DNA from: Acidobacteriota bacterium
GTDB lineage: Bacteria > Acidobacteriota > Blastocatellia > Pyrinomonadales > Pyrinomonadaceae
DNA: 64,000 nucleotides
Reading direction: 5' to 3'
Assembly: GCA_003697135.1 (NCBI GenBank)
Contig: RFGC01000035.1
Location: 124,001-188,000, forward strand
Part shown: in pieces, positions 1-64,000 of the stretch
How positions within the stretch are numbered: position 1 is the stretch's first letter
How the letters are laid out: each line of letters begins with the position of its first letter
The notes under the pieces: model-generated
Seen by the model: only the letters and a program-made list of their open reading frames with translations
What the model was told of the DNA's origin: nothing
Database searches by the model: none
Made by a program: the position numbers and the translations under genes

Positions 1-1746
1 TATGGAACTCCGAAACCAATAGCCGAAATGCGCTCCGAGCCAATACCACCGAAACTTCAAGAGATAGTTGATAAAGCCCTTGCAAAAAATCCGAAAGACC
101 GCTATCAAAGAATCGCCGATATGAGAGATGATTTAATATCTGTTTATCAAGAAGTTACAGGCGAGACACCTGCAGTTTATGAAATCACTCCAAAACATGC
201 TTCAAGTGAGAGCGTAATCAAAAAAGCATGGAATTGGTTAACTGGGAGAGAAACATCTTCTGCAAAACCCGCACCTTCAGCCTCAAATCAACCCAGCAGA
301 GAGATTCTCGTCACTTCAGCCGACAAATCCACGCTTACAAACAAAAAAACTATTGCCATACTACCTTTTAGGAATTTGAACAAAGACATAGAATCACGTT
401 TCTATGAATTCTCACTTGCCGATGCGCTAATTACGGAACTAGCAAGCCTTAAATCCCTGATTGTTCGCCCATCTTCCGTAATTGCCAAATATCAAGGAAG
501 AGAGGTGAATCCTGAAGAAGTCGGCAGAGAATTAAACGTTGATGCCGTTCTTTCAGCAAGTTTCATACGTTCAGGAAACAAGATGCGTGTTAATGCGCAG
601 CTTCTAGACGTCAACACAAGCCAGATTATTTGGAGCGATCGCGTAGATGCCGAAAGCGATGATATTTTTGCGCTTCAAGATACTATTTGCAAGCAAATCG
701 TAGAAGGTTTGAAACTGGAACTCTCACCTAAGGAATTAGAAAAGCTCGGACAAGCTCCCACGCAAAATCCACAGGCTTATGAAGAATACTTGCGTGGACG
801 CGATCTTTTCGGGAAATTCATCTTCCATAGCTTATCAAACGAAGACTGCGAAGCCGCCATCCTTCATTTCAAGCGTGCTATCGAACTAGACCCTCATTTT
901 GCGCTTGCTTATTCTGGTCTTGGCGCTTGCTACGCAAATAGAGTTTTCAAGGGAATAGGCACTGTTGAAGACTATACATACGCAGAAGCCGCCTTCAGCA
1001 AAGCTTTCATGTATGACCCAAACATTGCAGAAGCACGAGTTTTGATGGTCTTTATTTATCTTTCTCGTGGAGAAAAGAAAAAAGCACAAGCAGAAATCAA
1101 GTTGTTAACAGAGCTGTTCCCGAACGAAGCTCCGCTTTATTTCGTAAAGGGAACAATACATCGTTTGAATGGAGAATATGAAGCATCAATCCGTTGCTGG
1201 GACAAACTTGGCAAACTCGATCCCGCCGCCCGCGTGGTCTCAAGCTACAACAAAGCCCGTATCTACCTCTATCAAGGACTTTACGAAAAAGCTCTTGAAG
1301 AATTGGACAAAGGTATAAAATTAGAACCCCAACATCCTTTGTTGAAGGTATTTCGCGGAGCAGTCCTTTATCGTCAAGGCAAAAAGGAAGAAGGGTTGAA
1401 ACTTTTTGAAGAAGTCTTGGAACAAAATCCGCAAATGGATGGCATTCGTCCCTTATACGCAACTTTCTTAGCGAACTACGGTTTAGTTGAAAAGGCTCGT
1501 TCTCAACTTACAGAAAAAGCAAAAAACATAGCAAAAGCAGATCACGACATTGCATACTGGATGGCAATGGCAAATGCTCAACTCGGCGAAATTGATGAAG
1601 CTTTCAAATGGCTTGAAAGAGCTGTTAGACTCGGCTATGAGAATGTCCACTGGTTCATGAGAGATGAAATGCTTGCTCCCTTACGAAAAGACCCACGCTT
1701 TGATGAAATCATACAAAAAATAAACCAATCAAAATCCGAATCCTAA
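1..1746 (+). CDS. Ser/Thr protein kinase C-terminal part with FlgO/TolB-like and TPR domains (5' truncated)
   Basis: The reading frame is open from base 1, so the gene starts outside the window. The first 45 or so residues (GTPKPIAEM, then IVDKALAKNPKDRYQ) look like the last helices of a bacterial Hanks-type kinase domain; the catalytic part is missing here. A Pro/Ser-rich linker follows, then a domain starting KKTIAILPFRNL (about bases 345-760) like the FlgO/TolB-N domain found in kinase- and cyclase-TPR proteins. The rest, about bases 770-1740, is a TPR array. By family this is a signalling kinase with a protein-interaction tail. The next gene starts one base after the stop, so the two are probably co-transcribed. 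Confidence 0.85.
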   Translation, partial: YGTPKPIAEMRSEPIPPKLQEIVDKALAKNPKDRYQRIADMRDDLISVYQEVTGETPAVYEITPKHASSESVIKKAWNWLTGRETSSAKPAPSASNQPSREILVTSADKSTLTNKKTIAILPFRNLNKDIESRFYEFSLADALITELASLKSLIVRPSSVIAKYQGREVNPEEVGRELNVDAVLSASFIRSGNKMRVNAQLLDVNTSQIIWSDRVDAESDDIFALQDTICKQIVEGLKLELSPKELEKLGQAPTQNPQAYEEYLRGRDLFGKFIFHSLSNEDCEAAILHFKRAIELDPHFALAYSGLGACYANRVFKGIGTVEDYTYAEAAFSKAFMYDPNIAEARVLMVFIYLSRGEKKKAQAEIKLLTELFPNEAPLYFVKGTIHRLNGEYEASIRCWDKLGKLDPAARVVSSYNKARIYLYQGLYEKALEELDKGIKLEPQHPLLKVFRGAVLYRQGKKEEGLKLFEEVLEQNPQMDGIRPLYATFLANYGLVEKARSQLTEKAKNIAKADHDIAYWMAMANAQLGEIDEAFKWLERAVRLGYENVHWFMRDEMLAPLRKDPRFDEIIQKINQSKSES

Positions 1747-1747
1747 A

Positions 1748-2719
1748 ATGAGTTCTTACAAAATCTTCTATTCACCCTACTACTATGCCGATATTGGAGA
1801 AACGCATGTTTTCCCGATAAGAAAATTTGAACTCGTGCGTGACAAGCTACTTGCAGAAGGCACCATAACCACAGAAGAAATAATCGAACCTGAACCAGTT
1901 TCAATAGAAGACCTTTGCCTTGTTCACACGAAAGATTACGTCACGCGCTTTATCGAAGGCAAACTCAGCGAAAAAGAAATTCGCCGACTAGGGCTTCCAT
2001 GGTCGAAGTCTCTGGTTAGACGCTCGCTTTTGGCTACTTCAGGCACGATAAACGCTGCAAAACACGCATTGAAAAACAATGTTTCATCTAACCTCGCAGG
2101 AGGCACTCATCATGCTTATCCTGATAGAGGCGAAGGTTTCTGCGTCTTTAACGACGTTGCTGTGGCTATCAAAGTCTTACAACGTGATAAACTAGCTGAA
2201 AGAGTTTTGGTTATTGACTGCGACGTTCATCAAGGCGACGGAACGGCATTTATTTTCAAAGATGATGCATCCGTTTTCACCTTTTCAATGCATGGCTTGA
2301 AAAATTATCCGCTTCACAAAGAAAAATCTTCTCTCGATATTGAACTCGAAGATGGCACTACAGATGATGAATACTTGCAAATTCTGGAACAAGCATTGCC
2401 GCGCGTTTTTGCACATAGCCCGGACACAATCTTCTACCTAGCCGGAGCCGATCCTTACGAAAAGGACAAACTCGGAAGGTTGAAACTTACAAAACAAGGT
2501 CTGAAAACGCGTGATCTCATGGTTTTAACATTTGCAAAGGAAAACCATGTGCCCGTAGTTACAACAATGAGCGGTGGTTACGCAATCGACATAAACGACA
2601 CTGTCGAAATACACGCAAACACTATAAGAGCTGTTAAAGAAGTTTTCTTCGGACAAAAATTCCATAGTCTCACAACGGAAATTTCTCATTCCGAAACACA
2701 ACTCGGCAAAGGTGTATAG
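1748..2719 (+). CDS. Histone deacetylase / acetoin utilization (AcuC) superfamily protein
   Basis: 323 residues, the usual length for bacterial class IV-like (HDAC11-like) arginase/deacetylase-fold enzymes. Visible motifs are the His-His pair in GGTHHAYPDRGEGFCVFND, the zinc ligands in DCDVHQGDGT and a further Asp in AGADPYEKDKLG. The family hydrolyses acetyl-lysine or acetylated small molecules such as acetylpolyamines; the substrate here is unknown. ATG is one base after the kinase stop, suggesting translational coupling. A strong hairpin terminator lies at 2836-2867, and a riboswitch on the opposite strand points towards this gene's 3' end. Confidence 0.9.
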   Translation: MSSYKIFYSPYYYADIGETHVFPIRKFELVRDKLLAEGTITTEEIIEPEPVSIEDLCLVHTKDYVTRFIEGKLSEKEIRRLGLPWSKSLVRRSLLATSGTINAAKHALKNNVSSNLAGGTHHAYPDRGEGFCVFNDVAVAIKVLQRDKLAERVLVIDCDVHQGDGTAFIFKDDASVFTFSMHGLKNYPLHKEKSSLDIELEDGTTDDEYLQILEQALPRVFAHSPDTIFYLAGADPYEKDKLGRLKLTKQGLKTRDLMVLTFAKENHVPVVTTMSGGYAIDINDTVEIHANTIRAVKEVFFGQKFHSLTTEISHSETQLGKGV

Positions 2720-2740
2720 AAATTAGCAAATCTGCGGGAT

Positions 2741-2828
2741 CGCCTACGATTACAAAGGCGCTTCAAGAAAATAAAATCGGCAAGTAATGTCCGAGTGCTA
2801 AAGCGATTCGGTGAGGAACCGAGCTTTA
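2741..2828 (+). other. Hairpin-rich 3' region after the deacetylase gene (possible structured RNA)
   Basis: Three successive stem-loops can be drawn in the sense RNA: CGCCT 2741-2745 with AGGCG 2756-2760; TCGG 2777-2780 with CCGA 2791-2794; and TAAAGC 2799-2804 with GCTTTA 2823-2828, enclosing TCGGT 2808-2812 with ACCGA 2818-2822 around a GAGGA loop. The terminator hairpin follows 7 bases later. It matches no RNA class I recognise and could be a 3' UTR structure or a small RNA. No convincing ORF lies in it on either strand. Confidence 0.35.
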
Positions 2829-2835
2829 AGAGAAT

Positions 2836-2867
2836 AAAATTCCGCAAGGTGAGGCTTGCGGAATTTT
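2836..2867. terminator. Bidirectional intrinsic terminator
   Basis: A perfect 13-bp stem, AAAATTCCGCAAG (2836-2848) with CTTGCGGAATTTT (2855-2867), around a 6-base loop. A/T-rich flanks on both sides let it act on the deacetylase transcript (+) and on any read-through from the minus-strand riboswitch. Confidence 0.8.
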
Positions 2868-2892
2868 ACTTTAGAGAAGATAGAGTTGACTA

Positions 2893-2923
2893 GAAAAAGA
2901 AAAAGCGCGAAGAAGACTCGCGC
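2893..2923 (-). terminator. Riboswitch expression-platform terminator
   Basis: On the minus strand a 6-bp GCGCGA/TCGCGC stem (2905-2923) is followed by a T-rich run (2893-2904). Its loop and 3' arm (GTCTTCTTCGC) are complementary to GCGAAGAAGGAC at 2950-2961, the 3' flank of the upstream aptamer, with one bulged G. That gives a plausible anti-terminator, so the hairpin is likely the switching element of the c-di-AMP riboswitch. Confidence 0.75.
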
Positions 2924-2945
2924 ACCTAAAATACGGAAAACTTAC

Positions 2946-3127
2946 TCGTGTCCTTCTTCGCCATGCTTACGAGGTTAGCTGTCGGGCTAGGAACGAAGAA
3001 GTTTCCCGCGTTACTTTAGGTAACGCTTCGCCCCTTTGCGTTAAAGTTTTGCAATCAGCGGTTGCAAAACTTTGGGTCCCCCGTGTTGCTTCCTCCCTCT
3101 TTGGGAGAAGCAACTTCAGCGACAACT
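2946..3127 (-). ncRNA. Cyclic di-AMP riboswitch (ydaO/yuaA type)
   Basis: Read on the minus strand, this region has the hallmarks of the ydaO family: GGGGGACCC (3074-3082), a long hairpin of perfect 12-bp arms (3043-3054/3062-3073), GGGGCGAA, a 7-bp hairpin (3008-3014/3020-3026), then CCCGACAGCTAACCTCG (2970-2986), the most conserved ydaO segment, followed by a purine-rich GGCGAAGAAGGA strand. A further stem occupies about 3085-3115. ydaO riboswitches normally turn genes off when c-di-AMP binds. A promoter lies just upstream and a terminator/anti-terminator downstream, so the element looks intact. No minus-strand gene follows; the next coding DNA is the convergent deacetylase gene. It is either an orphan or controls an antisense or non-coding RNA. 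Confidence 0.85.
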
Positions 3128-3141
3128 TTTCAACAAAGAAA

Positions 3142-3170
3142 AATATAGCACTAAAAAAAGTCTCTTGCAA
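3142..3170 (-). promoter_or_regulatory. Promoter of the c-di-AMP riboswitch RNA
   Basis: Minus-strand TTGCAA (3165-3170), a 17-base spacer and TATATT (3142-3147), a close match to a housekeeping sigma promoter. The predicted start near 3135 is just ahead of the aptamer, so the riboswitch is probably transcribed independently of the carboxylase gene upstream. Confidence 0.65.
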
Positions 3171-3264
3171 TAACTTTTTTCAGAATTTTTTCGGCGTTCA
3201 AAACAAAGTTCCCAAGCCTTTCTTATCTGGCTTCATTCAAGCTATCACAGCATCTTAACGGAAC

Positions 3265-4896
3265 TCACAAATCACACGGCAAAACGAAAGCGCCAATATG
3301 TGGTTTATCTGTGTTTAGGCAGGTTTGAAGTGCCAGAATTAAAGCATCTCTACAGTTTTCGGGTGTGACTATTGCATCCACGAATCCGCGTGCTGCTGCA
3401 TGTTTAGCATCCAGCTCTTTTTCATAAATCTCACGCACTTTGTTCATCTCGGCTTTCAAAGCTTCGTCAGGCTCTTTGCCTTCTCTACTTAGCTTTTCAA
3501 GCTGTGTTCCGAAAATTGCCTGAACTGCCGAATCTCCTTCCATAACTCCCATCCTTCCCGTAGGAAACGAGAAAATAAAATCGGGATCGAAGCCTTGTCC
3601 CGCCATTGCGTAGTATCCGGCACCTGAAGCGTGATTAACCGTAAGAACTATTTTCGGAACGGTTGCTGTTGCCATCGCTTCTACAAATTTCGCTCCAGAA
3701 CGAATGATTCCTGAATGCTCCGCTTCAATCCCAACCATAAACCCGGAAACATCCTGAACAAAAAACAGCGGCGTCCCATGGCGATTACAAGTTTCTATGA
3801 AATATGCCGTCTTTTCAGCCGATTCCGTATAAATTATGCCACCAAACTTAGGTGGTTTGCCTTTTTCCTGAACAAACATTCCACGAGCGTTTGCAATTAC
3901 GCCAACCAAAATCCCGCCGATTCTGCCTGTCCCGCAAATCATCTCTTTGGCATAGTCAGCCTGAAACTCGTTTAGCTCGCCACCATCGAGAATACAATTG
4001 AGAACTTCTCTCATGTCGTAACTCGCTCTGTGGTCTTCAGGCAAAATGTCATAGAGCTTTTCGGGCGGATTTTTTGGTGGCTTCGGCTCTGTTATTGAAA
4101 CTTTCGATTCATGCTTTTTCGGCAGCTCCGAAACAAGTTGTCTGATGCGCTCGATGCATTCTTCATCACTCTTCACTCTGTAGTGAGCGACACCTGAAAT
4201 TGCATTATGAGTTAATGCACCACCCAGAGTTTCATTGTCAACCGTCTGCCCCGTCGCTCCTTTAACCAGGTTCGCTCCTCCAAGCCCCATGAATGAAGTG
4301 TTTTCGACCATTAAAATCACGTCGGAAAGTGCAGGCAAATACGCACCACCAGCAACACACATTCCCATAACAGCCGCTATTTGCGGAACTTTCAAGTATC
4401 TTCGCATCAGCGAGTTATAGTAAAAGATGCGTGCCGCTCCGTATTGTCCAGGAAAGACGCCACCTTGATAAGGCAAATTCACACCAGCAGAATCAACCAG
4501 ATAAATTATCGGAATGCGATTCCGCATGGCGATTTCCTGCGCACGAAGAATCTTCTTTATTGTCTCAGGATACCAAGCTCCCGCCTTAATCGTGGCGTCA
4601 TTCGCAACAACAACACATTCACGTCCGTGAATTTTCCCTATCGAAGTCACTACCGCTGCCGCTGGTGCTTGCCCGTTGTATTGGTCATACGCCACTAAAA
4701 GACCTATCTCTTGCTGATAGCTACCTTTGTCAAACAGTAAATCAATCCTTTCACGCGCCGTTAGCTTCCCTTGCGCATGAATCCTTGCGATTTTCTCTTC
4801 ACCACCACCGAGTTTCAACCTGCTTTCAAGCAGTCTGAATTCTTCGGTCAATTTCTTAAGTCTTGATTTGTTCTCAGACGTCGAGATTTTTGGCAT
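3265..4896 (-). CDS. Acyl-CoA carboxylase, carboxyltransferase (beta) subunit
   Basis: 543 residues, full length for the biotin-dependent acyl-CoA carboxylase beta family. GVNLPYQGGVFPGQYG and a following CVAGGAYLPALSD segment resemble 3-methylcrotonyl-CoA/geranyl-CoA carboxylase beta subunits more than propionyl-CoA ones. The family transfers carboxylate from carboxybiotin to an acyl-CoA; methylcrotonyl-CoA (leucine catabolism) is the likeliest substrate, by inference. The biotin-carrying alpha subunit is not in the window. ATG lies one base after the stop of the sugar isomerase gene, so the two form an operon. Confidence 0.85.
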   Translation of the reverse strand: MPKISTSENKSRLKKLTEEFRLLESRLKLGGGEEKIARIHAQGKLTARERIDLLFDKGSYQQEIGLLVAYDQYNGQAPAAAVVTSIGKIHGRECVVVANDATIKAGAWYPETIKKILRAQEIAMRNRIPIIYLVDSAGVNLPYQGGVFPGQYGAARIFYYNSLMRRYLKVPQIAAVMGMCVAGGAYLPALSDVILMVENTSFMGLGGANLVKGATGQTVDNETLGGALTHNAISGVAHYRVKSDEECIERIRQLVSELPKKHESKVSITEPKPPKNPPEKLYDILPEDHRASYDMREVLNCILDGGELNEFQADYAKEMICGTGRIGGILVGVIANARGMFVQEKGKPPKFGGIIYTESAEKTAYFIETCNRHGTPLFFVQDVSGFMVGIEAEHSGIIRSGAKFVEAMATATVPKIVLTVNHASGAGYYAMAGQGFDPDFIFSFPTGRMGVMEGDSAVQAIFGTQLEKLSREGKEPDEALKAEMNKVREIYEKELDAKHAAARGFVDAIVTPENCRDALILALQTCLNTDKPHIGAFVLPCDL

Positions 4897-4897
4897 A

Positions 4898-5722
4898 TTA
4901 CTTCAACCCTAAAACTTTTTCAGCCGCTTCTTTTGCTCGCTTTGCAACCTCGAAAGGATTTTGTTCCCAATACTCAGGACGGAAAATTTCAACCGATGCA
5001 ACTCGGTTATAACCTATTTTGTCGAGTCTTTCCTTTATTTCCTTGATTGGTAAAATGCCCTCGCCGGGATAAAGTCTGTGAGCGTCAGTTAACTCTTTTT
5101 TTGGCAAGTCTTCTGCATCGTTGATATGAAAAATAAAAAGCTTTTCCGGGTCTAGTTTTTCTATATCATCAAACGAAGAGTTACCTGCGTAAAAATGAAA
5201 TGTGTCAAGCACACACCCAACCGATTTACGGTTGACTTTTTGAACTATCCGACTGCACAAACCTAATGTTTGAACCGAGCAATCAACTTGTCCTAGAAAC
5301 TCAAATGCAAGAGATACCCCATGTTTTTCAGCAATATCAGCAAGTTCGTTTAAGACCTTTGCCGATTCTTCGATTATTTCTTCCTCAGCAGTTTCATTGC
5401 TCACCTTTTTTCCCGGAACAACCACAATGTATGGACACTGAATCTCGCCTGCAATCTTTGAAAGCTCTTCCGCTTCAGCTTTGATTTTTTCGTAATCTTC
5501 AGGTGAACGAAAGGTTATATGCTCGATTGAATTTATCGAATAAGGTCTGAGATTATTTCCCTTCAAAAGTTCAATCAATTCTTGAGTGCTTTTTTGTCGA
5601 AGAAAGTCTCTAAGCTTCGATGCCCAAATTTCCAAAAACTCAAAGCCTGCTTGACTTGCCGCCCGAATATCTGTTTCCAAATCCGCCTTAATCGTAGTAG
5701 CACCGTTGAAAGCTAACTTCAT
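4898..5722 (-). CDS. Sugar phosphate isomerase/epimerase (xylose isomerase-like TIM barrel)
   Basis: 274 residues from the ATG at 5722, chosen because GAGGTG lies about 10 bases upstream and the protein then begins MKLAFNGATT, as usual for the family; a start at 5746 would add 8 residues with no SD. Metal-site segments of the AP-endonuclease-2 fold are visible: SLAFEFLG, VLDTFHFYAGNSSF, FIFHINDAEDLP and SVEIFRPEYW. The family isomerises or epimerises sugars or acts on inositol or hydroxypyruvate; the substrate cannot be read here. First gene of the two-gene unit with the carboxylase. Confidence 0.8.
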   Translation of the reverse strand: MKLAFNGATTIKADLETDIRAASQAGFEFLEIWASKLRDFLRQKSTQELIELLKGNNLRPYSINSIEHITFRSPEDYEKIKAEAEELSKIAGEIQCPYIVVVPGKKVSNETAEEEIIEESAKVLNELADIAEKHGVSLAFEFLGQVDCSVQTLGLCSRIVQKVNRKSVGCVLDTFHFYAGNSSFDDIEKLDPEKLFIFHINDAEDLPKKELTDAHRLYPGEGILPIKEIKERLDKIGYNRVASVEIFRPEYWEQNPFEVAKRAKEAAEKVLGLK

Positions 5723-5817
5723 CTTTCTTGAACACCTCAAAAGCAAACTTAAGAAAAGGAAATTTTAACACGCTCAAACGAGAATCCCGAAAAGCTATCT
5801 ACGCCAAATTCATTCAA

Positions 5818-5836
5818 GAGCTTTTCCGAAAAGCTC
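5818..5836. repeat. Palindrome upstream of the lytic transglycosylase gene
   Basis: GAGCTTTTC C GAAAAGCTC is a perfect 9-bp inverted repeat with a one-base centre, in the divergent 257-base gap between the sugar isomerase and transglycosylase genes. One arm (CCGAAAAGCT) recurs nearby at 5788-5797. It could be an operator, but no regulator is adjacent. Confidence 0.45.
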
Positions 5837-5979
5837 ACAAAAGCAGAGTTTCACAAAGAGCATAGCAACATTGAAATCTATGGCGTTCAAGATAAAAAGC
5901 AATCTCAAGGTTTTGCCGAAGCATCCAACTTTTCGCTTTTCTAAGTAAAATGATTTGTGCTTGTAGTTTTGAATCGAAA

Positions 5980-7374
5980 ATGAAACGGCTGAATATGAAA
6001 ACAAATGTCTTGCTGATTTTACTGGTTTTACTGTTATCTACATTAGTTTCATTTGCGCAAAGAGACGAAGCGCTGATGCGCGTTCGGGAGCTTGACAAAA
6101 CTCAATCAGTAAACGGTCAACTTCCTACGCTGTCTGCTTCTGAACATCTTTATCGTGCTGAAGTTTATGCTTCAAACCGGCTTTTCAGCCAAGCTCGTCT
6201 TCACTGGCAGAAAATTTTGGATAATTATCCAAACGATGAGAACGTGATGCCGAAGACATTGTTCGGCATTGCTCGCTCTTTTATGTGGGAAAGAGATTAC
6301 GAAAAAGCAATCTCCTATTTCGACATCTTGATAAAAAACTACCCATACACGAAAGAAGGACGCGAAGGTTTAGCTTTCAAAGGCGCATGTTTTGTGCGTT
6401 TGAGTCGCCATAACGAAGCCGCGGCAGTTTACGAGCAATACATCAGAATGTTTCCAAGCGGAGAAAGAATCGAGTCGTCTCATCTCAACTTGATTGATGC
6501 CTTGCGCGAGGCCAAGCGCTACGACGAAGCCGAAAAATGGATTGAGATAACTGTTTCTAAATTCACAAACACTTCAGCTGCCGTCAACGCCGTTCATGCA
6601 AAACTCAGAATGATGCTGTATCGTGAAAAATGGGAAAAAGCAGTAGAAACGGCTGATGCCTTGCTAAAATTCAGCAATTTTAACGGCTCGATGACAAGCC
6701 GAGATGAAACGATTTACCTGAAAGCTCTCGCACTGGAAAAAGCAGGCAAACAAAACGAAGCTGTTCAAACTTATCGAATAATATCGAATTCAGCAAGCTA
6801 TTATGGGAATTTGGCAGATGAAAAGCTCAAGAAAATTGAAAAAATATCAAACACTCTTTCAAAAACCTCGAAAAAGTTTAATCTTGCCGACTTTCCCACA
6901 CCATATAAAAACGAGATTCTTCGCAGTGCTAGAAGCAAAAGCATAGACGCACGCTTTTTGTTAGCACTAATGAAACAAGAAAGCAGTTTCCGTCCCGATG
7001 CTAAATCACCTGCGGGAGCGCGCGGCCTTCTTCAACTTACCTACGACACTGCTTTGAAATATAACCTAGCCGCAGGTTATCAAAATCTTCAACCAGAAGA
7101 CTTGCACCGAATAGACTTAAACATTGCAATTGCCTGTGTTTATATTGCTGAACTACTAGAAAAATTTAATGGATTTTACGAAGCAGTAGCGGCTGGCTAC
7201 AATGGTGGCGAAGACAACGCAGAACGTTGGCTTAAACGCGCCAATCCAAAAGACAAAGGCGTATTCGTAGCAGAAATCGGTTTTCCAGAAACCAAAAATT
7301 ATGTTCTGAAAGTGATGAGCTATTATCAAATTTACCGCTATCTCTACGATGAAAATTTGAACCTCAAGAGATAA
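5980..7374 (+). CDS. Soluble lytic murein transglycosylase (Slt70-like) with TPR-like repeats
   Basis: 464 residues from ATG 5980. An upstream in-frame ATG at 5950 overlaps a TAAAAT promoter-like box and adds a non-signal-like extension, so it is rejected; ATG 5995 is an equal alternative. A signal peptide ends near VSFA before QRDE. The middle is helical TPR-like (tetratricopeptide/YbgF type). The C-terminal SLT domain has catalytic Glu334 in MKQESSF, then GARGLLQLT and AGYNGGEDNAERW. It cleaves peptidoglycan to 1,6-anhydro-muropeptides in the periplasm. Monocistronic by context. Confidence 0.9.
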   Translation: MKRLNMKTNVLLILLVLLLSTLVSFAQRDEALMRVRELDKTQSVNGQLPTLSASEHLYRAEVYASNRLFSQARLHWQKILDNYPNDENVMPKTLFGIARSFMWERDYEKAISYFDILIKNYPYTKEGREGLAFKGACFVRLSRHNEAAAVYEQYIRMFPSGERIESSHLNLIDALREAKRYDEAEKWIEITVSKFTNTSAAVNAVHAKLRMMLYREKWEKAVETADALLKFSNFNGSMTSRDETIYLKALALEKAGKQNEAVQTYRIISNSASYYGNLADEKLKKIEKISNTLSKTSKKFNLADFPTPYKNEILRSARSKSIDARFLLALMKQESSFRPDAKSPAGARGLLQLTYDTALKYNLAAGYQNLQPEDLHRIDLNIAIACVYIAELLEKFNGFYEAVAAGYNGGEDNAERWLKRANPKDKGVFVAEIGFPETKNYVLKVMSYYQIYRYLYDENLNLKR

Positions 7375-7395
7375 ATTTTCCTGAGATAAAAATCC

Positions 7396-7462
7396 GAGAG
7401 ATTTAACCTTGAAAGGGCAGTAGCCTTTTCTGTGCCGATTTTACCTGATGTGAAAATCTCTC
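7396..7462. terminator. Nested hairpin between convergent genes
   Basis: An outer 9-bp inverted repeat, GAGAGATTT (7396-7404) and AAATCTCTC (7454-7462), encloses a small hairpin AAAGG/CCTTT (7412-7428) followed by T-rich sequence. It sits between the 3' ends of the transglycosylase and the CBM9-like gene, where a bidirectional terminator is expected. Confidence 0.5.
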
Positions 7463-7468
7463 AACCTA

Positions 7469-8110
7469 CTAGACTACGAACCTAAACAGCCCGAATTTTT
7501 CAGGCACATGGAAATTAGGCTCAGGCGTTTTCGTAGGCGACCAAGCCAAGAAACCTCGTGTTTTGCCTTCGCCAACGCATCGAAAAAGATTCCCTAGCCA
7601 ATCATCGCCTGCTTTTGGCTTTTTACCAAAAGCCTGCCAAGGAATTTTTATTCCCATTAAGATTTTGCTATCAGTTATCTTAGCGACAGACTCCATCGCA
7701 GATTTGTAATCCCAATTGGTAATTCTTTCGTTCTTACCTTGATAAATTTCTAAGTCAAGCCACTCGCCGTTTGGAGATACTTCAAATTCAAAGTATCTGC
7801 GGAAGTTTTCTTTGTCGGGCGCAAGGAAAATTTCACAAACGTCCCTTTCCCAAAGCTTTATGGTTTTCGATGAAAGATTCGGACGTTCTGAAATAATCAA
7901 AGGCTCACCTTGATTTGCTTCAAAACGCACGTAAAAGGCTTCTTCGCCCCATAAAAGCCTTACTTCAAAATGCCTGTGAGATGGTGCTTTCTCACCAGAC
8001 CAGTAAGTTTCAACCTTTATTCCTTCAGCTAAATCCCAACTTTTGCCTTCTAATGCTTCAGAAACAGAAAAATCACTCTCGACAAAATTAACAGAAGCTA
8101 CCTTTTTCAT
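7469..8110 (-). CDS. Carbohydrate-binding family 9-like protein
   Basis: 213 residues, no signal peptide. It matches the pattern of stand-alone CBM9-like domain proteins: FEVRLLWGEEAFYVRFEA, WERDVCEIFLAPD, YFEFEVSPNGEWLDLEIY and a late MGIKIPWQAFG strand. CBM9 modules bind sugars, but the stand-alone cytosolic-looking members have no assigned function. Its ATG overlaps the stop of the esterase gene (ATGA), so the two are translationally coupled and may act on the same glycoside or ester. Confidence 0.75.
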   Translation of the reverse strand: MKKVASVNFVESDFSVSEALEGKSWDLAEGIKVETYWSGEKAPSHRHFEVRLLWGEEAFYVRFEANQGEPLIISERPNLSSKTIKLWERDVCEIFLAPDKENFRRYFEFEVSPNGEWLDLEIYQGKNERITNWDYKSAMESVAKITDSKILMGIKIPWQAFGKKPKAGDDWLGNLFRCVGEGKTRGFLAWSPTKTPEPNFHVPEKFGLFRFVV

Positions 8111-9102
8111 GATTCAAAGTGTTCAGAAATCAATTCAAGCGAACGATTGTAGCGATAAGAAATGTTAAAATGCCCGTCATCAAATTCCTCGTGAATGTGC
8201 GGAACGTCAAACTCTTTAAGTTTTTTCGACAAAACTCTTGCACCAATGTCGAGATTGAATTCATCACGAAGCCCTGCATCAATGAATAAAAGTCTTAACT
8301 TTTTAAGATTCTGCCAGTATTTTTCAATTAAGCGGACGGGATCGTGAGAAAGCCACCTTGCCCATATTTCTTGGCGAATCTCTCCAGTTTTCAAATCAAA
8401 AGGCAAATCGAAATCAGTGCCGTTTGGCGAATAGCAAGCGCTCATCGCAATTATATTCAGACCGTCGAAATCATTCTTGCTTTTTCGCTCGTCCTCGTTC
8501 CAGAACTTTTGAACAAGCCTTTTTGGATCGCCCGCAATGGCACGAAAGGCTTTTGGAAAATCAGGCAAATAACAAAGTTCAAAATAGCAATCTCCGCTGA
8601 TGGAACAAGACAGCCCAAACAAATCTGGATGCCTCATTGCCAAAACCAAAGAGCCATAACCGCCTGAGGACTTCCCCATGACAGCTCTTGCCGATGATTT
8701 TTTTATGGTGCGAAGGTTTGCGTCAATGAAAGGCACAATTTCTTGAGTCAAATAATCTTCGTATTGCCCAGTCGCCGTAGAGTTTATGTATTGCGAACCA
8801 CCATAAAAAGTGAAACAATCAGGAAAAACTGCAATCATCGGCTTTATCTTGCCTGAAAGAATAAGCTTATCCATTCTTTCGGCGAAATTTGGCGTAAACG
8901 CAGAATCATTCAAGAAGGATTTACCTCTTCCCGCAAAACCAGCCAAAACATAAACAGTCGGGAAACGCTCATCGCTTTTGTAGTAATTCGGCGGTAAGTA
9001 AACGTATATTTTTCGTCGAAACTCATCTCCAAGCGGATTGAACTTCAAAACCTCGCTTTCGTGTTCAAAACAAACAACTTCTCCTCGTGCTTCAGAACTC
9101 AT
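8107..9102 (-). CDS. Esterase of the enterochelin-esterase/antigen-85 type (alpha/beta hydrolase)
   Basis: 331 residues from ATG 9102; an in-frame TTG six bases earlier is less likely. The fold shows RKIYVYLPPNYY, FPTVYVLAGFAGRG, the nucleophile elbow GKSSGGYGS with the catalytic Ser, and a late His in DDGHFNISYRY. No signal peptide is seen, so it is probably cytoplasmic. The family includes carbohydrate and feruloyl esterases, S-formylglutathione hydrolase and siderophore esterases; coupling to a CBM9-like gene favours an acylated sugar substrate (inference). Confidence 0.8.
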   Translation of the reverse strand: MSSEARGEVVCFEHESEVLKFNPLGDEFRRKIYVYLPPNYYKSDERFPTVYVLAGFAGRGKSFLNDSAFTPNFAERMDKLILSGKIKPMIAVFPDCFTFYGGSQYINSTATGQYEDYLTQEIVPFIDANLRTIKKSSARAVMGKSSGGYGSLVLAMRHPDLFGLSCSISGDCYFELCYLPDFPKAFRAIAGDPKRLVQKFWNEDERKSKNDFDGLNIIAMSACYSPNGTDFDLPFDLKTGEIRQEIWARWLSHDPVRLIEKYWQNLKKLRLLFIDAGLRDEFNLDIGARVLSKKLKEFDVPHIHEEFDDGHFNISYRYNRSLELISEHFES

Positions 9103-9277
9103 TAACAATGATAATAATGCGAAGCGTCTTAAGTCACAAAGAAATAACGCAATCAGCCGAGAAAATCTGCCTCGCTTAATCTACCAATTTTGCCCCTTCT
9201 GGCAAAGATGCTTAATCTCTGAATAAAGACATTGTTTGCCTGAACAGGAAAATTCCTCTAAACTAAAAACTTCCAGT

Positions 9278-11710
9278 ATGACTAAAGAACTAAACGATCT
9301 GTTTGAAGAACTTGAAGATATAAGTCAAGCAAGTAAATCTCAATTTGATATTCCATCTGAGATTCCTGTTCTACCACTGCGGGATCTGGTCATCTATCCC
9401 TTCATGATAGTTCCGCTTTTTGTTTCTAGAGAGCGCTCGTTAAAAGCTATAGATCAAGCTCTCTCGACTAATCGAATGATATTGCTTGTAGCACAAAAAG
9501 ATGCGCAGGAAGAAAATCCAGAACAAGAAGACCTACACAAATTCGGCACAATAGCTGTTGTAATGAGAAAACTAAACCTTTCAGACGGAAGATCGAGAGT
9601 TTTAGTTCAAGGCATTTTAAGAGCTAAAGTGCAAAGCATAACTTTGCGTAAAGGATTTTTGCAGGCTAAAATCATTCCGATTCCCGAAACTGCTACTACT
9701 GAAAAATCCATTGAAGTTGAAGCTCTTATCCGCAATGTTCGGCAATTGATGGAACAGGCGGCCGCACTAGGCAAGAATCTTTCCCCTGAAATTTTATCAA
9801 TCGTATCGAACCTAGAAGACGCAGGAAGACTGGCAGATTTTTCAGCATCTAATCTTGACTTGAAGGTTGAAGAAGCTCAAACCGTCCTAGAAATCATAGA
9901 CCCTGTTGCTCGTTTGAGAAAGGTTAATGAGATTCTTCAAAAGGAAATCGAAGTTTTAACTGTTCAACAGGAGATAAACACCCAAACCCGTGCCGATATT
10001 GACCGCTCACAGCGAGAGTATTTCTTAAGACAACAACTCAAAGCCATACAAGCAGAGTTAGGCGAAGGCAACGAGCTATATGAAGAAATCGAGCAATACA
10101 AGAAGAAAATCAAAAAGGCTAAAATGCCTAAACATGCTGAAGAAGAAGTCTTAAAACAACTTAAAAAGCTCGAAAGAATGAATTCTGATTCAGCAGAAGC
10201 GGCAAGTTTGCGGAATTGGCTTGATATAATGGTCGAACTTCCTTGGTCTAAATCTTCAAAAGACAGCCTTGATCTCAAAAAAGCTCAAAAGATTTTGGAT
10301 GAAGACCACTACGGTTTGGAAAAGGTTAAGGAAAGAATAATCGAATACCTGGCAGTGCGGAAACTTCGTGAGAAACCGAAAGGTCCGATTCTCTGCCTTG
10401 TAGGTCCGCCAGGTGTTGGGAAAACTTCACTTGGAAGATCAGTCGCAAGAGCTTTGAATCGTAAATTCGTGCGTTTGAGTCTTGGTGGTCTTCATGACGA
10501 AGCCGAAATTCGCGGGCATCGTAGAACATACGTCGGTGCAATGCCCGGAAGAATTATTCAAGCTATTCAGCAGGCTGGAACAAATAATCCTCTGATAATG
10601 CTTGACGAAATTGACAAAGTCGGCACGGATTTCCGCGGCGATCCTTCATCGGCTCTTCTCGAAGTGCTTGACCCTGAGCAAAATTTTGCCTTCAGAGACA
10701 ACTACTTGGGCGTTCCTTTTGACTTGTCAAATGTTATTTTCATGACAACGGCGAATGTTCTCGACACCATTCAGCCTGCACTTTTGGACAGAATGGAAGT
10801 AATAACAATTTCAGGCTATACAGAGGAAGAAAAACTAGAAATTGCGAAGCGTCATCTCCTGCCGAAACAAATACAAGAAGCAGGTTTAGAAAAAGACGAT
10901 TTAACGATTGACAAAAAGGCTCTATCTTTGATTATCAGTCAATACACTGAAGAAGCTGGGCTTCGACAGCTAGAGCGCGAAATTGGAAAGATTTGTCGTA
11001 AAATCGCAAGGAAAAAGGCAGAAAATCCAAAATCCTTCAAACCCGTAAAAGTAACAAAAGAGAACTTAAGTGATTTTTTAGGATCGCCCAAAGTTTTCAC
11101 TGAAACAGCGCTCAAGCGGAATCAAATCGGCGTAGCTACGGGACTAGCATGGACTGCTTACGGTGGCGAGATTTTATTCATCGAAGCACTTAAGATGAAA
11201 GGAAAGGGCAATTTGGTTTTGACAGGGCAACTTGGCGAAGTAATGCAAGAATCAGCTAAAGCCGCTTATTCTTACGCCAGAGCAAGAGCGAAAGAGCTTG
11301 GAATTGACGAAGATGATTTCGAGAATTACGATATTCACGTTCATATTCCCGAAGGCGCAATTCCAAAAGATGGCCCAAGCGCGGGAATAACACTGGCAAC
11401 AGCTATTGTTTCGGTTCTTTCAGAACGACCAGTTAGAAAGGACATCGCAATGACAGGAGAAATAACCTTGCGTGGGAACGTTTTGCCTGTCGGCGGTGTT
11501 AAAGAAAAAGTGCTTGCCGCCAGAAGAGCGAAAATCAAGCAAGTTATTCTGCCGGAGCAAAACGAGAAAGATTTAGAAGACATACCGAAGGAAGTTTTAG
11601 CGGATTTGCAATTCACATTTGTTGACAACGCAAAGCAGGTCTTTCGAGAAGCTCTTTTGCCCATTCAGAAAAAACAAAAGCAAAAAGTAGCGGAAAAAAC
11701 AGATACATAA
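9278..11710 (+). CDS. lon: ATP-dependent protease Lon
   Basis: 810 residues from ATG 9278; an in-frame TTG at 9236 would add 14 residues, and neither start has a clear SD. The order is the LonA one: N-terminal substrate domain ([14 protein letters not shown]), coiled coil, AAA+ module with Walker [10 protein letters not shown] near residue 376 and Walker [10 protein letters not shown], and a C-terminal protease domain with Ser701 in KDGPSAGI and Lys744 in [10 protein letters not shown]. It degrades misfolded and regulatory cytosolic proteins. No CIRCE element is seen upstream; a small TTTGCC/GGCAAA hairpin lies near 9190-9206. Confidence 0.97.
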
Positions 11711-11764
11711 GCACCTTAAGCATCTTGAAGATACAAAACGGATTCAAAACACTTGCCCGATTTT

Positions 11765-11793
11765 TTGACGAATCAGCAGGAAACGGTTATCAT
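11765..11793 (+). promoter_or_regulatory. Promoter of the MltD-like gene
   Basis: TTGACG (11765-11770), a 17-base spacer and TATCAT (11788-11793). The ATG at 11806 is only 12 bases after the -10 box and lacks an SD, so the mRNA should have a leader of about 5-6 bases. Confidence 0.6.
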
Positions 11794-11805
11794 TAAAGTA
11801 TCTCT

Positions 11806-13584
11806 ATGTTTGGCTTTGAGATAAAATTCAAAACCAGATTGAAAAATCTCGCATCAACACTTGCGATAATAACAGTCTCCAGTGCTTTTATCTATGCACA
11901 AACTGGAATATCTACCATTCAACCCAAAAACGAAGTAGAAGAAAAATTCAAACAAATAGCGCCGAAAGTAGGCGAAAGATTTAAGTTAGGGCTTTTGAAA
12001 CTGCAAAAGAATCAGCGCCGTGAGGCAAAGGAAGAATTCGATAAGGCAGTAGAACTTTTTCTTGAATCAAGAATAAACTTAAGAAACACTAAAGAATTCG
12101 CTAGTTGCTATGATCAATTGATTGAGACAATTTACAGAATCGAATTTCCATCCTATAAAGCCAAACCAGATATAAAATTCTTATCAGCAACCTGCCGATG
12201 GGATAGAGATAATGATCCGTCCAACGATATTGACGATAATCTGATTCAAAGCATAAATTCAATTCTTTTTGACAACAGCACCTTAGCCCAATCAAAGAAG
12301 TCTGAACTACCAAGCAAAGACGATTGCAAATCAGGTTTTGACTGCCAAAGATTCGAGCCTTCGCCGCTTGATGAACTTGCAAAGTTAGAGTTAACACCAG
12401 AAGAGAAAATAATAGATGAAAGGCAGTATGAACTAATTAAGGTTGCATCACAGAACAGGTCTTTAGGATTTGCGTTTCAAGTCCACCCGATGATTCAGCA
12501 GTTCATAAACTACTATCAAGGGCGTGGACGGCAAACGATGGAAGTTGGACTCTACAGAAGCGGAATGTTTATGAGAATGGCGCGTCGGATTTTCCGCGAA
12601 GAAGGCTTGCCTGAAAACCTTGCATGGCTTGGGCAAGTTGAAAGCATGTGGAAACCGACAGCACTTTCTCACGCTTCTGCATCGGGATTGTGGCAGTTTA
12701 TTCCAAGCACAGGTGCAAGATTCGGCTTAAAACAAAATGTTTATGTTGACGAAAGAAACAGTTTTGAAAACGCTACAAGAGCCGCAGCTAGGTATCTGAA
12801 ATTTTTAGTAAATCGTTACAACGGAAACTGGGAACTTGCCTTGGCGGCTTACAATGCAGGAGAAGGTGCAGTTGATAGAGCCATTTCACGGGCAGGAGTC
12901 GCAAACTTCTGGTATGCGTATCCCTATTTGCCTAAAGAAACTAGAAACTACGTGCCGAGTATTTTAGCGACAATTCTGATTGCAAATAATCCACAAAGAT
13001 ACGGTTTCTCGCATATTAGACCTGCCGCTCCGCTCGAATACGATTTAGTAAGAGTGCCGCCATCAACGAATCTGTCGCTAGTAGCACAAGCATCCGACAC
13101 AACGCTTGAATATATTCGTTTTCTAAACCCTGAATTCCGAACCACTAAAACACCACCTGAACCTTACATTGTAAGAGTTCCACGCGGAAAAGCTGATGAA
13201 GTCGTTGCTGTTTTGAAACGCGCTCGTTCTGTAAATCAAGAAAACATCGCTGTTGTTAAGGTAATGAAAGGTGAAACACTCGAAGATGTTGCTCGCAGGC
13301 TCGGCGTTTCTGTTGACCAACTTCGTGCAGTAAACGGAAACGAAATAGCAAAGGATATGAAAATCATTGTGCCGAACGCTATCAAGAGAACATCTTATCA
13401 ACGTCCGCTGAATGAACCTTCGGCAACTATTTCAACAAAGCCCAAAGTCGTAAAGGCAAGAAAAGGTGACACGATTAGGAAAATCGCTCAAAGATACAAA
13501 GTTTCAGCGGTAGAAACTGGCAGACTAAACGGGATTACGCTTGATGCACCCTTACAAGAAGGCAGAGAAATTCGTCTGCCTTGA
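11806..13584 (+). CDS. mltD: Membrane-bound lytic transglycosylase (MltD-like) with two LysM domains
   Basis: 592 residues. An N-terminal signal segment ends near FIYAQTG; there is no lipobox, unlike E. coli MltD. A poorly conserved region follows to about residue 220, then the SLT domain with catalytic Glu279 in GQVESMW, SASGLWQFIPSTGARFG and AAYNAGEGAVDRA. Two LysM modules close the protein: VMKGETLEDVARRLGVS and ARKGDTIRKIAQRYKVS. It cleaves peptidoglycan glycan strands and binds them through LysM. Monocistronic with its own near-leaderless promoter. Confidence 0.92.
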   Translation: MFGFEIKFKTRLKNLASTLAIITVSSAFIYAQTGISTIQPKNEVEEKFKQIAPKVGERFKLGLLKLQKNQRREAKEEFDKAVELFLESRINLRNTKEFASCYDQLIETIYRIEFPSYKAKPDIKFLSATCRWDRDNDPSNDIDDNLIQSINSILFDNSTLAQSKKSELPSKDDCKSGFDCQRFEPSPLDELAKLELTPEEKIIDERQYELIKVASQNRSLGFAFQVHPMIQQFINYYQGRGRQTMEVGLYRSGMFMRMARRIFREEGLPENLAWLGQVESMWKPTALSHASASGLWQFIPSTGARFGLKQNVYVDERNSFENATRAAARYLKFLVNRYNGNWELALAAYNAGEGAVDRAISRAGVANFWYAYPYLPKETRNYVPSILATILIANNPQRYGFSHIRPAAPLEYDLVRVPPSTNLSLVAQASDTTLEYIRFLNPEFRTTKTPPEPYIVRVPRGKADEVVAVLKRARSVNQENIAVVKVMKGETLEDVARRLGVSVDQLRAVNGNEIAKDMKIIVPNAIKRTSYQRPLNEPSATISTKPKVVKARKGDTIRKIAQRYKVSAVETGRLNGITLDAPLQEGREIRLP

Positions 13585-13747
13585 TTTTGAACTGCTAAAT
13601 TCGGAATTAAGACTCCTAAAAGCCTGCGTTTTCGGGCAACTTAAAACCATTTAAGTCGGGCACCACAGAGAATTTAACTTGTGCCTTCCTGCTTTGCTCG
13701 ATTCCAAATCATTTCCACTTGGAAAGATTGTGTTAGAATTACAATTG

Positions 13748-15076
13748 ATGCTAAATCTAAAACCACCTGAAGTAAGCTCCGGTCTTCTGGGTAGGAAATT
13801 TCGCCTGAATCCTATTGAATTTCTATGTCAACTTGCGGAAAAAGGTGATATAACAACATTCAAAGTAGCAAATCAAAGAGTGTTCTTTTTGAATCACCCT
13901 GATTTTATTCGAGACGTTTTAGTTACGAATGCCCACAAATTCATCAAAGGAAGAGCGCTTCAAAAAGCCAAAAAGGTTCTAGGCGAAGGGCTATTGACAA
14001 GTGAAGGGAGCTTTCACCTTCGACAAAGAAGAATGATGCAACCAGCATTTCATCGCCAAAGAATAAACCAATATGCAGAAGTGATGATTCAATACGGCGA
14101 GAGATTTTCTGACAGATGGAATGAAGGCGATGTCCTCGACATTGATAAAGAAATGATGAGACTCACTTTGCAAATAGTCGCGAAAACCTTATTCAATGCT
14201 GATGTTGAAGATGAAGCTGATGAAGTTGGTAAATCTCTAACAGCGCTGGTTGAAATGTTTCAATACCTGCTTTTGCCTTTTCTGGATACATTGGAGAAAT
14301 TACCACTACCGCAAAGTCGTCGTTTCAGAAAAGCAAAGGCTTCGCTTGATGCAGTAATTTATCGAATCATAAAGGAGCGTAGAGAATCTGGTGAAGATAA
14401 AGGCGATTTACTTTCGATGCTTCTCATGGCTCAAGATGAAGAAGACAACTCAAGAATGACCGATGAACAGGTTCGCGACGAAGCTTTAACGCTTTTCCTG
14501 GCAGGACACGAAACAACTGCAAATGCCTTGACCTTTTCATGGTATCTTCTATCACAGAATCCTGAAAAGGAATTAAAATTGATAGAAGAATTGAATCGAG
14601 TTCTAAACGGTAGGCTTCCCACACCTGAAGACTATCAGAAATTGCGATATACGGAAGCAGTTTTAGCCGAAAGTATGAGGCTTTTCCCGCCTGCGTGGGC
14701 TTTAGGAAGACTCGCAGTCGAAGACCATGAGATTGCAGGCTACCTTATCCCAAAAGGCTCTCTCGTCTTGGTCTCGATGTATGTCACACATAGGGACAAG
14801 AGATTCTGGCAAAACTCAGATGAGTTTATTCCAGAAAGATGGGAAGAAATTTCCGTTAAGGAAGCATCAAACAAATATATTTATTTTCCGTTTGGCGGCG
14901 GAGTAAGGCGCTGCATCGGTGAGAATTTCGCGTGGACTGAAGGAGTTTTACTTCTTGCTACGATTGCCCGAAAGTGGAAACTCCAACTTGAACCCTCGCA
15001 GAGATTCGCTGTCAAGCCGATGATAACTTTACGCCCCAAATACGGAATGAAAATGAGGCTTCAGAAGAGAAAGTGA
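13748..15076 (+). CDS. Cytochrome P450
   Basis: 442 residues from ATG 13748; a TTG at 13679 in the same frame would add a 23-residue extension without homology. The I-helix oxygen-binding motif is AGHETTANAL, the K-helix ExxR is ESMR, and the haem loop is FPFGGGVRRCIGENFAW with Cys389 as thiolate ligand. No N-terminal membrane anchor, as usual in bacteria. It hydroxylates an unknown hydrophobic substrate; no ferredoxin or reductase gene is adjacent. It overlaps the next gene by GTGA. Confidence 0.95.
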   Translation: MLNLKPPEVSSGLLGRKFRLNPIEFLCQLAEKGDITTFKVANQRVFFLNHPDFIRDVLVTNAHKFIKGRALQKAKKVLGEGLLTSEGSFHLRQRRMMQPAFHRQRINQYAEVMIQYGERFSDRWNEGDVLDIDKEMMRLTLQIVAKTLFNADVEDEADEVGKSLTALVEMFQYLLLPFLDTLEKLPLPQSRRFRKAKASLDAVIYRIIKERRESGEDKGDLLSMLLMAQDEEDNSRMTDEQVRDEALTLFLAGHETTANALTFSWYLLSQNPEKELKLIEELNRVLNGRLPTPEDYQKLRYTEAVLAESMRLFPPAWALGRLAVEDHEIAGYLIPKGSLVLVSMYVTHRDKRFWQNSDEFIPERWEEISVKEASNKYIYFPFGGGVRRCIGENFAWTEGVLLLATIARKWKLQLEPSQRFAVKPMITLRPKYGMKMRLQKRK

Positions 15077-15894
15077 AAAAAATATACGTCGGCTGTCAAG
15101 GTTGGAATTACAAAGATTGGATCAGTCCATCAGAAAGTGAGGTGCGTTTTTATCCGCCCGGTGTAAAAACTGCTCAGATGCTTGAATTTTATGCAAAAGT
15201 CTTCGAGTGCGTCGAGGTTGATTCAACCTTTTACGCAATACCTTCTCAAAAAGTTGTTGAAGGTTGGAAAGCAAAGACCCCACCAGAATTTAAGTTTACA
15301 TTGAAAATGCCTAGAGACATCACACACGAGAAAATGCTTGACAAATCTGCCTTGCCAGTGCTTAAAGAATTCTGCGACATAGCCTCCATCCTTGGAGAAA
15401 AGCTTTTTGCCGTCCTTATACAGCTTCCTCCGCAGTTTGAAGCTAACAAACAAAACGCTTTGAATCTACGCTACTTTTTGAATCATCTTCCACGCCCAAT
15501 GCGGTTTGCTGTAGAGTTTCGCAATCAAAAATGGTTAATAGACTGGACTTTTGAAGAACTGCGAAGACACAATGTAGCGTTCTGCTTGGTTGAAGGTTCA
15601 TGGATTCCTCATCAAGTAATGTTTCAAGTCGCTGAAAAAACACAAGCTGATTTTGCCTATTTGCGATTCATGGGCAAAAGAGACTTAGTGCACTTCGACA
15701 AAGTGGTTCGTCCACAAGATGCAAACTTAGTTGTTTGGAAAGATAAAATCGAAAAACTCAAAGCAAAAGAAATTTTCATCACTTTCAGCAATTTCTACGA
15801 AGGTTTTGCGCCCGAAAGTGCCAATAAGATGCGACACCTGTTAGGTCAAGAACCAGTTGAGATCGCCTTTGATCAAAGAACGCTTTTTGAGTGA
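15073..15894 (+). CDS. DUF72 (YecE-like) family protein
   Basis: 273 residues starting at a GTG whose TG overlaps the P450 stop, so translation is coupled. Family signatures are YVGCQGWNYKDWISP, FYPPGVKTAQMLEFYAKVF and FVEVDSTFYAIPS-type sequence, then RFAVEFRNQKWL and a late ITFSNFYEGFAPESA. DUF72 proteins have a TIM-barrel fold and no settled biochemical role. The P450 linkage is the only context. Confidence 0.88.
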   Translation: MKKIYVGCQGWNYKDWISPSESEVRFYPPGVKTAQMLEFYAKVFECVEVDSTFYAIPSQKVVEGWKAKTPPEFKFTLKMPRDITHEKMLDKSALPVLKEFCDIASILGEKLFAVLIQLPPQFEANKQNALNLRYFLNHLPRPMRFAVEFRNQKWLIDWTFEELRRHNVAFCLVEGSWIPHQVMFQVAEKTQADFAYLRFMGKRDLVHFDKVVRPQDANLVVWKDKIEKLKAKEIFITFSNFYEGFAPESANKMRHLLGQEPVEIAFDQRTLFE

Positions 15895-15933
15895 TGATTT
15901 TAAGAGATTCTGTTTAGAAAATTCTTAGCCGAC

Positions 15934-15939
15934 TAAAAT
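15934..15939 (+). promoter_or_regulatory. Probable -10 box of the TauE gene
   Basis: TAAAAT ends nine bases before ATG 15949, with TGTTTA 17 bases upstream as a weak -35. No SD is present, which suggests a leaderless or nearly leaderless mRNA. Confidence 0.4.
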
Positions 15940-15948
15940 GCTTCACTT

Positions 15949-16701
15949 ATGGCAACAAGCCAGCTTTTGATATTGATTTCACTTTTCTTTATCACAAGTG
16001 CCATCGGAGTTGTAACAGGAAGCAACTCCCTGATAACCGTTCCCGTCATGTTTCAGTTCGGCATTGATCCCAAGGTTGCAATAGCAACAAATATGTTTGG
16101 CTTAACTTTTATGAACGTCGGAGCAACAATCCCCTTTTTACGAAACGGAATGATTGACAAAGCAAAGGTTGCACCTTTAATTTGGATAACACTTGTTGCC
16201 TCGGCAATAGGTGCATGGTTGGTTCTGATTCTTGAACCTAAAAACTTGAAGCTACTCGTTTCGATTGCGATGCTTTTTGTGGCTATCTTCATTCTTTTCA
16301 AAAAAGACTCGAAAAACAAAGAAAAAAAGCCCTTATCTGAAAAGGCAAAAATCATAACTTTTTTTCTAACGTTCTTACTAGGCATCTATGGTGGGGTTTA
16401 CAGCGGCGGATATGTAACGATGCTAACAGCCGTTTATGTAGCTTTTTTCGGCATGAGCTTTAGTGAATCTGTTGCTTCAACAAAGCTGATAAACATTTTT
16501 TCTTCCTTGATAGCAACTCTTGTTTTTATGTGGCAAGGCTTGGTTGATTATGGACTTGGTGTTATCTTAGCAGTTACGATGTTCGTCGGAGCATATATCG
16601 GGGCTTATACTGTAACAAAAATCAGCGAAAATTTGCTAAGGCGCCTTTTCGTTGCTACAGTTTTTATCTTAGCTTTGAAAACTTTGTTTGATGCTTTTTG
16701 A
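15949..16701 (+). CDS. Sulfite exporter TauE/SafE family membrane protein
   Basis: 250 residues, nearly all hydrophobic, with about eight predicted membrane helices in two halves. Each half has the family's Gly/Asn-rich opening: [16 protein letters not shown] and [19 protein letters not shown]. By family it is an inner-membrane anion permease (sulfonates, sulfite, sulfoacetate); no sulfur genes are near to narrow this. It overlaps the upstream region of moxR: the MoxR start lies 5 bases after the stop. Confidence 0.9.
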
Positions 16702-16705
16702 AAAT

Positions 16706-17713
16706 ATGACAGATTCAACAATTACCAGCCCAAGTATGAAAGATCCAACCACAACAGATTCCAAGATGGTGACTCCCAGTGTTGCCGAGCATGTTTTCAG
16801 AGAAATTAGCAAGGTCATCGTCGGTCAAGAACAGACGATAGAACAAATTCTGATAGCGATTTTCGCCGAAGGTCACGCACTTTTGGAAGGCGTCCCCGGA
16901 ACCGCTAAAACCTTGATGGTTAAAACTTTAGCAAGAATTCTAGGGCTGAAGTTTACCAGAATTCAATTCACGCCAGACCTAATGCCTTCTGACATCACCG
17001 GCACAAACGTTTTCAACATTCAGCAATCGCAATTTTACTTAAGGCACGGTCCCATTTTCACGGATATTCTACTTGCCGATGAAATCAATCGAACTCCGCC
17101 GAAAACCCAAGCGGCGCTTCTAGAAGCGATGGAAGAAAGACAGGTAACGATTGACGGTGAACGCTATCAACTGTCGCCTGTTTTCACCGTTTTGGCTACG
17201 CAAAATCCTATCGAGTATGAAGGCACTTACCCCTTGCCTGAAGCTCAACTCGACAGGTTTTTGCTGAAGATTCTAGTTGACTACCCTTCGGCTGAAGAAG
17301 AGCAAAGAATCGTGGATTTATGGGACAAGGGCTTCAGTTCCAAACATCTTGAAGAAGTCGAAATAACTCCGCTCGAAGACATAAACGCAATTTCGCAATG
17401 TCGGTTTGAAGTAAAAACAATGCGCACTGAAGACGGTATTCAAAAATACATCGTCGAAATTGTTCAAAAAACTCGGAATCATCCTCATATACTTTACGGT
17501 GCAAGTCCACGCGCTTCTGTGTCTCTTTTGCTTTGCTCGAAAGCTCTAGCCGCAATCAGGGGAAGAAACTTCCCAATACCCGAAGACGTTCATGATGTAG
17601 CTCTTCCCGTGCTGCGTCATCGTTTGACCTTAAGAGCCGAAGCCGAATTGGACGGAGTGAAAGTGGAGTCAGTAATCTCCGACATAATCAAAAGCGTTCC
17701 GGTGCCGAGATAA
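16706..17713 (+). CDS. MoxR family AAA+ ATPase
   Basis: 335 residues from ATG 16706; ATG 16691 in the same frame would overlap the TauE stop. Motifs are [20 protein letters not shown], Walker [10 protein letters not shown], Walker [22 protein letters not shown], sensor 1 [26 protein letters not shown], each standard for MoxR. These ATPases act as chaperones, usually inserting metal cofactors or assembling complexes with a VWA-domain partner. The BatA/DUF58 genes that normally follow are absent; a Uma2 gene lies on the opposite strand instead. Confidence 0.92.
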
Positions 17714-17728
17714 TCAATACCTGAAGCT

Positions 17729-18325
17729 TTAAGGCATGTTTATAAACTCACCATTTGCTACATGCCTCGTATTAGCTTGATCCAAGCGAACATGGATGTA
17801 AATTTCTGAAACCGAAATCTTGCAGTTTACTGATTCTAAACTTATTATGTCATCGGTGCTGTTATAAATTCGATAAATCCACTGTTTAGGGTTTTGCTTA
17901 AAATAATGTTCTACGCGCACTTCATCTTCGCTTATTAAGAGAATTTCCCGAATACTCTCAGCTTGCAAATAATGGTCTAGCTTTACTGTTTTATCGTAAG
18001 CAACTGTGCTTTTTGAGAAGACCTCAATAACCACGGTCGGATTCAGCAAAATCTCTGCATTGTTATCAGCAAACTTCGGTTCTTCTGCAACTATCGTTAT
18101 GTCGGGATATGAAAGATAATCTCCCAATTTTACGACCATGTCTCTTGGATATATCTCACATTTATTCCCTTTGATTCGGCTACCAATAGCTACAATCGTA
18201 TTGGTGCTTATTAAATTATGCTGTCGGCTTGAACCACTTTTACTATCGTCTCTCAATATTCTTTCTTCCATAACCCAATACCTTTGAAGTATATTTTTCC
18301 TTTCGGTTTGCGCTAAAATTTTCAT
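17729..18325 (-). CDS. Uma2 family endonuclease-fold protein (DUF820)
   Basis: 198 residues. Features of Uma2 are GSRIKGNKCEIYPRDMVVKLG, YLSYPDITIVAEEP and NPTVVIEVFSKSTVAYDKTVKLDHY (read as PD-(D/E)XK core: Asp in PDI, Glu in IEV, Lys later). These proteins are abundant in Cyanobacteria, Chloroflexi and some Acidobacteriota, often in many copies, and have a restriction-endonuclease-like fold without a demonstrated role. Standalone here, facing lpxD, separated from moxR only by a 15-base convergent gap. Confidence 0.85.
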   Translation of the reverse strand: MKILAQTERKNILQRYWVMEERILRDDSKSGSSRQHNLISTNTIVAIGSRIKGNKCEIYPRDMVVKLGDYLSYPDITIVAEEPKFADNNAEILLNPTVVIEVFSKSTVAYDKTVKLDHYLQAESIREILLISEDEVRVEHYFKQNPKQWIYRIYNSTDDIISLESVNCKISVSEIYIHVRLDQANTRHVANGEFINMP

Positions 18326-18405
18326 AAGTTAGCTTTACAAAGAGCGTAAGCCACGACGTTGTAGATGTATTTTGGCACAATCACAGCTTTTTTGACAAGA
18401 AAGAT

Positions 18406-19446
18406 ATGAAATTAAGCGAACTAGCAAAACTAACCTTTTCAATCATTGAACAAGGCGATGAGAACTTAGAGATAAACGGAGCGGCGGGATTGAATATTGC
18501 AAAAGAAGGCGAGATTACTTTCCTTGCAAATCCGAAATACACGCCACAAGTCAGCGAAACCAAAGCAAGCGCTATTTTTCTGAATGAAAAAGAGAAGATA
18601 GACAGAAAAGATATAGCCATCTTGCGAACGCCTGATCCTTATCTAGCCTATGCTAGAGCTTTAAGGCTCTTTCATCCTGAACCAAAACCTACGCCTTCGA
18701 TTCATCCTTCGTCGGTTATAGACGAAACCGCAAAAATCGCACCCACAGCTCAAATAATGGCTCATGTTGTAATTGGGAAAAACTGCGAAATAGGCGAAAA
18801 CGTAAAGATATTTCCGAATGTTACGATCTACGATAACGTTAAAATCGGTGACAATACGACGATTCACTCAGGAGTTTCGATTCGTGAAGGATGCCGAATA
18901 GGTTCAAACTGCATAATCCAAAACAATGCAACAATTGGCTCCGATGGATTTGGCTACGCAAGAGATGAGCAGAAAAGATGGCTCAAGATTCCACAAGTCG
19001 GCATTGTCGTCATCGAAGATGACGTTGAAATCGGCGCAAATACGGCGATTGATAGGGCTTCGGTAGGAGAAACACGCATCAAACGCGGCACCAAAATTGA
19101 CAACTTGGTCCAAATAGGCCATTCATGCACAGTCGAGGAAGATTCCTTAATCTGTGCTCAAACAGGATTAGCAGGTAGTTCTCACATTGGCAAACGAGTG
19201 ACTTTGGCAGGACAGGTCGGTATCGCAGGACATCTGAAAGTCGGAGACGACGCAGTTATCACGGCTAAGTCCGCTACTTCCCACAACGTTGAACCGGGCA
19301 AAGTAATTTCTGGCATCCCCGCATTCGACAACAAACAATGGCTTCGTTCGGTTTCCGCATTCAAAAGGTTAGGAGATATTGCCAAAAAGCTAAGAGAAAT
19401 CGAGCAAAAAATCTTGGAACTAGAAAAAGCTCTGAAAGAAAGATAG
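18406..19446 (+). CDS. lpxD: UDP-3-O-(3-hydroxyacyl)glucosamine N-acyltransferase
   Basis: 346 residues, the normal LpxD length. An N-terminal uridine-binding domain (to about residue 105: GEITFLANPKYTPQVSETKA) is followed by a left-handed beta helix of hexapeptide repeats (GENVKIFPNVTIYDNVKIGD), with the catalytic His in QIGHSCTVEED and a C-terminal coiled helix. It N-acylates UDP-3-O-acyl-glucosamine in lipid A synthesis in the cytoplasm. It stands apart from the lpxA-lpxI cluster at 38-40 kb. SD-like AAGAAAG precedes ATG. Confidence 0.95.
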   Translation: MKLSELAKLTFSIIEQGDENLEINGAAGLNIAKEGEITFLANPKYTPQVSETKASAIFLNEKEKIDRKDIAILRTPDPYLAYARALRLFHPEPKPTPSIHPSSVIDETAKIAPTAQIMAHVVIGKNCEIGENVKIFPNVTIYDNVKIGDNTTIHSGVSIREGCRIGSNCIIQNNATIGSDGFGYARDEQKRWLKIPQVGIVVIEDDVEIGANTAIDRASVGETRIKRGTKIDNLVQIGHSCTVEEDSLICAQTGLAGSSHIGKRVTLAGQVGIAGHLKVGDDAVITAKSATSHNVEPGKVISGIPAFDNKQWLRSVSAFKRLGDIAKKLREIEQKILELEKALKER

Positions 19447-19596
19447 TTCTTCATTCCAAAAAATCACTTGCTAAAGCTTCATGAGCGTATGCCGACAAGT
19501 ATTTGATAAATCTTAGTTAGTTGAGAACTCAGACAAATCTCAACCTGCGAATCTTGAATGCATAGACTAACGGCCAAAATTGCAAGATGAAGTTTC

Positions 19597-19625
19597 TTGC
19601 TTTCTTCGGTTTGGAAAAATAAAAT
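19597..19625 (+). promoter_or_regulatory. Promoter of the lipoprotein-HerA unit
   Basis: TTGCTT (19597-19602), 17-base spacer, TAAAAT (19620-19625). The ATG at 19633 begins 8 bases after the -10 box, so the transcript would start at or next to the start codon: a leaderless mRNA. No SD is seen. Confidence 0.55.
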
Positions 19626-19632
19626 TAAACCC

Positions 19633-20124
19633 ATGATTAAGAAAATCACGGTTCTCATAGTTGCGATATTTTTCTCAATTTCTTGCGCATCGTCGAAAGA
19701 AAACCAAACCGAATCACCGTCGAATGAGAATAAAATTCAAACTCCCAGTTCAAAAGACGATATAGCTGAGTTGAACTCAATCGTGCGACTTCCCTATCTG
19801 CCAGAAGAAGTAACTTGGCACGAGGAACAAAACAGCAAGAATCCAGAAAATAAAAGGTTGGTTGCCGTAATGAGATTTTCCGAAGACGACGAAAAAGCCC
19901 TGATACAACAAGCCGAAAAGCATGGGCAATCGCAGCCAACGGAAATAGAAGTCGAAGATTGGTTTCCTCCAGAACTAGTTGCCCAGAATGAACTTTCAGG
20001 TGATGAAACACTCAAGGGCATTGCATACAGCCCAACAGACTTTATCCAAATGCCCTATAAAAAAGGCAGACTTATCAAAATTGAAAATTCACACTACTTT
20101 GTGCTAGAACTTTCTACAGACTGA
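19633..20124 (+). CDS. Putative lipoprotein of unknown function
   Basis: 163 residues from ATG 19633; a longer frame start at 19597 overlaps the promoter and is rejected. The N-terminus is KKITVLIVAIFFSISCASS, a lipoprotein signal peptide with Cys as the lipidation residue. A Ser/Asn/Glu-rich linker follows, then a soluble part containing EVTWHEEQNSK, RLVAVMRFSEDDEKALI and VEDWFPPEL. I do not recognise a family. It is 13 bases ahead of the HerA-like gene, which has its own strong SD, so they are probably co-transcribed. Confidence 0.7.
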   Translation: MIKKITVLIVAIFFSISCASSKENQTESPSNENKIQTPSSKDDIAELNSIVRLPYLPEEVTWHEEQNSKNPENKRLVAVMRFSEDDEKALIQQAEKHGQSQPTEIEVEDWFPPELVAQNELSGDETLKGIAYSPTDFIQMPYKKGRLIKIENSHYFVLELSTD

Positions 20125-20137
20125 AGGAGAAAAACCA

Positions 20138-21808
20138 ATGGCTGAGTTGATAGGTGTAGTTAAGGGACCGGGTGAACTTCCAAACGAGTATGTTTTCATC
20201 ACTAAAGACAAAGAACATACGAAAGTAGGGGAGTATGTGTATTACAACGCTCCAATCAATGGCACTTCAAAATCAATTGTCGGGCGGGTAAAATCTAGAA
20301 GCCTAGCCGTGAATCTACCTCCCTTTGTTTTTTCTGAACCTAATCTGGACCCGTTTGAAGTGCTTTCAGCATTGGGCATAGAACGAGACTCAGCTGAGTT
20401 TTATGAAATAGTAGTCGAAAATGTAGGATATTTTGACTCTGAGATGAATGGATTCGTAAATCCTCGTATTCCACCAATACCCGGTGACAAAATCTATCTA
20501 ACTCCTTCCGAAATGCTTTCAGAAATGATCTCGCCTAAGCGTCTAGGAGAGATTGGTGGAGCACATATAGGAAGCCTTTTGATGAGAAAAGAAGGTGAAG
20601 TTCCTGTGGTCTTGTCTGTAAAGGAAATGGTTTCAACGCATCTTGCTATATTGGCTTCAACTGGTGCCGGAAAATCATACACAGCCGCAGTGCTTATTGA
20701 AGAGCTGATGCGACCTTACAACCGCGCAGCGGTCTTGGTAATTGATCCGCATAGCGAATATCACACCTTAAGCAAGATTCAAGAGCTTTCCGATTTTAAG
20801 GAAAAGGATTATTCGCCCAAAGTGAAAATATATCCTTCAAAAGAAATAAAGGTGCGCTTTTCAAACTTAACTGAAGCAGATATTAAATACCTGCTACCTG
20901 AAGGCGCTACGGAAAAAATGTATCATTTTCTCTCAACTGCCTTTCGTAGCCTTACTGAAAAATTGCGTACAGAAGGGCGAAAAGATTACAGTTGGCAAGA
21001 TTTGTATGATGAAATTGACGAACTATCAAAGGATTCAGCCAATCAGCAACATCAATCAACATTTGAAGGCTTGAAATGGCGTATTTCTGCGCGTTTCAAC
21101 AAAAAAGATGGTGTTTTTTCAAATACCGAGCACATCACGCTAAAAGACATTTTTGAACCCGGCAAATGCACAGTATTTCAGCTTTCTGACATTGAAGAAA
21201 ACGAACAGCAAGTAATCGTTGCAACTATTTTGAGGCGTGTCTTCAAGGCGCGTAAAAAAACCGTGCGTGGAGAATCAAAACCGGGAGAGGAAGATTATTT
21301 GCCTTATCCGGTTTTCGTGATTTTAGAAGAAGGACATCGTTTTGCTCCTGCAAAAGCAAACGCGGTTTCAACAAGCATTTTGAAAGAGATTCTGGGAGAA
21401 GGAAGGAAATTCGGTGTTGGGATTGGACTTATTTCACAAAGCCCTAGAAAACTTGACCAAGATGTGCTTTCGCAATGTATGACTCAAATCATCATGCGAA
21501 TTATCAATCCAAACGACCAAAAAACAATTTATGACTCTGTTCAAGAAATTGGACGTAGCATTTTAGACGAACTTCCAGCATTGACCAAAGGGCAAGCAGT
21601 AATTTCAGGTCTCGGAATCAACTCGCCCGTCTTGTGCCGTATTCGTAACCGAATGACAGAACACGGTGGCGAAACTCTGGATGCTCCAAATGAATGGCAG
21701 AAGTATTTTTCAGCCTCTTTTAAGCAAAAAATCGAACAAGTAAATGCACCATATATCAGACACGACTCGGAAAAAGAGGAAGAAAAATTTGGCGGGTTCA
21801 AGGTGTAA
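20138..21808 (+). CDS. HerA-like ATPase (DUF87, HAS-barrel)
   Basis: 556 residues; SD AAGGAGA precedes ATG. An N-terminal HAS-barrel-like region (ELIGVVKGPGELPNEYVF, to about residue 150) is followed by a FtsK/HerA RecA-fold ATPase: Walker A ASTGAGKSYTAAV, Walker B VFVILEEGHRFAP, and an arginine-finger region near LISQSPRKLDQDVLSQC. HerA hexamers translocate DNA and usually pair with the nuclease NurA for end resection. No nurA, mre11 or rad50 gene is here, so the role (repair, conjugation-like or defence) is open. The upstream lipoprotein gene is the only partner by position. Confidence 0.88.
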   Translation: MAELIGVVKGPGELPNEYVFITKDKEHTKVGEYVYYNAPINGTSKSIVGRVKSRSLAVNLPPFVFSEPNLDPFEVLSALGIERDSAEFYEIVVENVGYFDSEMNGFVNPRIPPIPGDKIYLTPSEMLSEMISPKRLGEIGGAHIGSLLMRKEGEVPVVLSVKEMVSTHLAILASTGAGKSYTAAVLIEELMRPYNRAAVLVIDPHSEYHTLSKIQELSDFKEKDYSPKVKIYPSKEIKVRFSNLTEADIKYLLPEGATEKMYHFLSTAFRSLTEKLRTEGRKDYSWQDLYDEIDELSKDSANQQHQSTFEGLKWRISARFNKKDGVFSNTEHITLKDIFEPGKCTVFQLSDIEENEQQVIVATILRRVFKARKKTVRGESKPGEEDYLPYPVFVILEEGHRFAPAKANAVSTSILKEILGEGRKFGVGIGLISQSPRKLDQDVLSQCMTQIIMRIINPNDQKTIYDSVQEIGRSILDELPALTKGQAVISGLGINSPVLCRIRNRMTEHGGETLDAPNEWQKYFSASFKQKIEQVNAPYIRHDSEKEEEKFGGFKV

Positions 21809-21827
21809 GAACTGTTCATTTGTTTGA

Positions 21828-21870
21828 GTAATCTTCCCTCTCAAAAATGGTAATCTTTCTCTCAAAAACG
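21828..21870. repeat. Imperfect tandem direct repeat
   Basis: Two adjacent copies, 22 and 21 bases, starting GTAATCTTCCCTCTCAAAAA at 21828 and GTAATCTTTCTCTCAAAAA at 21850. They lie in the 203-base gap before the sigma factor gene. A GTGAGTT/AACTCAC inverted repeat follows near 21888-21911. Function unknown; they could be binding sites. Confidence 0.5.
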
Positions 21871-22011
21871 AAGCTGATTTTCCATCAGTGAGTTTTAGCA
21901 ATTCAACTCACGAATCAAACCGCGTCAACGTTTATTTTGGGAACAAAGTATGTAAAACTTTAGTCTAAGAGATCGGCATCCAAAAAAGCGGCTGAAAGGT
22001 TGAGAATTCTG

Positions 22012-22662
22012 ATGACGCCGAGCGAAACAATTCTTCTAGATGAACGAAGTCTTGCAAAAGATATTGCATTTGCCGAAACACAGCAGGTTGATGCGGAGTT
22101 TCTTGAAAAGCTAAAACTCGGCGATACGGAAGCTTTCGATAGCCTCGTAGTTCTTTACATAAATGATGTTTACAGGCTTTTGCTTCGTCTATCTGCTGAT
22201 GAAGAAGAGGCTCGCGATCTTACACAGGAAACATTTTTGCGAGCGCTGAAAGCAATAAAAAAATTCAGAGGTGAATCGAACCTGAAAACATGGCTCTTTC
22301 GCATCGCAATAAACACTTCGCACAGTAGGTTTCGATGGTGGGAAAAAAGAGGCTTACACCTTACAATTTCGCTAGATTCAAATGATGAAAACCAAAAAGA
22401 AGTTTTGGGAAATAGGTTGAAATCTACGGAATTTGAAAATCCCGAAGAAGAACTCTTACGCAAAGAAAAAGAAGGACTCTTGTTGGAGGCTTTAAGTTTG
22501 TTACCTAAAAAATTTCGTGATGCTGTTGTCTTGCGTGATATAGAAGGTTTCAGTTACGAAGAAATTGCCGAAATTCTTCAGACAAACATAGGAACAGTCA
22601 AATCGCGCATAGCAAGAGGAAGATCGGAATTGAAAAAGAAATTATCGGAACTTGATATTTGA
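22012..22662 (+). CDS. RNA polymerase sigma factor, ECF (RpoE-like) family
   Basis: 216 residues from ATG 22012; a TTG at 22000 in frame is less likely. Sigma-2 region: LKLGDTEAFDSLVVLYINDVY and RDLTQETFLRALKAIKKFRG, followed by LKTWLFRIAINTSH; sigma-4 region: LLPKKFRDAVVLRDIEGFSYEEIAEIL and IGTVKSRIARGRSEL. It recognises a group-specific -35/-10 promoter in response to an envelope or stress signal. The anti-sigma gene follows after 138 bases, so the pair is a standard sigma/anti-sigma unit, here with an inverted-repeat element between the two genes. Confidence 0.95.
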   Translation: MTPSETILLDERSLAKDIAFAETQQVDAEFLEKLKLGDTEAFDSLVVLYINDVYRLLLRLSADEEEARDLTQETFLRALKAIKKFRGESNLKTWLFRIAINTSHSRFRWWEKRGLHLTISLDSNDENQKEVLGNRLKSTEFENPEEELLRKEKEGLLLEALSLLPKKFRDAVVLRDIEGFSYEEIAEILQTNIGTVKSRIARGRSELKKKLSELDI

Positions 22663-22664
22663 CA

Positions 22665-22769
22665 TTTGGCTGGCTTTGGCCAAACACAACCCACCGGCAA
22701 AAGGATCGATAAGGTATTTGCCGAATTGAACAAGCTTTCAACAAGGCAATGCCTACAAAGCCAGCCAAA
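22665..22769. repeat. Inverted-repeat element between sigma and anti-sigma genes
   Basis: A perfect 14-base inverted repeat, TTTGGCTGGCTTTG at 22665-22678 and its complement at 22756-22769, separated by 77 bases. Inside is a further hairpin, CGGCAAA with TTTGCCG around 15 bases. It fills most of the gap between the sigma factor (stop 22662) and anti-sigma (ATG 22801). It could be a structured mRNA element, an attenuator or a remnant of a small mobile repeat; no second copy was seen in this window. Confidence 0.55.
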
Positions 22770-22800
22770 ATAAAAACTTTCTTAGAATCAGCAAGTGACT

Positions 22801-23598
22801 ATGAAGTGTAGAGACATAAAATACGATTTAGCTCTTTACGTTGATAAAGCCCTAGACGAAAATCGAGTGGCTTCGCTCGAAGCCCATCTCCAAAAGTGTC
22901 CAGTCTGTCGGCAGGAACTTTCTGAACTGGCAGAATTGAGACTAAAGCTTAGAAACCTAAAAAAACCCATCGTCTCGCCAAGTTTCGTGTCACAAGTAAG
23001 GAGAAGAACCACTCTCGAATTGCAAGTCCCTTCTAAAAACAAAGAACTTAACCAATGGCTACAGTTTCGCATAATGCCTTATTTTGTAGGTGCTACTGCA
23101 TCCATACTCATTTTCACGTTGTTTTTGATCAGCCTTTTCTCAACAGATACGATCGAAGAAAAATCCAATACAACAATTGCTTATAACAAAATACACAGTC
23201 CGAGCGAATTCGTCAGAAAAAATGAATTAGCAGCTGAATATGCATTATCAAGACTTTCAGTCGCTTCCGTTTCTCCATCGTTGAATCCTGAAGGTAGCCT
23301 AGTTAACTTCTCAAGGTCTTTGGTAGATGGAAAGCTTGGTCAAAGCGAGATGGTAATAGTCGCAGATGTATTCAGCAACGGAATGGCAAAGATATTCGAG
23401 GTTGTTCAGCCAACTCAAGATAGAGAAATCATCGAAGCGCTACAAAAAGCACTGGAAGAAACTTCAAACGAAACTGCCTTTTTGCCTGCGACTTTTGACC
23501 AACGCTCAGACGTGGTGCGTGTAGTTCTTAAAATTCGAGGCGTTCAGGTAATAGATAAGGCTACAAAACAAAAAACCAGCACAAAACGGAAAATCTGA
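22801..23598 (+). CDS. Anti-sigma factor with zinc-finger (zf-HC2) domain
   Basis: 265 residues from ATG 22801; the in-frame GTG at 22795 is an alternative. Residues 1-50 hold the ZAS/zf-HC2 motif HLQKCPVCRQEL (His-x3-Cys-x2-Cys) that binds sigma factors. A transmembrane helix follows near residues 90-118 (FVGATASILIFTLFLISLFS), then a periplasmic domain of about 150 residues. It tethers the upstream ECF sigma factor to the membrane until a signal releases it. The C-terminal domain has no recognised sensor motif. Confidence 0.88.
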   Translation: MKCRDIKYDLALYVDKALDENRVASLEAHLQKCPVCRQELSELAELRLKLRNLKKPIVSPSFVSQVRRRTTLELQVPSKNKELNQWLQFRIMPYFVGATASILIFTLFLISLFSTDTIEEKSNTTIAYNKIHSPSEFVRKNELAAEYALSRLSVASVSPSLNPEGSLVNFSRSLVDGKLGQSEMVIVADVFSNGMAKIFEVVQPTQDREIIEALQKALEETSNETAFLPATFDQRSDVVRVVLKIRGVQVIDKATKQKTSTKRKI

Positions 23599-23607
23599 AG
23601 CTCTAAA

Positions 23608-24042
23608 CTAACAAAGCTCAGCCTTTTCCAGCAAAAACTTCCACACCATTCTTTTTTGCCTCTCATCGAATACATAATCTGCCTTAACCACTTTCCAAAA
23701 ACCTAAAAATTTCCAACGTCCAACGGACAGCTTACAAAACAACGGGACAGCGTGTCTTGACTCTATGGCATTCAGCAAGGCTTGATTGAAAATATCAAGC
23801 TTTTGGTTCCCGCGTCTTCCCGCACCGGTGTATAAAATTTTACCCTCTTCGTAAACGTCTGGATAACATCTGTTGATTTTACCGAAATCCGTCAGTAAAG
23901 AAATCAGCCGTCCGTCTTTCTGATAAATCCCATTTCGAGTTCTATGTATTTTTGAAACCTCACTCCAACTGAAAACAATTCCCTCTTTCAAGTCCTTAAA
24001 ATTTTTTTCATATTTGTTAAAAAATTTTTCGTTTTTTGCCAT
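23608..24042 (-). CDS. Small protein resembling a standalone SRA-like (YDG/ScoMcrA-type) domain
   Basis: 144 residues from ATG 24042; a TTG at 24057 is in frame but weak. The pattern KILYTGAGRRGNQKLDIFN, ALLNAIESRHAVPLFCKL, GRWKFLGFWKVVKADYVFD and a final VWKFLLEK resembles the SRA-fold reader of modified cytosine in McrA-type enzymes (YTGxGxxGDQ, NxAL, then a Tyr/Phe-Leu-Gly strand). No HNH or other nuclease domain is attached or adjacent. Identification is by motif memory only. It would bind modified DNA if correct; it could equally be a domain of unknown function. Convergent with the anti-sigma gene, 9 bases apart. Confidence 0.5.
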   Translation of the reverse strand: MAKNEKFFNKYEKNFKDLKEGIVFSWSEVSKIHRTRNGIYQKDGRLISLLTDFGKINRCYPDVYEEGKILYTGAGRRGNQKLDIFNQALLNAIESRHAVPLFCKLSVGRWKFLGFWKVVKADYVFDERQKRMVWKFLLEKAELC

Positions 24043-24072
24043 AAGTTCACTTGACAATCAAGCTAACCAAGA

Positions 24073-24101
24073 ATTATATTTTTACTTTCTTTCAATCAAA
24101 A
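24073..24101 (-). promoter_or_regulatory. Promoter of the SRA-like gene
   Basis: Minus-strand TTTTGA (24096-24101), 17-base spacer, TATAAT (24073-24078). The -35 lies inside the inverted repeat at 24089-24136, so a protein bound there would affect this promoter. Confidence 0.6.
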
Positions 24102-24136
24102 GTTTTTCTTATACTTTTGATTTGTCATATTGAAAG
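24089..24136. promoter_or_regulatory. Nested inverted repeat in the divergent SRA/M4 protease promoter region
   Basis: Outer arms CTTTCAAT (24089-24096) and ATTGAAAG (24129-24136); inner arms ATCAAAAGT (24095-24103) and ACTTTTGAT (24113-24121) with a 9-base spacer. It overlaps the -35 of the SRA-like gene and is about 90 bases upstream of the M4 protease ATG. Likely an operator; no regulator gene is adjacent. Confidence 0.5.
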
Positions 24137-24222
24137 AACAAGGTGAATTTTGGATTGTTTGGTGTCATATTTCTGGCGGGCCTAATACATAGGCAAATAA
24201 AGTGCAGTTCAGAGGAGAGACC

Positions 24223-26349
24223 ATGAGAAAGTATATTTTCTTAACGGTAGCAGCAATTGCATGCACGTTCTTGATGTTCGGGATAGTCTCAGAAAAAGCG
24301 GGAGCAAAGAAGACTATCTTTGGCGTAGGCGACAAAGATGAGCTGGAAAAGGCAAAGCAAATCAGTATAGAAATTTTGCGCAACCATGCGCTCCAGCTCC
24401 ACGGAATCACGAATGTTGATGAATTCGTAGTTCAAAAAGTTGAAATTGATGAGCTTAAAATGGCTCATACTCGTTTCCGCCAGACGGTTAACGGCATTCC
24501 GGTTTGGGAAGGCGAGGCGATCGTTCATCTTAAGTCAGATGGTGAACTTTCAACAATAACAGATGACCTGAGACCAAGCATAAACATTGACACTAAACCG
24601 AATCTATCGGCAGAAGATGCTGTAGATTTAGCACTCAAAATGTATAGAGGCTCAAGATTTTTAACCGAAGAGCCAAAGGTTGACTTGTGGATTTACCGCG
24701 GCGAAAATAGAGACCATCTAGCCTACAGGGTTCAGTTACGTCGTGAAGATGGTTCAGCACATACAACAATGCCCGTTATCTTTATTGATGCGCATACAGG
24801 CGAAAAAATCTTTTCATATGATAACTTGCAAACAGGAAGTGGCCCGTCACTTTACAGTGGCAATGTAACAATTACCACCAGCAGTGTCGGCTCAACCTAT
24901 TACATGGAAGACTTGACCCGTAAACAAGGAACTTTTGATTTCCGTAACGGAACGAGCACGGCTTATCGCTTTACTGACACTAACGATGTTTGGGATTCTT
25001 CGTCTCAAAGAGCCGGTGTTGATGCCCATTACGGTGCGGCAAAAACTTATGACTACTTTTACAATGTCCATGGACGTAGAGGCATTGATAATGCAGATGG
25101 CCCCGGAACTGTTACTGCCGCAGCTAACAGCAACATTAAACTGGTTGCTTCGCGTGTTCATTACGGCAGAAACTACAACAATGCTTTTTGGAATGGCAGC
25201 ACTATGACTTATGGTGATGGTGATGGCACAACTTTCACACCATTAGTCACTTTAGACATTTGCGGACACGAAATGACACACGGAGTTATTGAAAGAACTG
25301 CTAATCTCACCTATTCAGGTGAATCAGGAGCGCTAAACGAATCTATGGCCGATGTGTTTGGAGCTATGGTTGAATCTTATGCTCGTGGTGGTTCTATAAC
25401 AGCAGATACTTGGAAAATCGGTGAACAAGCCTACACACCTGGCACAGCAGGAGATGCATTACGCTACATGGACGATCCACATAAAGCACCGAATAGAGGC
25501 TTTACAGCAGACGATGATCCAGACCACTATGCTGAACGCTACACAGGAACTGCCGACAACGGAGGGGTTCACATCAATTCTGGAATTGGCAACAAAGCAT
25601 TCTATCTGGTAGTTGCGGGTGGCACTCATCATCGTAGCGGTGTTACAGTTACAGGCATTGGTGCTACGAAAGCCGCGAAAATTTGGTATCGTGCTCTGGT
25701 TTACTACATGACTTCAGGAACAAACTTTGCCGGTGCTAGAACTGCAACTCTAAACGCTGCTTCCGACCTTTATGGAAGCTCAAGTGCTGAATACAGAACT
25801 GTTGCAACTGCTTGGTGTGCAGTTGGTGTCGGTTCCTGTCCAAGCTCAAGCCCTACACCTACCCCAACACCAACTCCCGGTGGTGGAAGCGAACTAATCG
25901 TTAACGGTGGCTTTGAAGGAAGTTTGTCTCCATGGGTTTCATCAGGCTCTGGAGCTTTCTATACATCAAACGGAAACTATCCGCATGGTGGCACAGGCTA
26001 CATCTACTTGGGCGTAAACAACAGCGTAACCGGGCAGGTTTATCAACAAGTCAGCATTCCTTCAAGTGCCAGTGGAACGCTTACATTCTGGTTGAATGTG
26101 ACTTCAAGTGAAACTACCACAACAACTGCTTATGACAAACTCTTTGTAGAAGTAAGAAGCACATCGGGTGCTCTTTTGGCTACACTTGCTACCTACAGCA
26201 ACTTGAACAAGAGCACGGCAGGTTCTTATTCACAAAGAAGCCTTAATGTTTCCGCCTACAGAGGTCAAACCGTCAGAATACAGTTCCGTGTATCGAATGA
26301 TAGCTCTTCGCCCACAACTTTCCGAATTGACAACGTTTCACTGAGATAA
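24223..26349 (+). CDS. Secreted M4 (thermolysin-family) metalloprotease with C-terminal binding module
   Basis: 708 residues from ATG 24223, chosen because GGAGA precedes it by 7 bases; a GTG at 24202 is rejected. Order: signal peptide to about residue 25; FTP/PepSY propeptide (HLKSDGELSTITDDL); M4 catalytic domain with HEMTH (His349, Glu350, His353), third ligand Glu373 in NESMADVFG, and HINSGIGNKAFY; a Thr-Pro linker of PTPTPT type; then a beta-sandwich domain (NGGFEGSLSPWVSSG, ending FRIDNVSLR) like CBM/galactose-binding modules. It is exported, self-processed and degrades extracellular protein. A terminator follows at 26370-26404. Confidence 0.94.
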   Translation: MRKYIFLTVAAIACTFLMFGIVSEKAGAKKTIFGVGDKDELEKAKQISIEILRNHALQLHGITNVDEFVVQKVEIDELKMAHTRFRQTVNGIPVWEGEAIVHLKSDGELSTITDDLRPSINIDTKPNLSAEDAVDLALKMYRGSRFLTEEPKVDLWIYRGENRDHLAYRVQLRREDGSAHTTMPVIFIDAHTGEKIFSYDNLQTGSGPSLYSGNVTITTSSVGSTYYMEDLTRKQGTFDFRNGTSTAYRFTDTNDVWDSSSQRAGVDAHYGAAKTYDYFYNVHGRRGIDNADGPGTVTAAANSNIKLVASRVHYGRNYNNAFWNGSTMTYGDGDGTTFTPLVTLDICGHEMTHGVIERTANLTYSGESGALNESMADVFGAMVESYARGGSITADTWKIGEQAYTPGTAGDALRYMDDPHKAPNRGFTADDDPDHYAERYTGTADNGGVHINSGIGNKAFYLVVAGGTHHRSGVTVTGIGATKAAKIWYRALVYYMTSGTNFAGARTATLNAASDLYGSSSAEYRTVATAWCAVGVGSCPSSSPTPTPTPTPGGGSELIVNGGFEGSLSPWVSSGSGAFYTSNGNYPHGGTGYIYLGVNNSVTGQVYQQVSIPSSASGTLTFWLNVTSSETTTTTAYDKLFVEVRSTSGALLATLATYSNLNKSTAGSYSQRSLNVSAYRGQTVRIQFRVSNDSSSPTTFRIDNVSLR

Positions 26350-26369
26350 TCAGCGCTCCAAAACGTCAC

Positions 26370-26404
26370 AGCCGAAGGGAGAAAGTCTCTTCCTTCGGCT
26401 TTTA
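26370..26404 (+). terminator. Intrinsic terminator of the M4 protease gene
   Basis: AGCCGAAGG pairs with CCTTCGGCT over a stem starting at 26370 and ending at 26400, followed by a T run. It lies 21 bases after the protease stop. Confidence 0.85.
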
Positions 26405-26431
26405 TGCTTTTATTCCCCCAAAAATACACAT

Positions 26432-26479
26432 CTTCTAAACTTTTGTGACGCTTTCAAAAGTTTGAGAAGAGGCTAAAAT
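26432..26479 (+). promoter_or_regulatory. Promoter with inverted repeat upstream of the exporter operon
   Basis: Arms CTTCT-AAACTTTTG (26432-26445) and CAAAAGTTT-G-AGAAG (26455-26469), 9-base spacer, overlap a promoter TTTCAA (26452-26457), 16 bases, TAAAAT (26474-26479). The half-site CAAAAGT also occurs in the repeat upstream of the M4 gene, with the arms in the opposite order. It could be an operator or part of a hairpin. Confidence 0.5.
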
Positions 26480-26504
26480 TTGAGAAAATTTTTGATTTAA
26501 GGTC

Positions 26505-27329
26505 ATGCCAGAACACCAAATCATAAGAATCGAGCCAGAAAACGCACGCTTAAGATTGGACTTCAGGGAACTCTGGAACTATCGAGAGTTACTTTATTTC
26601 TTAACTTGGCGCGATGTCAAAGTGCGATATAAGCAAACTGCCATCGGGATTCTATGGGTAATTCTGCAGCCTCTCTTGACAACCGCTATCTTCACGATTA
26701 TTTTCACTCACTTTGCGCGTTTTGAAACCTTACAAGTCCCTTACCCACTGTTCGCTTTAAGCGGATTGTTGATATGGCTTTTCATGCATTTTTCAATCAC
26801 AATGGCAACAAATAGTTTAGTTAGCAATGCAAGTCTCGTGACCAAGGTATATTTTCCCCGAATTATAATTCCAACTGCGTCAGTTCTCGGTGGACTACTT
26901 GATCTGATTCTCGGCTTCTTAATTCTATTTGCAATGATGTTTTACTATGGCATAAACATTACATGGAAAATTCTGCTTGCTCCATTGTTTGTTCTCGAAG
27001 CTATTGTTTTGACGATAAGTTTCAGTATTTTTCTTTCAATGCTAAATGTCCGCTTTCGAGATGTTAAATTCGCTTTGCCGTTCTTTTTGCAAATCTGGAT
27101 GTTTGTTTCACCTATTTTTTATCCGCTCGATGTTTTTCCTGAGAATTGGCGAATTTTATTTTATTTCAATCCACTTTCTGGTATTTTAGAAGGCTTACGC
27201 TCATCTCTTTTCGGACAAAATTTTGATTTAGTAGGAATCAGTATTTCGACTTTGCTAATAGTCTTTTTGCTGATTATGTCAACTCTTTTTTTCAAATGGA
27301 TGGAAAGTGAAATTGCCGATTTGATTTAA
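26505..27329 (+). CDS. ABC-2 type polysaccharide/O-antigen exporter permease (Wzm-like)
   Basis: 274 residues with about six membrane helices. ABC-2 family sequence is visible: YRELLYFLTWRDVKVRYKQT, then ILWVILQPLLTTAIFTIIF, and later NPLSGILEGLRSSLFG. With the ATPase 12 bases downstream it forms a Wzm/Wzt-type exporter of lipid-linked polysaccharide (O antigen or teichoic-acid-like). No glycosyltransferase or polysaccharide genes lie in the window, so the substrate is unknown. Promoter with an overlapping inverted repeat upstream. Confidence 0.92.
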   Translation: MPEHQIIRIEPENARLRLDFRELWNYRELLYFLTWRDVKVRYKQTAIGILWVILQPLLTTAIFTIIFTHFARFETLQVPYPLFALSGLLIWLFMHFSITMATNSLVSNASLVTKVYFPRIIIPTASVLGGLLDLILGFLILFAMMFYYGINITWKILLAPLFVLEAIVLTISFSIFLSMLNVRFRDVKFALPFFLQIWMFVSPIFYPLDVFPENWRILFYFNPLSGILEGLRSSLFGQNFDLVGISISTLLIVFLLIMSTLFFKWMESEIADLI

Positions 27330-27341
27330 TTTCAGAAATCA

Positions 27342-28604
27342 ATGGAAGTCATCAGAGCAGAAAACTTATCAAAGTTATATTATCTCGGTGGTTTGCGCCA
27401 CAACTCTTTGCGCGACACAATAGCCAGTATTTTCAAAAAGCATAAGCTTGATTTACACAAGCAAGAACTCTGGGCGCTCCGTGATGTTTCATTCTCCGTC
27501 AGAGATGGTGAAACTTTAGGAATCATTGGCAACAATGGCGCCGGTAAATCAACGCTTTTGAAAATACTTTCGCGCATCACCAAACCAACCTCAGGACGAG
27601 CCGAAATCTGCGGGCGTGTAGGTTCGCTCCTGGAAATCGGCACAGGGTTTCATAGTGAGCTATCGGGAAGAGAAAATATCTTCTTAAGCGGTGCAATCTT
27701 AGGAATGAAACGGAAAGAAATCGAGAAAAAATTCGATGAAATCGTAGCATTCGCCGAACTTGAACGTTTCATTGACGTTCCTGTAAAGCATTACTCAAGC
27801 GGAATGTATATGCGCCTTGCCTTTTCAGTCGCCGCACATCTCGAACCCGAAATTCTCATCGTTGACGAAGTTTTAGCCGTTGGCGATATGGCTTTCCAGA
27901 AAAAATGCCTTAACAAAATGCAAGACACAAACCAATCGGGAAGAACAGTGCTTTTTGTCTCGCATGATATGCTGGCAATAACCCGAATTTGCAATCGTGC
28001 AATCCTACTCAGCGAAGGCAAAATCGTAAAGGAAGGCAACGCGACCGATGTTGTTAGTGAATATATCGCATCTAGCTCAAAAATATCGCATGAAAAAATT
28101 TACGACGATCTGAAATCTGCACCTTCAAGCGAATATGTAAGACTAAGGCGCGTTCGCATCGTTAATGAAAACCGAGAAACTTGCGGTTCGTTCGATATTC
28201 GCCACCCCATCGGAATCGAAGTCACTTACGAAGTTCTACAAGACGGGCATATTCTGCTCCCCAATTTTCAGGTCTATAACCAAAATCGAGTGCATCTTTT
28301 CACGATTCAGGATGTATCCGCAGAGTGGCGCCGAAAGGAAAAAACGAAAGGCGAATACGTAAGCACGGCTTGGATTCCCGGAAATCTAATGGCAGAAGGC
28401 TCTTTCCTTGTCAATGTGGCTTTCGTGACATATCTGCCTAGACAAATCCTTCATTTCAACGCCCTCGAAGTAGTAGGATTCAACGTTTTTGATCCGATGA
28501 CAGGAGATACAGCACGTGGCGATTACACTGGCCACATGGAAGGCGTTGTTCGCCCTTTGGTAAATTGGGAAACTCACCGAAAAAGCATCTCAGTAAAAGC
28601 CTGA
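27342..28604 (+). CDS. ABC exporter ATP-binding protein with C-terminal carbohydrate-binding-like domain (Wzt-like)
   Basis: 420 residues. Residues to about 240 are the ATPase: Walker A GNNGAGKST, Q-loop region, signature YSSGMYMRLAF and Walker B LIVDEVLAVGDM, then SHDMLAITRIC. A C-terminal domain of about 160 residues (RVRIVNENRETCGSFDIRHPIGIEVTYE) is like the Wzt-C beta-sandwich that recognises the end of O-antigen chains. It drives export with the Wzm-like permease. The separate C-terminal domain suggests an exporter that reads chain-end modification. Confidence 0.92.
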   Translation: MEVIRAENLSKLYYLGGLRHNSLRDTIASIFKKHKLDLHKQELWALRDVSFSVRDGETLGIIGNNGAGKSTLLKILSRITKPTSGRAEICGRVGSLLEIGTGFHSELSGRENIFLSGAILGMKRKEIEKKFDEIVAFAELERFIDVPVKHYSSGMYMRLAFSVAAHLEPEILIVDEVLAVGDMAFQKKCLNKMQDTNQSGRTVLFVSHDMLAITRICNRAILLSEGKIVKEGNATDVVSEYIASSSKISHEKIYDDLKSAPSSEYVRLRRVRIVNENRETCGSFDIRHPIGIEVTYEVLQDGHILLPNFQVYNQNRVHLFTIQDVSAEWRRKEKTKGEYVSTAWIPGNLMAEGSFLVNVAFVTYLPRQILHFNALEVVGFNVFDPMTGDTARGDYTGHMEGVVRPLVNWETHRKSISVKA

Positions 28605-28678
28605 AACTTAATTAAGCCGAACCTTGCCCAGAAAGAAAGCCTTTTTGTGTTTTCTTCGGAAAGCCTTGTGATTTGTTT

Positions 28679-30127
28679 TTATGAATCTTTCATTGCGCGA
28701 TTTGTCAGATAATAATAAATCGGCAATCCTATCAGAATCAGAAAAATGCCCGCAAATGATTGAACAGGACTACTCCACAGCGCATTTATCAACAAAAGCC
28801 CTGCTCCAATAAGGAAAAGTATAGGGATAACGGGATAGCCAAAAGTCTTGTAAGGTCGCTCGGCATCTGGGAATTTTTTACGAAAAACAAAGACGGAAGA
28901 AGTAACAAGGGCATAGAAAATCCACGAACCAAAGATTACATAATCAGTTAAGGTATCGAAAGAACCTGAAAGAGCTAGAAGACTTGCCCAAACGCCTTGA
29001 AAGATTATTGCCACTATGGGAACTTTCGTGCTTTGCGAGAGTTTTCCGAAAGACTCAAACATCAGCCCATCACGCGCCATTGCAAAGGGCACGCGCGCGC
29101 CTGTCAAAATCGAAGTGTGAAGAGTTCCAATCGAAGAAAGCATCAATCCAACAGTGAAAATCGAAACAGCCACACCAACGGCAAAGCTATTACCTTGAAA
29201 AAATCTCGAAACTGTTTCCTTTGCAACCGATGAAGCAGTCGAGATAGAAGCCACTTCGGTTGGCGTTAAAACATAAAAATAAGCGGTATGTGCTAAAACG
29301 TAAAGCAGTATGATAACGATTGTTCCGCCAATCAAAGCTATCGGGATATTTCTTTCAGGTTTTTTAACTTCGCCTGCAACCAACGTCAAATTATTCCATC
29401 CATCGTAGCCCCAAAGAGCGCCTATGATAGCCGCACCAAAGCCTGATATAAACGAGTAACTTTCAGAGCCGTATCTAACAACATCATTAACACCTTCGCA
29501 ACTTCCACCACTTTGAACCATCGTAAAATGCGAAAATGAACCGTTCGTCACGAGAACGAACGCTCCGACCGAAACGAACGCTATGAGCAAGATTTTTACT
29601 ACTGTTAAAAAGGTCGCAATCCACCCGCTAAACGATACGGAAGCACAGTTCAAAACCGTGAAAACAAGAATTACGCCAACCGCAATTACTTGAAGCGAAG
29701 AAAGTTCGTAAAGGCAGCCTGCTATGTTGGTTTTGAAAATAGTTTGCTTGAGACTTCCGCCTAAAAAATCATTCAGCCCGATTGCAAAAGTTACGGCAAC
29801 AGCCGCTTGTGAGCCTGTTTTTGCAATGAACATCTGCATCCAGCCGTAGAGAAAGCTCCAAATTTTCCCATAAGCATCACGCAAAAACACATACTCTCCG
29901 CCTGCAAATGGTTTCATTGCGGAAAGCTCTGCATAAGTTAGCGCACCTGCCAGCGACAAAATCCCTGCAACAATCCATGCAATCAAAACCCAATCAGGCG
30001 AGCCAACATTACAAGTCATTACTCTCGCCTTCAAAAAAACGCCTGTTCCAATAACATTACCAATGATAATCGAAATAGCCGCTATCAACCCTAAGCCACG
30101 AATCAGCGAAACTTGATTGCTACTCAT
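28679..30127 (-). CDS. APC family amino acid permease (LAT-like)
   Basis: 482 residues from ATG 30127; the TTG at 30142 would add 5 residues. About 12 membrane helices. The N-terminus LIRGLGLIAAISIIIGNVIG and FLKARVM, AELSAMKPFAGGEYVFLRDAYG and the GALWGYDGWNNLTLVAGEVKKP segment are typical of LAT/heterodimeric-type transporters. It takes up or exchanges amino acids across the inner membrane; the substrate is not readable. It is divergent from pabB with about 48 bases between the starts. Confidence 0.9.
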   Translation of the reverse strand: MSSNQVSLIRGLGLIAAISIIIGNVIGTGVFLKARVMTCNVGSPDWVLIAWIVAGILSLAGALTYAELSAMKPFAGGEYVFLRDAYGKIWSFLYGWMQMFIAKTGSQAAVAVTFAIGLNDFLGGSLKQTIFKTNIAGCLYELSSLQVIAVGVILVFTVLNCASVSFSGWIATFLTVVKILLIAFVSVGAFVLVTNGSFSHFTMVQSGGSCEGVNDVVRYGSESYSFISGFGAAIIGALWGYDGWNNLTLVAGEVKKPERNIPIALIGGTIVIILLYVLAHTAYFYVLTPTEVASISTASSVAKETVSRFFQGNSFAVGVAVSIFTVGLMLSSIGTLHTSILTGARVPFAMARDGLMFESFGKLSQSTKVPIVAIIFQGVWASLLALSGSFDTLTDYVIFGSWIFYALVTSSVFVFRKKFPDAERPYKTFGYPVIPILFLIGAGLLLINALWSSPVQSFAGIFLILIGLPIYYYLTNRAMKDS

Positions 30128-30175
30128 AAACCAAAAACTCAAAAAAGATTATCATAATTTCTTGGCTTTGGAAAA

Positions 30176-31498
30176 ATGTCTGTAAAACAGATATACAATG
30201 CATCCGCTGACGAGATTGTTCAAGCTGTTTTGAATTCATCGGCAGGCTGTCTGATTGACGGATGCTCAACTGAACAACATAGTTTTTTGGTTGCCGGAAT
30301 CAATCCCATTGAGACAATTCAAATTAACGAAGTGAATGCCGAAGTTTCATTACAAAAATTCGATGAGAAATTATCGAACAACCAATTTGCCGCTTTTTTT
30401 ACGATTTCCTACGACTTCGGCTTGAAACTAGAAAAAATCCCCGCACGTCCGAAAGAATTTCAGACTTTCGACGAACCCGACATTTTCCTTGCTTTTTTCG
30501 ATGCTTCGATAATTCACAACTACAAAACCCAAGAAACTTTTCTTGCAGGAAATGACGAAAAATTCGGCGAGATCAATTCTTTGATAAAAGAAAGCAAACA
30601 ACTTAAGCCAAAGTTCGATGAGCCACAAAGAATCCGTATTTCCTCGGATTTCGATCAGGCGGAGTATGAATCTGCTGTTGAAGAAGTCAAAGAATACATT
30701 CGCAAGGGCGAAACTTATCAGGTGAATCTTACGCGCCAGATTTTGGCTGAAAGTGATGCACCTTTCTCGCCAGCATTTGTTTTTCAAAATATCAGAAAAA
30801 ATCATCCCGTGCCTTTCGCATCGTTCTTGCGTAGAACAAAAGATGCAGTCGTCTCTGCTTCACCAGAGCTGTTTTTCAGAATCCAAGACGATAAAATCAT
30901 AGGTTCGCCGATAAAGGGAACACGCCCACGCGGGCGCAGTCCGCTTGAAGATAAGCGCCTTAAAGAAGAATTACTCCGCTCAGAGAAAGATTTTTCAGAA
31001 AACGTCATGATAGTTGATCTCGTGAGAAACGATTTTGGCAGAATCTGCCGATTCGGCTCTGTTCATGTTGAAAAACTTTATGAAATCGAAAAATACGCAA
31101 CACTATTTCACGCAGTTTCTACCGTTTCAGGGCGTTTAAGAGATGGAATGAGCCTATCTGACTGCATCAAAGCCGTGTTTCCTTGCGGCTCGATTACAGG
31201 AGCACCGAAAATCCGCACGATGCAAATAATAGACCTTCTGGAAAAATCTGCTCGCGGCCTTTCAATGGGCGCAATCGGATATTTCATTCCACACCCTGCA
31301 ATCGGCGCACAAATCTTCGGCGCACAAAGAATTTTGAATTGCTCTGTGGCAATCAGAACAGTTGTTATCAAAGAAAATCAAGCCATCTTCAAAGTTGGTG
31401 GCGGTATCGTGATTGATAGCGTTCCGGAGCTTGAATACAAGGAAACAGAAACCAAGTCAAAAGCAATCTTGAACTCTATTCTGGCTCAACACGATTAG
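30176..31498 (+). CDS. pabB: Aminodeoxychorismate synthase component I
   Basis: 440 residues, chorismate-binding family. Conserved blocks: YQVNLTRQI, SASPELFFRI, GSPIKGTRPRGRSP, SEKDFSENVMIVDLVRNDFGR, PCGSITGAPKIRTMQIID and KVGGGIVIDSVPELEYKETETK. It makes 4-amino-4-deoxychorismate, precursor of p-aminobenzoate and folate, in the cytosol with an amidotransferase partner. No pabA or pabC is adjacent; folC is 2 kb away on the other strand. The N-terminal region is shorter than E. coli PabB. Confidence 0.85.
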   Translation: MSVKQIYNASADEIVQAVLNSSAGCLIDGCSTEQHSFLVAGINPIETIQINEVNAEVSLQKFDEKLSNNQFAAFFTISYDFGLKLEKIPARPKEFQTFDEPDIFLAFFDASIIHNYKTQETFLAGNDEKFGEINSLIKESKQLKPKFDEPQRIRISSDFDQAEYESAVEEVKEYIRKGETYQVNLTRQILAESDAPFSPAFVFQNIRKNHPVPFASFLRRTKDAVVSASPELFFRIQDDKIIGSPIKGTRPRGRSPLEDKRLKEELLRSEKDFSENVMIVDLVRNDFGRICRFGSVHVEKLYEIEKYATLFHAVSTVSGRLRDGMSLSDCIKAVFPCGSITGAPKIRTMQIIDLLEKSARGLSMGAIGYFIPHPAIGAQIFGAQRILNCSVAIRTVVIKENQAIFKVGGGIVIDSVPELEYKETETKSKAILNSILAQHD

Positions 31499-31518
31499 CT
31501 TATCTCAAGCCTTGATTT

Positions 31519-32085
31519 TCATTTCTTAATGCTAAACTTACCTTCCTTCCAAATCAAATCGTAAAGTTTCCTGCTTCTTTTGTTGCCTATCTCGTCTGAT
31601 TTCAACTCATAAACTTCAATCGTTGTGCCATATCGTGGCAATTCGTATGCTTTTCTTTCCTTGTTGTATTCTGGAACGACTTCTTTCCCGATGTCTCTCC
31701 ATTCCCCGTTCGAGTATTCGAGAAAATAGGTTTCTTCTCCAAACTCATCCCAAGTATTCAAGCCGACGATATAAGAACGGCTCGTCCTAGAGCTACTAGG
31801 ACGTCTGAACAATGCCATCACAAAGCACTTCTGCCCTCCATCGCATCCGCCCTTCATGTAACCGTTTGCCGTATCTTCGACGATAAGATAATTCTTCAAA
31901 TACTCTCTGCGAGCCTTATCACAATTTTTGTCGCTTTGCACCTTACAGCTTATTATGGGAAAGTAGTTTTGCGGCAAGAGATTGAAGAAATCTCGCACAG
32001 TCCTAGGATTCGCCGTGCTTGATTGCTTGGTTTGAGCTGATGCCGTAATCACTAAACATAACAAAATCAAAAGGACACCTCTCAA
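31519..32085 (-). CDS. Secreted hypothetical protein with TTG start
   Basis: 188 residues. The TTG at 32085 is favoured because a perfect GGAGGT (32094-32099 on +) lies 8 bases upstream; no nearby ATG is as well placed. A signal peptide (LLILLCLVITASAQ) ends near residue 18. The mature part has four Cys (KVQSDKNCDKARREYLKNY, then GGCDGGQKCFVM) and a C-terminal beta-rich part with GEEYFL-like and ELPRYGTTIEVYELKSDE stretches. No family recognised. It is convergent with pabB and probably periplasmic or extracellular. Confidence 0.75.
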   Translation of the reverse strand: MRGVLLILLCLVITASAQTKQSSTANPRTVRDFFNLLPQNYFPIISCKVQSDKNCDKARREYLKNYLIVEDTANGYMKGGCDGGQKCFVMALFRRPSSSRTSRSYIVGLNTWDEFGEETYFLEYSNGEWRDIGKEVVPEYNKERKAYELPRYGTTIEVYELKSDEIGNKRSRKLYDLIWKEGKFSIKK

Positions 32086-32164
32086 AATTTTTTACCTCCA
32101 TCTCTTTTTCAACATTTTAAGACTTTGCCTGCGAGATTTCACCTATTTTTTGCTTTTTGTTTAG

Positions 32165-33709
32165 TCATTCCCACTCAATCGTGCTAGGCGGTTTTGAAGA
32201 AATATCGTAAACGACTCTGTTGATGCCGCGGACCTCTGAGATAATTCTTGAAGAAACTTTTTGCAGAAAATCATAAGGCAGACGTGCCCAGTCGGCTGTC
32301 ATTCCGTCAGTTGATTTCACTGCTCGCAATGCCACAGCTTGCTCATAAGTCCGAAAATCTCCCATGACGCCGACAGAATTTACAGGTAGCAAAACCACAA
32401 AAGCCTGCCAAACTTCATCGTAAAGCCCAGCTCGTTTCAGCTCCTCGATGAAAATTTTATCTGCCTTTTGCAATAACTCCACTTTTTCAGGCGTTACTTC
32501 GCCTAAGATTCTAACAGCAAGTCCCGGACCGGGAAAAGGATGCCTTTTGAGAATCTCATCAGGAATGCCGAGTTGTTTGCCGATTTGTCTTACTTCATCT
32601 TTGAAAAGCTCTCGCAAAGGCTCGATTAGTTTCAGATTCATCTTTTCAGGTAGTCCGCCAACGTTGTGATGAGTTTTTATAGTAACAGAAGCGCCGCGCA
32701 CCGATACCGACTCGATCACATCAGGATAAAGCGTTCCCTGAACAAGCCATTTTGCATTCTCAATCCCTCTCGCCGCCGTCTCGAAAACTTCTATAAATTT
32801 ATGTCCAATTATCTTTCTTTTCTTTTCCGGATCGGTAACACCTTTCAATGCCTCATAGAATTCTTTAGAAGCGTCAACACCTATGACGTTAAGGTGTAGA
32901 TTTTCTCGATAAAGCTCCAGCGTTGTCTCAAATTCTTTGTGCCTAAGTAGGCCATTATTAACGAAAATACAGGTTTGTCTGTCTCCAATTGCTTCATGCA
33001 CCAAAACAGCCGCAACCGTTGAATCTACACCGCCTGAAAGTCCCGTAATAACTCGCTCTTGCGGACCAACCATTTTGCGCACTTTCTCGACCTCTTCCTC
33101 GATGAAATGCGCAGGCGTCCAATCTCCGCTACAACCACAAATTCCAAAAAGAAAATTGCTCAAAATCTGTTTCCCAAGCGGTGTGTGAGCAACTTCAGGA
33201 TGAAACTGAACTCCGTAGATTTTTCTGTCAAAATTTTCAATTGCAGCGCAAATCCCTTCAGTTACAGCGGTCAAATGAAATCCTTCAGGAAGCACACTTA
33301 CGTGATCTCCATGACTCATCCAAACCTCGATTTCTTTCGGTAGTCCTTGAAAAAGCTCTGTCCGCTGATCGGTAACTTTCAGTTTCGCATGCCCGTATTC
33401 GTGCCTATCGGAAGGCTCAACTTGGCCGCCGAAATCTTTTGCCAGAAGCTGCATTCCGTAGCAAATTCCCAAAATCGGCACTTCTGCCTTTTCGTAGAGC
33501 TGTTTTGAAACGGTTGGTGCATCCGCTTCATAAACCGAATTTGGGCCACCAGAGAAAATAATTCCCTTCGGCTTACGATTCAAGATTTTTTCCAAAGGAT
33601 AATGAAAAGGAATGATTTCACAATACACCATCAATTCTCTTGTCCTACGCGCTATTAACTGCGTATATTGCGAACCGAAATCGAGAATCAAAATTAACTC
33701 GTGATTCAC
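32165..33709 (-). CDS. guaA: GMP synthase (glutamine-hydrolysing)
   Basis: 514 residues, full length. Class I amidotransferase domain with catalytic Cys in [10 protein letters not shown] and His/Glu in [14 protein letters not shown]-pyrophosphatase domain with [10 protein letters not shown] (P-loop) and the C-terminal dimerisation part ending [12 protein letters not shown]. It converts XMP to GMP using glutamine and ATP. GTG start overlaps the folC stop (GTGA), so it is the last gene of accD-folC-guaA. Confidence 0.97.
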
Positions 33710-35040
33710 AACGAAAACACTCCTTTTGAAAAACTCGATTGATGCAAACTTTTCGACTGTTTTTCTTCCTGCAAGATCTTTTGCACCTCGCCGATGAGAT
33801 AAAGCGAGCCTGTAACCAAAATCAAGCGTTCTTTTGAAGAAATTTCAAGCGCTTTAGAAAGTGCGTGTCTAACGCATTCAGCCTTGAAAATTTTGTCGGG
33901 CGGAAGAATCTTCAAAGCAACTTTCTCCATTATTTCAGGCTCCATAGAACGTTGATTTTCAAACCTTGTCAAAACGAGAAAAGAAGCAAGCGGAAACAAA
34001 ACTTCGCCGATTTTCTCAATTTCCTTATCGCGCGCAATGCCGAAAATCATCGTCAAAGGCCGATTTACAGAACTCTGAATGAATTGCCTGAGACTTTTTG
34101 CACCCGCGACATTATGAGCACCGTCAAAAAGAAAACGTCCGATGAATTCCAACCTTCCTTTATGCCTTGCTTTCGCAAGTCCTTCTGCAATGTGACTGCT
34201 CAAATTCCGTCCGATTTTCTCCTCTAAAACTTCGGCCAGTAAAATTGCGACTTTTGCATTCTCGATCTGATGATCGCCCAAAAGCCCAAGTCTTATGTTT
34301 TCATATCTCAATTTCGCCGTTTGAAAACAAAGACCGCCATTTATCGAAGAAACCGAAGCTTCCGAAGCCATAATCGGCGAAATACCGCATTCGCTTGAGC
34401 GAGCCATTATCACCTGAAGAGCCTCTGGACGCTGAACGGAGCAAACAACTTGAGTGCGGGGACGAATTATAGCCGCTTTCTCAGCCGCTATTTTTTCAAT
34501 CGTATCGCCTAAGATTTGCTGATGATCAAAATCAATCGAAGTAAGGCCGATAATTTCAGCCTCTGCCGCAGTAACCGCATCAAAACGCCCGCCAAGCCCT
34601 GTCTCTAGAATTGCAACATCAACGCCCGCATCTGCAAACGATTTCAAAGCAGCCGCTGTAACCTGCTCAAAAAAAGTCGGCAAAGTCTTAAGTTTTCTCT
34701 CTATGACGAGCTTTTCGCTTATCTCTTTGATGATGCTTACCTGCCGTGCGAATTCCTCTTCGGAGATTTCCTTACCGTTTATGCGGATTCTCTCGGTGAC
34801 TGAAACTAAATGTGGTGAAGTGTTCAATCCAACCTTCAGACCAGCTTGCAGACAGATTGACTCCAAGAATGCGCAAGTTGAACCTTTGCCATTCGTGCCC
34901 GCAATTTGAATCTTGAGATATTTTTTCTGTGGATTTCCAAGAGCTTCAAGTAGCGCTTTTATATTTTCCAGCCCTAGCTTCATCGCTAAGACTTCGTTAC
35001 CTAGTGCCAAAAGATAATTGACCGACTCTTGAAAATTCAT
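33706..35040 (-). CDS. folC: Folylpolyglutamate synthase / dihydrofolate synthase
   Basis: 444 residues. Mur-ligase fold: P-loop [14 protein letters not shown], then [54 protein letters not shown] and the C-terminal [15 protein letters not shown]. It adds glutamate to dihydropteroate or folate. It sits 7 bases after accD, a pairing common in many bacteria, and overlaps guaA by four bases. pabB at 30 kb is the other folate gene here. Confidence 0.95.
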
Positions 35041-35047
35041 CGCGAGA

Positions 35048-35923
35048 TTATCGCTTGTTTGAGAGAATCTTTTCGTTCATCATGAAGTCTAGTAACCTGA
35101 TGATGGTTTCCCTAAGCTTTCTGCGGTCAACAACCATATCGAGCATACCGTGTTCGAGCAAGAATTCAGACCGCTGAAATCCTTTGGGAAGTTTTTGTCT
35201 AATGGTCTGTTCAATAACTCTTGGACCTGCAAATCCGATCAAGGCTTTCGGCTCCGCAATGTTAACATCGCCAAGCATTGCAAAACTCGCTGTGACGCCA
35301 CCGGTAGTCGGATCGGTTAAAACGGAAATAAAAGGCAATCTAGCTTCGTGAAGCCTTGCAAGTGCCGATGAAACTTTCGCCATTTGCATAAGGCTCAAAA
35401 TACCTTCCTGCATTCGTGCGCCACCAGAAGCGGAAAAAATAACCACAGCGCCTTTTTCCTTAATGGCTCTTTCCACAAGGCGAGTGATTTTTTCTCCGAC
35501 TGCCGATCCCATCGAGCCACCGATGAAATTCATATCCATAGCACCGGCAAAAACCAGATGCCCGCCGACTGTTCCCTTACCTGAAATTATCGCTTCCGGC
35601 AATTCAGAAGATTCTTGCGCCTCTTTAATTCTTTGCTTGTAAGGCTTTGAATCAAAAAAACCCAAAGGATCGCCCGAAACTATGCCTTCATCAAGCGGTT
35701 CGTATTTGCCTTCGTCAAAGAGCCTCTTCAGGCGTTCACGAGCACTCATGCGAAAGTGGTATCCGCAATTTATGCAAACATGCTCCGCCTCTTCAAGCTC
35801 ACCTTTATACAAAGTCGCTTCGCATTCAGGGCACTTTACAAAAACACCTTCAGTGCGGACTTTCCGCTCTTTATCGTCAACAGGTTCAGTTATTTTAGGT
35901 TTCTTCCTAGTAAACCAAGACAT
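35048..35923 (-). CDS. accD: Acetyl-CoA carboxylase carboxyltransferase subunit beta
   Basis: 291 residues. An N-terminal Cys4 zinc ribbon (CPECEATLYKGELEEAEH, then CINCGYHFRM) precedes the crotonase-fold domain with FSASGGARMQEGILSLMQMAK, DPTTGGVTASFAMLGD and GFAGPRVIEQTI. With AccA it transfers carboxylate to acetyl-CoA to make malonyl-CoA for fatty acids. First gene of accD-folC-guaA; accA is not in the window. Distinct from the acyl-CoA carboxylase at 3.3 kb. Confidence 0.96.
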   Translation of the reverse strand: MSWFTRKKPKITEPVDDKERKVRTEGVFVKCPECEATLYKGELEEAEHVCINCGYHFRMSARERLKRLFDEGKYEPLDEGIVSGDPLGFFDSKPYKQRIKEAQESSELPEAIISGKGTVGGHLVFAGAMDMNFIGGSMGSAVGEKITRLVERAIKEKGAVVIFSASGGARMQEGILSLMQMAKVSSALARLHEARLPFISVLTDPTTGGVTASFAMLGDVNIAEPKALIGFAGPRVIEQTIRQKLPKGFQRSEFLLEHGMLDMVVDRRKLRETIIRLLDFMMNEKILSNKR

Positions 35924-36075
35924 CTCGACTCACCGCTTGAACAAGGGTTAAAGCTAAAGATAACACAATAACGAAAATTCTAGAAGTCCGCTTCGAGTCT
36001 TTCCATCATTGCCGAATCGAAGTAGAAAAATCCTTAAAGTTTCATGAACCATGCAAAGCGGTTAAGTAAGCAAAA

Positions 36076-36096
36076 AAGCATTTTGATAAAATGCTT
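36076..36096 (+). promoter_or_regulatory. Palindrome overlapping the -10 box of the FHA gene
   Basis: AAGCATTTT GAT AAAATGCTT is a perfect 9-bp inverted repeat with a 3-base centre. It contains TAAAAT (36087-36092), the likely -10, 12 bases before ATG 36105. A protein bound here would block the promoter; autoregulation is possible. Confidence 0.5.
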
Positions 36097-36104
36097 CGGT
36101 AGAG

Positions 36105-37604
36105 ATGAGACTACGAATCGAACCCCCAGACGGCAACAGTCAAATCATAGACCTCAATGAAAAAACTTCGCTTGATGAAATCACCATCGGTAGAAGCGGC
36201 GCTGCTGCCAAAATAGCCGTCAGCGATCCGAGTATTTCCAGACTTCACGCAAGTTTATGGATAGAAAACGGTGACATCTGGCTCGCAGATGAAAACTCAA
36301 CCAACGGAACCTACGTCAATGGCGAAAGAATCTACAAACCTGTTAAGATTCGCAAAACAGACGAAATACGCCTCGGTTTAGGTACTCGAATCTTTCTGGA
36401 AGATGATGGTGTCGCAACTCATGTAGAAAGCCATACTCAAATAAGTAAAAAGCCTGAAAGCTCTTCAACGAAAAAGCCTGCCGTTCAGAAAACAAAAAGT
36501 CAGGAAGACGATTTTGCACCGAAAATTCTCATACTGGCAGCTGTTTCAGCATTGGTTATTATTTTCGGCGCTTTAATAGCCTTTTTCATAGCAAAGCATT
36601 TTGAAGAAGAAAATAGCGAAGTGGCTAAACCCACCAAACCGATTGTAAGAAGCGGCGCTTTGATACCTGTTCGCGTAATTGACCCTCTCGGCGGTGAAGA
36701 CCCTGAAGATTTGGACGATCTGATTGCATCGTGGGAAGTCGAAGAAAAGGAAATAAGTGCAGAAGACATAAACGAAATAACAGTGTCCGAATCTGAAGAA
36801 TTGAAAGTTTCAGTAGATTTTTGGCTTAGGCAGAAACAATTAGCTTATGCCCCTCGAAGCAGTCCAACAGGAATCACTCCCCCCGGCCTGCAAGTCCCAC
36901 CAGAGCTTTTCGGTGATGGTGTCATCAAACAAAAGATGAAACTCGCTGAAATGCTACGCTTGGGCTACAAACAACCGATGGATTTTGCAGATTTAGCAGA
37001 AAAGCGTCTGAAAAAGGAATTGATAGAACTTCCGATTGCAACCGAAAGCTATTTTCTCGACGTAGGCGGTAGCGCAACAGACGAAATTTTCACGGCTTTC
37101 GATTTCGACACAGGTAGCGTTCCCATAACGCCCGGTTCGAGAAAATACGAGATTCTGTCGCAACTTGCAAATAACTTTGACGGGCAAAAGTATGATTTGA
37201 ACAACCCGCAACACAGAAAACAAATGCGCATAAGGCTTCTTAGAATGTTTCATCCAAACGCAAAGCCCGTCTTGAAGGAGATCGCCGATGCATATTTCAA
37301 AAGATTCGGTCGCCCGCTACGAGTTACAAGTTTGACTCGTTCGATGGATTACCAGATTCTTCTAAACAAAACGAATCCGAATTCCTTCAAGGTCCGTGGT
37401 GCGGGCAGTCTGCCACCACACACTTCAGGATGCGCCTTTGATTTGGCGCGAAAACACATGACCGTAGAAGAACAGAATTTCCTAATGCAAAAACTTGCTG
37501 AATTAGAAAAACGTGGAATTATTGATGCTTTGATTGAATACAATCAAAACGCATGTTTTCACATCTTCGTTTATCCTGATAGACCCAAAACGTTTAATCC
37601 ATAA
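36105..37604 (+). CDS. FHA-domain membrane protein with C-terminal M15-like (DUF5715-like) domain
   Basis: 499 residues. Residues about 1-100 are an FHA domain: IGRSG, SRLHASLW and NGTYVNGERI, the usual phospho-Thr reader motifs. A Lys/Ser-rich linker, one transmembrane helix (about 141-163) and an acidic linker follow. The C-terminal 200 residues contain SLPPHTSGCAFDLARKH and CFHIFVY, giving the His439-Asp446-His486 zinc triad of M15 D-Ala-D-Ala peptidases; the usual Glu three residues before the last His is Ala. It likely couples kinase signalling in the cytoplasm to the periplasmic wall; catalysis is doubtful. Confidence 0.78.
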   Translation: MRLRIEPPDGNSQIIDLNEKTSLDEITIGRSGAAAKIAVSDPSISRLHASLWIENGDIWLADENSTNGTYVNGERIYKPVKIRKTDEIRLGLGTRIFLEDDGVATHVESHTQISKKPESSSTKKPAVQKTKSQEDDFAPKILILAAVSALVIIFGALIAFFIAKHFEEENSEVAKPTKPIVRSGALIPVRVIDPLGGEDPEDLDDLIASWEVEEKEISAEDINEITVSESEELKVSVDFWLRQKQLAYAPRSSPTGITPPGLQVPPELFGDGVIKQKMKLAEMLRLGYKQPMDFADLAEKRLKKELIELPIATESYFLDVGGSATDEIFTAFDFDTGSVPITPGSRKYEILSQLANNFDGQKYDLNNPQHRKQMRIRLLRMFHPNAKPVLKEIADAYFKRFGRPLRVTSLTRSMDYQILLNKTNPNSFKVRGAGSLPPHTSGCAFDLARKHMTVEEQNFLMQKLAELEKRGIIDALIEYNQNACFHIFVYPDRPKTFNP

Positions 37605-37626
37605 GATCTTAACACGGGCAAAAATC

Positions 37627-38169
37627 TCAGGAATTCCACCAAATAATCTTTCTCGCCGCTTCTAGAAGGTTTTCAGCGATAAGATCAGGCTTTCTTTTTA
37701 GTTTGTGAACCTCTACATTCCCGTAACCTGTGAGAACCAAGCAAGTGTTTATGCCTGCATTAAAACCAAGCTCCATGTCAAGTCTTTTATCGCCGATTAT
37801 CCAAGAATTTTCCAGATCAATCGAAAAATCTTCTTTCGCTTGCTCGATCATGCCAACATTAGGCTTTCGACATTCACAGCCTTCTTCGGGCAAATGTGTG
37901 CAAAAATAAAATCTGTCTATCTTTTCGTCTAACCTTCTTTGAATCGCCTCGTGTATTTGAACAACGATGTCCGCCGAGAACATTCCTCGCCCCACACCAG
38001 ATTGATTAGTAACCACTATCAAAAGAAACCCAGCATTCTTGAGAATCGAAACGGCTTCTTCGGTGAAAGGAAAAAACCGCAAATCTTCGACTCGATGCAA
38101 AAAGTTCACCTCTTCAATCAAAGTGCCGTCTCTGTCGAGAAAAATCGCTCTTTTGACTTCACCAGTCAT
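37627..38169 (-). CDS. gmhB: D-glycero-beta-D-manno-heptose 1,7-bisphosphate 7-phosphatase (HAD family)
   Basis: 180 residues. HAD motifs I FLDRDGTLIEE, II IVVTNQSGVGRG and III-IV IIGDKRLDMELG, plus the GmhB zinc loop CTHLPEEGCECRKP. It removes the 7-phosphate in ADP-heptose synthesis for the LPS core. ATG overlaps the end of lpxI by 11 bases, making it the last gene of the minus-strand envelope operon. gmhA, hldE and hldD are not in the window. Confidence 0.9.
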   Translation of the reverse strand: MTGEVKRAIFLDRDGTLIEEVNFLHRVEDLRFFPFTEEAVSILKNAGFLLIVVTNQSGVGRGMFSADIVVQIHEAIQRRLDEKIDRFYFCTHLPEEGCECRKPNVGMIEQAKEDFSIDLENSWIIGDKRLDMELGFNAGINTCLVLTGYGNVEVHKLKRKPDLIAENLLEAARKIIWWNS

Positions 38170-38968
38170 TTTTCAAAGCAACGATGCAGATATTGTTTTT
38201 GTTCGCCAAATCTATCATTTTTTGCTTGTCAAACATTAGCGTTTTGTCTGCTGTGATAGAAAGACAAGTTGCGCCAGCCTCGATCATGGTTTGAATTGTC
38301 GGCACACCTACGACGGGAACGTCAAAACGCATATCTTGATTTGGCTTTGCCACCTTCACAACTGTTAATTTTCCGCGAGCAAGCATTCCCGCTCTCTTTA
38401 TCGTTGCATCAGTCCCTTCCATAGCTTCTATCGCAACGCAAGCCTTCGCACGAATAACTATTGTTTGCCCTAGATCAAGCCTTGCAATTTCTCGCGCTAT
38501 CTGTAAACCATATTCTATGTTCTCAGCTTCAGTTGCTGTAGGCTTGCGCTTTGTTAAAACACCTTCTTGAGCTATATGTTCTTTAGCAAAGAATGTTGAG
38601 TCTATAAGTTCGATGCCTTCTTTTGCAAGCTCTTCCGCAACAGCTCCGATCAGTGAATCAGTATTTCGCTGGCGCAATCTGAAAAGCATTCTGAGCATTC
38701 TCAAATCGGGCAAAGCATCGCTGAATATCTGCGTGTGCTTAACCTGCCCACACATTAAAACTTTGGTCACGCCTTCTTTTTTGAAGAAGGAAATCATCTT
38801 ATTTAGTTGCCCGATGCCAACCCAGCATACTCTTTCGGCAACTTCTTCTATTTTCTTATCTGTTTCCTCACGGATTGCAACAACCGATAAACTAACGCCC
38901 GCTTTCTTCGCGCCTTCAATTGTCAGAAACGGAAATTGACCGTTACCCGCAATCAATCCGTATCTCAC
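38159..38968 (-). CDS. lpxI: UDP-2,3-diacylglucosamine pyrophosphatase LpxI
   Basis: 269 residues, DUF1009 family. RYGLIAGNGQFPFLTIEGAK at the N-terminus, TKVLMCGQVKHTQIF, and IEAMEGTDATIKRAG are the family's blocks. It hydrolyses UDP-diacylglucosamine to lipid X, replacing LpxH. GTG start overlaps the lpxA stop by GTGA. Adjacent lpxA agrees with the usual lpxA-lpxI linkage in non-enteric diderms. Confidence 0.93.
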   Translation of the reverse strand: MRYGLIAGNGQFPFLTIEGAKKAGVSLSVVAIREETDKKIEEVAERVCWVGIGQLNKMISFFKKEGVTKVLMCGQVKHTQIFSDALPDLRMLRMLFRLRQRNTDSLIGAVAEELAKEGIELIDSTFFAKEHIAQEGVLTKRKPTATEAENIEYGLQIAREIARLDLGQTIVIRAKACVAIEAMEGTDATIKRAGMLARGKLTVVKVAKPNQDMRFDVPVVGVPTIQTMIEAGATCLSITADKTLMFDKQKMIDLANKNNICIVALKNDW

Positions 38969-39756
38969 TTTATGACGCCTCTTTGAGAAGTTTCAATGAA
39001 ATTAACCAACAAGTCAACTTCAGGACAATCTTTTATCTCTTCTTTGATTCTTTCAAGAGCTTGAGAAGTATTCAATTTTGATGAAAGCAATAGATGAAAA
39101 GCGCGATGAAGCTTTCTGATAGTTTCTTTTGGATAATTTCGCCTTCTCATGCCAACAACGTTTAGCCCGTAGCACTTGGCATGATTTCCTTGAGAGATTG
39201 CAAAAGGCAAGGCATCTTTGACTACAACTGAATAACCACCGATAAAGGATTCACGCCCGACTCTACAAAACTGATGAACTCCAGAATAAGCCCCTACGGT
39301 TGCACCATCGTCTATTGTGACGTGCCCTGCTAGGGTTGCGGCATTAGCCATGATTATTCCGTTTCCAAGTTTGCAATCATGTGCAACATGCGCTTGCGCC
39401 ATCAGCAAATTATTATCGCCAATTAAAGTTATCCCACCACCGTGTTTAGTTCCTCGATGAATCGTGACGAATTCGCGAATGACGTTTCTTTTGCCGATTT
39501 TAACTTCTGTCGGTTCACCTTCGTATTTTAGGTCTTGTGGAGCAAGTCCTATCGAAACAAAAGGATAAACATGAGTTTCCTCGCCGATCTCTGTTTTGCC
39601 TTCTATCACGACATGAGCCTCGAGCCTGACTTTTTCTCTCAGCGTCACTCCCTCGCCAATTATGCAATAAGGCCCTATGTAGCAGTTTTCGCCTATTTCG
39701 GCGTTTGGATGAACTATTGCAGTCGGATGAATAAAGGAAGTCGCCGCCTTAAGCAT
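38965..39756 (-). CDS. lpxA: UDP-N-acetylglucosamine acyltransferase
   Basis: 263 residues, normal length. A left-handed beta helix of hexapeptide repeats (AIVHPNAEIGENCYIGPYCI, then VHQFCRVGRESFIGG) with the active-site His in AHVAHDCKLGNG. It adds a 3-hydroxyacyl chain to UDP-GlcNAc, the first step of lipid A synthesis. Thirteen bases after fabZ, with lpxI following by overlap. Confidence 0.97.
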   Translation of the reverse strand: MLKAATSFIHPTAIVHPNAEIGENCYIGPYCIIGEGVTLREKVRLEAHVVIEGKTEIGEETHVYPFVSIGLAPQDLKYEGEPTEVKIGKRNVIREFVTIHRGTKHGGGITLIGDNNLLMAQAHVAHDCKLGNGIIMANAATLAGHVTIDDGATVGAYSGVHQFCRVGRESFIGGYSVVVKDALPFAISQGNHAKCYGLNVVGMRRRNYPKETIRKLHRAFHLLLSSKLNTSQALERIKEEIKDCPEVDLLVNFIETSQRGVIK

Positions 39757-39769
39757 CGAACTCTCTTTC

Positions 39770-40240
39770 CTAAGTCGAAGTCTCCACTTTGCCTGATTCT
39801 TTGCCTAACTCCCTAATGACACACATTATATCGGCTTCGGCTACGATTTGTCCTTCAACTTTTGCCTCGCCGTGCATTCTTTGTGCTTTAGTTCCTGCTC
39901 TGATTGCAGTTACCTCTAACCAAAGAGTGTCTCCCGGAAGAACAGGACGACGAAAACGTGCCGACTCTATTCCACTAAAAAACGGGATTTTGTTTGACCT
40001 ATCAGGAAATTCCTTAAGGGCTAAAATCGCCCCAACCTGAGCCAATGCCTCAATTATCAAGACTCCCGGCATGACAGGTTTTTCTGGGAAATGCCCCTGA
40101 AAGAAAAATTCATTTATCGTTACTTGCTTGATACCAACTATTCTCTTTCGTGGTTCAAACTCTATTATTTTATCAACCAAAAGAAAGGGCGGACGGTGTG
40201 GGATTATTTTTTGAATTTCCGTAGTATCAAAAATAACCAT
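39770..40240 (-). CDS. fabZ: 3-hydroxyacyl-ACP dehydratase FabZ
   Basis: 156 residues. IQKIIPHRPPFLLVDKI holds the catalytic His; QVTINEFFFQGHFPEKPVMPGVLIIEALAQ holds the Glu. It dehydrates 3-hydroxyacyl-ACP in fatty acid elongation and competes with LpxA for 3-hydroxyacyl-ACP, hence the common fabZ-lpxA linkage. ATG at 40240; a stable hairpin (40312-40340) lies between ompH and this gene. Confidence 0.96.
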   Translation of the reverse strand: MVIFDTTEIQKIIPHRPPFLLVDKIIEFEPRKRIVGIKQVTINEFFFQGHFPEKPVMPGVLIIEALAQVGAILALKEFPDRSNKIPFFSGIESARFRRPVLPGDTLWLEVTAIRAGTKAQRMHGEAKVEGQIVAEADIMCVIRELGKESGKVETST

Positions 40241-40311
40241 AAACTTAGCTTGCTACTCTCCTAGAAAAAGCAACAAAAAGCTACTCAAACTTGTGAATTC
40301 CAAGCTTGTGA

Positions 40312-40340
40312 CCAAGGAAAGCTGAAGCTAGCTTCCTTGG
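40312..40340. repeat. Hairpin between ompH and fabZ
   Basis: CCAAGGAA pairs with TTCCTTGG at the ends of 40312-40340, with an inner AGCT/AGCT pairing. It is inside the minus-strand envelope operon. It is not followed by a T run on the minus strand, so it may limit read-through or protect or process the mRNA rather than end it. Confidence 0.55.
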
Positions 40341-40353
40341 ATTTTCGGTAAAA

Positions 40354-40965
40354 CTATCTTGGTGTTGTAGTTGTTGCAGTAGAAGCAGGACGAGAGTTGT
40401 AGAATTTTATGAAATCTTTCGTAACGTCTATTTTCTCATCACCGACGGCAAGAACCAGATTGCTTTCATCGAGTCTAGCGGCGTCAAAAATTATCGCATA
40501 ACCTTTTTGCTTGGCATACTCCTGCATGGCCTTCATAATATCCTGCCAAATAGGCCCAACAACCACATTGTAACGACTTTGATAGCGAGCATTCGCATCA
40601 TCTTGTTTGAACTTTGCTTCTCTTTGCAATCTTTCTATTTCTTCACGCTTTGCCTGCAAGGTCTGTGGAGATATTGGGCTATTAGGTTTATTGGCCTGCT
40701 CAAGGAGACTGTTGTATTCCTTTGTTAAAGTCTCTATCCTGCTAGCCATCGTTTGTAATTCATTCTTAGTTGGCTGAAATTCCTTCTCAAGCGTGTTCAG
40801 CGCATTAACGTATTTCAAAATTCCTTCCTTTTCATCGTCAAAAGCAAAGGTGTTGATAACAGCGATTCTTGTTGTTGTGCTTGTCGTTGTAGTTTGAGAA
40901 TAAACCGACAATGTAAAGAACATCGCAAAGAATACTGCGTAAAAAACCAAATTGATTTTCTTCAT
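40354..40965 (-). CDS. OmpH/Skp family periplasmic chaperone
   Basis: 203 residues. A signal peptide ends near VYSQ. The protein is coiled-coil rich (YNSLLEQANK, KREEIERLQREAKFKQDDANARY) with the OmpH beginning TRIAVINTFAF and a C-terminal KQKGYAIIFDAARLDESNLV. It carries unfolded outer-membrane proteins to BamA. AAAGGA precedes the ATG at 40965. It lies between bamA and fabZ, the conserved order in many diderms. Confidence 0.9.
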   Translation of the reverse strand: MKKINLVFYAVFFAMFFTLSVYSQTTTTSTTTRIAVINTFAFDDEKEGILKYVNALNTLEKEFQPTKNELQTMASRIETLTKEYNSLLEQANKPNSPISPQTLQAKREEIERLQREAKFKQDDANARYQSRYNVVVGPIWQDIMKAMQEYAKQKGYAIIFDAARLDESNLVLAVGDEKIDVTKDFIKFYNSRPASTATTTTPR

Positions 40966-41043
40966 TTCCTTTGTGTCTCCTCTTCTATTCTGGTTAAACT
41001 TTAGAATTTATCACTTAACGAAACGATTTTCAATCTTGCTCTT

Positions 41044-44000
41044 CTAGAAAGTCTTGCCGACGGAGAATCGGAATCCGCTACGTTTCCCCGGCAAGAAGAA
41101 ATTCGGTATCTCCTGTGTAAATCCAATCTTTGCATTCGGATTGTAGTAGTAAAACAAGCGGAACGGGACATTCACCACAGGCACTTGAACGCGAAGTTCT
41201 AGCCCGACGCTTGAACGGAAATCTCCGAACTTACTGAAAATGCTTTCATTGATGCGAACTAGCTGATTCGTCTGTGCTTCACCACGCAAGTAAACTTCCA
41301 GTAAGCCTACAGGCAACGTTAAAGGACAAGTTGAAGGCGCATTGCCGCAGTAAATCTGTATAAATTCTCTTCTTGTTATCGGACGCCCGTCGCGTATTAT
41401 TAAACCGCCAAAAAACGATGGCTGAAACTGCGTGTTGTTACGAAGGAAAATAAGATTTATCGAGTTGAAACTTCCCAAAAAAGGTTGATCTGGCAAGAAA
41501 TTGCTGTTAATAAACTGAGTCTCACCTTTCTGAAGGTTGAACGCCGTGCCAATATCAGCAAACGCAACCAAACTCGCCGGACCGAAAAGTGGTATTCGAT
41601 ATTCAAAATTTCCTAAAAGTTGTGTATCACCACCGATGTAAGCATAAGTTCTTCCCAAGAAACCAGGATTTGTACCACTTGGGCCTGTGAAAGTTCCTAG
41701 TGCCGCTATCGCTTGGCGATCCCGGTCATTAAGCCCCGGAACAGGTTCGGGCGTTCCAAAAGCATTCCTTGCAACAACAACATTGCGAGTAGTTACGTAA
41801 TTATCAATAGGAGCAATCGGCCCGACAGAACGAACGTCGTAACCTCTTATATCAAACTCGCTTCCCAAAAAGAATCTTTCAACGAAAGGCACTCCACCGA
41901 CAAAAGACAACGAATTAGCGTTTCTGATCTTGTCACTCACCGCCCAAGGACGAATAGTTGCCGCCTGAATCCTGAATCCAAAAACCTCAGGATTTTTGGA
42001 TTTCTTCCGCCTTATCGGCATAAATTGTATGTAGCTAACACTCGGCGAATAAGTTCTAACGTCTCCGCCCAATCCCGAAAAAGCCAGTTGCAAAGCAATC
42101 TGTTTACCTCTTAGAGTTTCAAACCCATTGGCCGTTGGCACTCTCGAATCATAAACAAAAGAAGGTATGATTCTACTGGTTGTGATATTTGGTTGGCGGA
42201 AAACTATTGGGATCGCCCTACTGGGATCACCAGCACGGTTAACGGGCGGGTCTTCAATTGTAGTTCTCGAAAATTGGTATGTTATACCTATGCGAGAAAG
42301 CTGTGAAAAACGCCTTTTTGGTAGAAACTCTGATAGCGGCGCTGTGGCAAACAGAGAAATACCGTAGGTTGTTTGTGTAAATAGATTCTCCTCATTCGTC
42401 AATACAGTCCCAAACGGATTTGTGGCTTCAAAGAATAGATTTTCATTCTGCGATAAGAAAGTTCCCTCACCAAAGAACTTATAGCGATAACCAAAAATGC
42501 TAAAACCGACTGTGATAGGACGATCGCGAAAATAAGGTTCTGTAAACGAAAGCTGAAGGCTGCTTTGTCTGTTACCGAAACCGAAACTGAAAGAAAAGGT
42601 CTCACCACGTCCAAAAAGATTGTTTGTTGAATACTCCAAGCCGAAGAAAGAACCGCCTATTCCCGAGACACCACCATTGAACGAAATCTGCTGACGTCCC
42701 TTCTCTTTGACGTTTACTATCAAATCAACTTCGCCCAACTCCTCATCTGTGCGAACCTCCACATCCTTTTCTTTGTCAATTGTCTCAAAATATCCCGTTT
42801 GATTAAGACGCAAGATTGAAATTTCCAGTGCAGTTTGATTGTAAATATCACCTTCGTTTATGAGCATTTCGCGTCTTAAAACTCGATCTCTTGTAAACGT
42901 ATTTCCTGCAAATTCCAATCGGCGCAAGCGAAATTGTTTGCCTTCGTCAATCGTAATTTTTATGTCAACGATGCCCTCTTTCGGATTGTTAGGATTATCT
43001 TTGAACTCCGTTTCCAAATCCACATCGTAAAGCACGAAACCTTGAGTCCCATAAGCCTTTTTCAAATCTTCATACAAAGCCTTGCGAAGTTGTTTTCCAT
43101 CAGCTATCTCACCTTCTTTCAAACCAATCAATCTTTTGATTTCTTGTTCAGGGAAGACCGAGTTTCCTTCAATTTTTATCTGCCCAACACGAAAAGGCTT
43201 ACCTTCGTTAACTGGAACAATTATCTTCAGTGTTTCATCTTTTGAAGAGATAAGCGGAATCGGCAAAGTTATCAGCGGCAGAAAATCCGTGCGTTTTACT
43301 CCAAGACCTATTACTTCAGGCTCTCCAATTCGAGCCTGGAAATACCCCTTTGAAAACATGTATTCACGCACATTTTTTTGCAAATCGTATTCAAGTTTTC
43401 TTAAATCAAGCACGTCCTGGCCCTTAATACGCGAAATAAAGCCAGTTGTTTTAACCAACTCCATTGCTCCCCTCAGCTCACTGTCCTTGAAAACTTCATT
43501 TCCGACAAAGTCTATCTCGACAATTCTGGCTTTTCTGCCTTGATCAATCCTAAAAGTCAAAGCCACAGAAGTAGCTGAAACCTCATCAACAACTTCAGTC
43601 ACAGTAGCATTGGGATAACCGCGCGCCGCCAGCATCTCACGAATAACGCGTTTTGCTGTATTAACTTTGACCGGATCAAAAACAGCTTCTTTTGAAACCC
43701 CAACGCGTTTTTCCCTGAAGGTCTTTAGAATATCGGCTTCCGATATAGCCTTCGTCCCTTCAAACTGAAGATCACGAATAATAGGCAATTCCTTGACTTC
43801 AAAAATTACTCTGACACCACCGCGAATGCCATCTTCAATCAAAACACGAGTTGCTATTTTGTCAAAAAAGTTAAGAGACAGCAGTTCCTTAAGGTCGCGC
43901 TCTAGCTGTTTCGGATCAAGAACATCTCCGGGTCTTGTTCTAATGTAATAAAGAAGGTCTTCATCACGAAGACGCCGATTGCCTTGAATATCAACCTCTT

Positions 44001-44124
44001 CAACTATTCGCTGCTGCTGTCCTTGAGTTTCTTTATTGGCTTCACCGCCTACAGTAGCCTTACCGAGAACTGAAGCAAGACTCAGAAAAATAAAGGAAAT
44101 TATTAAGACGAAGTTTCTTTTCAT
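41044..44124 (-). CDS. bamA: Outer membrane protein assembly factor BamA
   Basis: 1026 residues, about 200 longer than E. coli BamA because of loops in the barrel. A signal peptide is followed by five POTRA domains (first EEVDIQGNRRLRDEDLLYYI; last QFRLRRLEFAGNTFTRDRVL), then a 16-strand barrel with the conserved VGGVPFVERFFLGSEFDIRG region and C-terminal Phe. It folds outer-membrane barrels. Own promoter at 44171-44198 on the minus strand, and ompH 78 bases downstream. Confidence 0.95.
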   Translation of the reverse strand: MKRNFVLIISFIFLSLASVLGKATVGGEANKETQGQQQRIVEEVDIQGNRRLRDEDLLYYIRTRPGDVLDPKQLERDLKELLSLNFFDKIATRVLIEDGIRGGVRVIFEVKELPIIRDLQFEGTKAISEADILKTFREKRVGVSKEAVFDPVKVNTAKRVIREMLAARGYPNATVTEVVDEVSATSVALTFRIDQGRKARIVEIDFVGNEVFKDSELRGAMELVKTTGFISRIKGQDVLDLRKLEYDLQKNVREYMFSKGYFQARIGEPEVIGLGVKRTDFLPLITLPIPLISSKDETLKIIVPVNEGKPFRVGQIKIEGNSVFPEQEIKRLIGLKEGEIADGKQLRKALYEDLKKAYGTQGFVLYDVDLETEFKDNPNNPKEGIVDIKITIDEGKQFRLRRLEFAGNTFTRDRVLRREMLINEGDIYNQTALEISILRLNQTGYFETIDKEKDVEVRTDEELGEVDLIVNVKEKGRQQISFNGGVSGIGGSFFGLEYSTNNLFGRGETFSFSFGFGNRQSSLQLSFTEPYFRDRPITVGFSIFGYRYKFFGEGTFLSQNENLFFEATNPFGTVLTNEENLFTQTTYGISLFATAPLSEFLPKRRFSQLSRIGITYQFSRTTIEDPPVNRAGDPSRAIPIVFRQPNITTSRIIPSFVYDSRVPTANGFETLRGKQIALQLAFSGLGGDVRTYSPSVSYIQFMPIRRKKSKNPEVFGFRIQAATIRPWAVSDKIRNANSLSFVGGVPFVERFFLGSEFDIRGYDVRSVGPIAPIDNYVTTRNVVVARNAFGTPEPVPGLNDRDRQAIAALGTFTGPSGTNPGFLGRTYAYIGGDTQLLGNFEYRIPLFGPASLVAFADIGTAFNLQKGETQFINSNFLPDQPFLGSFNSINLIFLRNNTQFQPSFFGGLIIRDGRPITRREFIQIYCGNAPSTCPLTLPVGLLEVYLRGEAQTNQLVRINESIFSKFGDFRSSVGLELRVQVPVVNVPFRLFYYYNPNAKIGFTQEIPNFFLPGKRSGFRFSVGKTF

Positions 44125-44170
44125 AATATTATTTCCCAGTAGAAGCGCTTAATTTTCCGCAAGTTAGATT

Positions 44171-44198
44171 ATTGTATCTTTTACCAAAATCAATTCAA
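44171..44198 (-). promoter_or_regulatory. Promoter of bamA
   Basis: Minus-strand TTGAAT (44193-44198), 16-base spacer, TACAAT (44171-44176), about 50 bases upstream of the bamA ATG. An inference from sequence match only. Confidence 0.45.
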
Positions 44199-44249
44199 AA
44201 GGCTTATTGCGTAAAGTTTGATTCATTGGCTTTAAGGCAAAGTTGCTTT

Positions 44250-46301
44250 TTAAGAAACATTTAGGCGTTCGAGCATCTTTTTTGACCTTTCGATTATGTT
44301 TTCAACCGTAAATCCGAAGAATCTAAAAACATCTTCAGCCGGAGCGCTTAGACCAAATTCATCAACGGTTAAAGTCTCACCTTCTTCACCAACGTATTTC
44401 GCCCACCCCAAGCCAACACCAGCCTCTATAGCAAGTTTGGCTTTGATATTTTTGGGCAGAACCTTCTGCTTGTATTCTTCGGGCTGCTCCTCGAAAAACT
44501 CCCAGCAAGGCATTGAAACGACTCTGGTTGGTATGCTTTCTTGATTAAGTCTCTCAGCCGCTTGCAGTGCCAAAGAAACCTCCGAGCCAGTCGCTATCAA
44601 AATAACTTTTGGAGCACATTGCTCACCGTTTGAATTAGTAGCCTCGGCCAAAATATATGCGCCTTTGTGCAAGCCATCAGCACTAGCATATTTTTTCCTG
44701 TCAATCAACCCAACCTTTTGACGAGTCAACGAAAGCGCAGTCGGAGCATTTCTTCTTTTCAGCGCCGCACGCCATGCTTCTCTGACTTCATGAGCATCAG
44801 CAGGACGAATCACTGCAAGGCCAGGAATAGCCCGCAAAGCGCAAAGATGCTCGACCGATTGATGCGTAGGTCCATCTTCGCCCAAACCTATAGAATCATG
44901 CGTAAAAACAAAGATAACCTGAATCTGAGAAAGCGCCGCTAAACGAATCGCAGGACGCATGTAGTCGCTAAATGTCTGAAAAGTTCCACCAAACGGAATC
45001 AATCCACCGTAAAGTGCTATTCCGTTGAGAATCGCTCCCATAGCATGTTCCCTAACACCAAAATAAATGTTGCGATTATTGTATTCGCCTGGTTTTATCG
45101 CCTCAGAAGATTTTATGTAAGTATTGTTCGATGAGGTCAGATCGGCTGAACCGCCTATCATCTGAGTTATTTTTTCTGACACAGCATTTATCACTTCACC
45201 AGAAAAGACTCTTGTAGCTTTTGCTTCAACCTGCTCAAACTTAGGCAAAGACTCTTCCCAGCCTTCTGGCAACTTGTTTTCACAACAAATTTCAATGAAT
45301 TCTTGTGCCAGCTCAGGAAAGGCTTTTTTATAGTTTTCTAAAAGCCTCAGCCATTTCTTCTCCAACGAGCCTCCTCTTGGAATAGCTTTACGAAAATGCT
45401 CCAGAACTTTTTCGGGAATATAGAAACTTTTTTCCTCATCCCAGCCCAAGTTTCGCTTTGTTTGCCTGACCGCCTCTTCGCCCGGAGCGTCTGAGTGTGC
45501 TTTATTCGTTCCTTGTTTCGGCATCCCGAAGCCGATGATTGTTTTGACACGGATCAATTTGGGCTTGCCTTTTATTCTCAAAGCTTTTTTTATAGTTTTT
45601 TCGATAAGTTTAACAGAATTGCCATCAGGGATTTCCAAAACCCGCCAACCTGCTGCTTCAAAGCGCCTGGTGACATTCTCCGTGAAAGTTAGATTCGTCG
45701 GTCCGTCAATCGTTATGCCGTTATCATCGTAAAAGTAGATCAAATTATCGAGTTTTAAGTGACCGGCAAGAGAAGCCGCTTCATAAGAAATGCCCTCCAT
45801 CAAGTCGCCATCTGAAACAATGGCGTAAATCAAGTTATCAACCACTGGAAAGCCTTCACGGTTGAATCTTGCGGCAAGATGCTTCTGGGCAATTCCCATT
45901 CCAACGCCGTTTGCAAATCCCTGCCCCAGCGGTCCTGTCGTCACTTCAACGCCTGGTGTCAAAACATTTTCAGGATGCCCCGGAGTTTTTGAATGAAGTT
46001 GGCGAAAATTTTTCAGTTCTTCCAGCGACAGATCATAGCCCGTTAGATGAAGAAGAGAGTAAAGAAGCATAGAGCCATGACCAGCCGAAAGAAGAAACCT
46101 ATCTCTGTTAAACCATCGTGGATTTTTCGGATTATGGCGTAAGAACTTTGTCCAAAGAACATAAGCCGTTGGAGCCATTCCGAGCGGCAACCCAGGGTGT
46201 CCAGAATTTGCCTTTTGCACAGCATCAAGCGACAACGTGCGAATAGTATTGATGCAAAGCGTATCTAATTCAGCTTGAGTTCTTACCTGCGAAGCTACCA
46301 T
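44250..46301 (-). CDS. tkt: Transketolase
   Basis: 683 residues from ATG 46301. TPP-binding: [33 protein letters not shown]; earlier [14 protein letters not shown]; pyrimidine domain with [15 protein letters not shown] and [17 protein letters not shown]-terminal domain ends [14 protein letters not shown]. It moves two-carbon units between sugar phosphates in the pentose phosphate pathway. Upstream of bamA by 125 bases on the same strand, but bamA appears to have its own promoter. Confidence 0.97.
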
Positions 46302-46507
46302 AACCTTCAAGATTACAAAGCTTACTCAAATTCAAAAAGTTAATAGTATCAAGCCAAACAGGATTTCTTAAAATCTCAACCTTCACTTTTGTGATGAAAA
46401 GTCAATCGTTAAATAGCGAATTCGATAGATCGAAATCTTGAAGCCGCTTTTTCAAGTTTGATATGGCCTTGGAATTGTCCAAAAACTAAGTTTGATTACT
46501 CGAAAAG

Positions 46508-47326
46508 CTACGATCTTCTTCTTTGTTTTGGGTCTAAGTATTCTCTAAGGCCATCACCAATGAAATTAAATGCCAAAACGGTTAAAGCAATAGCTATACT
46601 TGGAAAGAAAAGAACATGAGGAGCATTGTATAGGGTGTCAAGTCCGCGTGCTTCTTCTATCATAGTTCCCCAAGAAGGTGCTGGCGGTGGGACTCCTAAT
46701 CCCAAAAAAGAAAGTGATGCCTCCGACAAAACAGCTCCCGCCATACCTAAGGAGGCTTGAACGATTATGGGATGAATAGCATTCGGCAAAATGTGAACAA
46801 ATAGAATCCGAAAATCGCTCGCACCCAAAGCACGTGCCGCTTGAACAAAATCAAACTCGCGCACCTTCAAAACCTGTCCTCTCATCACACGCGCATATCC
46901 AACCCAACCTATAACGGAAAGAGCAAAAATTAGTTTCCATAAACCTGCCCCCAAGAAAGCAACTAAGGCAATTGCAAGTAGAAGTCCCGGAAAAGCAAGG
47001 AAAACATTGAAAATATAACCCGATAAAATCCTGTCAAGCAACCCACCGTAATAACCCGCTACTGCTCCTATAACAACACCAACCATCGTGGAAATTAGGG
47101 TCACCGTTATACCAACTTGCAAGGAAATCCTTGCGCCGTAGATGACACGAGAAAAAACATCACGCCCGAGAGCATCAGTTCCAAACCAGTGTTCTACTGA
47201 AGGTGAAGCAAATCGCATACTGAGATTTTGCAAGGTCGGATCATGAGTCGCAATCAGCGGCGCAAAAATCGCTATCATCAGCAGAATCAAAACCCAAAAT
47301 ATCCCAACGTAAGTTAAACGATTCAT
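46508..47326 (-). CDS. ABC transporter permease, DppC/OppC type
   Basis: 272 residues with about six membrane helices. ATHDPTLQNLSMRFASPSVEHWFGTDALGRDVFSR is the classic DppC start, and YARVMRGQVLKVREFDFVQAARALGAS is the EAA loop. It would be half of a peptide/nickel-type importer. The usual dppA, B, D and F partners are absent on both sides, so the other subunits must be elsewhere. Confidence 0.9.
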   Translation of the reverse strand: MNRLTYVGIFWVLILLMIAIFAPLIATHDPTLQNLSMRFASPSVEHWFGTDALGRDVFSRVIYGARISLQVGITVTLISTMVGVVIGAVAGYYGGLLDRILSGYIFNVFLAFPGLLLAIALVAFLGAGLWKLIFALSVIGWVGYARVMRGQVLKVREFDFVQAARALGASDFRILFVHILPNAIHPIIVQASLGMAGAVLSEASLSFLGLGVPPPAPSWGTMIEEARGLDTLYNAPHVLFFPSIAIALTVLAFNFIGDGLREYLDPKQRRRS

Positions 47327-47486
47327 TTTGCCTAAACAAAAAACACTTTACCAAAACAAAGTCACACCGTTAAACCCACCTAAATTTACCAAAAGATAAA
47401 CCTCAAAATCATGCTCAAAGTTGCAAAAGAAACTTTCGTTGAATATATTTGAAATCGAGTATGATACCTTGCGAAAGGAGATAAAA

Positions 47487-47684
47487 ATGAAAGTAAGACT
47501 CTTCACCTTGTTCCTTCTGTGCTTAATGACTGTTCCATCAGTTTTTGCAGGAAACAACAAAGAACAAGGGAGCGGATGCCCTTACGTATGTCGGGAAGAA
47601 TACAAACTTTGCAAGAAGAGAAAAAAGAACAAGAGAAAGTGCAGAATCGAATACCGACGATGCTTGCGTGGTTGTCCGCGATAA
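47487..47684 (+). CDS. Tiny secreted cationic cysteine-rich protein
   Basis: 65 residues from ATG 47487; AAAGGAG lies 6 bases upstream, so a longer start at 47421 is rejected. The signal peptide (RLFTLFLLCLMTVPSVFA) ends near residue 21. The mature 44 residues hold six Cys at 31, 35, 42, 52, 59 and 63: spacing 3-6-9-6-3, a mirror-symmetric pattern, with about 17 basic and 4 acidic residues. This favours a disulfide-locked helical hairpin in the periplasm or outside. No family recognised; an antimicrobial or nucleic-acid or LPS-binding role is inference only. Confidence 0.75.
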   Translation: MKVRLFTLFLLCLMTVPSVFAGNNKEQGSGCPYVCREEYKLCKKRKKNKRKCRIEYRRCLRGCPR

Positions 47685-47800
47685 ACTAAAAAGAGCTTCA
47701 AAAGTAAGCTATAATTTTAGATGCGCTTTTTTGCGCGGTCAAGGGGTTATTTGAAATTTGCTACCTCACGTAATTAGCATTATTTTTGGCCGTTGCTGGT

Positions 47801-48082
47801 TCACTTGCCTGTTATTTGCTGATTCTGTTTAGCCTCTGCACGGCGTTGGAGTTCTTCCACGAGCGTTTTGTCATCAACCTCCTTCAGAAGTAAACTCGAT
47901 TGTCCTTCTCTCAGACGTCTTTCTTGCTCCCGGCGTTCTTCCTCTTCAGCTTCTCTCATTCCTTCTCTGAAAGCTTTTCTTGATTCTCCCAAAGCCCTCG
48001 CAAGTTGTGGAAGACGACTAGCACCAAATAACAAAAGTAAAACAGCTACTATTAGAATGATTTCCGTTGTTCCCAAATTCAT
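47801..48082 (-). CDS. tatA: Twin-arginine translocase subunit TatA/TatE
   Basis: 93 residues from ATG 48082, chosen because GGAG lies about 9 bases upstream. MNLGTTEIILIVAVLLLLFG is the single N-terminal helix and SRLPQLARALGESRKAF the amphipathic helix with conserved Pro/Leu. A Glu/Arg-rich tail follows. It forms the pore of the Tat pathway for folded proteins. tatC is not in the window. Confidence 0.92.
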   Translation of the reverse strand: MNLGTTEIILIVAVLLLLFGASRLPQLARALGESRKAFREGMREAEEEERREQERRLREGQSSLLLKEVDDKTLVEELQRRAEAKQNQQITGK

Positions 48083-48156
48083 AAAGTTATGCTCCAAATT
48101 ATTTTTGCCGATTTATGCCCTCGACTAGATTATCTTAACTCTATCGGCAACAAATT

Positions 48157-49119
48157 TCATCTGCGCTTCTCGTGTTTATCCCTGATTTTATCCATCGCAT
48201 CAACGAGAGCAGAGGTTATTCCCGGCTCTGAGATCGAATGCCCTGCATCAGGTATAACTATAAGTTCAGCTTCAGGAAATGCTTTGTGAAGCTCCCAAGC
48301 TGACACCATCGGACAAACAATATCGTAACGTCCTTGCACAATTACGGTCGGAATATGCCGAATTTTGTTTATGTTTTCCAAAATGTAATTTTCCGTCGGG
48401 AAGAAACAATTATTCATGAAATAATGGCATTCGATTCTTGCAAGTTGAAGTGCTTCATGCTCGTTTTCCCAATGTTCCATCAAGTTTTTATCGGGAAAAA
48501 GTTTTGAAGTTGCTCCCTCCCAGACGCTCCAAGCTCTAGCCGCCGAAAGCCTTACCTTTGGATCATCAGAAGTAAGACGTCTGTAATAAGCTGAAATAAA
48601 ATCTCCACGCTCTTCTTCAGGGATTTCGTCTCTGTAGCGCTCCCAATAATCTGGAAAAATCTCGCTTGCACCGTATTGATAGAACCAAAGGAGTTCCTTT
48701 TTTCTGGTCAAGAAAATCCCGCGCAGTATCAAACCAAGTGGCCGATCGGGATGAGTTATCGCATACGCTAAACTCAAAGTGCTTCCCCACGAACCGCCAA
48801 ACACATACCATTTGTCAATTCCAAATTTTTTACGTAAGGTCTCAATATCCGAGATTAAATCCCATGTTGTATTTTCTCTAAGTTCAGCATGCGGAGTCGA
48901 ACGTCCACAGCCGCGCTGATCGAACAAAACAACATGAAAGGCTTCTGGATCAAAAAACTGTCGGTATATCGGAATCAATCCGCCACCAGGTCCGCCATGT
49001 AAAAAAACTACTGGAATTCCTTCAGGATTTCCTACGCGTTCATAGTAAATCGTATGCAAATCTGAGACTTTCAAAGTCCCTGAATCAAACGGTTCTATCT
49101 CAGGATACAAAGTCTTCAT
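48157..49119 (-). CDS. pip: Proline iminopeptidase
   Basis: 320 residues, family S33. VVFLHGGPGGGLIPIYRQFF, FDQRGCGRSTPH, nucleophile FGGSWGSTLSLAYA, a TSDDPKVRLSAARAWSVWEG cap region and C-terminal VPDAGHS-like PDAGHSISE with the His. It removes N-terminal proline from peptides in the cytoplasm. Seventy-four bases after tatA's start on the same strand; possibly co-transcribed. Confidence 0.95.
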   Translation of the reverse strand: MKTLYPEIEPFDSGTLKVSDLHTIYYERVGNPEGIPVVFLHGGPGGGLIPIYRQFFDPEAFHVVLFDQRGCGRSTPHAELRENTTWDLISDIETLRKKFGIDKWYVFGGSWGSTLSLAYAITHPDRPLGLILRGIFLTRKKELLWFYQYGASEIFPDYWERYRDEIPEEERGDFISAYYRRLTSDDPKVRLSAARAWSVWEGATSKLFPDKNLMEHWENEHEALQLARIECHYFMNNCFFPTENYILENINKIRHIPTVIVQGRYDIVCPMVSAWELHKAFPEAELIVIPDAGHSISEPGITSALVDAMDKIRDKHEKRR

Positions 49120-49269
49120 AAGCCTGAATATACAAGATTTTTCCTAGAAAAACCATTTAACCCGAAACATTTCTTGCTTTCTGATTACAAATCCGTGAAA
49201 TTTCAATTACTACACTTGACCAAAAAGCCACTGAAAATCTACTCTAGAATGTTTTGATTTTCAGAGCTT

Positions 49270-50238
49270 ATGAAACTTCGTGTTCTTTATCACGGCAATT
49301 GTTTTGATGGAGTAGCCTCTGCCGCCGTTTTTACAAAGTTTTATTTAACGAAGATAAACACTAACGATGTTCAAGTAGAATATCGTCCAATGATGCATTT
49401 ACCTAACAACCTTTTCGATTACAGCGCACTTTCAGACGAAGGAGAGAATGCTATTGTTGATTTCAAATACTGTGCTGATGAAAGAGTCACATGGTGGTTC
49501 GATCATCATCAATCGGCTTTTTTGTCAGAAGCTGATAAAGAGCATTTTTTGGCTGACAAAAGCGGTAGAAAATTCTTGGACGTAAACAGCAAATCTTGCT
49601 GTGAATTTATTGCTAGAATTGCAAAAGAAAAATTCGGATTTGAAGATGAATCCCTGAAAGAACTGATCCATTGGGCGCACATCATTGATGAAGCGATGTA
49701 TGAATCTGCGGCTCAATGCGTTGAACTTAAAGCACCTGCACTTCAACTAATGCAAGTAATCGAAGAAGAAAAAGATGCAAAATTTGTTGAAGAAATTATT
49801 CGAGAATTAACGACAAAGTCTATCGAAGAAATCGTTGCTAGTGAAAAAATCCAACAAAAACTCAAACCGATTCTCGAAAAACACTGGAAAGTTCTTGAAA
49901 TAATGAAACACAAAGCCATGTATTCGCGTGGCGTTGTTCATTTTGACTTAATAGATGAAGGTATAGAAGGCTACAACAAATTTATTCCGTATTACATTTG
50001 CCCACGTGCAACTTACAGTGTTTCGATTACGAAAAGCAAATTTCGCGTCAAAATTTCCGTAGGGTCGAATCCTTGGGCACCGCGTCCTCGCCAACACAAC
50101 ATAGCCGAAATTTGCGAACAATATGGCGGAGGCGGCCATGCCGTCGTCGGCGCAGTTTCCCTTCCACCAGAAGACGTGGAAATCGGAAGAAAATATATGA
50201 AAGAAATAATCGAGAAACTGCAATTTGATGAAAACTAA
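49270..50238 (+). CDS. DHH/DHHA1 family phosphoesterase
   Basis: 322 residues. Metal-binding parts of the DHH domain: LYHGNCFDGVASAAVF, IVDFKYCADE and WWFDHHQSAF; the DHHA1 C-terminus shows YGGGGHAVVGAVSL. The family includes oligoribonucleases (NrnA), c-di-AMP phosphodiesterases and exopolyphosphatases. No PAS/GGDEF or RecJ extras are present. c-di-AMP turnover is a possibility because the genome has a c-di-AMP riboswitch at 3 kb, but this is inference. Divergent from pip. Confidence 0.82.
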   Translation: MKLRVLYHGNCFDGVASAAVFTKFYLTKINTNDVQVEYRPMMHLPNNLFDYSALSDEGENAIVDFKYCADERVTWWFDHHQSAFLSEADKEHFLADKSGRKFLDVNSKSCCEFIARIAKEKFGFEDESLKELIHWAHIIDEAMYESAAQCVELKAPALQLMQVIEEEKDAKFVEEIIRELTTKSIEEIVASEKIQQKLKPILEKHWKVLEIMKHKAMYSRGVVHFDLIDEGIEGYNKFIPYYICPRATYSVSITKSKFRVKISVGSNPWAPRPRQHNIAEICEQYGGGGHAVVGAVSLPPEDVEIGRKYMKEIIEKLQFDEN

Positions 50239-50369
50239 CCCACGGCGAAGCTAAATCTCTTGATGAATCTTGGTGAATATTCCAAGGTTCTAAAAATTAT
50301 CAAGTTAACAAAAAAACCAAAATGAACTGCAAAATCTCTGCAAATCATTTGTCTAGATAAAGTTAGAAT

Positions 50370-50381
50370 ACCATATATGGT
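50370..50381. promoter_or_regulatory. Palindrome upstream of the lipase gene
   Basis: ACCATATATGGT, a perfect 12-base palindrome 30 bases before the lipase start, beside TTAAAAT-type sequence. Possible operator or promoter part. Confidence 0.35.
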
Positions 50382-50411
50382 TAAAATAGTTTCGCCGAGA
50401 GGAGACGAAAA

Positions 50412-51077
50412 ATGGCTATACCAGACGCACATGGTGTTAAGTATCTAGACGTAGTAACCCTATGTTGGCTGGCTTACAAGGGAAATTTTCGGTTTGGAAG
50501 ATGGCAATCTGTAACAGGAAATATTTGGGATGCAACTCAGAAGTTTGAAAAAGGATCTTTCCACGCAGCCTTGTTCAAGGGTCAGAAGACTATACTTGCC
50601 TTTTCAGGAACAGACGAAGCCAGAGACTGGATAGACAACATAAGCCAAGGGCTTACAGGGATTGCTGGGCAATATCTTTATGCTTTACGATTAGCTGGAA
50701 GTGTGGGTTGTGAAATGGTTGTAGGCCACTCTCTTGGTGGTGGGCTTGCTTCTTTCGTAGCTATCCACAAGGGCATAAAAGGCGCAACCGTCAACCCTGC
50801 AGCTTTGAACACCTTTATAGGCAGACTTCCAAATCTTCCCAACATAATACAAATGATAAGAAGAGGTAACCTAGTTATAAATTACGTTGTGCCCGGAGAA
50901 GCTCTGGATATTTTGGATATAGCAGCTTTCAATATGACACGTGTTGGGAAAATAATACACGTGCCAAGTAAAGCTGGATTTTTTAGTGTGATAAGAAAAC
51001 ATGGACTAGATGATTTGTTAGACCCCGTTAGTGGTAATACATTCAAAGAACTGAAACCGCAGTATATTTCGAAATGA
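50412..51077 (+). CDS. Lipase class 3-like alpha/beta hydrolase
   Basis: 221 residues; GGAG lies 8 bases before ATG. TILAFSGTDEARDWIDNISQG and the nucleophile elbow VVGHSLGGGLASFVA are typical of lipase_3 / Mbeg1-like proteins, with a likely catalytic Asp in the later part. No signal peptide is seen. Members act on lipids, but short standalone ones also occur as effectors or phage-linked proteins; nothing nearby supports either. A strong palindrome follows at 51147-51175. Confidence 0.8.
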   Translation: MAIPDAHGVKYLDVVTLCWLAYKGNFRFGRWQSVTGNIWDATQKFEKGSFHAALFKGQKTILAFSGTDEARDWIDNISQGLTGIAGQYLYALRLAGSVGCEMVVGHSLGGGLASFVAIHKGIKGATVNPAALNTFIGRLPNLPNIIQMIRRGNLVINYVVPGEALDILDIAAFNMTRVGKIIHVPSKAGFFSVIRKHGLDDLLDPVSGNTFKELKPQYISK

Positions 51078-51146
51078 TATAGGTGAAGCAACAAAGGCAC
51101 TAGCTTCAAACTTTTGTGCTAGGGTCCGATCCCAAAAATATCATCA

Positions 51147-51185
51147 GAGATTTCCACAGAATCTGTGGAAATCTCTTGTGGAAAA
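51147..51185. repeat. 29-base palindrome with adjoining TGTGGAAA repeat
   Basis: GAGATTTCCACAGA A TCTGTGGAAATCTC, a perfect 14-bp inverted repeat (51147-51175), is followed by TGTGGAAAA (51177-51185). Three TGTGGAAA-like boxes thus lie in 36 bases. It can form a strong hairpin after the lipase stop, although no T run follows. Confidence 0.55.
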
Positions 51186-51247
51186 CTAAGCTTTGGGAAC
51201 ATAAGTTATTGACTGTCACAGAAATTTAGCATTTTGCACAGCTCTAT

Positions 51248-51568
51248 ATGCAAAAGTTTATCTTTGTTCTTTCGATGTTTTGCATTACGCTTTTAAGCTG
51301 CGGTGGCGAAATAGTTGAGGATTTTTCTCAACAGTCTCAAAAGAATCGAACAATCCAAGCAAAAAATTCTGAAAATCTAATTGACTTAAACTCAGCAAGC
51401 ATATCAGAAATAGAAAAACTACCCGGAATAGGCGAAAAACTGGCTCGCAGAATTGTTGAACATAGAGAAAAGTTCGGTAGATTCAAGCGTGCCGAGCATG
51501 TTATTGTTGTCAAAGGCATGAGTGATAAAAAGTATCGTAAAATCAGCCATCTGATAACTGCAAAATAA
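51248..51568 (+). CDS. ComEA-like helix-hairpin-helix lipoprotein
   Basis: 106 residues. Lipoprotein signal MQKFIFVLSMFCITLLSCGG with Cys after LLS. Residues about 45-106 are a (HhH)2 domain: LIDLNSASISEIEKLPGIGE, KLARRIVEHREKFGRFKR. ComEA-type proteins bind DNA at the cell surface during natural transformation. The comEC gene follows 150 bases downstream on the same strand, which supports a competence role. Confidence 0.88.
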   Translation: MQKFIFVLSMFCITLLSCGGEIVEDFSQQSQKNRTIQAKNSENLIDLNSASISEIEKLPGIGEKLARRIVEHREKFGRFKRAEHVIVVKGMSDKKYRKISHLITAK

Positions 51569-51718
51569 TCGGTCCCAACTCAAGACGGAAAACATATCGC
51601 AAGGTAAATACATCTGTTACTCCTCAAAATGCTTGACAAATTTGTGCAAAGAGAGTCCACAAAAACAAAGCTTTCAATTTCCTGAAAACATTGATAACAT
51701 GGCAAACAACGATGAGAA

Positions 51719-54442
51719 ATGGCAGGCAAAGCCGAGAAAAACTTTTCCGAAAATCCTTTGCTATGGCTTAGCTTGAGTCTATCGCTCGGAATTCTTCTGG
51801 AAAACTATTTCGATCTGGGATTTTGGTTTTCGCTTTTCTCTGCTCTGTTTTTCTCAGTAACCTCGCTTTTCTTCATCAATACGAAATACGCTGGCACGAT
51901 TTTTTTAATGATTGCCTTCTCATTTGCTGGAGCAACTCTCCAAGATGCTGAGAAAAGCTCGATTTCGGAAAATCGCTTGCGAAGATTGTATGACGAAGGG
52001 GTCTTCAATTCGGGCGATCCAATCGAAATCGAAGGAATTTTAATGCGCAAAGAGAAAGCCTTTGACGGCGTTTTTCTCGGCTTAGAATCGAAAAGAGCCA
52101 TCTACAAACAAAAAGAATACGAGGTCTCCGGCTTTGTAAGACTTTTTCTTCCTCTTCAAACAGAGGAAACAATCGAAGACTACCGGAATTTAGAACTCGA
52201 CTACGGAGCGTATCTTAGAGTTTTATGTAATCTGAAAAGAGATGATAATTTCCGAAATCCCGGGGTCACACCTTTAAGGAAAATACTCGACAGCAAAGGC
52301 ATTGATGCTGTTGCTACTATCAAAAGCCCGCTTTTAATTGAAAAAGGAGACAGAAAAACTTGGAACCCGATGTTCGCAGTCTTTGAACTCAAAGAATGGC
52401 TGATCGATCAGTTCCTTACAATCTTCTCAACTAAAACTGCTGGCATTATGATAGCCTCACTTCTCGGTAATGACAATTTTCTCGAAAAAGGAACTGAAAG
52501 GGCTTTTCTCGAAGGTGGGACTTTTCATCTTCTTGTAATAAGCGGGCTGCAAGTAAGCTTCATTGGCGGTTTGGTGATATTGCTTCTCAGACTTTTTACA
52601 AGAAACAGAGTGCTACAATTTTTAATCCCAACCGTATTTATCTGGTCTTATGCGATAGCAGTTGGGATATACGAAAAACCCGTAGTTCGTGCTTCTTTGA
52701 TGATTACGATAATACTTTTCGGCAAATTGATTTTTAGAGAAACCTCGCTTTTGAATCTCTTGAGTGCCGCAACTTTGATTTTACTAATCTGGAGACCTTC
52801 CGATCTATTCGACCCATCCTTTCAACTTACCTCACTATGCGTCATTGCAATTGCTGCTACCTCGCTACCTCTGCTTGAAAAATTACGAAAAATAGGCGAA
52901 TGGAAGCCTTCCGAAGAAACTCCAGCTCCACCACACTGCTCCAATTTTCTCCGCTCTTTTTGCGAAAGTCTTTACTGGAGCGAAGAAAAATGGCAAGTCG
53001 AACAAGCGCAAAATGTTTGGAGTTGTAATCTTCTCAAAACAAAGATTGCGAAAAGATTGGAAGATGCCCATCTGCAAAGGATTCTAAGATTCTTGTTTGA
53101 GATTTTCATTGTTTCAACGATTATTCAAATCTGGCTTCTTCCTTTATCAGTTTTCTACTTTCATAGAATCTCTATTGCAGGGCTTTTTTTGAATCTTTGG
53201 GCGGGAATTCTAATGTCAATTGAAAGCCTTATGGCAATAATTTCAGTCTTTTTGTATCAGATAAATCACGCTCTCGCAATGCCTTTTATCTGGTTAACAG
53301 AAACACTGAACAAAATAATCTTGTTGACTACAGAATGGTTCACCAGCCAAGATTTAGCATTTTTCCGAACACCTCACTACTCTGGCTTGATGAGCTTAAT
53401 TTATTTCGCCTATTTTGCTCCTGTAGCTTTGATTTCCTATCTCATCTACACTTGGAATCCTTTTGAAGACAAAGCGGGAAAACTATTAACGCTGTTAAGT
53501 AGAAGCAAATTGCTGATCTTTTCGATGTTATGTTTTCTAATCACTGCATTGACAATCATTTTTCATCCTTTCAGCAAGCCGCAAGCAGACAATCTCCTGC
53601 ACGTTGAGTTTCTCGATGTAGGACAAGGCGATTCAATCTTTATCAAGATGCCAACGGGAGAAACTATGCTAATTGACGGCGGAGGCAGACCTACCCCTAA
53701 AAAGATTGCACCCGACGGTGAAATTATCGAGCCTAATGCCCAAAGCATCGGTGAAACTGTGGTTTCAAGGTTTCTCTGGCATAAAGGTTATTCAGAAATT
53801 GACTTTCTCGTTTCCACGCATGCCGACACGGATCACATTCAAGGTCTGATTGACGTAGCAAAAAACTTTCGCATAAAAGCAGCTTTTTTCGGACGCATGC
53901 AATTCGATAATGAAGAATTTTTACAACTTTATGAAATCCTGAAGAAACAAAACGCACAAATACACCTGCTTTCGAGAGGTGATTTAATCAATTTTGGAGA
54001 CGTAAAAATTTTGGTCCTACATCCAGAAGAAGTGAAAGAACCAAACAATAAAAACTCCAAAATTGATAACAATCACTCTTTAGTTCTTCGGATTGCTTAC
54101 AAACGCGTTGCCTTTCTTTTCACAGGCGACATTGAAAGAGAAGCGGAAAACGAATTGCTTGAGTTTCCTGATTTGCTATCAGCTAAAGTTGTAAAAGTCC
54201 CTCATCACGGAAGCAAAACTTCTTCGATAGAAGATTTCGTGAAGACTATCAAAGCAGAATATGCCATTATAAGCGTTGGGGAAGATTCGCCGTTTGAGCA
54301 TCCCGATATTGATGTAGTCGAAAGATGGAAAAAATACGGTGCGAAGGTTCTAACCACAGGCGACAACGGAACGATTCAGTTTACCAGCGATGGCAAAAAT
54401 CTTGAGCTTAGAACATTCGCTCAAACCATCTCATTTCGTTAA
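51719..54442 (+). CDS. comEC: ComEC/Rec2 DNA uptake channel
   Basis: 907 residues, full length. N-terminal helices and DUF4131-type OB region (to about residue 200), competence membrane domain with GGTFHLLVISGLQVSFIGGL, and a C-terminal metallo-beta-lactamase domain: VEFLDVGQGDSIFIKMP, STHADTDHIQGLID and VKVPHHGSKTSS. It moves single-stranded DNA through the inner membrane; the C-terminal domain may be the nuclease. A long, Lys/Glu-rich cytoplasmic loop of about 80 residues (about 390-470) interrupts the membrane part. Confidence 0.95.
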   Translation: MAGKAEKNFSENPLLWLSLSLSLGILLENYFDLGFWFSLFSALFFSVTSLFFINTKYAGTIFLMIAFSFAGATLQDAEKSSISENRLRRLYDEGVFNSGDPIEIEGILMRKEKAFDGVFLGLESKRAIYKQKEYEVSGFVRLFLPLQTEETIEDYRNLELDYGAYLRVLCNLKRDDNFRNPGVTPLRKILDSKGIDAVATIKSPLLIEKGDRKTWNPMFAVFELKEWLIDQFLTIFSTKTAGIMIASLLGNDNFLEKGTERAFLEGGTFHLLVISGLQVSFIGGLVILLLRLFTRNRVLQFLIPTVFIWSYAIAVGIYEKPVVRASLMITIILFGKLIFRETSLLNLLSAATLILLIWRPSDLFDPSFQLTSLCVIAIAATSLPLLEKLRKIGEWKPSEETPAPPHCSNFLRSFCESLYWSEEKWQVEQAQNVWSCNLLKTKIAKRLEDAHLQRILRFLFEIFIVSTIIQIWLLPLSVFYFHRISIAGLFLNLWAGILMSIESLMAIISVFLYQINHALAMPFIWLTETLNKIILLTTEWFTSQDLAFFRTPHYSGLMSLIYFAYFAPVALISYLIYTWNPFEDKAGKLLTLLSRSKLLIFSMLCFLITALTIIFHPFSKPQADNLLHVEFLDVGQGDSIFIKMPTGETMLIDGGGRPTPKKIAPDGEIIEPNAQSIGETVVSRFLWHKGYSEIDFLVSTHADTDHIQGLIDVAKNFRIKAAFFGRMQFDNEEFLQLYEILKKQNAQIHLLSRGDLINFGDVKILVLHPEEVKEPNNKNSKIDNNHSLVLRIAYKRVAFLFTGDIEREAENELLEFPDLLSAKVVKVPHHGSKTSSIEDFVKTIKAEYAIISVGEDSPFEHPDIDVVERWKKYGAKVLTTGDNGTIQFTSDGKNLELRTFAQTISFR

Positions 54443-54568
54443 TTCCTGCACGAGAGAAATAACACTCGCTGTATTCTGAATAAAACGCTTCATCTCAGCT
54501 TTCTAGCCAACAGAGCGTTCTCTTAGCTTTGAGCGTTAAATCAGCTTTTATTATCTTGATGCGATTGT

Positions 54569-54634
54569 CAAAAGTTTTTTGAATATAGCAAAAGTCAGTT
54601 CTGAAGTTGTAGAATGAACTTTGACGGCTAAAAT
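54569..54634 (+). promoter_or_regulatory. Promoter region of the amphipathic membrane protein gene
   Basis: CAAAAGT occurs twice as direct repeats (54569-54575 and 54589-54595), 20 bases apart. A promoter TTGTAG (54607-54612), 16 bases, TAAAAT (54629-54634) follows, then AAGGAG (54652-54657) ahead of ATG 54665. The same heptamer is in the inverted repeats near 24.1 and 26.4 kb. Confidence 0.4.
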
Positions 54635-54664
54635 GTCGTTAATTCTTCTTGAAGGAGATGAAGA

Positions 54665-55702
54665 ATGTCTGATTACAAAGAAAAATTTGAAGAATGGCAA
54701 AAAAACACAAAGGAAAAGTTGGAAGAGTTGGACAAGAGCCTAAAAGACAAACTTGAAGAAAGTGCAAAAGTTATATTTGAAACAGCGCAAAAAGGAGCTG
54801 AAACAATCAAAGAGGGCGTTGAGAAACTGAAGAATGAAGCAGAGAAAACGGAAGTTGGGAAGCAGGCCATAAGAACAGCAGAAGAACTTGCAAAAACAGC
54901 ATCAGAAAAAGCAAAAATAGCATGGGAAGCAAGCGAACCTATCCGTCAAGTTGCCGAAGAAGTCAGCGAGAAAGCGGAAGAGGCTCTGAAAAATGCTAGT
55001 AAAAAAGCTGGTGAAGTTTTAGAATCAGCTACCGACAAAGCCGAAGAGATTTTGGGCAAAACCAGAGAAAAGTTTTCATCAGCAACAGAGACAATATCAA
55101 AAGGAGCAAGTTACGGAGCAAGCTGGACTAGAACAATAGACGCCACACTCAAAACTGCAAAAAAGACAACAGATTGGGTAATCGAAAATCCTCTGAACGC
55201 GGCATTGACGGGCTTTTCCATGCTAGTAGGTGCTGGATTAGGTGCCGGAATGACTTTGATAAGCTCTCACTGGCTATTTAACTCTGCATTGCCTTCATGG
55301 TCGGTCAAAAAGATCAGTGAAAAATTCTTGGAGTATCTTGAAAATCAAGAAGAACTTCTCGAAAACGGCGCTCTATCTGAAGCCGAAGCGAAAAGAGTAG
55401 AATTTGAAAGAGAAATTGTCAAGCAAGTTGGCGCACCGCTTTTAGGTGCTTTTTCTTTCGGTGCAGGTGTGATGATGTGGGCAAACATTTTTTCGCCTAA
55501 AACCATAACAGGTGCACCGATAAGCTGGATTCTAAGAGGTAATCCCATATTGGAAGGTGCATGGTTCTTCGGAAATGGGCTTGTTTGCTTCAAAATCGGA
55601 TACGAATTTTTCATGATCTCCCTTGAGGATCAAAAAGAAACTGAAAACTTGATGAATCAGATAAAAGGACTCTTGCAAGGAATGCAGCGGGATTCTACAT
55701 AA
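54665..55702 (+). CDS. Amphipathic-helix (LEA/apolipoprotein-like) membrane protein
   Basis: 345 residues; AAGGAG 7 bases upstream. Residues 1-140 are Lys/Glu/Ala-rich, without Cys, and form long amphipathic helices in repeats of about 11-17 residues (EKLKNEAEKTEVGKQAIR, KASEKAEEALKN-type). Then come membrane-like segments: NPLNAALTGFSMLVGAGLGAG, a second LLGAFSFGAGVMMWANIF and EGAWFFGNGLVCFKIGYEFF. It resembles LEA or apolipoprotein-A1-like proteins by composition, not by a recognised family. A membrane stabiliser or stress role is inference. No operon partners. Confidence 0.75.
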   Translation: MSDYKEKFEEWQKNTKEKLEELDKSLKDKLEESAKVIFETAQKGAETIKEGVEKLKNEAEKTEVGKQAIRTAEELAKTASEKAKIAWEASEPIRQVAEEVSEKAEEALKNASKKAGEVLESATDKAEEILGKTREKFSSATETISKGASYGASWTRTIDATLKTAKKTTDWVIENPLNAALTGFSMLVGAGLGAGMTLISSHWLFNSALPSWSVKKISEKFLEYLENQEELLENGALSEAEAKRVEFEREIVKQVGAPLLGAFSFGAGVMMWANIFSPKTITGAPISWILRGNPILEGAWFFGNGLVCFKIGYEFFMISLEDQKETENLMNQIKGLLQGMQRDST

Positions 55703-55727
55703 AGGTAGGAAATCTCTGAGAAATTTA

Positions 55728-56285
55728 TCAACGCTGCTGAAATGTGCAGAGTCGCACCAACGAGGCTCCAATAGAAACTAATCTAAATTTATCAGGCTCT
55801 GAGAAAATGAGAATTTCACCCTTAGGATGAGAAGAGAAAACACCCAAAGCAGGCCAGCGTATCTCGGAAATAGTCCTTCCTCGAACGTCTTGAATATGAC
55901 CAACTTGAGAACCTATGATTAAGGGATTCTCGAATTTTAATTGACCTACAACCTTGCCCAGTCCGTTTTTGATTTCCCAATTCTTAAATCCGAAGATTCT
56001 TTTCGGCTTAATCGTCCAAAGATGCTCACCGGTATATCGCAAAATATCATAGCATTGCCTAAGTAAACTTGGCTCTCTTTTCATGATTATTTTCGACCCA
56101 TCAACACTCTGCCATTCTAGCCATAATCTCAAAGCAGCGCGCAGCTTTGTGTAATAAAGCACTCGACTTGTGGGAACTTCTCGAATCTTCCATAAAAGAG
56201 AACCTTGCGCCGAATAAACCAGCACTTCCAAGCGGCGAAGGCTTGAACTTAAACATTCCACCTTCAATTCTTCTATCGGTTGCAC
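55728..56285 (-). CDS. Hypothetical protein with beta-rich, LURP-one-like character (GTG start)
   Basis: 185 residues from GTG 56285, chosen because AAAAGGAG lies 9 bases upstream; the TTG at 56309 precedes the SD. Beta-rich sequence: LRRLEVLVYSAQGSLLWKIRE, YTGEHLWTIKPKRIFGFKNWEI and KGEILIFSEPDKFRLVS. Such alternation resembles Tubby/LURP-one-type scaffolds, but I do not recognise a family with certainty. No signal peptide. It ends 25 bases from the convergent amphipathic protein gene and follows rsmD on the minus strand. Confidence 0.7.
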   Translation of the reverse strand: MQPIEELKVECLSSSLRRLEVLVYSAQGSLLWKIREVPTSRVLYYTKLRAALRLWLEWQSVDGSKIIMKREPSLLRQCYDILRYTGEHLWTIKPKRIFGFKNWEIKNGLGKVVGQLKFENPLIIGSQVGHIQDVRGRTISEIRWPALGVFSSHPKGEILIFSEPDKFRLVSIGASLVRLCTFQQR

Positions 56286-56317
56286 GGCAAACAACTCCTT
56301 TTCAGACAAACACTATC

Positions 56318-56860
56318 TCATTTTTCGTAGAAACTCAATGATGAACTGCCTTGCTTCAACTTTCGCCATCTTCGCAACTTACCAACAACATCCGGCAACT
56401 CTTTTTTCGAGTCATGTTCTGCGATGAACACTCCGCTTTCGGACAAAACTTCTGATTCAGAAACCACCCACAAAACGTAATTGTAATCACTTGAATAAGG
56501 CGGATCGTAAAAAATTATGTCGAATTTCTTATTGGCTCTTTTCAGATACTCTGCAGCATCGGCTTGAACAACCTCTGTCTCGTTCTCTGGAACACCGAGC
56601 AGATCAAGGTTTTCTTCAATCAAAATACAAGCCCTTCTAGATTTATCAACAAATGTAGCGAAACTTGCGCCTCTAGATAAAGCCTCGATCCCGACCGCAC
56701 CCGTTCCGGAACACAAATCCAAAAATTTGGTGTTTTCCGTTATGCGTGGGGTGATTATGTTGAAAAGAGTCTCACGCAATCGGTCAGAAGTCGGACGCAC
56801 TTTATCAGAAGCTGGGCTTTTAATGATACGCCTTCCATATTTTCCTGCAATTATTCTCAT
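56318..56860 (-). CDS. rsmD: 16S rRNA (guanine(966)-N(2))-methyltransferase RsmD
   Basis: 180 residues. RIIAGKYGRRIIKSPASD and VRPTSDRLRETLFNIITPR are the family N-terminus; FLDLCSGTGAVGIEALSRGA is the SAM site; FDIIFYDPPYSS is the catalytic (D/N)PPY motif. It methylates G966 in 16S rRNA. It follows def by 43 bases on the same strand. Confidence 0.95.
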   Translation of the reverse strand: MRIIAGKYGRRIIKSPASDKVRPTSDRLRETLFNIITPRITENTKFLDLCSGTGAVGIEALSRGASFATFVDKSRRACILIEENLDLLGVPENETEVVQADAAEYLKRANKKFDIIFYDPPYSSDYNYVLWVVSESEVLSESGVFIAEHDSKKELPDVVGKLRRWRKLKQGSSSLSFYEK

Positions 56861-56903
56861 TTTATAACCTATCGAAAAACCGTCGAGAGATTTAACTCGA
56901 AGT

Positions 56904-57395
56904 TTATCTGCCCTTCTTTTCCTTCCGAAATTTTTTGATAACCATTTCTCTACGGAGTTTCGGCAGATGGTCTATAAAGAGCTTACCATCGCAGTGGTCG
57001 GTTTCGTGCAAAAAGCATCTTGCCGCTAGTCCAGTTGCTGTTTTCTCGAACCAGTTACCTTCTAGGTCTTGCGCTCTCAGAGTAACCTCACTAGGTCGAA
57101 CAAGTATCGCAGGAATTTTGCCCACCGAGAGACAACCTTCTGCTCCTGTTTGCTCACCTTTTGCTTCAACAATCTGGGGATTTGCCGCAATAAGTTTTAT
57201 GCCTTCACAATCCATCACAAAAAGCCTCAAAGACACCCCTATCTGTGGAGCGGCAAGCCCAACTCCTTCAGCCTCATACATCGTTTCAAACATATCTTCG
57301 CAAAGCTTTCTTAGCTCTTCATCGAATTTTTCAACAGGCTTGCCCGCTCTTGACAAAACTTCATTAGGATATTCGACAATTTTTCTGATGCCCAT
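56904..57395 (-). CDS. def: Peptide deformylase
   Basis: 163 residues. The three class motifs are present: GVGLAAPQIG, EGCLSVG and HETDHCDGKLF (HExxH-type metal site). It removes the formyl group from nascent N-terminal Met. Twenty-one bases separate it from the small zinc-protein gene upstream, so they may share a transcript: zinc protein, def, rsmD. Confidence 0.97.
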   Translation of the reverse strand: MGIRKIVEYPNEVLSRAGKPVEKFDEELRKLCEDMFETMYEAEGVGLAAPQIGVSLRLFVMDCEGIKLIAANPQIVEAKGEQTGAEGCLSVGKIPAILVRPSEVTLRAQDLEGNWFEKTATGLAARCFLHETDHCDGKLFIDHLPKLRREMVIKKFRKEKKGR

Positions 57396-57416
57396 AACTC
57401 TTGAAAATCAAAAGCA

Positions 57417-57620
57417 TTATCTCGGAATGATGCCATAACGCGACATTCTACGAAAATCTTTTTTCGTGAAAAAACCTCTTTCTTCTCTTCCCAAACACTC
57501 CCAACAAACAGCTTTCTCTTCATTTGTCGGGCTTATGAAAACATTGTAATAGTGAGTTTCACGGTCACATTCATCGCATCGCCTTAAAGGCTTTTTTTGA
57601 TTTGTGTTCCCGTTATTCAT
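57417..57620 (-). CDS. Small Cys4 zinc-ribbon protein
   Basis: 67 residues. Two CxxC knuckles, RRCDECDRETHYYN and AVCWECLGREERG, are 20 or so residues apart: a probable zinc ribbon. The rest is basic, with TKKDFRRMSRYGI at the C-terminus. It precedes def and rsmD in the same direction, so a translation- or ribosome-linked role is possible (inference). No family recognised. Confidence 0.75.
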   Translation of the reverse strand: MNNGNTNQKKPLRRCDECDRETHYYNVFISPTNEEKAVCWECLGREERGFFTKKDFRRMSRYGIIPR

Positions 57621-57722
57621 GGCTATTTTCCCCCAAAGGTATCAACAAATAGTGTAATTTGCTTAAAAGAAAACGCCAAATTTACTGCGAAGATAAACTT
57701 GTGTCCAAGCGAGCAAGTTTCT

Positions 57723-57751
57723 TTGACGGAATTTTTGTGTTATTTTACCAA
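57723..57751 (+). promoter_or_regulatory. Candidate promoter of the HD-GYP gene
   Basis: TTGACG (57723-57728), 17-base spacer, TACCAA (57746-57751), ending 7 bases before ATG 57759. The -10 is weak but the spacing and -35 are good; the mRNA would be leaderless. Confidence 0.35.
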
Positions 57752-57758
57752 ATATCAG

Positions 57759-58880
57759 ATGCTTAGAGAAATAGAAAAAAGAATCCTGATTATTGACGAC
57801 GCAGCCGAAACAAGAGAAGAACTTCACGAAATGATTGCTAAACAATACGAATGCGAAAGCTCAGCGTCATACGAACTGGCTTTATTAGAATCGCATGAGA
57901 AGTCTTTTTTAATTCTTCTGATGAGAGCTAGTCTTTATCAAGCTTTGGACGTAGAAAAAATCAACATTTTGAAAGCAGCTAATCCAAACGCAGTTTTAAT
58001 TCTGTTCGGCTCACGCGAAAACTTCTCATTTAGCCCAGATGAAATCTTTGACTTTTTAACCCTACCTATTGAAGAAGAAAAACTCTTTTTCTCAATACAA
58101 AAAGCGCTTAAATTCTGCGAACTACTTGAGCTTAAAAGAAACTACCAAGACCATCTTGAAGAAGCCCGTGAAAAACAATTAGCAGAATTCAGCAAAACCT
58201 TAGAAAAAACTGAGGCTATTTACCAAAATATCTTGAAAGCAATAATGCAAGCTTTGGAAATCAGAAACTGTGAGCCTTACGGACACTCGGAGCGAATCGT
58301 TACTTTCTCTCTTAGAATAGGCTACGAACTTGGACTCGATAAAGACACTTTGAAGACTCTCGAGCTTGGAGCAATACTTCATGACATAGGGAAAATAGCT
58401 ATTCCCGATTACATCTTGCGCAAACCTTCACAGACAAATGAAGAAGAATGGAAAAAAATGATGCTTCATCCGCTCTATGGACAAAGAATGTTGAAAAACA
58501 TTCCGTTTCTGGAGAAAGCCATCAAAGCAGTTGTTCAACATCATGAAAGATGGGACGGGAAAGGCTATCCGTTTGGATTGAAAGGTGAGGAAATTGATAT
58601 TTGCGCTCGAATTCTTGCTGTCGCAGACGCTTTCGATTCGATGACATCTGATGAAACCTATAGGCTAGGCTCTTCTTACGAAGAAGCAATAACGAGAATG
58701 GAAAAACTCGCCGGAACTCAATTCGATCCTGCAATCGTTGAGGCTCTTAAAAACATACCGAAAGAGGATTGGGAAATTTTGCATGAGCTTTCCTTGAAAG
58801 AGAAAAAAGAACTCACTTCCTATCAAGCAATAGTATCTGAGCTTGTTTACTCGAAAAGCCGGGTGGACACAATCCATTAA
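57759..58880 (+). CDS. HD-GYP domain phosphodiesterase with degenerate receiver domain
   Basis: 373 residues from ATG 57759; upstream in-frame sequence is non-coding-like. Residues about 1-130 look like a receiver fold (RILIIDDAAETREELHEM) but the phospho-acceptor Asp strand reads SFLILLMRASLYQ, so it lacks the usual Asp. A coiled linker leads to an HD-GYP domain: LGAILHDIGKIAIPDYIL, MMLHPLYGQRML and VVQHHERWDGKGYP. The metal and GYP residues are intact, so it should hydrolyse c-di-GMP. Probably regulated by binding rather than phosphorylation of its receiver. Confidence 0.92.
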   Translation: MLREIEKRILIIDDAAETREELHEMIAKQYECESSASYELALLESHEKSFLILLMRASLYQALDVEKINILKAANPNAVLILFGSRENFSFSPDEIFDFLTLPIEEEKLFFSIQKALKFCELLELKRNYQDHLEEAREKQLAEFSKTLEKTEAIYQNILKAIMQALEIRNCEPYGHSERIVTFSLRIGYELGLDKDTLKTLELGAILHDIGKIAIPDYILRKPSQTNEEEWKKMMLHPLYGQRMLKNIPFLEKAIKAVVQHHERWDGKGYPFGLKGEEIDICARILAVADAFDSMTSDETYRLGSSYEEAITRMEKLAGTQFDPAIVEALKNIPKEDWEILHELSLKEKKELTSYQAIVSELVYSKSRVDTIH

Positions 58881-58926
58881 AAGTCTGCACTAACCGTCTG
58901 AAGGCTTTCAGAATCAATAGAAAAAG

Positions 58927-59280
58927 CTACTTGATTAACCTATTTGTTTTTGTATCGGGAAAAATGATTTTTGGTTTGAAGTTTTTGGCTTCTTCTCTAT
59001 CAAGCCAGGTGTAGGAAAGGATTATAACGACATCACCGATATTGAATTTCAGCGCAGCAGGACCATTCATGCAAATCACACCGCTACCACGCTCGCCCTT
59101 TATAACGTAGGTAATTATCCGCTCGCCGTTTCTTTTGTTCAAAACATGAACTTGCTCGTTTTCAATCAAATCAGCCGCTTCCATCAATTCTTCGTCAATC
59201 GTGATACTGCCAACGTAATCAACTTCGGCTTGCGTAACCGTAACACAATGTATTTTCGACTTCAAAACACCAACAAGCAT
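58927..59280 (-). CDS. panD: Aspartate 1-decarboxylase
   Basis: 117 residues from ATG 59280; the ATG at 59301 would add 7 residues. GVLKSKIHCVTVTQAEVDYV and GSITIDEELM contain the Gly-Ser self-cleavage site that makes the pyruvoyl group, and LNKRNGERIITYVIKGERGSG follows. It makes beta-alanine for pantothenate and CoA. A PAALKF replaces the usual PAAHxx, a small change near the substrate pocket. No other pan genes are near. Confidence 0.9.
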   Translation of the reverse strand: MLVGVLKSKIHCVTVTQAEVDYVGSITIDEELMEAADLIENEQVHVLNKRNGERIITYVIKGERGSGVICMNGPAALKFNIGDVVIILSYTWLDREEAKNFKPKIIFPDTKTNRLIK

Positions 59281-59362
59281 AAACAAATTATATTCAGACA
59301 TTTTTCAATTTGTGTCAATTTCGGAAAAATCTCTAGTAAGAGGATTTTCGGCCACAAAAATC

Positions 59363-59392
59363 TTCACTAACTTGAAAAGATGAGTTTATAAT
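59363..59392 (+). promoter_or_regulatory. Promoter of the FecR-domain gene
   Basis: TTCACT (59363-59368), 18-base spacer, TATAAT (59387-59392). A clear SD (AAGGAG) follows about 40 bases later, before ATG 59440. Confidence 0.5.
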
Positions 59393-59439
59393 TTGGCTAT
59401 CAGCTTTGCTGAAATTCAATTTGAAGGAGTAGCTTAGAA

Positions 59440-60585
59440 ATGAAAATCGCAAAACTTATCGTAATCATGTTGCTATTTTTTGCGGGCATAAGCAAACTAC
59501 AAGCGCAGGAAACTCTACTTTACAAAGTTTCTGCTGAAGCAGGTCCTGTGAACTACGTCGAAGGAGAAGTAACGCTTGTAAACGAACTTGGCGTTAGAAA
59601 CTTGACCAAAGGCGACAGAGTGTTGATTGAGGATAAAGTCAGAACAGGTGCAAACGGTAAGGTTGAGATTCTTCTCAATCCAGGCTCATACGTCCGGCTT
59701 GCGGGAAACTCTGAATTTGAATTTCTTGATACTTCTCTGGATAACTTACAACTCCGCCTGAACAAAGGAACCGCTATATTTGAAGTTTTCGCAACCAAAG
59801 ACTTCAAAGTAACCGTCCTAACGCCGAAAGTTGAAGTCTCGCTAATAAAAACAGGAGTTTACAGACTTGATATTGGCGAGAACGGAAAATGCACCATAAA
59901 GGTATGGAAGGGAATTGCACAGGCCAGTAATCTCAAAATAGAAAAAGGTCGGAAAGCAGTGATTTCAAATCAGTTTGAAATAGCAAAGTTTTCTCGCAGT
60001 GAAACTGATGAAATCGAACGATGGAGCAAAGACCGCTCAAAATATCTTGCAAAGATAAATTCAGAACTTGAGAGAAGAACTTTGCGGGATAGCCTTATTG
60101 CGTCTTATACGAACTGGGATTTTTATAATTCTTTTGGGCTTTGGATATTCGCTCCAAGGCTAGGTAGCTATTGCTTCTTACCTTTCGGATATGGCTGGCA
60201 AAGCCCTTACGGATTTTGGTTTGGATTCGACATCTGGACAATCCCACTACCAGCCTACATTTTTTACCCAAGACAGCCTTCTATTCAACCTAATACAGCA
60301 AGCGGAAGCCCGACAGTTACACCTCCAAACAACTTACCTGCAACCAGGAAAACAGACCAGGTTGAGACCCCACCCATTGTGCCACCATTTATGAAAATTC
60401 AAAAAGATGTAGGCATAATCCCACCAGATAGCTTTCCGACAAGGATCGACTCAAAAACAAACGCTCCTACACCTGTTTTGGTACCGAATCCATCGGTTAG
60501 CCCCGTTCCAACAACCGTGCCTTCGACAAACGATACAACACCGTCGCCTGTAATCATGACACCAACCCGCAAAAGGGATAACTAG
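59440..60585 (+). CDS. Secreted FecR-domain protein with Pro-rich tail
   Basis: 381 residues. Signal peptide to about residue 22 (LQAQ). Residues about 40-175 are a FecR-like domain: LTKGDRVLIEDKVRTGANGK, YVRLAGNSEFEF, KGTAIFEVFATKDFKVTVLT and VWKGIAQASN. A hydrophobic aromatic stretch (about 225-280, WDFYNSFGLWIFAPRLGSYC) and a Pro/Thr-rich tail follow. Such proteins, typical of Acidobacteriota, are periplasmic or surface-linked; function unknown. A terminator follows at 60594-60633. Confidence 0.85.
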   Translation: MKIAKLIVIMLLFFAGISKLQAQETLLYKVSAEAGPVNYVEGEVTLVNELGVRNLTKGDRVLIEDKVRTGANGKVEILLNPGSYVRLAGNSEFEFLDTSLDNLQLRLNKGTAIFEVFATKDFKVTVLTPKVEVSLIKTGVYRLDIGENGKCTIKVWKGIAQASNLKIEKGRKAVISNQFEIAKFSRSETDEIERWSKDRSKYLAKINSELERRTLRDSLIASYTNWDFYNSFGLWIFAPRLGSYCFLPFGYGWQSPYGFWFGFDIWTIPLPAYIFYPRQPSIQPNTASGSPTVTPPNNLPATRKTDQVETPPIVPPFMKIQKDVGIIPPDSFPTRIDSKTNAPTPVLVPNPSVSPVPTTVPSTNDTTPSPVIMTPTRKRDN

Positions 60586-60593
60586 TTTCATGC

Positions 60594-60633
60594 AAAAGGT
60601 GGTTTTCGCCCGATAAAGCAAAACCACCTTTTG
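60594..60633 (+). terminator. Intrinsic terminator after the FecR gene
   Basis: AAAAGGTGGTTTT pairs with AAAACCACCTTTT across 60594-60632, a 13-bp stem ending in T residues. Confidence 0.85.
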
Positions 60634-60723
60634 TAATTGAAATTAAATGTTATATTTTTATGATATAATGAAAAGCAAAATCCCTATTGGCAATCGAAAA
60701 ATTCATGTGATAGGATTGTATGT

Positions 60724-60999
60724 ATGAAAGAACAAACTTTCTTCAATGATCCTGCGGTTGATCGATTGATGGGTGTGGTATTTCAGCTTGCTTCTGAGGT
60801 TTATATTTTGAAAGACAGAGTAAAAGCACTTGAAAAACTGCTAGAAGAAAACGGCATAATTCCTGCCGAAGCAGTCGAAAACTCGGCAGAAGTTTTATCG
60901 CCCGAAGAAAGAGAAAAGTTCATCAATCGCATTTTTGAGCCGATCATACAAGCAGAGAAAGCTTCTTCGCATGTTGCCGAAGAGTATCAACTTGAGTGA
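60724..60999 (+). CDS. Small coiled-coil protein of unknown function
   Basis: 91 residues. NDPAVDRLMGVVFQLASEVY and LKDRVKALEKLLEENGIIP form a coiled coil; SPEEREKFINRIFEPIIQ is a second helix. No signal or metal motif. The next gene begins at or within 15 bases of its stop (GTGA overlap or ATG 61011), so the methyltransferase is probably co-transcribed and this may be its partner. Confidence 0.7.
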   Translation: MKEQTFFNDPAVDRLMGVVFQLASEVYILKDRVKALEKLLEENGIIPAEAVENSAEVLSPEEREKFINRIFEPIIQAEKASSHVAEEYQLE

Positions 61000-61010
61000 G
61001 GTTGGGAGTT

Positions 61011-62111
61011 ATGGTTGTAGCAGCGCAAAATCAAAGAAAAAGAGTTGAAGTCAGACCTGATAGAAGCACGAAAGCCTATCAGGATTTCCTATTAGGTGCA
61101 AAGCTGTTTTGGACAAGGCAGATGTATAGTGCCTTGCACAAAGAATATCAAGACAAAGTAAAAGCTCGTGGTGGCAAAGAACCTGAAACCTATGCGGAAA
61201 CCGAAAAGATGATGCAAGGTCCGCTCTACTCATTTTTCGGCTGGTTTGAGCGTCACATACAACGCCTGAAATACTCCGATAAGTATTACGGACTCGTTGC
61301 GGCGGTAAATCGTCAACGCAGTGAACTTCTTGAAGCACTTGAAAACTTGCCACCTAGCAAATTTTTGAAACTGAATCCCGATATTGAGTTTCCGCACTAC
61401 TACAAAGCTGTTGACTTTCACCAGCATCCGGGTGGTGTAGCTGGTGATGAGCTAGCCGGTTTTGTCTATGAATATGCACGCAAAACCACTACACCGCTAC
61501 ATATTCACGAGGACGATATACACTTCCGCTTGGCGAAGGCAGTTCCGAAAGGCGATTACAAGCGAATTCTGGATTTCGGCTGTGGAGTTGGCAAAAGCAC
61601 TTACCCGTTCAAAGATTTATATCCCGAAGCAGAAGTCCATGGCTGCGATATTTCAGCACCATGTCTTAAGGTAGCTTATCTGAGAGCGCTGGAAAGCGGG
61701 CGGGAGATTTACTATTCGCAGGAAAACATGGAAAAAACTTCCTATCCCGACGAATACTTTGACTTAATACATACAACCTTTATTCAGCACGAATTCCCGT
61801 TGAAAGCTCTTGAAAAAATCACTCGTGAGGCTTTCCGACTGCTTAAACCCGGCGGATTATACGTCAATTTGGATTTTCATTCTGCCCCCGGCGGAGTGTT
61901 TGGAAAATTCTGTTATTTCGGCCACTCAAAACGCAACAATGAAGTTTTCATGAGAGCGTTTCATGACTTCGATTACCTAGGACTTTTGCGGAAGGTCGGC
62001 TTCAAATCAGCGGAAATGCTACCTTTTGATGATGGCACAGGAATAGTTGCCCAAAACGAAGTGCCAAAGGCTTGGCGTTTTCCGTGGCAACTATTTATTA
62101 GTAGAAAGTAG
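61011..62111 (+). CDS. Class I SAM-dependent methyltransferase
   Basis: 366 residues from ATG 61011, with GAGG 9 bases upstream; GTG 60996 overlapping the previous stop is the alternative. An N-terminal helical part of about 170 residues (AYQDFLLGAKLFWTRQMYSA) precedes the methyltransferase fold: ILDFGCGVGKSTYPFK (motif I), VHGCDISAPCLKVAYLRA and YFDLIHTTFIQHEF, then LKPGGLYVNLDF. The substrate is unknown. The 91-residue coiled-coil gene upstream and the cupin gene downstream are possible partners. Confidence 0.85.
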   Translation: MVVAAQNQRKRVEVRPDRSTKAYQDFLLGAKLFWTRQMYSALHKEYQDKVKARGGKEPETYAETEKMMQGPLYSFFGWFERHIQRLKYSDKYYGLVAAVNRQRSELLEALENLPPSKFLKLNPDIEFPHYYKAVDFHQHPGGVAGDELAGFVYEYARKTTTPLHIHEDDIHFRLAKAVPKGDYKRILDFGCGVGKSTYPFKDLYPEAEVHGCDISAPCLKVAYLRALESGREIYYSQENMEKTSYPDEYFDLIHTTFIQHEFPLKALEKITREAFRLLKPGGLYVNLDFHSAPGGVFGKFCYFGHSKRNNEVFMRAFHDFDYLGLLRKVGFKSAEMLPFDDGTGIVAQNEVPKAWRFPWQLFISRK

Positions 62112-62175
62112 CAATTAGGTTCTGACTTCAACTTTTTTACTTCAATTCGTAAAAAACATAAAAGACGGGAAAAGT

Positions 62176-62967
62176 ATGTGGAACCGTAAGCACATAGAGT
62201 TTATATGGTTTGATGACGTCAAATACGAACCCTTTCAGATTCCGGGATTTCCCGAAGGGCTGAAGCTGAAAATCTTGAGTATTGACGAAACAGATGGAGC
62301 ACTAAGCGGAATTTTAAGCATTCCTGCGGGCTGGCGTTTTGATGAAGATTTTGTTTCCGATGCTCAAGAAGAGCTTTTTGTTTTGAGCGGCGACCTAGAA
62401 ATTGCAGGCGAGAAACTAACTGAGCAATTTTATTCTTTTCGCCCAGCAGGAGCGGCTCATGGGCGAATTCGTAGCGAGAAAGGATGTGAAGTAATTGTAA
62501 TGTGGGATAAAAAATTTAATGCACATCTCGGAGTTAAGGGTCCAAAAAGCGATATAAAAACGATTGACACAATGCAAATGTACTGGAAACCGAATTTTGC
62601 CGAAGGGCCTGCGGCGGGAATATCCGTCAAGCTCTTGCATGAAGACAAGTCAACAGGTGGTGCCACTTTCATCGTGGGAATTCTGCCGAACTGGCGTGAA
62701 GATCGTGCAGAACATCATCCTTGCGTCGAAGAGTCATTCAAACTTTTCGGCGATATGAACTTGAACACACTACTTGGAAACAAACTCCTGATGGGCGAAA
62801 ACTCATACTTTTTCCGTCCACCTTTCATCAAACACGGGCCTATGTTCACAAAGAAAGGCACAATGTCGCTTATTAGAACAAGCTCAACTCTGATAAACCG
62901 ATATTGTCCAATCGAAGAAGACCCTGAATACCACGCCTGGCTAGCAAATGGCGCTAGATTACCGTAG
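62176..62967 (+). CDS. DUF4437-like double-cupin protein
   Basis: 263 residues in two similar cupin halves: LSIPAGWRFDEDFVSDAQEE and FYSFRPAGAAHGRIRS in the first, VGILPNWREDRAEHHPCVEE and YFFRPPFIKHGPMFTKKG in the second. His and Glu residues in each half fit a metal site (HGRI; EHHPCVEES; KHGP). Chemistry unknown; some relatives are dioxygenase- or isomerase-like. It is 64 bases after the methyltransferase gene on the same strand, so a shared pathway is possible. Confidence 0.75.
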   Translation: MWNRKHIEFIWFDDVKYEPFQIPGFPEGLKLKILSIDETDGALSGILSIPAGWRFDEDFVSDAQEELFVLSGDLEIAGEKLTEQFYSFRPAGAAHGRIRSEKGCEVIVMWDKKFNAHLGVKGPKSDIKTIDTMQMYWKPNFAEGPAAGISVKLLHEDKSTGGATFIVGILPNWREDRAEHHPCVEESFKLFGDMNLNTLLGNKLLMGENSYFFRPPFIKHGPMFTKKGTMSLIRTSSTLINRYCPIEEDPEYHAWLANGARLP

Positions 62968-63155
62968 ATGCGACGCTTTGTTGAGACCTAGCAAGCACCT
63001 ATCGAAAAATTCAACACTTAAGACAAAACCTAGTCTCGTATTTCAGTCAACACCGAGTCGGCTGACACTTAAACTTCACTAAAATCAGCTTTTAGTTCAA
63101 TCTTGAGACTTTCGGAAACATTCCTGAAAAAAATTCCGTAAAGAATAAAGTAACT

Positions 63156-64000
63156 ATGAGCTTTTATGAGACTCTTAAGTTGGCGCTATCAGCTATCTGG
63201 GCGCACAAACTACGTTCTTTCCTAACGCTTCTCGGAATGATTATTGGAGTAGCGGCGTTCATGATAGTTTTGTCGCTTCTTCAGGGATTCAGCGCCTACG
63301 TTGACGAAAAAATCGCCGGAATCGGCTCAAACACCTTCACAATCCGACGGTTTAGTTTTGAAGATTTCAAAGACACGGACACAATCGCAGAAGCTCAGCG
63401 AAGAAACAAAGAGCTTAGCTTTGATGAACTCGAATTCATAAAGGAAAGAGCGCAATTTATTGATAAAATCGGCGCAAAGGCTTTGCCAAATTTGCGTGAA
63501 GTAAAGCGCGGCAGTGAAGTTCTAAAAGACGTAAGAATCGAAGGCGCAGAACCCATAATTGCCGAAATTGAAAAAATAGACATAATTGAAGGTCGCTACT
63601 TCACGGAAGAAGAGAATAACAATGCTCAAAGAGTTTGTTTTGTCGGGATTGACATTGCTCGAAAGCTTTTTCCTTACGGCTCGGCTGTCGGACAAGAGAT
63701 TTACATTGATGGCTTACCTTACAAAATCGTAGGCGTCCAAGCAGAAGAAGGCACTATCTTTGGACAACCACAAGACAGTTTCGTGCAATTTCCTATAAAA
63801 ACCTACGGCGCAAATTTTGGCGGACTTACACAAAGCCGTGGAATCTATTTTGTTGCAACAGCAAAAAGTGATGAACTGTTCGACGATGCAGTAGAAGAAG
63901 CAAGAACTTTGATGCGAATAAAGAGAAAGTTAAAGCCAGGAGAAAAAGATAATTTCGCAATTTTCACTCCAGAAGCAATAACAGAGCTGAAAGACCGTAT
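63156..64000 (+). CDS. MacB-like ABC transporter permease (3' truncated by the window)
   Basis: The frame from ATG 63156 stays open to the end of the window (about 281 residues). The start SFYETLKLALSAIWAHKLRS, LTLLGMIIGVAAFMIVLSLL is the MacB/FtsX signature first helix, followed by a MacB periplasmic core domain: IAGIGSNTFTIRRFSFED, EGRYFTEEENNNAQRVCFVG and YIDGLPYKIVGV. It should be an efflux or lipoprotein-type mechanotransmission permease with its remaining helices and ATPase beyond the edge. Confidence 0.85.
   Translation, partial: MSFYETLKLALSAIWAHKLRSFLTLLGMIIGVAAFMIVLSLLQGFSAYVDEKIAGIGSNTFTIRRFSFEDFKDTDTIAEAQRRNKELSFDELEFIKERAQFIDKIGAKALPNLREVKRGSEVLKDVRIEGAEPIIAEIEKIDIIEGRYFTEEENNNAQRVCFVGIDIARKLFPYGSAVGQEIYIDGLPYKIVGVQAEEGTIFGQPQDSFVQFPIKTYGANFGGLTQSRGIYFVATAKSDELFDDAVEEARTLMRIKRKLKPGEKDNFAIFTPEAITELKDR

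Follow-up and report, generated by a model that had tools for sequence, protein, structure and literature searches.

A putative stand-alone c-di-AMP-sensing RNA with its own conserved 3' module in the Pyrinomonadaceae

The window, by which we mean the whole 64-kb stretch of DNA that was analysed, contains a carboxyltransferase gene on the minus strand and a convergent histone-deacetylase-like gene (Hist_deacetyl) on the plus strand, and the minus strand between these genes carries the features listed in Table 1. A covariance search (cmscan) matched the full RF00379 model (1-134; E 1.5e-13) at 67.7 bits, relative to a gathering score of 38 bits, bearing out the original prediction of a ydaO-type aptamer on this strand. 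This was the sole Rfam match at the gathering threshold in the window and the only RF00379 copy in the 2.79-Mb genome, which also encodes a DAC-domain c-di-AMP cyclase gene. The aptamer has no gene directly downstream of it on the same strand, in agreement with the absence of such a gene first noted there: no minus-strand ORF of at least 60 aa was found between the first terminator (T1) and the deacetylase stop, and a lone 53-aa minus-strand ORF (2847-2686; its TTG start falls within the second terminator, T2) gave no sign of gene status.

The other proposed elements were also found in place. The promoter considered in the window alone was not above chance (4 sites found vs 2.7 expected in shuffles), and we return below to its conservation in relatives. 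T1 consists of the hairpin H1 followed by a U-tract, and the 3' tail of the aptamer (approximately 2962-2950) could act as an antiterminator by pairing with the loop and 3' arm of T1, with a duplex energy of -16.4 kcal/mol that 1% of shuffles equalled. In the one other genome of the window's genus, that of a sister species, the tail:arm duplex reaches -19.4 kcal/mol, and the U-tract of T1 is strong in both species; in the family's largest genus this pairing did not reach significance. The transcript in the window probably spans from about 3135 to about 2835, beyond the coordinates of the original prediction, and its predicted end lies approximately 115 nt short of the deacetylase stop codon. 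We also observed that T2 is symmetric enough to serve as a terminator in both directions, for the plus-strand deacetylase gene as well as for the minus-strand RNA.

Table 1. Predicted features of the minus-strand RNA, in window positions and in order of transcription, with the whole 3' module last
Feature	Position	Strand	Basis
Promoter TTGCAA-N17-TATATT, TG before the -10	3142..3170	-	sequence; conserved in relatives
RNA 5' end GUUGA(AAA), 5' strand of P0	3130..3134	-	conserved in relatives; pairs with 2885-2889 in the minimum-energy fold
c-di-AMP riboswitch aptamer (RF00379, ydaO/kimA type)	2949..3131	-	67.7 bits; core nucleotides as in 4QLM
3' tail of the aptamer (GCGAAGAAGGAC), able to form the pseudoknot with the internal CUUCUUCG or alternatively to act as antiterminator strand	2950..2963	-	sequence and duplex energies
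Hairpin H1, with U-tract (2904-2894) the attenuator terminator T1	2905..2923	-	sequence; H1 covariation across 46 relatives; tail:arm duplex energies
UCAAC, 3' strand of P0, corresponding to UUUUCAAC in relatives	2885..2889	-	conserved in relatives; pairs with 3134-3130 in the fold
UCUUCUCUAAAG, the form taken in the window by the invariant motif GUCUUCUCAAAG	2869..2880	-	comparison with relatives
Terminator T2 (AAAATTCCGCAAG...CTTGCGGAATTTT), 3' end of the long RNA	2836..2867	-	sequence; covariation in 10/13 pairs; fold
Whole 3' module, matched by covariance models R1 and R2	2829..2926	-	R1 46.4 bits; R2 40.4 bits

RF00379 was searched in 60 relatives and in 119 genomes of the GTDB family Pyrinomonadaceae, and 157 copies, 152 of them in this family, were read in their context. 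A conserved module followed the aptamer in 64 copies (the stand-alone copies), and its motif was lacking in the other 93. Each of the 64 carrier genomes, which make up about half of those sampled in this family of soil Acidobacteria, held exactly one module-bearing copy, and in 32 of them it was the sole RF00379 copy. A promoter of the form TTG-N17/18-TAnnnT was located 9-11 nt upstream of the aptamer in 43/64 stand-alone copies, compared to 10% of shuffles; the minus-strand promoter seen in the window is conserved in these relatives.

The module is ordered, after the aptamer, as hairpin H1, a U-rich stretch with UUUUCAAC, the motif GUCUUCUCAAAG and a strong intrinsic terminator; most genera also have a small AGAC/GUCU hairpin between the aptamer and the motif. 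The motif lies 49-83 nt downstream of the aptamer in the 64 stand-alone copies; it was exact in 54 of them and had at most one mismatch in 59, and was found in none of the 93 other RF00379 copies. Across 46 aligned modules, the named structure was paired in 90.9% of alignment cells and 14 of its 24 pairs had changed on both sides (4/7 in H1 and 10/13 in the terminator), a level reached by none of 500 shuffles, while slid structures were only 38-56% paired. The AGAC/GUCU hairpin was the weakest element, without compensatory change. In the window the module is reduced, having lost the second hairpin and the AGAC/GUCU hairpin and carrying the motif with mismatches. The conserved parts of the module are a single-stranded-looking motif and a terminator, in which no ANTAR element was recognised by eye, and the module matched no family in Rfam 15. 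We rejected the candidate that it encodes a small protein: no conserved reading frame was found in the module, and its longest frames were spread evenly across the three phases (22, 21 and 20), none with an SD.

We then followed the module independently of the aptamer, using a covariance model built on the module without the aptamer (R1). R1 matched 65 of the 119 family genomes, one copy each, and 64 of these 65 copies lay directly behind an aptamer; for the remaining one (in genome G068) the contig ends 87 nt away. In a sample of 396 genomes of the phylum, the module occurred in 23, all of this family, and an exact pattern search for the commonest motif form in 84,980 species genomes returned 28 matches, all in records titled Acidobacteria, Acidobacteriota, Blastocatellia, Chloracidobacterium or Pyrinomonadaceae. 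A second module model (R2), trained without the window's genus, ranked the window copy first among its matches across the genome (40.4 bits, E 7.8e-4), a score that leans partly on the terminator because the opposite strand at the same place scores 24.3 bits. In a tree of the aptamers, the 64 stand-alone copies fell into one clade (support 0.974), whose only other members were the 4QLM aptamer, used as an outside sequence, and one copy (G106:C414) that has the same hairpin downstream before its contig ends. At the level of sequence, these comparisons showed the aptamer and module to be one inherited RNA, present in one copy per genome and independent of its neighbouring genes.

The 5' end of this RNA is conserved together with the module. 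Stand-alone copies started with GUUGAAA in 63/64 cases (vs 10/93 other RF00379 copies), and its exact complement, UUUCAAC, occurred within the module in 49/64 (vs 0/93), so that these two strands could close a long-range helix, P0; only in the stand-alone class do the two occur together. In the window P0 consists of only 5 bp, seen in the minimum-energy fold. Measured from GUUGA to the terminator end, the stand-alone RNAs are 244-321 nt long (median 292). We observed separately that in the sister species (L058, G001:C18, approximately 77556-77640, minus strand) GUUGAAA is absent and a small hairpin, CGTGCTTTTTGAAAGCACG, is found in its place; as this species also lacks UUUUCAAC, both P0 partners are missing together.

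Compared with the solved aptamer 4QLM, the core ligand-pocket columns matched at approximately 100% in the stand-alone copies and the window, except for a U to G change at position 32, and this core was equally conserved in the stand-alone and cis copies, which differed chiefly at position 32 and in the peripheral helices. The solved aptamer sequence shows a CUCCUUCG/CGAAGGAG arrangement (PMC5393176), the same as the tail and internal pair of the window. At position 32 (4QLM numbering), which is G in the window, U was replaced by G in 81% of the stand-alone class and kept in 85% of the cis copies, and a change at this position may possibly affect ligand affinity or specificity. Among the cis copies of the family we also observed pairs on one strand, approximately 2-5 kb apart (G036:C20, L056; G011:C74, L053/L069; G122:C64, L156/L157), of which at least some lead permease-sized genes and which look like duplicated c-di-AMP-controlled transport loci. 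Elsewhere, a cis copy (L012, G009:C14) and similar copies in the same genus precede a gene for an FAD-NAD(P)-binding protein (NAD_binding_9), a gene type that is not known as a usual c-di-AMP target.

The genes around the stand-alone RNA bear on whether it acts on a neighbour. The next gene was convergent in 53/64 copies and on the same strand in 10/64, where these genes were varied and mostly started past the RNA's own terminator. An RNA under riboswitch control that is antisense to the convergent gene, here the deacetylase, would fit this frequent convergent arrangement, and has a precedent in AspocR acting on pocR (PMC8079631); transcription past both T1 and T2 would moreover enter the deacetylase gene. 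However, T2 would end the RNA before that gene is reached, and in relatives the RNA usually ends before, or within a few nt of, the convergent stop. The convergent gene itself varies between genomes (M1 peptidase, M48 peptidase, exonuclease/phosphatase, deacetylase and others), and ten copies have a sense gene next instead, making an antisense role quite unlikely in our view. We consequently do not retain the proposal that the riboswitch is aimed at the convergent deacetylase; of the suggested antisense or small RNA over the 3' end of that gene, the small RNA is upheld by a module-bearing RNA in 64-65 genomes, and the antisense action on the deacetylase is not. On the upstream side, a same-strand cytochrome oxidase assembly gene was found in at least 51 of the 64 genomes, often approximately 57 nt from the aptamer, as might be expected if the RNA were a 3'-UTR element of this operon that tunes the stability or decay of the same-strand transcript. 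We regard this as unlikely, since the upstream gene and the aptamer are separated by a promoter and since the window's genus has retained the RNA behind genes unrelated to the oxidase operon.

The original prediction had also allowed that the gene of this riboswitch was lost, which would make the locus a cis riboswitch in decay, with a relic terminator and a relic promoter. Other RF00379 copies in the family do lead genes, for example those for amino-acid-permease-type transporters, and the 3' module of the window is reduced, both of which are compatible with decay. However, the stand-alone aptamers form one clade, the module is absent from every cis copy and never precedes a conserved gene, the core nucleotides of the aptamer are intact and the terminator covaries. 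Comparison with related genomes revealed the same orphan state in 64 genomes. The sister species provides a further case: its single RF00379 copy, 79% identical over window positions 2858-3089, lies in a wholly different place, between an upstream gene without a confident family and a downstream convergent gene of the exonuclease/phosphatase type, and again has no gene of its own behind the aptamer. A change of place as a unit, with the orphan state kept, is not what would be expected of a relic. The loss of a gene is contradicted by these results, and we judge decay of a cis element to be very unlikely.

We instead consider it likely, from its sequence features, that the locus encodes a free-standing c-di-AMP-sensing ncRNA of approximately 300 nt, having its own promoter, a 5' ydaO-type aptamer and a 3' effector module, and the evidence suggests that this RNA controls something other than an adjacent gene. 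The 3' module (H1, UUUUCAAC, GUCUUCUCAAAG and T2) would constitute the effector domain. In the window's genus, the tail GCGAAGAAG could either complete the aptamer pseudoknot or open T1, so that the ligand probably switches the RNA between forms of approximately 235 and 300 nt. As c-di-AMP riboswitches are OFF switches (PMC9960051), the presence of ligand should give the ~235-nt RNA and its absence the ~300-nt RNA. With c-di-AMP bound, the tail GAAGAAG would be held in the aptamer pseudoknot and T1 would form; without c-di-AMP, the tail would pair with the 3' arm of T1, and transcription would reach T2 to yield the long RNA that displays UCUUCUCUAAAG. In the largest genus the tail:arm pairing is not significant, so this attenuator does not extend to all carriers, and in that genus refolding is an equally likely mode of switching. 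T1 is weak in genera other than the window's, where the ligand would more likely alter how the completed RNA folds, possibly by way of base pairing between its 5' end GUUGAAAA and UUUUCAAC.

The module might then act in trans on an mRNA or a protein, with c-di-AMP controlling distant genes in the manner of Rli55 with vitamin B12. We looked for targets of the motif by searching for its exact 12-nt complement (CTTTGAGAAGAC) in 41 genomes of the largest genus, where non-self matches were about as frequent as with a reversed-pattern control, and a reading of 19 non-self sites revealed no recurrent gene beyond one near-identical ortholog pair. A long antisense seed was rejected on this basis. Two other candidate pairings were also set aside as general features: a switch in which the tail universally masks the GUCUUCUC motif by pairing with it was in most sequences no better than composition-preserving shuffles, and the case for pairing of the tail with H1 was good only for the window's genus and a small number of others. 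The failure of the complement search to yield a target, together with the single copy per genome and no other conserved output, would be in keeping with a stand-alone RNA that merely buffers or sequesters c-di-AMP and whose module serves only stability and termination. However, GUCUUCUCAAAG and UUUUCAAC are conserved beyond the needs of stability alone, and a single-copy RNA would presumably need great abundance to titrate a second messenger, and we find buffering extremely unlikely.

Riboswitches are almost always read as cis elements. Here, an entire bacterial family seems to have made a dedicated small RNA out of a second-messenger aptamer and to have retained it while at least ten genera diverged. 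We give roughly even chances to the wider reading that this is an undescribed class of trans-acting RNA, confined to one Acidobacteriota family, with a dedicated small RNA that is gated directly by c-di-AMP and acts on distant mRNAs or a protein. If true, this would be a new output route for c-di-AMP, and the approximately 65 sequences with clear invariant motifs form a defined set for direct tests of ligand-gated small-RNA action. In the open-licence literature, we found no such c-di-AMP/ydaO RNA described as an orphan, as a trans-acting sRNA, or in Acidobacteria or Pyrinomonadaceae, and trans-acting riboswitches have been called rare examples (PMC7266159).

Several known systems resemble this RNA in part. 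Rli55 and EutX, of Listeria and Enterococcus respectively, are ncRNAs controlled by a vitamin B12 riboswitch, in which ligand gives a short form and its absence a long form with the effector element (PMC8079631). In its architecture the present RNA is like Rli55, with a riboswitch at its 5' end and predicted short and long forms, but its ligand and aptamer are different, and whereas Rli55 adjoins the eut genes that it controls and its ANTAR elements bind EutV, the RNA described here has varied neighbours and a new effector motif. We did not assign it to the Rli55 type because neither an ANTAR element, as judged by eye, nor a neighbouring target operon was recognised. The terminated RNAs of the Listeria SAM riboswitches SreA and SreB can act as small RNAs on distant mRNAs (PMC8079631), but SreA also controls an operon in cis, while the RNA here has no downstream gene. 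Like AspocR, a vitamin B12 riboswitch-controlled antisense RNA of Listeria, it is a riboswitch facing a convergent gene; it ends before that gene, however, and the gene is not conserved, and it was not placed with AspocR because there is no overlap with the convergent gene. By its aptamer it belongs to the RF00379 c-di-AMP (ydaO/kimA) riboswitches, with which it shares the aptamer, the pseudoknot tail and, in the window's genus, the OFF-type terminator/antiterminator platform; known members of that family lead mRNAs, whereas here the aptamer appears to head an ncRNA that has a conserved 3' module and a final terminator of its own.
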